From the IMG/VR virus record IMGVR_UViG_3300020418_000038, positions 1 to 27,087 of that record: a DNA stretch of 27,087 bases; one strand, 5' to 3'. The notes under the pieces are model-generated. The model saw only the letters and a program-made list of their open reading frames with translations, was not told the origin of the DNA and searched no databases. Position numbers and translations under genes: made by a program. Positions 1 through 27,087 of the stretch are shown here, in pieces; within the stretch, counting starts at the first letter, position 1, and each line of letters begins with the position of its first letter. This DNA comes from a virus.

Positions 1-260
1 GGGTAGCTTTCGCTGGCCCTGCGGTCGATTGCTTCGATGCCGGCAAGCGCGTGCGCAGCCGCATTGACGAGCGCCTCTCGGCATCGTTCCGGCTTGTCTC
101 TTTGCGCCCTCAACACGGCGAAATGAGCCCAATCGCAGCTTTGCGTGGACTGCATATTCATCGGCGCCCCGGTAGAAGGCCCAAGGGGCGGCAGCTTGCG
201 GCGTGCGAGCGACACGTCGTACACGGCGCCAGCTCGGATTGCTTCGGTCGTGCGGGGCAT
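1..260 (-). CDS. Hypothetical phage protein, 3' end off the left edge
   Basis: This frame starts at an ATG four bases from the stop of the upstream gene (TGAAATG) and stays open to the window edge, giving 86 codons without a stop. The start fits translational coupling with the gene at 262-705. The visible part has no membrane segment. Its C-terminal half is Ala/Glu-rich and probably helical, ending with an AGIEAIDRR stretch of a kind seen in small uncharacterised phage proteins. No function can be assigned. It is probably a late-region gene because it follows the small terminase in the same direction. Confidence 0.6.
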   Translation of the reverse strand, partial: MPRTTEAIRAGAVYDVSLARRKLPPLGPSTGAPMNMQSTQSCDWAHFAVLRAQRDKPERCREALVNAAAHALAGIEAIDRRASESY

Positions 261-261
261 T

Positions 262-705
262 TCAGTACCCCACTTCTTCGAGCTTGTCGGCCAGCTCGCC
301 CATTTCGCGCTTGAACGCCTCGGGCGAATTGTCGTAGTGCGTCGCGACGAATGACAGGCCGTCCGTGATTTCGAGCGCCTGATCGTCTACCACGTCGTAC
401 AGTGCGAGCACGTCGATAGCGGAAGCGACGGAGCCGCAACGCAGATCGTCGAGCGCGTTGAGCTTGGCGCGCGTCGCGACGTCGTAACTGCTGGGCGACA
501 GATCGGCCTGCGGATCGCCTTCGAGCGTCCCGGCAATGACAGTGCCCGCGAAACAGACTTCGCAGATGCCGCCATACGAGTCGTGCCATGTGCCCATTTC
601 GATCTCGTAGTCCGGCGATTGCTCGGCCTTTTCCAGATCGCCGAGTGCGAGCCGAATTAGGGCGCTCGGCTCGTTCGGCAGTTTGGCTTCAATTTGTTCC
701 GGCAC
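262..705 (-). CDS. Conserved hypothetical phage protein
   Basis: This 147-residue soluble protein starts at a GTG preceded by a strong AGGAGG. Early in the protein it has a GTWHD segment, then a CxxC followed by a small-residue stretch (CEVCFAGTVIAGTL). I recognise this arrangement loosely from small uncharacterised phage proteins, but no function is known to me. It has its own promoter with a repressor-type operator at 721-737, and the downstream gene begins within a few bases of its stop. Expression is therefore probably shut off in the lysogen. Confidence 0.75.
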   Translation of the reverse strand: MPEQIEAKLPNEPSALIRLALGDLEKAEQSPDYEIEMGTWHDSYGGICEVCFAGTVIAGTLEGDPQADLSPSSYDVATRAKLNALDDLRCGSVASAIDVLALYDVVDDQALEITDGLSFVATHYDNSPEAFKREMGELADKLEEVGY

Positions 706-718
706 GTTTCCTCCTGTG

Positions 719-764
719 TGGTTAGTGCAGTGCTAACGGTACAGAAGGCGTGACCTTCATGCAA
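719..764 (-). promoter_or_regulatory. Candidate leftward promoter for 262-705
   Basis: On the minus strand, TTGCAT (759-764) is separated by 17 bases from TACCGT (736-741). The -10 match is weak. The operator at 721-737 would cover the start site. Confidence 0.4.
721..737. promoter_or_regulatory. Repressor operator O1 (GTTAG-N7-CTAAC)
   Basis: The 17-mer GTTAGTGCAGTGCTAAC has inverted arms GTTAG/CTAAC. It differs by one base from the operator at 12648-12664. It lies around the predicted transcription start of the leftward gene at 262-705. Confidence 0.7.
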
Positions 765-1136
765 CACTAACCGGGTTATTTTTTTTGGCCCGGTGTGCAT
801 GAGGCTCAGCGGCGATAGGAGTCCCGCTTTCAATGCGGGGGGGGGTGGCGTGTGTTGGAGATAGCACGCAACGATCCTCCCCGTACCTCCCGCGCTCGTT
901 TCGATGCGGGGGCGGGGGCGGTTTGCCAGCGCGTTCATATATGACAGCCAGCGCGTGCGCCGGATGCGAAGGCGAGCCCGGCGGACAATCCAGCGCAAAG
1001 AGCGCGCCTTTATTCCCTGCATATTCCCTGAGCGTTTAGGGAATAACTGCACGCCTTACAAATCAGGCGCTTACGTCGCATCCTTCTAGGGTGCAAGACC
1101 CTGCAAGAGCATTTGTTAGCTACCCTGAGTATCCGC
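738..1136. other. Gene-free region with inverted repeats
   Basis: About 400 bases without a credible gene. It holds an ACCGGG/CCCGGT hairpin around an A/T tract (774-799), G-rich tracts near 836-845 and 905-920, and an inverted repeat TTATTCCCT (1010-1018) / AGGGAATAA (1038-1046). Inside the latter, 1023-1034 is the exact reverse complement of 12 bases at 18781-18792 in the attP region. Being just downstream of the small terminase it could hold a packaging site, but nothing proves that. Confidence 0.45.
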
Positions 1137-1526
1137 CTAGTCGCCTAGACCTTGAACGATCTCAACGGTTACGCCGCCGTCGCCTTTGCTGCTAGCGCTC
1201 ACAGCGGCTTTATCGTTGTACGTTGGACGCAGTTTAGACGCCAGCCAGCGGCGATGATGCGCCTGCTCGCGGGCTTTCTGCGGCTTGTCTTTGTCCGCCT
1301 TGTCTAAGATGTCTTGCGCCTCTTGAATCAGCGCATCGGCGCCGATCTCACGCGCTCGCGCGAAACGCTGCGCTGTGTCGTCGTCGTCACGCTGCAAATC
1401 AAACAACGTCCGAACGGAAACACCAGCCGCGCGAGCCGCAATGGGCGCCAGCTTGCCCTGCATAAACTGATCCTCGATAACGCTTATGGCTTCGCGCTTA
1501 TCGGCTTTGCTGAGCTTGCGCGGCAT
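1137..1526 (-). CDS. terS: Small terminase subunit (Sf6 gp1-like)
   Basis: This 129-residue protein should recognise the packaging site and recruit the large terminase. Its N-terminal half is a helix-turn-helix-like segment (ARAAGVSVRTLFDLQ). It is followed by the family signature AREIGADALIQEAQDI and then RRWLASKLRPTYNDK, which matches the arrangement of Sf6-type small terminases. I chose the ATG at 1526 because GGAGG lies seven bases upstream; the 14-codon longer form to 1568 lacks a better site. The large subunit is not in the window and would be expected beyond the left edge. Confidence 0.75.
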   Translation of the reverse strand: MPRKLSKADKREAISVIEDQFMQGKLAPIAARAAGVSVRTLFDLQRDDDDTAQRFARAREIGADALIQEAQDILDKADKDKPQKAREQAHHRRWLASKLRPTYNDKAAVSASSKGDGGVTVEIVQGLGD

Positions 1527-1937
1527 GAGTGGGCCTCCATTGAGTGAGAAACGCTGAGAGACGCGCACAGAGCGTGAGACGGTGAGTGTTCGCGTCTACT
1601 GTGTGCGTTGTTGTGTGTGTCTGTGTGTGGGCGTGGGATTGCGACCGCGCGCGACACGATCCGCGCCGGAAAACAAGGCAGCGAAAGGCGCAGCGCCTAC
1701 AAATAACCTTGAGCGCGCAGTCTGTCGCCTGCCTTCCCTGTGTCCCTGGTGTGTCCCTGGTGTGTCTCGCCTGAGTGTGAGACAGCGACCGCGTGCGAGC
1801 GCGAGCCCCGCCGAATAGGGCGCAATATCCGCGCTGTCTAAGCCACGTCTAATCCGTCGTGGCTAACTAATTCGTGCCGTAAGTCACTGATTGACAACGG
1901 TTGTCGAAAAAAACACGAAAAAGATTAGTAAAAACGC
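1527..1937. other. Gene-free control region between terS and the early operon
   Basis: No credible gene. It contains a GT-rich alternating tract at about 1601-1635. It also contains a tandem direct repeat of GTGTCCCTGGT at 1740-1750 and 1751-1761, followed by GTGTCTCG, and two GTCTAA motifs near 1838 and 1847. A leftward late promoter for terS and a packaging site are both expected around here, but no clear -35/-10 pair is visible. Confidence 0.5.
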
Positions 1938-1966
1938 TTGACGGTGCGTTAGTCGGCGACTAACTT
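1938..1966 (+). promoter_or_regulatory. Early rightward promoter (PR-like)
   Basis: TTGACG (1938-1943), a 17-base spacer, then TAACTT (1961-1966). The spacer is almost filled by the perfect operator palindrome at 1948-1964, so repressor binding would exclude RNA polymerase. It reads into a 240-base leader and the seven-gene early operon. Confidence 0.65.
1948..1964. promoter_or_regulatory. Repressor operator O2, perfect palindrome
   Basis: GTTAGTCGGCGACTAAC is a perfect 17-bp palindrome about a central G. The flanks GGTGCG and CGCACC extend the symmetry. It is the most symmetrical member of the operator set. Confidence 0.8.
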
Positions 1967-2000
1967 GCGCACCAACGGCGACGGGATAACCGCTCAGCCC

Positions 2001-2044
2001 GCTCTTTAACAACACGCCAAGCATCCCGCTACGGCGGGCAATGC
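2001..2044 (+). promoter_or_regulatory. boxA-like antitermination site plus hairpin (nut-like)
   Basis: GCTCTTTAACAA at 2001-2012 equals the core of the bacterial rrn boxA, the Nus-factor binding element. Nine bases later a hairpin forms from GCATCCCGC, loop TACG, GCGGGCAATGC (2022-2044). That order, boxA then stem-loop, is the layout of lambdoid nut sites. It sits 35-80 bases downstream of the predicted early promoter. Confidence 0.6.
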
Positions 2045-2123
2045 GAAAGGTTAGACGGGGCTGCTATGCGAGTAGCGGCTGACTGTCCAAGCCAATCCAA
2101 TCGGATCGGATCAAGTGCCAGAC

Positions 2124-2207
2124 GTAGCGCCTTGCGATGCCACGCATTGCAGGGCGTTACATCGGGCACTTGCCCGGATTAGACACTGATACCGATGGAG
2201 ATTAGAC
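2124..2207 (+). repeat. Start-associated module 1 (two hairpins + SAS)
   Basis: Stem 1 pairs 2124-2135 with 2149-2160 (12 pairs including G-U). Stem 2 pairs CGGGC 2163-2167 with GCCCG 2172-2176. Then come ATTAGAC and GGAGATTAGAC directly before the ATG at 2208. Confidence 0.7.
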
Positions 2208-2447
2208 ATGCGTGTAGACACGACGATTGGCAGCAACATGGCCGAGATTGAGTTCGATAACGGCAACCGCGTACTTGTTTCGTACAAGACGCCGGTTGCG
2301 GCTTTCGTCTCAGGTCGCGGCTTTGTTCGCACGTCTCATAAATGGTCGGCGACGACGACACGCCATATAAACCAATGGCTGCCGGTCGCGGCGTCGACGG
2401 TCTCGCAAGGCGAGATTGAGCACGTCGCAAACGGCGGCACGCTGTAA
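2208..2447 (+). CDS. Small conserved phage protein (DUF8033-like?)
   Basis: This 79-residue protein opens the early operon behind GGAGATTAGACATG. The segment LVSYKTPVAAFV, then GRGFVRTSHKWSATTTRHINQWL, resembles a widespread small family in phages and haloarchaeal elements that I believe is catalogued as DUF8033. This assignment is from memory and uncertain. There is no signal peptide or membrane segment. The function is unknown. Its position next to the operator-controlled promoter suggests early expression after infection or induction. Confidence 0.7.
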   Translation: MRVDTTIGSNMAEIEFDNGNRVLVSYKTPVAAFVSGRGFVRTSHKWSATTTRHINQWLPVAASTVSQGEIEHVANGGTL

Positions 2448-2456
2448 ACGCCAGTC

Positions 2457-2536
2457 ATAGCGCATTCGTTAGCAATTCGCTAGCGGATGCGCTATCGCGG
2501 GCGATTGCCCGAACCAAGTAAAGCAAGGATTAAGAC
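2457..2536 (+). repeat. Start-associated module 2
   Basis: Stem 1 pairs 2457-2473 with 2479-2495: 17 pairs, two of them G-U, loop AATTC. Stem 2 pairs CGGGC 2498-2502 with GCCCG 2507-2511. The start sequence is the variant AGGATTAAGACATG. Confidence 0.75.
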
Positions 2537-2725
2537 ATGAGCAAGGCGATCAAAAGATATATCGCAGACCTTCCCGAAGGTCGATCTTTCCGTGATGCCG
2601 ATGGGCGAAGCGTTCGCACGACCCCCGGCAAAACACCCGAAGGGCGCTATTACTACGGAACACGCGAAGACGGAACACGGATATTCAGCCCTGATTATTG
2701 GCTTATGGCAAAGCCAGACTGTTAA
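2537..2725 (+). CDS. Small hypothetical protein
   Basis: This 62-residue basic-to-neutral protein is rich in Arg, Gly and Tyr (GRYYYGTREDGTRIF), which suggests a compact beta-rich fold. I do not recognise the family. The start is set by the preceding AGGATTAAGAC element, a one-base variant of the operon's start-associated sequence. It lies between two hairpin modules, like a removable cassette, and may be an accessory early gene such as a host-takeover or anti-defence factor; that is inference from position only. Confidence 0.55.
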   Translation: MSKAIKRYIADLPEGRSFRDADGRSVRTTPGKTPEGRYYYGTREDGTRIFSPDYWLMAKPDC

Positions 2726-2734
2726 GCGCCAGTC

Positions 2735-2808
2735 GATGCGCCTGCTACGGCGGGCGCATCTGCGGGCGTTTGCCCGGTCTGTATTTGATTCGATTTGGAG
2801 ATTAGACA
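2735..2808 (+). repeat. Start-associated module 3
   Basis: Stem 1 pairs 2735-2745 with 2750-2760 (11 pairs, one G-U, loop TACG). Stem 2 pairs CGGGC 2763-2767 with GCCCG 2772-2776. It ends in GGAGATTAGACA before the ATG at 2809. Confidence 0.75.
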
Positions 2809-3924
2809 ATGACTACTACTGAGATTGCACTAGAGGTCGGCCAGCGTGGTGATGCGGTTATCGACTCGACAAACCGCAACAAGGTTCGTAAATGGTTGCG
2901 CGGTCAAGGCGTTTCGTCTTATGTCGCGCGTACCGCGTCGATTCGAGACATGCGCCGTGCGTACAACGATACGTCGAACGCTTGCCTTCGCGACCTTATG
3001 GAGCGTGAAGCCGACGAAAGCAATGATGAAGCGCCGAGCGCGGCGGAAACGAACGGCAAAAGCCGCGAAGATAAGTTGCGCGAAGCGCTGGCCGGTCTTG
3101 TCGAATCCGAGTTAGACGAAAGCCGCGTGATTGAGCTTATTCGCGAGCACGCGCCGGAGTCGAAGCCGATGCGTTTCGAAGTACAGCAAGGCGACGTGAC
3201 GCGCGCTGTCGAAGGCGCGCAACACGAAGCATTGCCGCGTGTTCTGGCGTTCTGCGGCGCTGGCGTCCATGTATGGATGGCCGGGCCGTCGGGCTCAGGC
3301 AAAACGCATATGGCGAAACAAGTTGCCGACGGGCTTGGTCGAGACTTCTACTCGACCGGCGCTGTCAATTCTGACTTTCGCCTTGTCGGCTTTGTCGACG
3401 CGAAAGGCGAGTATCAGCGCACGCCTTTCCGTGAAGCGTTCGAGCATGGCGGCGTGTTTTTGTGGGACGAGATCGACGCATCGAATCCCAACGCGCTCGT
3501 CGCCTTCAATCAGGCGCTTTCGAACGGCCATTACACGTTCCCTGATGGGATGGTCGAAGCGCATCCTAATTTTGTGGCTATCGCTGCCGCGAATACATGG
3601 GGACACGGCGCAACGGCTGAGTATGTCGGCCGCACTCGGATCGACGCAGCAACGGTTAACCGTTTCGCCCAAGTCAATATCGACTATGACGAAACGCTAG
3701 AAACCGAGCTGGCCGGTCAATTCGACTCGTGGGCGCGCACTGTGCAGACCGCACGGCACGCGGCTCGCGAGCACGGCATCAAGGCGGTTATCACGCCGCG
3801 TGACACGGTGCAGGGCGCGATAATGCTCGCGGCCGGCATGGACACGCAAGACGTGATTGACGCCTTCATTCGGCGCGGCATGGATGACACAAGCTGGTCG
3901 AAAATACACGCCGCGATTCAGTGA
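2809..3924 (+). CDS. MoxR/CobS-like AAA+ ATPase
   Basis: This 371-residue AAA+ ATPase has Walker A GPSGSGKT at residues 159-166, Walker B VFLWDEID at 216-223, a sensor-1 Asn in AIAAANTW (about 257-264), and an arginine-rich GRTRIDAATVNRF segment at 274-286. The motif spacing and the sequence around Walker B resemble the AAA_5/CobS group, which remodels partner proteins. The first 70 residues form a charged helical domain specific to this protein. There are no cobalamin genes nearby, so the cobaltochelatase role is not expected. In phages such ATPases often sit beside a dedicated partner, here probably the gene at 4001-4810. Start is fixed by GGAGATTAGACAATG. Confidence 0.85.
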   Translation: MTTTEIALEVGQRGDAVIDSTNRNKVRKWLRGQGVSSYVARTASIRDMRRAYNDTSNACLRDLMEREADESNDEAPSAAETNGKSREDKLREALAGLVESELDESRVIELIREHAPESKPMRFEVQQGDVTRAVEGAQHEALPRVLAFCGAGVHVWMAGPSGSGKTHMAKQVADGLGRDFYSTGAVNSDFRLVGFVDAKGEYQRTPFREAFEHGGVFLWDEIDASNPNALVAFNQALSNGHYTFPDGMVEAHPNFVAIAAANTWGHGATAEYVGRTRIDAATVNRFAQVNIDYDETLETELAGQFDSWARTVQTARHAAREHGIKAVITPRDTVQGAIMLAAGMDTQDVIDAFIRRGMDDTSWSKIHAAIQ

Positions 3925-3931
3925 TCCAGAC

Positions 3932-4000
3932 GAAGCGCCTTTCGGGGCGCTTCATCGGGCTCACTGCCCGGATTCGATTCGATTAGATGGAGATTAGACA
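3932..4000 (+). repeat. Start-associated module 4
   Basis: Stem 1 pairs 3932-3940 with 3945-3953 (nine pairs, one G-U) closed by a TTCG tetraloop. Stem 2 pairs CGGGC 3956-3960 with GCCCG 3966-3970. GATTAGATGGAGATTAGACA precedes the ATG at 4001. Confidence 0.75.
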
Positions 4001-4810
4001 ATGCTTATTCAACGGCAATTTAACGATTGGTCGCAGTTCGCGAGCACGATTGAAAGCCGCATTGGCGAAACGTGTTGGCACGAAGCCAGCACGCGCACGT
4101 CATCATGGTATGCCGAGTTTTCTCAAACCGGCTCGCTACAAGATGCGGTTGATCTTGTTCGCAATGGCTGGCCCGAAGGCACGCAGAAGCTGATTGACGG
4201 CCTCGAAGCTTTCGATGCGGGCCGCATGGTCTCGCCAGTGCCTACTATCGAATGGGACGTGGCGGGCGAATGCCCGGACGTGGCCGCGTACTGCGCGGGC
4301 ATCCCTGAGCATATGGCGACGCAGGAGTTTGAAACTGAGCAATCGTCGCCGCTGGTCTCGATCAGCGTAAACGGCGCGGCTGCTTGGAGAATCGACTCTA
4401 GCCGCATCATTCGCTACGGCGTGATGATCGCGTCGCATGTCCGCGCACTATTGCAGGCCGGATATTCGCCGCGCCTTGACTGGTGTTGCGCACTCAACGG
4501 CAACGGTCGCAAAAATTACCTTATGACCGTGCCGCTGCTCGAACGCGGCGAAACGGTCGATATTGACCGGATCGCGTTCGCTATCGCACACCCGTCGATG
4601 CTGCGCCGCGCGATGTTCGCGGTTGCAGAGATCGAAGGCTGGCGCGGTCTTGGTCAGTCGATGGGCTCGGTTATGAATACCCTGCCCGCCGAGATCGCCG
4701 ACGACTATGACGTATCGCTGCCCGGTATCGGCTCGCTTAGCGCGTTTATGGATACCGACGAAAACGCGAAGGCAGCCGTGTCGCCTTATTTCAACCAATT
4801 CAATGAGTAG
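4001..4810 (+). CDS. Probable partner of the AAA+ ATPase (DUF7192-like?)
   Basis: This 269-residue soluble protein has an N-terminal segment WYAEFSQTGSLQDAVDLVRNGWPEG. That pattern, a W-x-G/T loop then an RNGWPEG turn, resembles a phage family I believe is listed as DUF7192 and that often follows a CobS-like ATPase. The middle part (residues about 115-165) alternates beta strands and a helix around RYGVMIASHVRALLQAGY. No metal-binding motif or catalytic residue can be named. Being immediately downstream of the ATPase, with the same module in front, suggests the two proteins act together. The family name is from memory. Confidence 0.65.
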   Translation: MLIQRQFNDWSQFASTIESRIGETCWHEASTRTSSWYAEFSQTGSLQDAVDLVRNGWPEGTQKLIDGLEAFDAGRMVSPVPTIEWDVAGECPDVAAYCAGIPEHMATQEFETEQSSPLVSISVNGAAAWRIDSSRIIRYGVMIASHVRALLQAGYSPRLDWCCALNGNGRKNYLMTVPLLERGETVDIDRIAFAIAHPSMLRRAMFAVAEIEGWRGLGQSMGSVMNTLPAEIADDYDVSLPGIGSLSAFMDTDENAKAAVSPYFNQFNE

Positions 4811-4817
4811 TCCAGAC

Positions 4818-4887
4818 GAAGCGCCTTGCGGGGCGCTTCATCGGGCCTACTGGCCTGCACTTGATTCGATTGGATGCGCCAGCATCC
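4818..4887 (+). repeat. Orphan start-associated module 5a (possible gene-loss scar)
   Basis: Stem 1 pairs 4818-4826 with 4831-4839 (loop TGCG). Stem 2 pairs CGGGCC 4842-4847 with GGCCTG 4852-4857. TTGATTCGATTGGA, the usual lead-in to the start sequence, follows but has no ATTAGACATG and no gene. Instead GGATGCGCCAGCATCC (4872-4887) runs straight into the next module. Confidence 0.65.
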
Positions 4888-4962
4888 GCATAAGCGCCTG
4901 AGACAAGAGGCAGGCGCTTATGCGGGCGCTGGCCCGGATACCCGATTAGATGGAGATTAGAC
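4888..4962 (+). repeat. Start-associated module 5b
   Basis: A perfect 13-bp stem pairs 4888-4900 with 4911-4923 around a 10-base loop. Stem 2 pairs CGGGC 4923-4927 with GCCCG 4932-4936. GATGGAGATTAGACATG leads into the gene at 4963. Confidence 0.75.
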
Positions 4963-5202
4963 ATGGCAAAAACGACCATTAACAGCCCGATTACTGGCCC
5001 GCGAACGTTTTTCATCGCAACGGATACCCCCGGCGAAAGCCGGTATGTATTCGTCGACGATAACGGCGAGCCCGGCGTTCTCGGTAAACAGCCGACATAC
5101 CCCGGCGGCGCGACAATGACCGCAACGCCTGAGACGCTGCCGAGAATCGCGCGCCAATGGCACAAAGCCGACCTTCGCGAGCGGCGCGAGTTCGGCGCGT
5201 AG
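4963..5202 (+). CDS. Small hypothetical protein
   Basis: This 79-residue protein is not recognised. The first half looks like beta strands (RTFFIATDTPGESRYVFVDD), the last 20 residues a charged helix ending REFGA. It has no cysteine, signal peptide or membrane segment. The start is fixed by GGAGATTAGACATG behind module 5b. It is followed after 32 bases by the next gene of the operon with only the short start-associated sequence between them. Confidence 0.6.
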   Translation: MAKTTINSPITGPRTFFIATDTPGESRYVFVDDNGEPGVLGKQPTYPGGATMTATPETLPRIARQWHKADLRERREFGA

Positions 5203-5234
5203 CACCCCAAAACCCGATTAGACGGAGATTAGAC
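5203..5234 (+). repeat. Short start-associated sequence without hairpins
   Basis: CCCGATTAGACGGAGATTAGAC holds two TTAGAC copies before the ATG at 5235. This is the only early intergenic space that lacks both hairpins. Confidence 0.7.
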
Positions 5235-5519
5235 ATGACGAAAAGCGCAAAGCTCGCCGACCTCGAACGCATCATCGGTCGCATTAACGACATGACGGTA
5301 TCGCCGCGCGAGCCGGTCAACGATGGCGTCTGGAACGTCGACAATTACCACCTGTGCCGTTCTGGCGGCGGATTCGCCCTTGTGCGCGTGGTCAATGCGG
5401 ACGGCGCCGTTCGCACCGTGATTGCCTGCGACACGAAGCGCGAGCTGTTTTCGCGGCTGCAAGCCTATGTCGATGGCCTGCTCGACGGTAAACAGATCGC
5501 GAGCTGTGCTCGGCGATGA
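5235..5519 (+). CDS. Small hypothetical protein
   Basis: This 94-residue protein begins at the ATG behind GGAGATTAGAC; a 26-codon upstream extension in the same frame is unlikely because it would overlap the previous gene. The predicted fold is a helix (KLADLERIIGRINDM), then a beta-rich core (NYHLCRSGGGFALVRVVNADG), then a C-terminal helix. I do not recognise a family or catalytic motif. It is probably an accessory early protein. Confidence 0.6.
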   Translation: MTKSAKLADLERIIGRINDMTVSPREPVNDGVWNVDNYHLCRSGGGFALVRVVNADGAVRTVIACDTKRELFSRLQAYVDGLLDGKQIASCARR

Positions 5520-5528
5520 TCGCCAGTC

Positions 5529-5599
5529 GATGCGCCTGCCCTTGCGGGCGCATCTGCGGGCGATTGCCCGGTTCCACCCGATTAGATGGAGACACGATT
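5529..5599 (+). repeat. Start-associated module 6
   Basis: Stem 1 pairs 5529-5539 with 5544-5554 (11 pairs, loop CCTT). Stem 2 pairs CGGGC 5557-5561 with GCCCG 5566-5570. The start sequence here has changed to GATGGAGACACGATTATG. Confidence 0.75.
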
Positions 5600-5962
5600 A
5601 TGATTACGTCACTGACGGCGTTTACAATCTGGCCGCATGGCCCGCGATTCGATCTTGATATGACCCGATACACAGTGACTTGGGACAACAACCCCGACCT
5701 TGAGTTCGAAGGCGAGCTAGTGTCTGCCGTGTCGTCTCGACAAGGCGCGTCGCCGCAATGGACAGAGCTTGAGCTATACCGTACAGATTCTGGCAAGTAC
5801 GTCTGCCATAAGATCGGCCGCACAACGAAACGCGGGCAGCGCGACTTTCACTCTTGCGCGGTTTGCGAATCCGACGCCGAGATTACCGGATTTTTCGGGT
5901 TCGGCTACCTATCGAAACAGCTCTATGAAGCGGCGGGCGTGCAGCACGCGCAGCGCATATAA
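5600..5962 (+). CDS. Conserved hypothetical protein, last gene of the early operon
   Basis: This 120-residue protein ends the rightward early operon. The central part (WTELELYRTDSGKYVCHKIG) followed by a CAVC pair and FFGFGYLSKQLYEAAG resembles small mobile-element proteins I have seen without a known function. The ATG at 5600 has GGAG eight bases upstream; an internal ATG at 5658 is a possible alternative since residues 1-19 look less conserved. One CxxC pair is not enough for a complete zinc site. Confidence 0.6.
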   Translation: MITSLTAFTIWPHGPRFDLDMTRYTVTWDNNPDLEFEGELVSAVSSRQGASPQWTELELYRTDSGKYVCHKIGRTTKRGQRDFHSCAVCESDAEITGFFGFGYLSKQLYEAAGVQHAQRI

Positions 5963-5968
5963 AAGAAC

Positions 5969-5994
5969 GGGCGCCCTGCTCATGCGGGGCGCCC
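5969..5994. terminator. Candidate bidirectional terminator hairpin
   Basis: GGGCGCCC (5969-5976) pairs with GGGCGCCC (5987-5994) around a 10-base loop. It lies between convergent operons. There is no T-run on either side, so intrinsic termination would be weak. Confidence 0.4.
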
Positions 5995-6085
5995 ACTAAC
6001 TGCCAACCGGAGGAAAGTTTGCGTTTTAGGCGCAATTCGCCAGATTGGTTAGAATTGTACTAATCTGTTGCACCCCTGTCAACCC

Positions 6086-6616
6086 TCACCGCATGTTGCG
6101 CGCTAACTTTTCCAGACCGCGCGACTCGATGTTGGCCCCCGCCTGATAGATCGCTTCATAGCGACCCTTCCAGATACGAGAAAACCCCGCTCGATTCATC
6201 CCGATAAAGCGCGCTCGATCCATGTCGCTCGGGCGCTTCCTACCCTTCCCGTCGCACACCTCACAATGCACATGGCCGATGGCGCCGTTGCCACGGCACA
6301 TAACGCACACATTCGGATCGCACAGATCATGCACCGCGAGCTTGACCATGCGGGCGACGTAGTCGCGCCCCTCGGGCACCTGCCAGCCCTCGCGCGCGGC
6401 CAGCTTGTACGCCACGTCATACAGGCGAAAATAGACCGGGCGAAGCGCCTTGCGATCCTCGCCATACTTGTAGGTCAGGATCGCGTACTCGCATCGCGTC
6501 ATGCCTTGGCACGCGCCAGCCACGTCGGATTGCTTGATCGCGCCATGCGCCGGATCGACCTTTTCGAGCTTCGGCGAGCCCGGCGTCATGCGCGTGAGTA
6601 GGCTTTCAGCACCCAT
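6086..6616 (-). CDS. Q-like late antitermination protein
   Basis: This 176-residue protein has a DnaJ-type zinc knuckle, CVMCRGNG and CEVCDGKG (Cys 104, 107, 118, 121). It is followed by a basic helical segment with FSRIWKGRYEAIYQ and a Leu-rich C-terminus. This order is typical of Q-type phage antiterminators that load on paused RNA polymerase at the late promoter. As the last gene of the replication operon its position also suits Q. AAGGAG lies seven bases before the ATG, and its start overlaps the upstream nuclease by 11 bases. A NinG-like or other zinc protein is the main alternative. Confidence 0.55.
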   Translation of the reverse strand: MGAESLLTRMTPGSPKLEKVDPAHGAIKQSDVAGACQGMTRCEYAILTYKYGEDRKALRPVYFRLYDVAYKLAAREGWQVPEGRDYVARMVKLAVHDLCDPNVCVMCRGNGAIGHVHCEVCDGKGRKRPSDMDRARFIGMNRAGFSRIWKGRYEAIYQAGANIESRGLEKLARNMR

Positions 6617-6890
6617 CTAGCAGCTCCTTTGCCTCGTCCATGTCTCGCACCACGACAACGTCGCCGCGCCACGCCTCGTGCCACTCGTGTTCGTCGCTCG
6701 TGAGTCGCTGTTTAGACGGCGCCTTGTTGCCGTCCTTCACCTCGATCAGCAGGTTCCGGCCGCGCATCCCGGCGACCAGATCAGGGAACCCACCGCCGAG
6801 CGCGGACGTGATGGCGACACTCGCGCCGAGCTTGCGCATCCCGGCGACAATGGCGTTCTGATTCGCGTCGATCTTGGCCGCTCGCCTCAA
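6606..6890 (-). CDS. VRR-NUC-type nuclease
   Basis: This 94-residue protein has the pattern of a small PD-(D/E)XK nuclease of the VRR-NUC group: KIDANQNAIV, GGGFPDLV (Asp 37), LLIEVKDG (Glu 50, Lys 52), and SDEHEWHEAWRG. Such proteins cut branched or other DNA in replication and repair. The start is best placed at a TTG at 6890, giving a TTGA overlap with the preceding stop. The next upstream in-frame start lies deep inside the neighbouring gene and would add an Arg/Gly-rich shadow sequence. Confidence 0.75.
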   Translation of the reverse strand: MRRAAKIDANQNAIVAGMRKLGASVAITSALGGGFPDLVAGMRGRNLLIEVKDGNKAPSKQRLTSDEHEWHEAWRGDVVVVRDMDEAKELLDGC

Positions 6891-7114
6891 GACACCCCCT
6901 GCGTTCGCACGCGCGCCGCGTTGATCGCCTGCGCCGTCGCCACGGCCGCGCGATCCTGAGCCCGCTCCTTTTCCGCGTCGATCCAGTCGGCGCACGTCGC
7001 GAGTTTCTTGGATAGCTCGCGCGTTTCGTCGGGCGTCATGTCACGCACGACCTTGGGGATCAGAGAGATCGTTCGCTCGCGGCGATCCCCGCTCACAATG
7101 TATTTCGCTGTCAT
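6887..7114 (-). CDS. Small hypothetical protein
   Basis: This 75-residue charged helical protein contains VRDMTPDETRELSKKLATCADWIDAEKE-like helices and an Ala-rich C-terminus. No family is recognised. Its ATG is preceded by GAGGGTTAGAC, in which the TTAGAC motif supplies the TAG stop of the upstream nuclease gene. The gene is embedded between two nuclease genes in a fully overlapping operon, so a role in DNA metabolism is plausible but unproven. Confidence 0.6.
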   Translation of the reverse strand: MTAKYIVSGDRRERTISLIPKVVRDMTPDETRELSKKLATCADWIDAEKERAQDRAAVATAQAINAARVRTQGVS

Positions 7115-7116
7115 GT

Positions 7117-7464
7117 CTAACCCTCGCTCATGGCCGCGCGTACCTTCGCGCCGACCGTGTTGTCCTCAGACTCGGCGACAAGCCGGTCTTGCAGCCGAAC
7201 CATGTCACGCTGTGTCATGCCGTACTTTTCCTCGACGCCCCAACCGTCGACGCTGCCGTAGACCTTCGCCCTGTGATGGACGAACGGGCACGCGCCGAAC
7301 GTGAAAGCGTGGCCGAGACGCCGGAATCCGTCTGTGACGTGGTGAACGTCGCATGGCGTGTAATGGCGCATGTCTCCCATGTCTAACTTGCACAGGAGAC
7401 AGCCCAAGTCCTTGATGACCTCCATGCGGCGATGCTCCGCTTTCGTCGGTTGCTGCGTTTTCAT
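7117..7464 (-). CDS. Ref-like RecA-dependent HNH nuclease
   Basis: This 115-residue protein matches the recombination-enhancement (phage P1 Ref-like) HNH family: CLLC (Cys 22, 25), CDVHH (His 41, 42), FRRLGHAFT, and CPFVHH (Cys 59, His 63, 64). Family members are nicking or cutting nucleases, and P1 Ref is guided by RecA filaments. The start is the ATG at 7464 that overlaps the previous stop as ATGA; a longer in-frame form would run through the upstream gene. It adds a second recombination activity to the ERF/YqaJ pair. Confidence 0.75.
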   Translation of the reverse strand: MKTQQPTKAEHRRMEVIKDLGCLLCKLDMGDMRHYTPCDVHHVTDGFRRLGHAFTFGACPFVHHRAKVYGSVDGWGVEEKYGMTQRDMVRLQDRLVAESEDNTVGAKVRAAMSEG

Positions 7465-7676
7465 TGCAGCCCGGAGACGTAAAACGGCTCGTGCGGGTAG
7501 CTTGCTGACAGATCGCGCGCCAGCGCCTCCGCGCATTCGCGACCGCATCGCATGGCAATCGGCACCCCGGATGATTCGGAGACCACGAAACGATGCCCGG
7601 CCGGGCAATCAAGTCCCGACTGCCGGCCGATAAGCACTTCGATGTCTACCGTGTCGCTGTCGTCGGGATCGGTCAT
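7461..7676 (-). CDS. Small hypothetical Cys-containing protein
   Basis: This 71-residue acidic protein starts at an ATG that overlaps the upstream stop (TGATG). It has a CPAGHRFVVS segment and a later CGRECAEALA segment, so three cysteines and a histidine could bind one zinc. Its family is not recognised. It is translationally coupled on both sides. Confidence 0.6.
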   Translation of the reverse strand: MTDPDDSDTVDIEVLIGRQSGLDCPAGHRFVVSESSGVPIAMRCGRECAEALARDLSASYPHEPFYVSGLQ

Positions 7677-8191
7677 CACTTGCCCTCTCGCTCGCTGAGC
7701 CATTCGCTGTAATGCTGTGCTATGGCGTCGTACTTGGCTGCGGCCGTGTCGTCATGGTCGAGCGCCTTGCGCGTGGATATGCCGCACGCGGTCTTGATCG
7801 CCTCGCCCGCGTAGTGCGCTGTCGCCTTGTCGGCCAGCCCCATGTCGATCAGGAATTGCTGGAACAGCGGCGCCTGCGCCTTGGCAATGGCGTCGTCGGC
7901 CTTGCCGCCCCGGACGTGCGCGTACTGCTCGGCGGACGGCTGCGGCACCTCGGCCTCGTTATCGTCCAGCTCGATCACGATTAGACGCATCCGCTTGCCG
8001 GGCTCTTTTTTGCCCTTGCCCTTGCGCGTCTGGTGGACGGTCAACGGCTCGATGTCGTCGTCGTCGGCGAAGTAGAACGTCGCGCGGGCGTCGGTTACGT
8101 CCTGCGCGGTCTCGTGTCGACGGCCCCAGAAGCCGAGATAGGCTTCGGTGTCTAACAACACGGCTTTCTCGTTGACGGCGGATTCGCTCAT
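7676..8191 (-). CDS. Hypothetical protein of the replication operon
   Basis: This 171-residue acidic protein starts at 8191 in an ATGA overlap with the upstream gene. It has an N-terminal beta-rich part with an FYFADDDDIEPL segment and a Lys/Gly-rich loop (KGKGKKEPGKR). The helical C-terminus ends in HYSEWLSEREGK. I do not recognise it. Its location between primase and nuclease genes suggests a DNA-replication or recombination accessory role. Confidence 0.6.
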   Translation of the reverse strand: MSESAVNEKAVLLDTEAYLGFWGRRHETAQDVTDARATFYFADDDDIEPLTVHQTRKGKGKKEPGKRMRLIVIELDDNEAEVPQPSAEQYAHVRGGKADDAIAKAQAPLFQQFLIDMGLADKATAHYAGEAIKTACGISTRKALDHDDTAAAKYDAIAQHYSEWLSEREGK

Positions 8192-8391
8192 TCGCTTTCT
8201 CCGGTTGCCTTGATTGCGGTCTTGGGCTTGATCGCGCAGTCGTCGAACCAATCCGGCTCGCGGCCTACGATGTGGCCGTTCTCAGACGCATAGAGCACCT
8301 TCACGTCGAAGCCGAGCGCTTCAAACTTGTCCTTGAGCGCTGCGGTCTCAGGGAATCGCTCGCGGTTCTTGTCACGCTGCGCTTCGGTCAC
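8188..8391 (-). CDS. Small hypothetical protein
   Basis: This 67-residue protein begins at a GTG inside the 3' end of the primase gene (20-base overlap) and ends in an ATGA overlap. Its N-terminal half is a charged helix, followed by FEALGFDVKVLYASENG and a C-terminal charged tail. No family is recognised. The weak ribosome-binding site suggests translation depends on coupling to the primase. Confidence 0.55.
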   Translation of the reverse strand: MTEAQRDKNRERFPETAALKDKFEALGFDVKVLYASENGHIVGREPDWFDDCAIKPKTAIKATGESE

Positions 8392-9319
8392 GGATCGCTA
8401 CCCATTCGTTGTGCCAGTCGCCGACGTTGTCGGGGATCATTACGTGCCCGCCAAGACCGCTATTGCGGCAGGCGAACGCCCCGGCATAGGCCGCTGCATG
8501 ACCGGCTAAATTGATGTCGTTGTCTCCAAAGAACGTCACGGATTCGACGTGCTCGGGCGGGCGAAACGACTTCATGCCCGCCGTCGAGATCACGGCCCAT
8601 ACCGGCATTCGGAAAATATGCGCGGCGGCGATGGCGGTCTCGATGCCCTCGGCAACGCCGAGCTTGGTATGCGCGGCCCGGAAGAGACGGATCGCGCCAC
8701 CACGGACGCTGCCCGGCGCGCGCAGTAGCTTCTTGGACGGCATGTCGTCGCCAATGTCGAGCTTCGCCGCGCCGTCGAGATAGGTCGCGTGCCACGTCAC
8801 CGGCTGGCCGCTGGCGTTGCGCACGAGAGACAGCATCGCCGGATAGTCGCCGACGTGCTCGCCGTCGTGGTAGTAGCTCACCGCCTCGTGAAAACGCACG
8901 TCACGGATCTTCCACGTCACGCCGCGCGCCTTGAGATACCGCGACGCCAGATCACGGCCGTCGAGCGGCTTGCTGTTGTCGCGCAACTGGCGAAGGCGCA
9001 CGCGCGGATCGCGGCCACGACGCCCTGTGCTCGCCTGTGCCGCGCGACCGATAACCGACTCGACCGACCGGGCCGCTGTCGCATAGTCGACGCCATTACG
9101 GCGCATGACGAGATCGAAGCCATTGCCAGACGTGCCGCCTTCGCAGCCCCGGCAAACCCATGTACCCATGCCCTTCGCATCGTCGAACGTGAAGCGATCA
9201 TTGCCGCCGCATACGGGACAGGGGCGCCCTTTGCCGTCCAGCAGCTCCGAGCTGACGCCGAGCGCGGCGAGAATCGCCCGCCACTGCCCGCGTGCATGTT
9301 CTCGAAGCTCGGCGCTCAT
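8372..9319 (-). CDS. DNA primase (zinc finger + Toprim)
   Basis: This 315-residue primase resembles the P4-alpha/TraC-type short primases of phages. The zinc finger is CPVC (Cys 34, 37) with CRGC (Cys 56, 59) bracketing DRFTFDD. The Toprim core shows GVAEGIETA (Glu 224) and FFGDNDINLAG (Asp 266, Asp 268). It makes RNA primers for phage replication, probably with the operon's helicase. There is no fused helicase domain, unlike the full P4 alpha protein. Start 9319 forms an ATGA overlap with the upstream gene. Confidence 0.85.
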   Translation of the reverse strand: MSAELREHARGQWRAILAALGVSSELLDGKGRPCPVCGGNDRFTFDDAKGMGTWVCRGCEGGTSGNGFDLVMRRNGVDYATAARSVESVIGRAAQASTGRRGRDPRVRLRQLRDNSKPLDGRDLASRYLKARGVTWKIRDVRFHEAVSYYHDGEHVGDYPAMLSLVRNASGQPVTWHATYLDGAAKLDIGDDMPSKKLLRAPGSVRGGAIRLFRAAHTKLGVAEGIETAIAAAHIFRMPVWAVISTAGMKSFRPPEHVESVTFFGDNDINLAGHAAAYAGAFACRNSGLGGHVMIPDNVGDWHNEWVAIRDRSAA

Positions 9320-9564
9320 GCCGGGAGAATGTCGACGCCGGTATACGTGACCCGGTCGACCGGACGCCCGGTCTTGCGCTCCGCATACCGCATCAGCGCG
9401 TCATGCGACACGCGCGACACGAAGCAACGAACCGGGCGCTTGGGGCGGCGCTCGTCGACGGCATAGTCCTTGACGGCGCAGATATAGCGGTATATCCAGT
9501 TCGCCAGCTCGCGCGCCTCGACGTTGTTCGTCTTGCGAATCTCAGAAATCTCGACTCGAATCAT
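9316..9564 (-). CDS. Small hypothetical protein between helicase and primase
   Basis: This 82-residue protein overlaps both neighbours by four bases (ATGA). It has a helix (EARELANWIYRYICAVKDYA) followed by a basic stretch and a final strand. No family or motif is recognised. Strict coupling to helicase and primase suggests a replication accessory protein, for example a loader or adaptor, but this is inferred only from context. Confidence 0.6.
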   Translation of the reverse strand: MIRVEISEIRKTNNVEARELANWIYRYICAVKDYAVDERRPKRPVRCFVSRVSHDALMRYAERKTGRPVDRVTYTGVDILPA

Positions 9565-11090
9565 GCAGCCCTCCGCTGGCTTTTAGTGGCTTGGAAAAAG
9601 GCGATGTCGCGGCTCTTGACCCAAGCGCGCGTCTCGCGTGTCGGCTCGTAGGGCATGGCGTTATTGACGCGGGGATCGTTCGGCCAGACCGAGTAACGCT
9701 CCCGGTACTTGTGCTTGGCCCACCCCTCCTTGTTCCGGCGCTCCGCGCAAATCCATAGGAGCTGGCCGAAAAAGGCGTGCTTTTCCTCCCATGTGTGCTT
9801 GCGGTTATCGCGCTTTCCGTCGCGTTCGAGCTTGGTCAGCTCCGCGTCGGCCCATGTCACGACCTCGCGGCCCTTCGGCTGTGCCTCGCCGCACGACGGG
9901 CATCTATCCGATGTCGGGCGCGTATAGACAAACTCGCAGTGCGCGCATGTGATGGGCTTGGGCTCCGCGTTCTCGACGCGGCGCTCATGCTGTCGGTCTT
10001 GCACGCGCGAGCCCGGATCAAGCGACCACTCGACCGGCTCGTCGACGAAGCCGTGCAGATCGACGGCGCCCGCATGGTCGATCACGATGCAGTCGCTCTT
10101 GCCCTCGTCTAATCGCAGCGCACGACCGACCATCTGATGAAAGAGCACGATGGATTTAGTCGGGCGGGCAATGACGCAGCAGGAGATCGACGGCTCGTCC
10201 CAACCGATGTTGAGCACCGCGCAGTTCGTGATGACCTGCGTTTCGCCACGCCGCACGCGAGACAGGATCGCGTCGCGCTCGTCGGCCTCGGTGTTGCCGT
10301 CGATATGCTCGGCCGTGACCCCGGCCGCTTCGAATTGATCGCGCAGATGGCGGCTGTGCGCCACTGTGGCGGCGAATACGACCGTGGGCCGGCCCTGCGC
10401 CAGCCGTAGCCAGTTCGTGACCACGTCGCCGACCAGCTCGGCCTTATTGGCGCGTTCCTCGATGTCTTTCGAGACCCACTCGCCGTCGCGCGTCTGCGCG
10501 CCGGTCATGTCGGGGCGCGAACCGCCGTAATACTCAGGCTTGACCAGCCAGCCCTGCTCAATCAGGTCGCCGATGTCCGGGCCTTCGACCAGATCATCGA
10601 AGTAATTGCCGAGCCCTTTGCCGTTCGGTAGTGCCGGCGTGGCGGACAGGCCGACCACCCGAGCATTCGGGTACGCATCGAATATCTGCCCGGCCGATGG
10701 CGTGGCGAACAGATGCGCCTCGTCGGCAATTATGAGATCAGCGGGCGGCAGTTCGATCTTTTGCGACCGGATGGCGCGGGCATGGAGCGTGTCCTTAGAC
10801 ACGACTTGCAGCGGTTCCGATGCCGAGCGCGGCTCGCCGGCCATGATGACGCCGTGCCGCATGTTCGCCTCGGCGAGCTTGCCGGAGGCTTGGAGGACGA
10901 GCTGGCGGCGCGGCGCGAGGAATAGCGCGTTGTTCGACTGCTCGCTGGCGAGCTTGAGCACTTCGCGTGCCACAACGGTTTTCCCGGCGCCAGTCGGCAG
11001 GCGCAGTACGGGGCGTTTCGAGCCCGAGCGAAGCGCGCGGCGCAGATCGTGGATGGCGTCTTTCTGGAATTGCCGTAGTTCAAAAGCCAT
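9561..11090 (-). CDS. SF2 DEAH helicase with C-terminal zinc ribbon
   Basis: This 509-residue superfamily 2 helicase has motif I LPTGAGKT (31-38), motif II DEAH (123-126), motif III SAT (149-151), motif VI QMVGRALR (319-326), and a CAHC/CPSC zinc ribbon (Cys 382, 385, 397, 400). The remaining 100 residues are basic. Such helicases are common in phage replication operons and may unwind or remodel DNA at forks or origins. It heads the leftward operon. Its promoter at 11120-11125 overlaps operator 11105-11121, so it is probably silent in lysogens. Confidence 0.85.
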   Translation of the reverse strand: MAFELRQFQKDAIHDLRRALRSGSKRPVLRLPTGAGKTVVAREVLKLASEQSNNALFLAPRRQLVLQASGKLAEANMRHGVIMAGEPRSASEPLQVVSKDTLHARAIRSQKIELPPADLIIADEAHLFATPSAGQIFDAYPNARVVGLSATPALPNGKGLGNYFDDLVEGPDIGDLIEQGWLVKPEYYGGSRPDMTGAQTRDGEWVSKDIEERANKAELVGDVVTNWLRLAQGRPTVVFAATVAHSRHLRDQFEAAGVTAEHIDGNTEADERDAILSRVRRGETQVITNCAVLNIGWDEPSISCCVIARPTKSIVLFHQMVGRALRLDEGKSDCIVIDHAGAVDLHGFVDEPVEWSLDPGSRVQDRQHERRVENAEPKPITCAHCEFVYTRPTSDRCPSCGEAQPKGREVVTWADAELTKLERDGKRDNRKHTWEEKHAFFGQLLWICAERRNKEGWAKHKYRERYSVWPNDPRVNNAMPYEPTRETRAWVKSRDIAFFQATKSQRRAA

Positions 11091-11104
11091 GTCGCCCCTC
11101 TTTC

Positions 11105-11121
11105 GTTATTGCTGCGCTAAC
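11105..11121. promoter_or_regulatory. Repressor operator O3
   Basis: GTTATTGCTGCGCTAAC fits the operator class with one arm mismatch (GTTAT). A further CTAAC half-site lies at 11147-11151. Confidence 0.6.
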
Positions 11122-11128
11122 TATAACA
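11120..11128 (-). promoter_or_regulatory. Leftward promoter of the replication operon (PL-like)
   Basis: On the minus strand, TGTTATAGT is an extended -10 (TGn plus TATAGT, five of six matches). No good -35 is seen. The operator begins within its last bases, so the repressor would cover the start site. Confidence 0.55.
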
Positions 11129-11587
11129 CAGACCTTGGGCGTTTTGCTAACTCTCGCGGCAAAAATTAGCTCAGCGGCACGCGCGGACAGTGCCTACTAG
11201 CCAATAGTTAACTATGGATGAATCCCCTGAACCCTTATCCCAAGAGCGGAGAGCCCCCTTTGCGCACGCGGGGCGAACCGTCGCACGCTCAGGAGGCCAA
11301 CCGCTCAACGTGAACCCTTAGAGCCCGTTGCTGCGGCCGGGGGCGCGGGCACGCTCCCCGGTTGCCGGCTCGTCTCGTGCCCGAGACCGCTGGGGCGTCC
11401 GGCTTTCGCCCTACCTGCGGCTATCCAGCGTCCTTAACTCTCGCCGCTTTGCGCCGTGCCGCCGAGCTGTGACGTGGGGATACCACGGGACATATAGGCG
11501 CGGCACGGTGCGGTTAGCGGCGAAAGCTGAACAAGAGCTTTACAACCGCTAACCGCGCGCTGTACTGTTAGCAACGCGCGAAGGTCG
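11126..11587. other. Structured gene-free leader upstream of the helicase
   Basis: About 460 bases between the Cro-like gene and the helicase promoter, without a credible ORF. On the minus strand it contains CGCTCTT (11242-11248) and GCTCTT (11533-11538), partial matches to boxA. It also has a potential branched fold around 11244-11310 (GAGCGG/CCGCTC) and the long hairpin at 11510-11556. An untranslated RNA or a left nut site is possible. Confidence 0.4.
11510..11556. repeat. Long nested inverted repeat
   Basis: GCGGTTAGCGG (11510-11520) is an exact inverted repeat of 11546-11556. Inside it AAAGCT (11523-11528) pairs with AGCTTT (11536-11541). The outer arms carry the GTTAG/CTAAC bases of the operator. 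Confidence 0.65.
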
Positions 11588-11806
11588 CTAACTTTCCTTA
11601 GTACGATGTCGTTTCTTGAACCGCACAAGGCTTTCGAAGTCGATAACTCCCTCAGATTGCAGGCAAATCTTGTTTGCCAGATCAGGGGATGGTCGACTGA
11701 ATCGGTACATGATTTGGCGGTAGTACCCGTAAGACGTACCGGCGCCCTCGGCCACGTCGCGTGCCCATTGGGTGCCGTACTCTCGGTGTGCTGCCAAAGC
11801 ATCCAT
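11588..11806 (-). CDS. Cro-like regulator
   Basis: This 72-residue basic protein is divergent from the repressor, as Cro is in lambdoid phages. Residues about 12-40 (YGTQWARDVAEGAGTSYGYY and on) can form a helix-turn-helix, with basic residues following. It has no ribosome-binding site. A promoter TTGCAT-17-TAACCT (11842-11814) would start transcription at or next to the ATG, so its mRNA is probably leaderless. The operator at 11816-11832 lies inside that promoter. The family is judged from size and location, and the sequence match is weak. Confidence 0.55.
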   Translation of the reverse strand: MDALAAHREYGTQWARDVAEGAGTSYGYYRQIMYRFSRPSPDLANKICLQSEGVIDFESLVRFKKRHRTKES

Positions 11807-11813
11807 GCGGCGC

Positions 11814-11842
11814 AGGTTAGCATGACGTTAACCGTAATGCAA
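11814..11842 (-). promoter_or_regulatory. Promoter of the Cro-like gene with operator O4
   Basis: Minus strand: TTGCAT (11842-11837), 17 bases, TAACCT (11819-11814). The operator GTTAGCATGACGTTAAC covers 11816-11832. The -10 starts inside the operator arm CTAAC as read on the minus strand, and the ATG follows seven bases after the -10. Confidence 0.6.
11816..11832. promoter_or_regulatory. Repressor operator O4
   Basis: GTTAGCATGACGTTAAC, arms GTTAG/TTAAC. A related half-site GTTAGCGTGACG begins at 11866. Confidence 0.65.
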
Positions 11843-11918
11843 CATCTACTAAGACCGGGGCGAAAGTTAGCGTGACGCGCCACTTTCGCTGTCTAATCCG
11901 CAAAATTAGCGTTGCCGA

Positions 11919-11948
11919 TTGACGACAGTGTTAGTGCCACGTTAATCT
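11919..11948 (+). promoter_or_regulatory. Repressor promoter (autoregulated)
   Basis: TTGACG (11919-11924), 18 bases, TAATCT (11943-11948). Operator GTTAGTGCCACGTTAAT (11930-11946) lies between the two hexamers, so the repressor should control itself. Confidence 0.55.
11930..11946. promoter_or_regulatory. Repressor operator O5
   Basis: GTTAGTGCCACGTTAAT matches the left arm exactly and has TTAAT as right arm. It lies 27 bases upstream of the repressor start codon. Confidence 0.6.
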
Positions 11949-11972
11949 GATTGCTCGCAAGAGGAAAACGCC

Positions 11973-12578
11973 ATGATCGAGGACACACGAAGGGAAAACC
12001 TAAAAGCCCTTGTGGAAGAACTCGGGGGACGTTCGGTGCTGGCGGATTTGATGGGATGCCGCCCGAACTACATTAGCCAGCTCGCACACGGTCACGCTTC
12101 ATTCGGGCCGCGCGCCGCGCGCCGCATCGAGGACGCGGCTGAGCTTTCGAAAGGCTGGATTGACACCCCGCGTGACATGAACATCCACCAGCTTCCGGTC
12201 TTGGCGCCTAGTGAGACGTTGCTGCCCGTCAAGCAGCGGCGAAACTTAGAACCCAAGAGGCACGCGACTTTTATGCTAGAAAAGAAGTCAGAGAGCGCTT
12301 TCGCCGTACAGGTCGAGGACTCACTGATGACCGGAGGGGAGACGGCATCGTTTCCAGTCGGAACGATTATCGCGGTCGAGCCGGAGATTGAGCCCCAAGA
12401 GGATCAGTTCGTATGGGCGACGCCCGACAACGAGGAAACGCCAGTCTTTCGCAAGCTCACGCGCGACGGTGCGAGCTGGTATCTGGCGCCGACCAATCAG
12501 CGTTACCCGGTCAAGCCGATTAGCGACTTAGACCGGATCATCGGCGTCGTCACGTCGGCGCAGCAGTCGCTTCTATGA
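11973..12578 (+). CDS. CI/LexA-like phage repressor
   Basis: This 201-residue protein has an N-terminal helix-turn-helix (about residues 17-45, with GGRSVLADLMGCRPNYISQL). Its C-terminal domain is of the S24 peptidase type: VEDSLMTGG (Ser 117), SFPVGTIIAVEP, and VFRKLTRDG (Lys 161), the expected Ser-Lys pair for self-cleavage. No Ala-Gly cleavage bond is evident between the domains, so induction by cleavage is uncertain. AGAGG precedes the ATG. It should maintain lysogeny through the GTTAG-N7-CTAAC operators and is followed by a strong terminator. Confidence 0.85.
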   Translation: MIEDTRRENLKALVEELGGRSVLADLMGCRPNYISQLAHGHASFGPRAARRIEDAAELSKGWIDTPRDMNIHQLPVLAPSETLLPVKQRRNLEPKRHATFMLEKKSESAFAVQVEDSLMTGGETASFPVGTIIAVEPEIEPQEDQFVWATPDNEETPVFRKLTRDGASWYLAPTNQRYPVKPISDLDRIIGVVTSAQQSLL

Positions 12579-12605
12579 CCTGACGGGCCGGGAGAAGCGA
12601 ATACG

Positions 12606-12635
12606 CGCCAGTCGAGTTATCGGCTGGCGTTTTTT
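12606..12635 (+). terminator. Rho-independent terminator of the repressor gene
   Basis: CGCCAGTCGA (12606-12615) pairs with TCGGCTGGCG (12620-12629), loop GTTA, ten pairs with one G-U, followed by six T. Confidence 0.9.
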
Positions 12636-12636
12636 A

Positions 12637-12666
12637 TTGCCTCATAGGTTAGTGCCGTGCTAACCT
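12637..12666 (+). promoter_or_regulatory. Promoter of the recombination operon
   Basis: TTGCCT (12637-12642), 18 bases, TAACCT (12661-12666), with operator 12648-12664 between and overlapping the -10. Same geometry as the early promoter at 1938-1966. The -35 is weak. Confidence 0.5.
12648..12664. promoter_or_regulatory. Repressor operator O6
   Basis: GTTAGTGCCGTGCTAAC, differing by one base from the site at 721-737. Confidence 0.7.
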
Positions 12667-12693
12667 AGTTCACGTTGAACGAACGGAGGCAAT

Positions 12694-13515
12694 ATGACCG
12701 ACACGCAGCCTGCCGAGACAGGCGACCCGCGAAACCTGTTGCAGCGCCTCAACGCAGTGCGCGAGCACGTCGCGTATATCAAAAAAGACCTTGACACCAA
12801 CGGCTACAGCGCCGTCTCGCACGATGCCGTGACAGCCGCCGTTCGCCCCGCCTTCATCGACGAGGGCGTGATGGTATTGCCGACCGAGCGTGAGCACGAG
12901 GTTCAAGCCACGTCGCAGACCACGCGCGGCGGCACGCCGATCATGCTTACCGTCGTCACGCTCGACGTTCGGTTTGCCAACGTCGACGATCCCGAGCAGA
13001 CGGTCTACGCCCGCGTCACCGCGCAGGCGCTCGACCACGGCGACAAGGGGCCGGGCAAGGCATGGTCGTATGCGGTCAAGACCGCGATGCTCAAGGTGCT
13101 CTCGCTTGAGACGGGCGAGAACGACGAATCGCGCGTCGAAATGGTGCAGCGGCAAACGCCGATCACCGCGCAGCAGTACCAATACCTGAGCGACCTTCTC
13201 GAATCCGCAGGGCGCAGCGAGGCACAGCTTATCGACGTGCTCAAGCGCAGCGGCATGGAGATCGAGGCGCTTACCGACATGACCGAAGCCGAGTATGGCG
13301 TCGCCGTGTCTAAGGTCGAGGATTCCATTCGCCGCCAGAAGCGCCAGCAGGAAGCCGAGCGCGAGCGCGCCGAGGCGATGGACGGCGAAGGCGAGGCCAA
13401 GACCGAGGCCAAGACCGAGTCGAAGCCGAAGAAGTCGACGAGCAAGAAGTCGACCGGCAAAAGCCAGACCGCCAAGAAATCGAGCGCCAAGAGCGACGCC
13501 AAGGCGGAGGGCTAA
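12694..13515 (+). CDS. erf: ERF-family single-strand annealing protein
   Basis: This 273-residue recombinase resembles the ERF family. The N-terminal part shows the typical VAYIKKDLDTNGYSAVSHDA start, then a beta-rich core and DHGDKGPGKAWSYAVKTAML (about residues 110-130), the family hallmark (DxGDKG, then Y-A-x-K). ERF proteins anneal complementary single strands made by a partner exonuclease, here the YqaJ protein just downstream. The last 60 residues are a low-complexity Lys/Ser/Glu tail. GGAGG precedes the ATG. It is under operator O6. Confidence 0.85.
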   Translation: MTDTQPAETGDPRNLLQRLNAVREHVAYIKKDLDTNGYSAVSHDAVTAAVRPAFIDEGVMVLPTEREHEVQATSQTTRGGTPIMLTVVTLDVRFANVDDPEQTVYARVTAQALDHGDKGPGKAWSYAVKTAMLKVLSLETGENDESRVEMVQRQTPITAQQYQYLSDLLESAGRSEAQLIDVLKRSGMEIEALTDMTEAEYGVAVSKVEDSIRRQKRQQEAERERAEAMDGEGEAKTEAKTESKPKKSTSKKSTGKSQTAKKSSAKSDAKAEG

Positions 13516-13518
13516 GGC

Positions 13519-14124
13519 GTGAGCGTCGGCGAACAGCGAAGCGATATATGGTTCGGGCAGCGACTCGCTGCCCTGACCGGCTCGCAGATGAAGCGCGCCC
13601 TGTCTAAAGGCAAGGACGCGCGGGCGAATCTGGTAAACGAGCTGGTTGCCGAGGCGCTGACTTCCAATATCAATCCAAGCGGATCGGCGCCGGCTACCGA
13701 ATGGGGAAAGCACTACGAGCCCATCGCGATAGGCGAGTACGAGTTTTCGACCGGCAACACGGTCGACGAGGCCGGGCTCCTTTATCACCCGTACTCGGCC
13801 TATATCGCGGCCTCCCCGGACGGTCTAATCGGCGACGACGGCGGCTGCGAGGTGAAGTGCCCCTATTCGTCTAAGGAGCACGTCAACGCCCTGCGTTTCG
13901 GCGTCCCGAAAGAGCACTACCCGCAGATCATGGGCGCGCTCATGGTCACGCGGCGCCAGTGGTGGGACTTCATCAGCTATGACCCGCGTATGCGCCCCGG
14001 CCTGCGCCTGCACGTCTACCGCGTCGAGGCCGACGCCAGCTATATCGACACGCTCGAAGCAGCCGCCCTTTCGGTTGCCGACGAGGTTGCCGAGACGGTC
14101 GAGGCGCTACAGGAGGCCGCATGA
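13519..14124 (+). CDS. YqaJ-family recombination exonuclease
   Basis: This 201-residue nuclease begins at a GTG three bases after the ERF stop. It has RLAALTGSQM, EWGKHYEPIA (Glu 61 and Glu 67), SPDGLIG (Asp 101) and CEVKCP (Glu 111, Lys 113), the lambda-Exo/YqaJ PD-(D/E)XK signature. It should resect double-stranded ends and hand single strands to ERF. The tandem ERF-YqaJ-SSB order is a typical phage recombination module. Its length is close to that of compact YqaJ proteins. Confidence 0.85.
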   Translation: MSVGEQRSDIWFGQRLAALTGSQMKRALSKGKDARANLVNELVAEALTSNINPSGSAPATEWGKHYEPIAIGEYEFSTGNTVDEAGLLYHPYSAYIAASPDGLIGDDGGCEVKCPYSSKEHVNALRFGVPKEHYPQIMGALMVTRRQWWDFISYDPRMRPGLRLHVYRVEADASYIDTLEAAALSVADEVAETVEALQEAA

Positions 14125-14384
14125 TTACCGTCCCGCACCCGCTAGTCACCTGCGATGGATGCGGCGCTGAGCGCTGCGTCGATGGCAACAAGTACACGGC
14201 CCGGCAGTGGATCGAGGCGCACGGCTGGTTAGACGCCGCGCCCTATCACTTCTGCCCCGGCTGTTCCTGTCATGTCCGCAATGAGTGGGCGAAAAGCACG
14301 CTCGAATCCGAGGACGCCCCGAGGACATGGAGCGGTCACTTAGACCGCATGACCCGAGAACTTTCCGCTATGGAGGACGCATGA
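14121..14384 (+). CDS. Small zinc-ribbon protein
   Basis: This 87-residue protein starts in an ATGA overlap with the exonuclease gene. CDGC near the N-terminus (residues 11-14) and CPGCSC near residue 45-50 make a likely two-knuckle zinc ribbon. The C-terminal half is a charged helix. The family is unknown to me. Operon position suggests a recombination accessory or adaptor protein. Confidence 0.65.
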   Translation: MITVPHPLVTCDGCGAERCVDGNKYTARQWIEAHGWLDAAPYHFCPGCSCHVRNEWAKSTLESEDAPRTWSGHLDRMTRELSAMEDA

Positions 14385-14836
14385 GCGAAGAAATCGAGAA
14401 CGGCATGAACATGGTTCGTGAGTCGTTGCAGCAGGCCGTCGACAACTTCGACGACGTTCTGCGCAAGCACGTCGACAGTATGTCCGCCTTCTACTACTGG
14501 CAGTACAAGCAGATCGACCGCTTCAATCTCGAAGCGACGATGGCCGATGCCGGTATGCAGGCCGGCGAGGCGCTGGTCGCGCGTCTAATGCTGGCGACCT
14601 ATACCGAAATGGCGGTGGAACAGGCCGAGGGCGAGCTGGCCGAGCTTGGCGTTCGCGACTTCTGCGCCGAGTACATCGAGCGCCTGCGCGAAAAGGTCGA
14701 CGAAGTTACCAGCCGGCGCCCGAGCGCGGCCGATCAGGAGACGCTGCGCCGCGCCACGAGCGGCATGATCTCGCTCGGCGAGGCGGTCTCCGAGCTTCGC
14801 GAGTCCGATCAGGAGGCGTCTAATCATGCCCAGTAG
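14381..14836 (+). CDS. Helical hypothetical protein
   Basis: This 151-residue acidic protein starts at an ATG overlapping the previous stop (ATGA) and ends inside the SSB start. It is almost entirely helical and includes [16 protein letters not shown] and later [18 protein letters not shown]. No motif or family is recognised. The strict coupling to SSB may mean it acts on single-stranded DNA intermediates, but there is no direct evidence. Confidence 0.65.
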
Positions 14837-15302
14837 AGGCGTCAACAAGGCGATTGTCGTCGGGAATCTCGGGGCTGACCCCGAGGTTCGCTACACGACA
14901 GGCGGTACGGCCGTCGCGAACCTGTCTGTTGCCACGAGCGAGTTCTGGAACGACAAGAACAGCGGGCAGCAGCAGGAACGCACCGAATGGCACCGGATCA
15001 CGTTTTTCGGCCGTCGCGCCGAGGTGTGCGGCGAGTACACGAGCAAGGGCTCGAAAGTGTACGTCGAAGGCCGAATCCAGACGGATAAGTGGCAAGACCA
15101 AAACAACGTCGAACGCTACACCACGAAGATCATCGGTGGCGAGCTGCAACTACTCGACTCCAAGGGCGGCAACGGCGGCGGACAACGCTCGTTTGGCGGG
15201 CAAGGCCAGCAGCGCCAGCAGCCGCAGCGCCAGAGTCAGCCGGCGCCGCAGCAGCAAGACCCCGGCTTCGACGACGATCTCGACGACGACATCCCCTTCT
15301 GA
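14826..15302 (+). CDS. ssb: Single-stranded DNA-binding protein
   Basis: This 158-residue SSB has an N-terminal OB fold ([18 protein letters not shown], then [12 protein letters not shown] and [12 protein letters not shown]). A Gln/Gly/Pro-rich linker follows, and it ends in the canonical acidic tip DDDIPF that recruits partner proteins. It coats single strands during replication and ERF/YqaJ recombination. The start has GGAGG followed by CGTCTAATC before ATG, so the TTAGAC motif sits in reverse in the spacer. It overlaps the preceding gene by 11 bases. Confidence 0.95.
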
Positions 15303-15305
15303 GGC

Positions 15306-15425
15306 ATGAGCAATGATTGGGATGAAGCGCGCGCCCCGGAAGGGGCGCCGCAATGCCAAATATGCCGGCGCCCGTCTAATACTGGACTGTGCCGGGATTG
15401 CGCATGGCACACGGATGGTGAGTAG
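15306..15425 (+). CDS. 39-residue zinc-knuckle microprotein
   Basis: This short frame (ATG at 15306, TAG at 15423-15425) starts three bases after the SSB stop and ends four bases before the next start. It codes CQIC and CRDC separated by eight residues (Cys 17, 20, 29, 32), a plausible treble-clef or ribbon zinc site, with acidic N-terminus. Codons favour G/C at the third position as in neighbours. No strong ribosome-binding site is present, so coupling to ssb is likely. The function is unknown. Confidence 0.55.
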   Translation: MSNDWDEARAPEGAPQCQICRRPSNTGLCRDCAWHTDGE

Positions 15426-15429
15426 AGAC

Positions 15430-15633
15430 ATGACCAAGCTACCCGGAGAAAGCGCAGCCGACGAGGAAGCGACCGGCGCCGTCATGCACGACGGCGACCC
15501 ACACCTGTATTGGGTAGACGACGCCGAGCGCGTCGAGATTTTCCGTCTCGGCGAGGGCCGCGTGTCGCAGCCCGACGTAGAGCTAAAGGCGAAGGTTCAA
15601 GCCGACTTCGCGGAACAGCAGGAGGAAAAATGA
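15430..15633 (+). CDS. Small acidic hypothetical protein
   Basis: This 67-residue acidic protein starts at an ATG preceded by GAGTAGAGAC, a variant of the TTAGAC start sequence. A 39-codon extension in the same frame would cross the microprotein gene and is less likely. It contains HLYWVDDAERVEIFRLGEG, beta-like, then a helical C-terminus. No family is recognised. Confidence 0.6.
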   Translation: MTKLPGESAADEEATGAVMHDGDPHLYWVDDAERVEIFRLGEGRVSQPDVELKAKVQADFAEQQEEK

Positions 15634-15830
15634 GGCACTACAAGGTGCGAATGACCGTTCCCATGACGACCGATGTTCACGCGCCGAGCGCGGCCGTGGC
15701 CCGAGAGGTCGCAGGCGAGCGAATGATGGAGGAAGGCAAGCCCGGCTTCATCGAGTCCGTGACGCGCGTTCGCGGCGAATCCAACGACACAAACACGGCC
15801 GTCACGCAGCGGGCGGTCACGTCCAGCTAA
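15630..15830 (+). CDS. Small hypothetical protein (RAMP-like beta-alpha fold)
   Basis: This 66-residue protein starts in an ATGA overlap. It begins with HYKVRMTVPMTTDVHAPS, a strand, followed by a helix (AVAREVAGERMM) and a second strand (FIESVTRVRG). This beta-alpha-beta shape is shared with the next gene (KRYKVEALVPHQFETFADN), suggesting an ancient duplication. The function is unknown. Confidence 0.55.
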   Translation: MRHYKVRMTVPMTTDVHAPSAAVAREVAGERMMEEGKPGFIESVTRVRGESNDTNTAVTQRAVTSS

Positions 15831-15838
15831 GGGGAGAC

Positions 15839-16051
15839 ATGGCAGCCAAACGATACAAGGTCGAAGCGCTCGTGCCGCATCAGTTCGAGACCTTCGCCGA
15901 CAACCGCATCGAGGCCGCGCAGATTGCGCGCGCCGTCCTTGAGCGCGAGTGCGGCCCGATTGTGGTCAAGGCGACGTACAACATGGACGCCGACGACGCG
16001 GAGCCGATGGCCGGCATGGACGAGCAGCCGACGCCGCCGGGGTGCGCCTGA
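15839..16051 (+). CDS. Small hypothetical protein, paralogue-like of 15630-15830
   Basis: This 70-residue protein follows GGGGAGAC before ATG. Its opening strand, helix and second strand (KRYKVEALVP, IEAAQIARAVLEREC, IVVKATYNM) run parallel to the preceding protein. The C-terminus is acidic and proline-rich. No known family is recognised. The two neighbours may form a heterodimer or be independent accessory proteins. Confidence 0.55.
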   Translation: MAAKRYKVEALVPHQFETFADNRIEAAQIARAVLERECGPIVVKATYNMDADDAEPMAGMDEQPTPPGCA

Positions 16052-16052
16052 T

Positions 16053-16400
16053 ATGTGGGACATGGCGCTCTATGAGCACTCCACTGTCCTGCCCGACGAC
16101 GAGGACACGCCCTGTGTCGTCGCCGTCACGGACTACCACCCCGGCGCTCCGGGCCTGACCGAGTACAAGGGCGGGCCGTTGATCGAGCCGCCCGACCCGG
16201 AGCACGCCGAGGTCGAGATTCGAGACATGGACGGCGAGCCGCGTCGAGATTGGGAGAGCTGGCTGTCCAAGAGCCAGTTCGACGATCTCGAACACGAGGC
16301 CGTCACCGCCATGCGTGCCGCCGACGAGGAAGAACGGCTACAACACGAGATCGACTCGGCCGTGCTCGACTCGCAGGACTGGCATTACGACACCTTCTGA
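16053..16400 (+). CDS. Acidic hypothetical protein
   Basis: This 115-residue strongly acidic protein starts one base after the upstream stop (TGATATG). It has a Pro/Asp-rich first half and a helical second half (SKSQFDDLEHEAVTAMRAAD). The very low predicted charge could mean DNA mimicry, a strategy used by some anti-restriction proteins, but nothing beyond composition supports that. No family is recognised. Confidence 0.6.
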   Translation: MWDMALYEHSTVLPDDEDTPCVVAVTDYHPGAPGLTEYKGGPLIEPPDPEHAEVEIRDMDGEPRRDWESWLSKSQFDDLEHEAVTAMRAADEEERLQHEIDSAVLDSQDWHYDTF

Positions 16401-16416
16401 TTAGACAGGATTAGAC

Positions 16417-16773
16417 ATGAGCACGACGCTGGATCACGGATACACATGCCCCGACATCGACGGGGCTATCACCGAGATCAAGGCCGAAATGGCGAGCACG
16501 TTAGACGACGTGATTTCGGATTACGCGCCGCAGACGCGAGACGAGGATCGCGAGGATGCGGCCAATGGCTTCGCCGACGACCTGTACGGCGAGATCGAGT
16601 CGCACATCGAGGCCGTGCGCAAGACCAACGAGGACTTGCGCAGCGCCGCCGAGCGCCAGCTCGAAGAAATGCAGGATCGCATCGACGAGCTGGAAAGCGA
16701 GGTCAACGACTTGGAGTGCGACAAGGATCGGCTCGAAGATGAAATACACGAGCTTGAGAGCGAGTCGGCATGA
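16417..16773 (+). CDS. Acidic coiled-coil protein
   Basis: This 118-residue protein is mostly a long coiled coil (about residues 60-118, with repeated ELE/DLE heptads). It is preceded by two TTAGAC copies in ATTAGACAGGATTAGACATG. It has one cysteine in the N-terminal part and one in the coil, no membrane segment, and ends in an ATGA overlap with the excisionase-like gene. It might be a scaffolding or DNA-mimic protein; the function is unknown. Confidence 0.65.
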   Translation: MSTTLDHGYTCPDIDGAITEIKAEMASTLDDVISDYAPQTRDEDREDAANGFADDLYGEIESHIEAVRKTNEDLRSAAERQLEEMQDRIDELESEVNDLECDKDRLEDEIHELESESA

Positions 16774-16973
16774 CCGCCCCGGCATTTCCGCTTGACCACC
16801 TGCCGCTGCCCCGGTTCTGCGAGCTGACCGGGCGCAGCAGCAGCCGCATCCGCGCCATGATCGCGCACGGCGAGCTGGCCGAAGGCGTCGAGTATTGCTA
16901 CGACCCGAAGGGCAAGATACAGGTCATTCTCGAAGGCTGGAACGCATGGGTTTGGTCGGGGATGAAAAAATAG
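16770..16973 (+). CDS. Excisionase-like DNA-binding protein
   Basis: This 67-residue protein has a helix-turn-helix of the winged MerR/Xis kind: LPLPRFCELTGRSSSRIRAM, then GVEYCYDPKGKIQVILEGWNAWV. The last part is typical of small phage excisionases that end in a GY/WNxWV motif. It lies in the same direction upstream of the integrase, separated by two small genes. It would bend DNA at attP and drive excision. A transcriptional-regulator role is the alternative. Confidence 0.65.
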   Translation: MTAPAFPLDHLPLPRFCELTGRSSSRIRAMIAHGELAEGVEYCYDPKGKIQVILEGWNAWVWSGMKK

Positions 16974-16974
16974 T

Positions 16975-17017
16975 CCTTCGAGGGTTTACACGAAGGTTCA
17001 CGTTTAGATAACCTTCG
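16975..17017 (+). other. Mutually exclusive hairpins downstream of the excisionase-like gene
   Basis: CCTTCG (16975-16980) can pair with CGAAGG (16991-16996), or CGAAGGT (16991-16997) can pair with ACCTTCG (17011-17017). A further CGTGC/GCACG hairpin follows at 17021-17040. There is no T-run. Confidence 0.5.
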
Positions 17018-17072
17018 GGCCGTGCGGTTATCGCTGCACGAACACCTGAACTCAGTTGCGGCGGAGGGCGAT

Positions 17073-17285
17073 ATGGATATTGAATACGCAGAGTGCGGCG
17101 AATGCGGCCGAGAATTGGAGCCGGTTCGCCCAGGGAAACATCAATGTAAATATTGCGATGGAAACGGCTGGACGCTAGTACCTCTTAAAGTCACGCCTGA
17201 AATTGAATCAACGTATGCGAATGACACGGGCGCTTACCAGACGGCGCAAGACTTACACGACGCAATGATTCGTAACGCTACCTAA
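17073..17285 (+). CDS. Small zinc-ribbon protein, lower GC
   Basis: This 70-residue protein starts at the ATG at 17073 with GGAGG seven bases upstream; the longer form from 17022 has no good site. CGECG (residues 8-12 area) and CKYCDGNG form a likely zinc ribbon. Codon use is more A/T-rich than in neighbours, a sign of recent acquisition. It lies between excisionase-like and integrase genes, a frequent moron position. The function is unknown. Confidence 0.6.
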   Translation: MDIEYAECGECGRELEPVRPGKHQCKYCDGNGWTLVPLKVTPEIESTYANDTGAYQTAQDLHDAMIRNAT

Positions 17286-17295
17286 CACCGGAGGT

Positions 17296-17325
17296 GAGTT
17301 GTCGCGGTGAAACCGCGATCAACTC
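17296..17325 (+). other. Stable hairpin ahead of a small gene
   Basis: GAGTTGTCGCGGT pairs with ACCGCGATCAACTC with a single bulged base. GGAGGT lies directly upstream, so it could be a weak terminator or a translation-control element. Confidence 0.55.
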
Positions 17326-17354
17326 CAGCGACACGTTCGGACAGGAGAAAACAG

Positions 17355-17537
17355 ATGAGCGTAGAGACTGTAGAGGGTAAAGCGATTTGCGCGGCTATCG
17401 ATAGTGACCCGGCCCGCATCAGTGAATTGCTCGATGACATGCTAACTGGCGAGATTCAGGAACTACGACGTGCGTCTGAGTTGCTGCAAGAAATGTGTAA
17501 TCACCATTTGCGCGATAAACGGCCAATCCAGCCGTAG
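17355..17537 (+). CDS. Small hypothetical protein before int
   Basis: This 60-residue helical protein begins at an ATG with AGGAG eight bases upstream; an alternative in-frame GTG at 17307 lies inside a hairpin. It has LLDDMLTGEIQELRRASELL and a Cys/His-containing end (CNHHLRDK). Lower GC than neighbours, like the gene before it. No family is recognised. Confidence 0.55.
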   Translation: MSVETVEGKAICAAIDSDPARISELLDDMLTGEIQELRRASELLQEMCNHHLRDKRPIQP

Positions 17538-17564
17538 GCCGAACATGTAGCCCGGAGTTTATTC

Positions 17565-18704
17565 ATGCCCAAATCCACGATGAAAGACGGCGTCGAGCTT
17601 CGCCCGAAGTCGATCCGCATTCACTTTCGATGGCAAGGCAAGACGCGCCGCGAGACGCTGCGCATCCCGCCGACCAAGAAAAATGAGCGCTTCGCCCACC
17701 AGAAGCGCGCCGCGATCCTGTACGAGATCGAGCGCGGCTCGTTTGACTACGCCGAGCACTTCCCCAATTCGCCGCACGTCGCGCCGACCGTTGACGACGA
17801 CAAGCCAGCCGACACGTCTATCGACCACTTCATCACGGTCTGGCTTGATTCGCGCGTGGCGAAGAAGTCGACGATGAAGGGCTACGAGAACAGCATCAGC
17901 CGCTACCTGAAACCGGAGTTCGGCGGGCGCAACATCGCCACGATCCTGAAATCCGAGCTTGACCTGTGGCGGGCGCGCATGGCGAAGGAGTACCGGCCCA
18001 AGACGGTAAACAACGCCCTGATACCGCTGCGCGGCGCGTTTGCCGTGGCGCATGGGGATAGCGTGATCGACACCGACCCGGCCGCGAAGCTGTCTAACGT
18101 GCGCAACACGAAGCGCGACGACGACATTGATCCGTTCGAGCTGGACGAGATCGCCGCGCTCATGGAGGCCGCGCCCGACGAATCCGCGAACATGATCGAG
18201 TTCTGGTTCGCCAGCGGCCTACGCACGGGCGAGCTGATCGCCCTCCAATGGGAGGACATCGACTTCGCCAAGAATCAGATATGGATACGGCGCAACAACG
18301 TGCTCGACGAGATCACGACGCCCAAGACCAGCGACTCGCGCATCATCGACATGCACAAGCGCGCTCGCACTGCCCTGCTTCGCCAGAAAGCCAAGACCGG
18401 GAACAGTGCCGGGATCATCTTTCGTAATCCGAACACGCTCAGGCCGTGGAAGTGGAGCGAGAACGTGCGGGCAAACTTCGTGCGGTACTGCGAGAAGGCC
18501 GGCGTGCGGTACCGGTATCCGTATCAGCTTCGCCACACTTACGCGAGCACGATGCTGTCGCTCGGCGAGCCCGCGATCTATGTCATGCACCAGATGGGCC
18601 ACAAGAGCCTAATTATGATGGAGCGATGGTATGGCCGCTGGATGGAGAAGGCCAACGCGCAGGCCGGCAGTGCCTTCGACAAGTACACCACGGCGACCGG
18701 GTAG
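17565..18704 (+). CDS. int: Tyrosine-family phage integrase
   Basis: This 379-residue integrase has an arm-binding N-terminus, a SAM-like core-binding domain (about 83-170) and a catalytic domain with Arg 220 (GLRTGEL), Lys 254, Arg 323 (LRHTYAS, the first His of HxxR replaced by Tyr 320 as in other phage integrases), His 346 (MGHKS) and the nucleophile Tyr 356 (ERWYGRW). It recombines the attP found 200 bases downstream with a tRNA gene. GGAG lies nine bases before ATG. No terminator follows it. Confidence 0.95.
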   Translation: MPKSTMKDGVELRPKSIRIHFRWQGKTRRETLRIPPTKKNERFAHQKRAAILYEIERGSFDYAEHFPNSPHVAPTVDDDKPADTSIDHFITVWLDSRVAKKSTMKGYENSISRYLKPEFGGRNIATILKSELDLWRARMAKEYRPKTVNNALIPLRGAFAVAHGDSVIDTDPAAKLSNVRNTKRDDDIDPFELDEIAALMEAAPDESANMIEFWFASGLRTGELIALQWEDIDFAKNQIWIRRNNVLDEITTPKTSDSRIIDMHKRARTALLRQKAKTGNSAGIIFRNPNTLRPWKWSENVRANFVRYCEKAGVRYRYPYQLRHTYASTMLSLGEPAIYVMHQMGHKSLIMMERWYGRWMEKANAQAGSAFDKYTTATG

Positions 18705-18713
18705 CCGGGAATA

Positions 18714-18733
18714 TCTCAGGGAATCTCAGGGGA
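18714..18733 (+). repeat. Tandem arm-type repeats, left of the core
   Basis: TCTCAGGGAA (18714-18723) followed at once by TCTCAGGGGA (18724-18733). A third copy, GCTCAGGGAA, is at 18782-18791. The copies at 18724 and 18782 share a longer extension (GTGGGA). Confidence 0.7.
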
Positions 18734-18781
18734 TACTGTGGGAGAATCCGGGTAATACGGTTAGTAGACGTTGTCTAAACC

Positions 18782-18791
18782 GCTCAGGGAA
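18782..18791 (+). repeat. Arm-type repeat, left of the core
   Basis: GCTCAGGGAA, same family as 18714-18733. Confidence 0.65.
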
Positions 18792-18906
18792 TGTTGTGGG
18801 ATAAACTAACGAGCGGCAATGAGCACTAACGAGCACCAAATCGCCGGGAACGCTGTCTAATCAAGGGCTTGGAGCGGGTAAGTGCCTGATTCGGCACTAA
18901 CCGAAA

Positions 18907-18932
18907 TGGCGGAGAGGGAGGGATTCGAACCC
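18907..18932 (-). other. attP core: 3' end of a tRNA-Ser/Leu-type gene
   Basis: On the minus strand the 26 bases read GGGTTCGAATCCCTC then CCTCTCCGCCA: a T-loop, the 3' half of the acceptor stem and an encoded CCA, as in tRNA-Ser genes. No anticodon or D arm lies upstream, so this is a fragment. It is what a phage carries to rebuild the target tRNA after integration. The 5' half of the T stem does not pair fully, marking the edge of identity. Confidence 0.8.
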
Positions 18933-18988
18933 AGACAGTATGCCCTGTAACCGCCTGATTCCATTGAGTTTCCTGTTTTTGCCGAATG

Positions 18989-19009
18989 GCTCAGGGAACT
19001 CTCAGGGAA
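18989..19009 (+). repeat. Arm-type repeats, right of the core
   Basis: GCTCAGGGAA (18989-18998) and TCTCAGGGAA (19000-19009), 11 bases apart start to start. Confidence 0.7.
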
Positions 19010-19095
19010 TCGACGCTGCGCAGTGTATGGCAGGGCGTTGTCTGGCGCAAGGGTTGGCTGGTAAAAAAAATTAGACGCCAAGCAAAGGAGGGACT

Positions 19096-19392
19096 ATGAA
19101 ACGCAAGGCGATATTGGCAGGACTGGCGATGGCGCCGATGGCGGCATTCGCACAGTTGGATACCGTCGAAGGTATCGGCGGGATCGACCGGGCTCAGAGG
19201 AACCCGAGCGGGTCGGTCACGCTGTATAGCGACCGGGCCACAGGGCAAAGCTCCTATGGGCGCTCTCAGACGCAAGGCACGGTCTATGGTGATGGATACC
19301 ACGGCCAGACCGACATGCGCAGCTCTCGCGGCTTCTCAGAGCCCATGAGCGAGAGAAACGCAGCCGGTCAGTCCGATTGGGGCGGCTGGTAA
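19096..19392 (+). CDS. Small exported protein, moron-like
   Basis: This 98-residue protein has a good signal peptide (basic KRK, hydrophobic core, cleavage after AFA at about residue 19). The mature part is Gly/Ser/Gln-rich without cysteine, so it is periplasmic or secreted. AAGGAGGG precedes the ATG. It reads opposite to the late genes, directly beyond attP, with stop codons abutting the convergent neighbour. In a prophage it would sit near one end and could be expressed as a lysogenic-conversion gene. The family is unknown. Confidence 0.7.
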   Translation: MKRKAILAGLAMAPMAAFAQLDTVEGIGGIDRAQRNPSGSVTLYSDRATGQSSYGRSQTQGTVYGDGYHGQTDMRSSRGFSEPMSERNAAGQSDWGGW

Positions 19393-20610
19393 CTAAATCA
19401 CGATCTTGTGAACCGTGGGCTGCTGCATCGCCTTCTTCTTCGCCTTCGTGTTGTAGGTGGCGAAGCTCGTGTCGATGCGGTAGCCCTCGACCGCCTCGGC
19501 GTTCTGCACGTCGATGCGATAGGTGTCGATCCACTCCCCCGGCGTCGCGACATGGAAAAGCTGCGACGCCCGGCCCGTCAGATTCAGCCGCTTCTCCGAG
19601 TAGTCGTTCGTGCCGACGAGCGAGCCCGACCGGGCGTGACGATCCCCAACGTGCGCCTCGTGGACGTGGCCGAAGATCACATAGTCAACGCGAGTGCCGC
19701 GCATGAGATAGTTGCCGATGATCTGCTGCACGTCCTTGCCGGTATTCGCCGGCCGAACGCGGCCGTGGCCGTGGATCATAAGCAGATTGAACCCGGCGAC
19801 GTTGAGCACGGTCTCGCTCGGGTCGCTCGCAACGAACGTAACCCGCTCGTCGTCACGGAAAAGCAGCTCAAGCTGGTTATGCACGAGCCAGTCGAAGTTG
19901 TCGCTGGCGACCTCGGGGTGCCAGTGAACCTCCTGCTGTAGACGGCTCTCGTTGCCCGAGACGGTGACAACGGTTACGTCGAACTCCGCCGCGACCTCAC
20001 GGATGGCCTGCTGTAGAAGGTCGACCGCGAGCACGCACGCCTTCGAGCGGTTGGTCGCGTTCGCCACAATCTCGTCTAATCGGCGATCCGAGTTGATCGT
20101 GTCGCCGGTATTGGCAATGACGACGTGCTTGCAGCCGTGGTGCCGCGCCATTTCCATGCAGCGCAGAATGTGCTTGCGCAGGCGCTTTGCCGCCGTCTCC
20201 CATCCGTATTGATTGTGTTCGAGATCGACACGCTCGTTGAAGTGCGTGTCCGCTATCTGGATCACGCCGACCGGGGCGTCCGTCTCGGGATGCGGCGCAC
20301 GCGGCGGGTCGTTGAACTCGTAGTCGGATAGGAGCCGGATATGCTCGGCCTCCAAATCCTCGATTGCCGTGTAGCAGCGGCCATACTCGCGGAACGTCTT
20401 GCGCTCCACGCGGTTGATGTCCTGCAAACGCTGGTTTTGCCGCGCCAGTCGCGTACTGCCCGCGACGAGATCGCTCTCGACGCTGCCGAGCGCATACCGG
20501 AGCTGATTGCGGGACACGCCAAGCCAGCGCGCCGCCGCCGATTTGTTCCCATCGCATTCTTCGAGTGCCTTCGCGGCATCGGCCGGGTCGACGGCCAATT
20601 CACTCGCCAT
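19393..20610 (-). CDS. Fis-type HTH fused to a calcineurin-like phosphoesterase
   Basis: In this 405-residue protein, residues about 10-40 (AKALEECDGNKSAAARWLGV) resemble a Fis/NtrC-type helix-turn-helix. The rest is a metallophosphoesterase: DTH (121-123), GD (169-170), GNE (219-221), MIHGH (278-282) and FGHVH (313-317). The usual GNH(D/E) has Glu in place of His at 221, so metal or phosphate binding may differ. Similar phage proteins are often called DNA-repair exonucleases by analogy with Mre11/SbcD, but the DNA substrate is unproven. It closes the late operon; GGAG lies eight bases upstream of the start. Confidence 0.8.
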   Translation of the reverse strand: MASELAVDPADAAKALEECDGNKSAAARWLGVSRNQLRYALGSVESDLVAGSTRLARQNQRLQDINRVERKTFREYGRCYTAIEDLEAEHIRLLSDYEFNDPPRAPHPETDAPVGVIQIADTHFNERVDLEHNQYGWETAAKRLRKHILRCMEMARHHGCKHVVIANTGDTINSDRRLDEIVANATNRSKACVLAVDLLQQAIREVAAEFDVTVVTVSGNESRLQQEVHWHPEVASDNFDWLVHNQLELLFRDDERVTFVASDPSETVLNVAGFNLLMIHGHGRVRPANTGKDVQQIIGNYLMRGTRVDYVIFGHVHEAHVGDRHARSGSLVGTNDYSEKRLNLTGRASQLFHVATPGEWIDTYRIDVQNAEAVEGYRIDTSFATYNTKAKKKAMQQPTVHKIVI

Positions 20611-20860
20611 TAGACGACTCCCGTTCGGCTTTAGACAGATCGCGCAGTGAGTCGAGCTTGGCGTTGCACTGCTTCAACGCTTCTCCCCGGAGCTGAGACT
20701 CGCGAACGATGTCGTCAGTCGTCTCCCATGTCTCGTGCGGTATCGGGCACGGCTCGGTCAGATTGGTTGGCGCGGGTACTACCGGATGGACGGTCTTGCT
20801 CGTGCATCCGGCGAAGATCGGCAGGCACGCTGCGGCTAAGATAATCGGCCACTTCGTCAT
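20600..20860 (-). CDS. o-spanin lipoprotein (Rz1-like)
   Basis: This 86-residue protein has a signal sequence ending in the lipobox IFAGC (Cys 19) and a Pro-rich stretch after it. AGGAG lies six bases before the ATG. It overlaps the i-spanin frame (20715-21137) out of phase, as Rz1 does with Rz. It should be an outer-membrane lipoprotein that joins the i-spanin to fuse the membranes in the last lysis step. Its C-terminal part runs on beyond the i-spanin stop, longer than lambda Rz1. Confidence 0.8.
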   Translation of the reverse strand: MTKWPIILAAACLPIFAGCTSKTVHPVVPAPTNLTEPCPIPHETWETTDDIVRESQLRGEALKQCNAKLDSLRDLSKAERESSNGE

Positions 20861-21137
20861 TCGTGCTCCTGATGTCGTCGAGCGTCTGCTGCTGCTCGCG
20901 GTATTGCTCACGAACGATCCGCCGCTGCTTGTCGAGCGCGGTCTGGACTTCGCCCACGAGTTCACTTCGTTCGTTGGCGGCTTCGAGCTTCGTCTGCGCC
21001 TTGTCACGCGCCGTCTCGGCTTGCGCGACCTCGGCCTGCATGGAGCTGATCCGCCATGTCTGGAAGCCGGCAAGGCTGGCGACGGCCAGAAAGACCGCCG
21101 CCACGCCACCGACGAGATAGCCGTTAAGGCCGAACAT
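20715..21137 (-). CDS. i-spanin (Rz-like)
   Basis: This 140-residue protein has an N-terminal membrane segment (about 5-28) and a long periplasmic coiled coil (AEVAQAETARDKAQTKLEAA and on). This is the Rz layout: inner membrane anchor, then coil reaching toward the o-spanin. It overlaps the holin by 14 bases and contains most of the Rz1-like frame. Identification rests on layout and cassette position because spanins are poorly conserved. Confidence 0.8.
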   Translation of the reverse strand: MFGLNGYLVGGVAAVFLAVASLAGFQTWRISSMQAEVAQAETARDKAQTKLEAANERSELVGEVQTALDKQRRIVREQYREQQQTLDDIRSTNDEVADYLSRSVPADLRRMHEQDRPSGSTRANQSDRAVPDTARDMGDD

Positions 21138-21354
21138 CGTTGCCTCGCTTCTTTCGGAGATACTTGAAGATGCCCCACAGGCCAGCGGCCACGGTGCCCG
21201 CGAAGGTGCCGTATGCGGTCACGGTGGAGCCCGGAACATCGGGCGGAGAGTCGCCGAATACCTGCAAGGTGACGTAGGAGATAAGGAACAGGGCGACGAC
21301 GAATACCGCCATCGCCATGAGCCGCTTGAGGATGCGGTCGATCACGTCTGCCAT
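21124..21354 (-). CDS. Holin, two membrane segments
   Basis: This 76-residue protein has transmembrane stretches at about 12-34 (MAMAVFVVALFLISYVTL) and 45-66, ending in a basic KYLRKKRG tail. This is the class II holin layout. The ATG at 21354 lies inside the lysozyme 3' end (13-base overlap); the 20-codon longer form is a shadow. It should permeabilise the inner membrane to release the lysozyme, which has no signal sequence of its own. Confidence 0.75.
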   Translation of the reverse strand: MADVIDRILKRLMAMAVFVVALFLISYVTLQVFGDSPPDVPGSTVTAYGTFAGTVAAGLWGIFKYLRKKRGNDVRP

Positions 21355-21776
21355 TTGCCCGTCCGCATCTGATCGGACAGCTCGTCGGCCCGGTAGCCGA
21401 CCTGATCGGCCCACAGGCTCTTGAGCATCCGTTTAGACGCGCGCCGGTACTTGCCCCGCTTCATCGCCCGGAGCGTGTTGCGGAACTGCATGAAGCTCGA
21501 CATACCCATGTTGAAGGCCATGTCGTAGACGACGGCGCGGCGCGGGCTGTTCATGTCCTCGACCCACGGCAGGCGCTCGTTGACCGCCGCGACCGTTTCG
21601 TCAATATCGTTGGAGAGCAAGTAGCGGGCCTCGTCCTCCGAGAGCCCCCGATCCTGCAAGTTGCGTCCGTAGGCGATAGTCGGCACGCCAAGGGAATCGT
21701 CGTAGACGACATGCCGACCATGCTCCTTGACTGAGCCCTCGAACTTCCGTAGCTGTGAGTTCAGGCGTTTTCGCAT
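21342..21776 (-). CDS. Endolysin, T4/P22-type lysozyme (GH24)
   Basis: This 144-residue muramidase has the T4-type catalytic triad: Glu 13 (KFEGS), Asp 27 (VYDDS) and Thr 33 (PTIAYG). The later AVYDMAFNMG segment is typical of GH24. There is no signal or SAR segment, so it depends on the holin. I chose the ATG at 21776 with GAGGTGAT eight bases upstream; a GTG four codons earlier is the alternative. It overlaps the preceding membrane-protein frame for about 175 bases. Confidence 0.85.
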   Translation of the reverse strand: MRKRLNSQLRKFEGSVKEHGRHVVYDDSLGVPTIAYGRNLQDRGLSEDEARYLLSNDIDETVAAVNERLPWVEDMNSPRRAVVYDMAFNMGMSSFMQFRNTLRAMKRGKYRRASKRMLKSLWADQVGYRADELSDQMRTGKWQT

Positions 21777-22113
21777 TTGGTGGATCACCTCGATAAACGG
21801 TGCTTGTGCTGAGCGCGTCGCGCGTGAGCTGGTCGAGCTTCGCGTTGACGCGCCGGAAACTTGAGCGCATGTCGCGCCGGAGCTGCTTCACGTCCTTGCG
21901 CAGCTCGATCATTTGTTTGCGGTCGCGGACGTTGTTCGTCTCCACGACGGCCACGCGCTTGTCTAAATCGCCGCCCCAATTAAAGAGCTTGTTGCCCCAT
22001 GTGAGGCCAAGCCCGAGCGTCGGGACGACGATTGCGACGACGACGGCCGCACGCTTGAGGCCAGTGCCGATGACTGGCGTGCTGGAATCGACCTGAGAGC
22101 CGCCCATGTGCAT
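21601..22113 (-). CDS. Membrane-anchored coiled-coil protein of the lysis cassette, long overlap
   Basis: This frame codes 170 residues: a single N-terminal membrane segment (LKRAAVVVAIVVPTLGLGL, about 19-37), then a coiled coil (VRDRKQMIELRKDVKQLRRD and on). That resembles hemolysin-XhlA-like or accessory holin proteins. The last 57 residues read through the lysozyme gene out of frame and look like shadow sequence, so the 3' end is suspicious. Either a genuine long overlap or a sequence error hides an earlier stop. The start directly follows the tail-protein stop. Confidence 0.5.
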   Translation of the reverse strand: MHMGGSQVDSSTPVIGTGLKRAAVVVAIVVPTLGLGLTWGNKLFNWGGDLDKRVAVVETNNVRDRKQMIELRKDVKQLRRDMRSSFRRVNAKLDQLTRDALSTSTVYRGDPPNAKTPELTATEVRGLSQGAWSACRLRRFPWRADYRLRTQLAGSGALGGRGPLLALQRY

Positions 22114-23217
22114 TTATGTCTTGATGATGTAATTGACCACGAGCGACGGCTGCATGACGTTGAACGGCTCGCCGCCGCCGGCTTCTTCGGTCGTGTTCAG
22201 GTACGGGTTGCCGCCCTGACCGCCATCGCCGCTGAAACCGTCGTCAGAGGGCGTGTAATAGTCGTGCGCGTGCGGCGCGAGTTCTTCCTCGGTCTGCGTA
22301 TGGCGTTCTTCGCCGAAGCGTTCGCCGCGCTCACGACGGGTAAGGCGAATCTCGTCTCCGTCGTCGTCCTCGGTGACGCCGCGCCCGGCGCCGACCGGGG
22401 CTCGACCGCGAAAGTCCGGCAGGTTGAACGTGCTGTTGCCGTCGCCGTTGCCGTAGACCGTGCCGAGCACGTCGTACAGGTCGTCGTACTCGCTGCGCGA
22501 GACCTCGCGACCGTCACAGATAAGCCAGCCGTTCGGGTCGTCGCTGCCGCCGAACATCGTGATCTGGCCGACCGGCGTGTAAGCCACCGGGCCATCCTCG
22601 ACCGTCAGGTTGCCGTTGATGTCGAGATCGCCCGTCACGGTGCCGCCGTAGATCGGCAGATACTTCTCGCCGTTCGACGTGAGAAGCCGCCAGTTGGAGC
22701 CCGAATAGACCGTGATTAGCCAGTCGCCCGGCGCAATCTCGCCGCCCTTCAAATCCTCGCCATTGGCGAGCTGTAGATCGTCGGCGCCCACGCCGTTGAT
22801 ATTGAGCGTGGCCGGGCCGTCGTTGTCGTTCTGTGCCTGCCAGACGACGATCTGGCCCTGCTGGTAGTTGTCGATCGCCGGAGACAGGGCGAGACGAAAG
22901 CTGTTCGTCGTGCCGGTATCGGGGCCGCCGTAGAACAGCGAGCCGCGCTGAATCTGGCCGAGCGCGGCGTAGTCGTCGGGAGACTGGCCGTCGCCGACGT
23001 TGATATGGCGAAACCCGCCCATCGGCAGGTTCTTAGACGGTGTGTTCTGGCCGTCCTTGGTAATGCAGTTTTGAATGCCGTCCGCCAAGTCCTGATCGTG
23101 CGTGTCGTGGCGGTCGGCCCGAATGTTGACGTTGTTGTTGCGGTCTTGGCCCCACACGGAGGAACCGCTGAAAGAGCCGTTGTCGCGGCTGAATACGCCT
23201 TTGCCGTTCCAAGGCAT
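22114..23217 (-). CDS. Tail fibre/tail-collar protein
   Basis: This 367-residue protein begins with a segment common at the N-terminus of podovirus tail fibres (MPWNGKGVF, later NIRADRHDTHDQDLADGI and MGGFRHINVGD). It has a phage tail-collar domain at about 215-279 (PVGQITMFGG, WLICDG, FNLPDFRGRAPVGAG). It ends in HAH and a QPSLVVNYIIKT tail, the usual collar C-terminus. It probably makes part of the host-binding fibre. It starts right after an intrinsic terminator, with GGAG four bases upstream. Confidence 0.85.
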   Translation of the reverse strand: MPWNGKGVFSRDNGSFSGSSVWGQDRNNNVNIRADRHDTHDQDLADGIQNCITKDGQNTPSKNLPMGGFRHINVGDGQSPDDYAALGQIQRGSLFYGGPDTGTTNSFRLALSPAIDNYQQGQIVVWQAQNDNDGPATLNINGVGADDLQLANGEDLKGGEIAPGDWLITVYSGSNWRLLTSNGEKYLPIYGGTVTGDLDINGNLTVEDGPVAYTPVGQITMFGGSDDPNGWLICDGREVSRSEYDDLYDVLGTVYGNGDGNSTFNLPDFRGRAPVGAGRGVTEDDDGDEIRLTRRERGERFGEERHTQTEEELAPHAHDYYTPSDDGFSGDGGQGGNPYLNTTEEAGGGEPFNVMQPSLVVNYIIKT

Positions 23218-23228
23218 AGAGACTCCAT

Positions 23229-23253
23229 AAAAAAGCCCCGCCGAAGCGGGGCT
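23229..23253 (-). terminator. Rho-independent terminator before the tail-fibre gene
   Basis: On the minus strand AGCCCCGC, loop TTCG, GCGGGGCT, then six T. It is inside the late gene run, so readthrough or a separate promoter is needed for the genes downstream. Confidence 0.9.
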
Positions 23254-23275
23254 GTGTTAGACATTGCGCGCTCGT

Positions 23276-25969
23276 CTAATCGCCGGGCCGAACCGTGATC
23301 GTCGGAAGCGACTCGGCCTGCCCGACCGTGCCCTCCGCATCTTCCTCGGCGGCAGGCAGGGCGTTGACGAGATAGGAGTTGAGCGTGCGCTTGATTGCGC
23401 GCTGCTGTTGCGGCGTCTCGGCCTTGCGCAGAAGCTCGCGCATGAGATTGCGGTCGAGTACCGCGTCCGCGAGCACGTCCTCGGTGCGCTCAACCGGGAT
23501 GCGGTTTGTCCACTGCCGAACGAATCGCGAGCCGGCCCCGCCCGCAATGAGCGAGTTCGCGGAGCTGGCCTCGCCGGGCAGCGATCCCGCAACGGTTGTG
23601 CCGAGCTTGGCGCCCGCGATACGCGACGCGAGATCGACGATGGTGCTCGGGTCGTTGTCCAGAATCTCGTTGACACCGCGATCCCGAAGGTTCGCGCGGT
23701 CGAGACGCCGAAACGTGTCCGCAAGCACGCTTAGACGGGAACGCTCGGAGGCGTCGAATAGGCCCGACTGATCGACGATGCCCCGGTTGTTCTCAAGGAA
23801 CTCGTTGAGGCGACGCCCCGATTCCGGCCCGGTCGCGCGTTGCAGCGCCTCGTCGACGAATGCGGTCTTGAGGCCGCTGCGGGCCGCGTCGTCGCGCCGG
23901 GTTAGACGAACGAGCTGCCGCATGTTGTCGGTCGGATTCTTCGACCGAAGCACGCGCTTTATCTCCTGATCGACCGGCGCGTCGAGATACAGCGAAGCCC
24001 GAGACCGCTGCCGATCCTGAATCGACCGGCGACGTAGGTTGGCGCGGCGAGAAACGCTGTCCGCGACTTCCTGAGACGAGCGGGCGTCAGCCAGCTCCTT
24101 GCGCAGTGCCGGGTAGTTGTTCAGGAGGTCGTTGTTCTTGCGGATGAACTGACCGGCCGAACGCGGGGAGACCGTGCCATCGGGGTTGATCGCCTGCTCG
24201 GCGAATCGGGCACGAACGAAGTCCTGCGCGGCCTGATCGAGCCGCGCGGCACGCTCAGGGTCTTGGGAGACGGCATCGCGCATCTGGCGCGCGTTGACGC
24301 CCGACTGAGGCCCGCCAGTCTTGGCGAACGCCCGTTCCAGCGTCATTTCCGGCTGGACGGACATGCCGCGATCCCGGTTGTAGCCGAGAATGCGGCCGAC
24401 CGCGCCTTGCCGGAAGCGCTCATTGAGATTGCGAGAAAACTCGTGCGCGGCGCGCAGGTTGTCGCTTTCCGTCGCCGCACTGCCGATGTCGTCGAGCGCG
24501 GCCTTCTGTAGCCGCGTGAGCGTTGCGATCTTGCGACGATTGGGCGCCCCGCTGTCCGCGCTTTCGCGTGCGGATGCCGAAAGGAGACGGCTTCGAAGGC
24601 GCTGTAGGTTGCTGATCGTCTCGCGCGGCTGGATGCCGTTGTCGCCGGCCATCGCCTCGTTGACGAACGCAGGAATGTCGTCGGGGTCGTCGAACCGGGA
24701 TCGCTCGGCGACGATGTTGTTGTACTCCCGGCGCATGTTGCTCGTTGGAACTTCGACCGATTGGTCTACTTCGTCGTAGAGCTGGCGCTCCTGCACGCGC
24801 GCATCGGCGAGAGCGCCCTCGATCTCGTCGCGGGCGATCTGGCCTGTGAGCGCCTGCTGGCCCTCCTGATTCGAAATGCCTGTGACGCGGCGACGCGCGT
24901 TGTCGAGAGCACGCTCGGATCGCTCACGGAGCGCGTTGTCGAGATTTTCGAGCCGATCCCGTAGCGCCATGCGGGTATCGTCGGCCGCGCCGGAGCCTGC
25001 AAGGTTTCGCCCCTCCTGCTCTGCGGCACGGCGGCTTTGTTCGCTCATGCTGTTGAGCCGATCCTCGACGCGGGTATCCCGCTGCGCGAGAGACCGTTCG
25101 AGACGCATGAGGCCGGCATCCTCGGTCTGCTGTGCTGGCGTGAGGTCGGCGCCCTCGACGCCCGGCGACTCGCCTTCGAGTGCGCGGGCGGCTGCTGCGG
25201 GGTCGTCGGTGACTTCCTTGAGCTGCCGCGCGGCGCGCCGCCGCGACGAGCCCGGAGTCGCCACGTCCGCTTTCTTGAAGGCATCGGCCGCACGCTCGCC
25301 GTTGCGCGAGACCAAGGAAATCGGCGCGAGCATACCGCCCGCAATCTGACCAACCATGTCGGCGCCCTGACTGTCGGGGGCGATCATGTTGGCTATCGCG
25401 GCGCCTGTGCCTGCGCCGGATGCGGAGCCAAGCTCGGCAACCGCGTTTGAGACGGGCGACTGGCGGAAGTTCTCCAAGATCGGCCGTAGCAGAATGCCGC
25501 CGTCCTTTCCGGCGCGGGCTGCTGCCCCCATCGCGGCGAAGGGTACGACTGCGCCGCCAATCTCGCGGCCGATTCGCCCGACAAACTCATTCGGCAGTTC
25601 CTTGTCGGGGTTTGTCGCTGCGCCAAAGTTAGACATCGCACGCTGGATGCTTTCGCTGCCACCGTAGGGCTCGCCCTCTGGCCCGAGCGTTTGCCCGAAG
25701 CCGAGAGCCTTGGATGCGGCGTTGAAGGCGTCGACCGGCAGGCCCGCGACGTTTGCCACGCCGCGCAGGAAGCCGCCGCCCGCTGAAAGCGCCAAATCCT
25801 CGACCGGGCTGCCCGTCGAGTTATCCGAGCCGCCGCCATACGCCGATGCGGTCTGATCGGAGCTGTTTCGCTCTGCGCGGATGCGCTGAATGCGCGAAAG
25901 GCCGTCGCCGTCATTAGACGGCGACTGACTCTCGCTTCGAATGCGTTTGAGGTCGTCAATAGAAGCCAT
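23276..25969 (-). CDS. Large virion protein, probably ejected internal protein
   Basis: This 897-residue protein has Gly/Ala-rich hydrophobic stretches near residues 58-80 and 135-225 (VVPFAAMGAAARAG, ASGAGTGAAIANMI). The rest is long, charged and helical, with many Arg/Glu/Asp. This composition, and the position next to the tail-fibre gene, fits podovirus internal (ejection) proteins that enter the cell envelope with the DNA. No lysozyme or transglycosylase motif is visible. The start is not strongly marked (AGTAGG nearby). A tail tape-measure role is less likely. Confidence 0.6.
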   Translation of the reverse strand: MASIDDLKRIRSESQSPSNDGDGLSRIQRIRAERNSSDQTASAYGGGSDNSTGSPVEDLALSAGGGFLRGVANVAGLPVDAFNAASKALGFGQTLGPEGEPYGGSESIQRAMSNFGAATNPDKELPNEFVGRIGREIGGAVVPFAAMGAAARAGKDGGILLRPILENFRQSPVSNAVAELGSASGAGTGAAIANMIAPDSQGADMVGQIAGGMLAPISLVSRNGERAADAFKKADVATPGSSRRRAARQLKEVTDDPAAAARALEGESPGVEGADLTPAQQTEDAGLMRLERSLAQRDTRVEDRLNSMSEQSRRAAEQEGRNLAGSGAADDTRMALRDRLENLDNALRERSERALDNARRRVTGISNQEGQQALTGQIARDEIEGALADARVQERQLYDEVDQSVEVPTSNMRREYNNIVAERSRFDDPDDIPAFVNEAMAGDNGIQPRETISNLQRLRSRLLSASARESADSGAPNRRKIATLTRLQKAALDDIGSAATESDNLRAAHEFSRNLNERFRQGAVGRILGYNRDRGMSVQPEMTLERAFAKTGGPQSGVNARQMRDAVSQDPERAARLDQAAQDFVRARFAEQAINPDGTVSPRSAGQFIRKNNDLLNNYPALRKELADARSSQEVADSVSRRANLRRRSIQDRQRSRASLYLDAPVDQEIKRVLRSKNPTDNMRQLVRLTRRDDAARSGLKTAFVDEALQRATGPESGRRLNEFLENNRGIVDQSGLFDASERSRLSVLADTFRRLDRANLRDRGVNEILDNDPSTIVDLASRIAGAKLGTTVAGSLPGEASSANSLIAGGAGSRFVRQWTNRIPVERTEDVLADAVLDRNLMRELLRKAETPQQQRAIKRTLNSYLVNALPAAEEDAEGTVGQAESLPTITVRPGD

Positions 25970-25975
25970 GCGAAC

Positions 25976-27087
25976 CTACTGATTTACCTTGCTTTCCAGC
26001 ATGTCTAACTGGCGGGGAGGCAGGGCGCGAAGATCGTCGTCGCTCGCGCTGTCGAGCCAGCTCGCCGCCTGTTCGCGGCTCATGCTCTCGATGTTGATGC
26101 CGCCGCCAGACGAGCCGCCTTGGCCTTCTGACCACCCTCCGGTCGCGCCCGGAGGACGGCCCATGAGGTTGATTACGCGGTCGATGCCGGCGACCTGATT
26201 CTTGAGTTCCTCCGCCTTGTCCGTCGTCACGTCTCCGCTCTGAATGGCTCTGACGTTGTTCTGGCGCTTGTTGAGAAGGAACGAGCGCATTTCGACGAGA
26301 TCGCCTCGCGCAGCATCCGGGTCAGACATGACGCGATCCGGGTTCGGGAGCATGTCCTGAATGATCTTCTGCTCAGCGACCGGAAAGCGCGGGTTGTTCA
26401 CGAGCGCCGTCTTGGCCTCTTGGTTGAACTGTCGAATGCCCTGCTTGGCGCGTGCCGTCTCTGCGTAGGGTGTGCCGTCCATGACGGCGCCGATGGTCTG
26501 GTTGATGAAGTTTCGGCCAGCGGAGACCGGGCCGATGCCCTCGTTGACCGCCTCGAATACGCTGTGCTCGTCCGACACGGCCTCGTCGGGAGACGGCGGG
26601 TTGGGGTCGATGCTTACGCCGGTCGGGGAGTTGGCGCCCTGCTGAGGCGGCACTACCCACTCGCGCTGATCGACGTTGTAGACGCCGCCGTTCACGGAGC
26701 GAACGCGGTCTCGGCGCGCGCGGCGCGGGCGATACTGCTTGTTCTTGCTCGCGAGCACTTCGCCGTCCGGGCTATACATGGTTTCGCCGCCCGAAAGAGT
26801 GAACCGCTCGGGCGTCTCCGCTTCGCGCAAGACGCTGTACGAGCCGTCCGGGCTGAGCTGCACCACGTCGTTCTCGCGGAAGCCGGCCGCTGCCTTTTCC
26901 TCGGGCGAGAGAAGGCGCGCGTCGGCGCCCATTTCCTGCTCGATGGTGCTCTGCATGACAGCCGGCGCGAGAGACGCGGCGATCTGATCGTTTTGCAGCA
27001 TCGCGGCGATCTGGCTGTTTTCCTGACTGCCGCCCTGCTGCGGCTGCGGCGCGGCGCGGCCGCCAGCGGGCGGGTCGTGGCGGCGGC
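25976..27087 (-). CDS. Virion structural protein, 5' end off the right edge
   Basis: The frame stays open from the stop at 25976 to the right edge, so the true start is probably outside the window. An internal ATG at 27001 would give 341 residues, but the sequence upstream continues the same style (Gln/Gly-rich, and NSQIAA beside NDQIAA). Visible parts include a beta-rich segment (DGSYSVLREAETPERFTL), a helical region (RNFINQTIGAVMDG, RQFNQEAKTAL) and a Gly-rich linker before the C-terminus. It probably forms part of the internal core or ejection apparatus with the next gene. Confidence 0.6.
   Translation of the reverse strand, partial: RRHDPPAGGRAAPQPQQGGSQENSQIAAMLQNDQIAASLAPAVMQSTIEQEMGADARLLSPEEKAAAGFRENDVVQLSPDGSYSVLREAETPERFTLSGGETMYSPDGEVLASKNKQYRPRRARRDRVRSVNGGVYNVDQREWVVPPQQGANSPTGVSIDPNPPSPDEAVSDEHSVFEAVNEGIGPVSAGRNFINQTIGAVMDGTPYAETARAKQGIRQFNQEAKTALVNNPRFPVAEQKIIQDMLPNPDRVMSDPDAARGDLVEMRSFLLNKRQNNVRAIQSGDVTTDKAEELKNQVAGIDRVINLMGRPPGATGGWSEGQGGSSGGGINIESMSREQAASWLDSASDDDLRALPPRQLDMLESKVNQ

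Follow-up and report, generated by a model that had tools for sequence, protein, structure and literature searches.

Repeated elements preceding the start codons of many genes of different families have been described for the cluster K mycobacteriophages, in which a short start-associated sequence (SAS) is combined with an upstream inverted repeat containing a variable spacer (PMC3203893). The part of this publication dealing with ESAS presents the element as one 17-bp imperfect inverted repeat and does not report a second hairpin or a competing third arm (PMC3203893). The modules described here, found in a 27,087-nucleotide stretch of an uncultured phage (IMG/VR record IMGVR_UViG_3300020418_000038; this whole stretch is called the window), also repeat in front of starts and comprise inverted repeats. 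However, these inverted repeats of 9-17 bp have another sequence and take part in a second, competing fold, and the variable arm of the modules fits the end of the upstream gene. The 13-bp SAS GGGATAGGAGCCC gave ten matches in the window at up to three mismatches compared to 6.6 expected, none of them at the starts in question. Hence, the resemblance to SAS/ESAS suggested in an earlier note on this DNA, which already stated that the sequence differs, holds for the concept but does not go beyond it. Another comparison is with trp leader-type attenuators, where three strands compete: a ribosome located at a stop codon makes the first strand unavailable, so that the last two pair. Similarly, the modules are predicted to form mutually exclusive helices with one common strand. 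Unlike attenuators, they are repeated and located between real genes, stem 2 is followed in most of them by neither a U tract nor an intrinsic terminator, and no leader peptide was identified.

In the window, the short RNA element is present at nearly all gene junctions of one operon, which is located on the + strand and comprises gene 1 (2208-2447; 79 aa, phrog_5643, unknown function), gene 2 (2537-2725; 62 aa, no family), gene 3 (2809-3924; 371 aa, AAA ATPase, phrog_249), gene 4 (4001-4810; 269 aa, phrog_1909, unknown function), gene 5 (4963-5202; 79 aa, no family), gene 6 (5235-5519; 94 aa, weak match to phrog_15513) and gene 7 (5600-5962; 120 aa, no family). In each module, the stop codon is followed by X, GCCAG and stem 1; then come CGGGC-X'-GCCCG, the ribosome-binding site and the start codon. 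Module A (2113-2176) lies in the leader and has no upstream gene; its X (2113-2119) pairs with 2165-2171, its stem 1 (2124-2140/2144-2160) comprises 17 pairs when checked base by base, and the long form is favoured over the alternative stem 2 (2163-2167/2172-2176). The other long stems listed in the earlier note were borne out base by base as well. Module B (2449-2511) follows the TAA at 2445-2447 and contains P1 (2449-2452/2500-2503), a stem 1 of 17 pairs (2457-2473/2479-2495) and stem 2 (2498-2502/2507-2511), while in module C (2724-2776) the TAA at 2723-2725 overlaps X, with P1 at 2724-2730/2765-2771, 11 pairs in stem 1 (2735-2745/2750-2760) and stem 2 at 2763-2767/2772-2776. In module D (3920-3970) the TGA (3922-3924) is situated within X; P1 is formed by 3920-3924 and 3926-3927 with 3958-3959 and 3961-3965, stem 1 (3932-3940/3945-3953) has nine pairs and a TTCG loop, and stem 2 is at 3956-3960/3966-3970. 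The gap 4811-4962 harbors two modules in tandem. E1 (4806-4857), whose X includes the TAG at 4808-4810, has its P1 at 4806-4810 and 4812-4813 with 4844-4845 and 4847-4851, stem 1 at 4818-4826/4831-4839 and a stem 2 of CGGGCC/GGCCTG (4842-4847/4852-4857). A shortened start motif is located 3' of E1 and may be a scar that remained when a cassette was lost. E2 (4880-4936) pairs in an outlier register (4880-4883/4928-4931) and possesses 13 pairs in stem 1 (4888-4900/4911-4923) and stem 2 at 4923-4927/4932-4936; it was recovered by model R1 at 26 bits even though it had been left out of the set used to build this model. Module G (5518-5570), finally, has a TGA (5517-5519) overlapping X, P1 at 5518-5524/5559-5565, a stem 1 of 11 pairs (5529-5539/5544-5554) and stem 2 at 5557-5561/5566-5570. 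Modules had been claimed for the leader and six intergenic spaces, but only five of the spaces contain them since the gap 5203-5234 carries the start motif alone (GATTAGACGGAGATTAGACATG) and no hairpins. The start motif with its ribosome-binding tail (GATTAGATGGAGATTAGACAATG, 3981-4003), which the earlier note placed after the stems, recurs exactly at 4944-4965, with one change at 5216-5237 and as variants at 2194-2210, 2789-2811 and 5580-5602.

Several results indicate that the hairpins are real. The pattern CGGGC-N4-GCCCG occurs six times in the window, compared to 0.13 copies expected, five times within modules and once (4263) inside a gene. On the + strand, the hairpin modules had fold z-scores between -8.0 and -2.7. 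In stem 1 and stem 2, which are separated by 0-2 nt, 97.6% of the cells were paired, compared to 88.2% in shuffles, and their covariation score was matched by none of 500 shuffles. Stem 1 covaries across 16 modules, and 19 of its 144 cells are G-U on the + strand, while only two are non-pairs. This excess points to selection on the transcript rather than on duplex DNA and, with the covariation, supports the view that RNA structure is selected. The variable stem 1 is flanked by invariant CCAG and CGGGC, and the loops are not conserved.

The two-hairpin picture is nevertheless incomplete because a third covarying arm had been overlooked. CGGGC together with the loop X' has two alternative partners, the downstream GCCCG (stem 2) or the upstream GCCAG plus X (P1), with X positioned at the stop codon of the previous gene. 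The two pairings are mutually exclusive, and the existence of two such folds is supported by covariation and folding. In fixed register, X and X' paired in 108 of 147 cells, compared to 39-53 after slides of one to three positions. Permutation gave p 0.0016 for the specificity of this pairing in the window and p <0.00005 for 14 modules elsewhere; within the window, the modules' own X-X' combinations paired better than swapped ones (p 0.0013). Most positions of the alignment show several pair types and a purine-purine mismatch is kept in P1. Weak X-X' helices were seen in module B, in the contig L186 and in the copy at 4314 of contig L313. Most of the modules outside the window stem from contigs picked by a pattern in which CCAG, GCGCC and CGGGC were fixed, so conservation of these letters there is not evidence; beyond the GCC/GGC core, the pattern put no constraint on X and X'. 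In L313, stem 2 is altered on both sides (CGGTC/GACCG and CGGCC/GGCCG), which was first noticed on visual inspection and subsequently picked up by a descriptor in which stem 2 is mandatory. A pseudoknot of X with the stem 2 loop was rejected as X' adjoins GCCCG directly, so that there is no linker to span the helix, and P1 takes the CGGGC strand itself. Recombination sites of the attC type were also dismissed, the outer helix being different in every module.

A curated set of 27 modules from the window and other phage contigs was used to compare the folds. The predicted energy gap between them has a median of 1.5 kcal/mol and does not exceed 4 kcal/mol in 25 of the modules. Likewise, the stop codon lies 1-12 nt 5' of CC in 25 of the 27, the exceptions being the leader module and the second tandem copy. 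When X was blocked, the mean predicted occupancy of stem 2 rose from 0.16 to 0.76. From this model and the position of the stop codon, the fold would be expected to flip when a ribosome terminates. We therefore propose tentatively, with slightly less than even confidence, that each module could be a cis-acting two-state RNA at a cassette junction, gated by the ribosome that ends the upstream gene. In state 1, the pairing of CGGGC-X' with X-GCCAG would give a single imperfect hairpin that begins at the stop codon and comprises about 19 bp or two helical turns, whereas in state 2 CGGGC-X' would pair with the downstream GCCCG to give two separate hairpins. A ribosome terminating 1-12 nt upstream would cover X and favour state 2, and without a ribosome state 1 would form. 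The gating is deduced from position; alternatively, X may coincide with the stop codon for no other reason than that gene and module are directly adjacent. Points against gating are the leader copy, which has no upstream gene, and E2 with its different register.

In f1 VII/IX, MS2 coat/lysis and rpmI-rplT, a ribosome terminating upstream alters the RNA structure in front of the next gene, whose ribosome-binding site is hidden by structure (PMC12548453). Unlike in this coupling by unfolding, predicted access to the site in the modules is equal in both states (0.45 and 0.45). The unpaired fraction of the Shine-Dalgarno sequence in the three states modelled was 0.45, 0.45 and 0.46, and no insulation of this sequence from its context was detected in silico, so prediction does not support translation control through its hiding, one form of a role considered earlier. 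The output is thus probably not simple occlusion of the site. Terminator-like sites in the region were about as frequent as by chance (six vs 5.2); a U tract is absent after most stems, module C being the only one with a T-rich tail. With less certainty than the switch itself, the output might concern what becomes of the junction and not how exposed the Shine-Dalgarno sequence is. In state 1 the junction would be sealed, either because ribosomes scanning after termination are halted, because exonuclease is blocked or because RNase III is presented with a duplex of two turns; state 2 would spare it, stem 2 staying as a hairpin at the 5' end of the following message. Since X has to fit the end of the upstream gene, every newly joined gene would require X' to be adapted again.

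The RNase III sites in the polycistronic early message of phage T7 are structured and intergenic, which the modules resemble as structured RNA between operon genes, with cleavage being putative here; to our knowledge, no T7 site switches between two folds. It is rather unlikely, though conceivable, that the modules are constitutive elements of this kind, an RNase III cut or an exonuclease block giving each gene a separate, protected mRNA with stem 2 as the remaining 5' hairpin and with no sensing of ribosomes. Their placement between stop codon and ribosome-binding site and, apart from the T-rich stretch of module C, the stems without U tract would suit this explanation, as would the RNase III-type duplex of about two turns in predicted state 1 (median 19 bp, median span 23 positions), stem 1 alone comprising about 8-17 bp. 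However, such an element requires neither near-equal fold energies nor the kept purine-purine mismatch in P1. A very unlikely explanation is that the modules are operators to which an RNA-binding protein of the phage or the host attaches in order to repress translation of each gene or to set its timing. The invariant CCAG and CGGGC around the variable stem 1 would be expected for it, but pairing explains these letters (in most relatives the search pattern had fixed them), the loops vary, and among the loci compared there was no gene common to all that could encode a module-binding protein. The RNA antiterminators (put) of HK022 occur twice per genome, downstream of early promoters, and have internal bulges and a triplex (PMC9378689). 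The modules share with them a length of about 50-70 nt, two adjacent stem-loops and a copy in the operon leader, while differing by their presence at each junction and their alternative long fold. Stem-loops only 0-2 nt apart and the lack of terminator-like tails in most modules are compatible with nascent RNA that binds RNA polymerase and suppresses pausing or termination, renewed at each junction. Nonetheless, we regard this as highly improbable: described put RNAs are two per genome and not one per gene (PMC9378689), and a search with model R2 yielded nothing at E up to 5 in HK022 positions 25000-40751, a segment chosen without put coordinates.

At least eight further contigs of uncultured phages, which have almost no proteins in common with the window, carry related modules; the only close relative, L005, is apparently the same phage. 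Model R2 gave no significant match in Shewanella phage SppYZU01, Klebsiella phage RCIP0030, phage TPWB-08 and the above segment of HK022. There was no Rfam match in the window at gathering score and, by E-value, only sub-threshold matches, none of them convincing. Searches by blastn and megablast with the window and single modules against 50,697 named phages returned no matches or E above 0.5. Loose pattern scans mostly hit GC-rich coding sequences. In the genomes of 84,980 species of bacteria and archaea the scan gave 37 matches; where stem 1 was good, they resembled chance matches in GC-rich sequence, so we do not claim a copy in cellular genomes. By descriptor, the modules are absent from relatives of the AAA ATPase that are 43-49% identical, suggesting that modules travel apart from genes.

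Intergenic stem-loop cassettes of the T4 type (PeSL), with an early promoter between the stem-loops, are linked with the shuffling of phage genes. The window modules differ from this arrangement by having no promoter-like site. Exchange of cassettes at the modules, another role envisaged in the earlier note, has one clear case: L315 and L316 have the same outer genes and different genes between them, with a module at each junction, which supports such exchange. In addition, L186 and L188 have the module and the downstream gene in common, though not the upstream gene. Both comparisons, the likeness of E1-E2 to a cassette-loss scar and an Erf-like gene at 12694-13515 would fit a joint acting at the DNA level, where short homology or folded single strands allow cassette exchange aided by an Erf-like annealing protein. 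As an explanation of the modules this is clearly unlikely since it leaves unexplained the G-U pairs on the + strand, the fixed orientation and position before start codons and the fit of X' to the upstream gene end, and it does not need two alternative folds.

Cassette exchange between modules also speaks for the ribosome-gated switch. It is possible, if somewhat short of probable, that the modules represent an undescribed phage RNA family, a bistable junction element whose loop is matched to the upstream stop region and which is flipped by terminating ribosomes, bringing newly joined cassettes under the same control. The element may constitute a type of switch that has had no name so far and that marks cassette joins. 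Phage operons are composed of small genes that can be exchanged, and it is an open question how a gene comes to function alongside its neighbours once it has been joined to them. If the proposal is true, a portable junction RNA that reads upstream translation and is re-matched for each gene would be a concrete answer, and the modules would serve as a marker of cassette boundaries in uncultured phages.

The seven-gene operon that carries the modules (2208-5962, plus strand) lies in a 27-kb virus record which, to judge by its genes for an integrase, a CI-like repressor, an Erf-like protein, a primase, a helicase and a small terminase, belongs to a temperate phage. Modules A (the leader copy), B and C are also present in a separate record, the 4.5-kb contig IMGVR_UViG_3300020432_000476, whose ATPase is 100% identical over 309 amino acids. 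Thus, the same phage seems to have been recovered in a second sample. A palindrome, TTAGTNNNNNACTAA, occurs four times in the window with at most one mismatch (722-736, 1949-1963, 6049-6063 and 12649-12663), compared to 0.08 expected. The exact copy (1949-1963) is located 5' of the operon, close to a TTGACG box, while another copy directly follows the CI-like gene (11973-12578). Due to these positions, the copies may be repressor operators.

All stems described in the earlier note were recovered in place. Its assignment of hairpins to intergenic spaces held except for the gap 5203-5234, where none was detected, and the gap 4811-4962 contains two modules in tandem (E1 and E2) instead of the single one proposed. 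The short stem CGGGC/GCCCG (stem 2) is indeed well over chance, with six CGGGC-N4-GCCCG motifs in the window compared to 0.13 expected, and two-sided changes in the long stem 1 exceeded those in shuffled columns. A sixth CGGGCGAATGCCCG at 4263-4276, within gene 4 and with no clear stem 1 on its 5' side, is probably a chance occurrence.

Folding revealed that in several modules the most stable predicted structure differs from stem 1 plus stem 2. A segment just 5' of CCAG (X) pairs with the loop of stem 2 (X') and with the 5' arm of this stem. X/X' reads AAGTGCC/GGCACTT in module A, AAGCGCC/GGCGTTT in C, AGTGA.CC/GG.TCACT in D, AGTAG.CC/GG.CTACT in E1 and GATCGCC/GGCGATT in G, and in modules following a gene X overlaps or adjoins the stop codon of that gene. 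GCCAG and GCCCG, one letter apart, are rivals for the same CGGGC; most upstream pairings retain an A-G mismatch, one copy a G-G mismatch. Within the window, X paired better with its own X' than with the X' belonging to another module (p 0.0013; 0 of 2000 shuffles), a preference also obtained in a separate test (p 0.0015).

A pattern built from the window modules was scanned over 2.9 million viral contigs, sampling being thus pattern-seeded. Relatives, all intergenic with a closed stem 1, a stop codon 5' and usually a ribosome-binding site 3', were found in nine metagenomic contigs besides the window phage (L142, L174, L182, L183, L185, L186, L188, L190 and L280); L186 and L188 are closely related to each other. 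The window and these contigs have almost no proteins in common, apart from distant small-terminase and helicase matches (L280 was outside this comparison), and the local G+C content of the relatives' loci is 47-66%. At least six modules lie in a single operon of the L183 phage (L313, at approximately 2790, 3371, 4314, 4742, 6000 and 6930), among them copies in which stem 2 is changed on both sides to CGGTC/GACCG and CGGCC/GGCCG. A purely structural descriptor combined with flanking open frames yielded 13 modules in family loci and seven dissimilar matches in other viral DNA (1.45 Mb). Other repeated hairpins (GGTTGCC..GGCGACC) precede a similar ribosome-binding tail in the L313 gaps 2544-2614 and 5740-5810; by the criteria applied, they are not counted as members. 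The named Streptomyces phage phiScoe25 has a different repeated junction element, hairpins around GGTTCGAGTCC that resemble a tRNA T arm and lie 5' of start codons (e.g. in the gaps 1429-1526, 2075-2155 and 3657-3753).

Among 16 modules, stem 1 was paired in nearly all cells (of 144, 19 were G-U on the plus strand and only two unpaired), and four pairs of the structure had changed on both sides. For X-X' in fixed register, 108 of 147 cells were paired in 21 modules, compared to 39-53 when slid by 1-3 bases and to a mean of 72 when X was dealt among modules. This specificity was significant in the window (p 0.0016) and in the other 14 modules (p <0.00005). Thermodynamic duplexes agreed: outside the window, 15 non-redundant modules gave p 0.006, and for the full non-redundant set of 22 the result was 0 of 20,000 permutations. 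Since the search pattern left X and X' free outside the GCC/GGC core, the test avoids circularity at those positions. The letters of CCAG, GCGCC and CGGGC, which do not vary, were partly fixed by the pattern and are to this extent circular; module anchors were hand-curated, and E-values are rough owing to short calibration.

Gene content between modules varies. Between two outer genes common to L315 and L316 (proteins 85% and 96% identical), one phage has two genes and the other a single, different gene, with a module at every junction. L186 and L188 have a common module and downstream gene (97% identical), and their unrelated upstream genes result in different X segments. In the window, a truncated start motif lies between E1 and E2, as if a gene had been lost there. 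A small open frame (4873-4960) runs from the ATG of the truncated motif through E2 to a TAG just before the next start codon and is possibly a remnant of a lost cassette. At ATPase loci of 43-49% identical relatives, the descriptor detected no modules, which are therefore not tied to the ATPase gene.

The modules matched no family above threshold in Rfam searches, are not SAS by sequence, gave no match in the HK022 segment searched and were not found in named phages by similarity searches. Ribosome-controlled attenuators are alike in the three-strand competition, but the modules differ from them in the terminator and, as far as this was examined, are not intrinsic-terminator attenuators. The nearest kind are start-associated hairpin elements of phages.

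In 25 of 27 modules the stop codon is located 1-12 nt 5' of the CC in CCAG, the exceptions being module A in the leader and E2 in the tandem, and in 25 modules a start codon follows stem 2 at 13-32 nt. With the 3' arm free or with X blocked, the predicted energy gap between the two folds has a median of 1.5 kcal/mol (within 4 in 25 of 27 modules). By partition function (24 modules), upstream pairing in naked RNA reached 0.54 compared to 0.16 for stem 2, which rose to 0.76 when X was covered, as by a terminating ribosome. Such a ribosome at the stop codon would thus gate the fold. The chief alternative reading is that the module acts constitutively in processing or stability. Mean predicted Shine-Dalgarno access was the same in all cases (0.45, 0.45 and 0.46), which favours an effect on the junction itself as the output; the module was not predicted to lower dependence on upstream context. 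For such a junction effect, the long hairpin of X-GCCAG with CGGGC-X', predicted to form roughly 19 bp across 23 positions (two RNA turns), would halt post-termination scanning or serve RNase III as a duplex. According to a library screen, as summarised in PMC12548453, structure directly after the stop codon reduces coupling, which is consistent with a sealing role of this hairpin. The comparisons and predictions support a three-helix RNA element in which two helices exclude each other and which is kept at gene junctions of phages otherwise little similar; that it would act on the junction itself is the favoured, though least certain, part of this reading.
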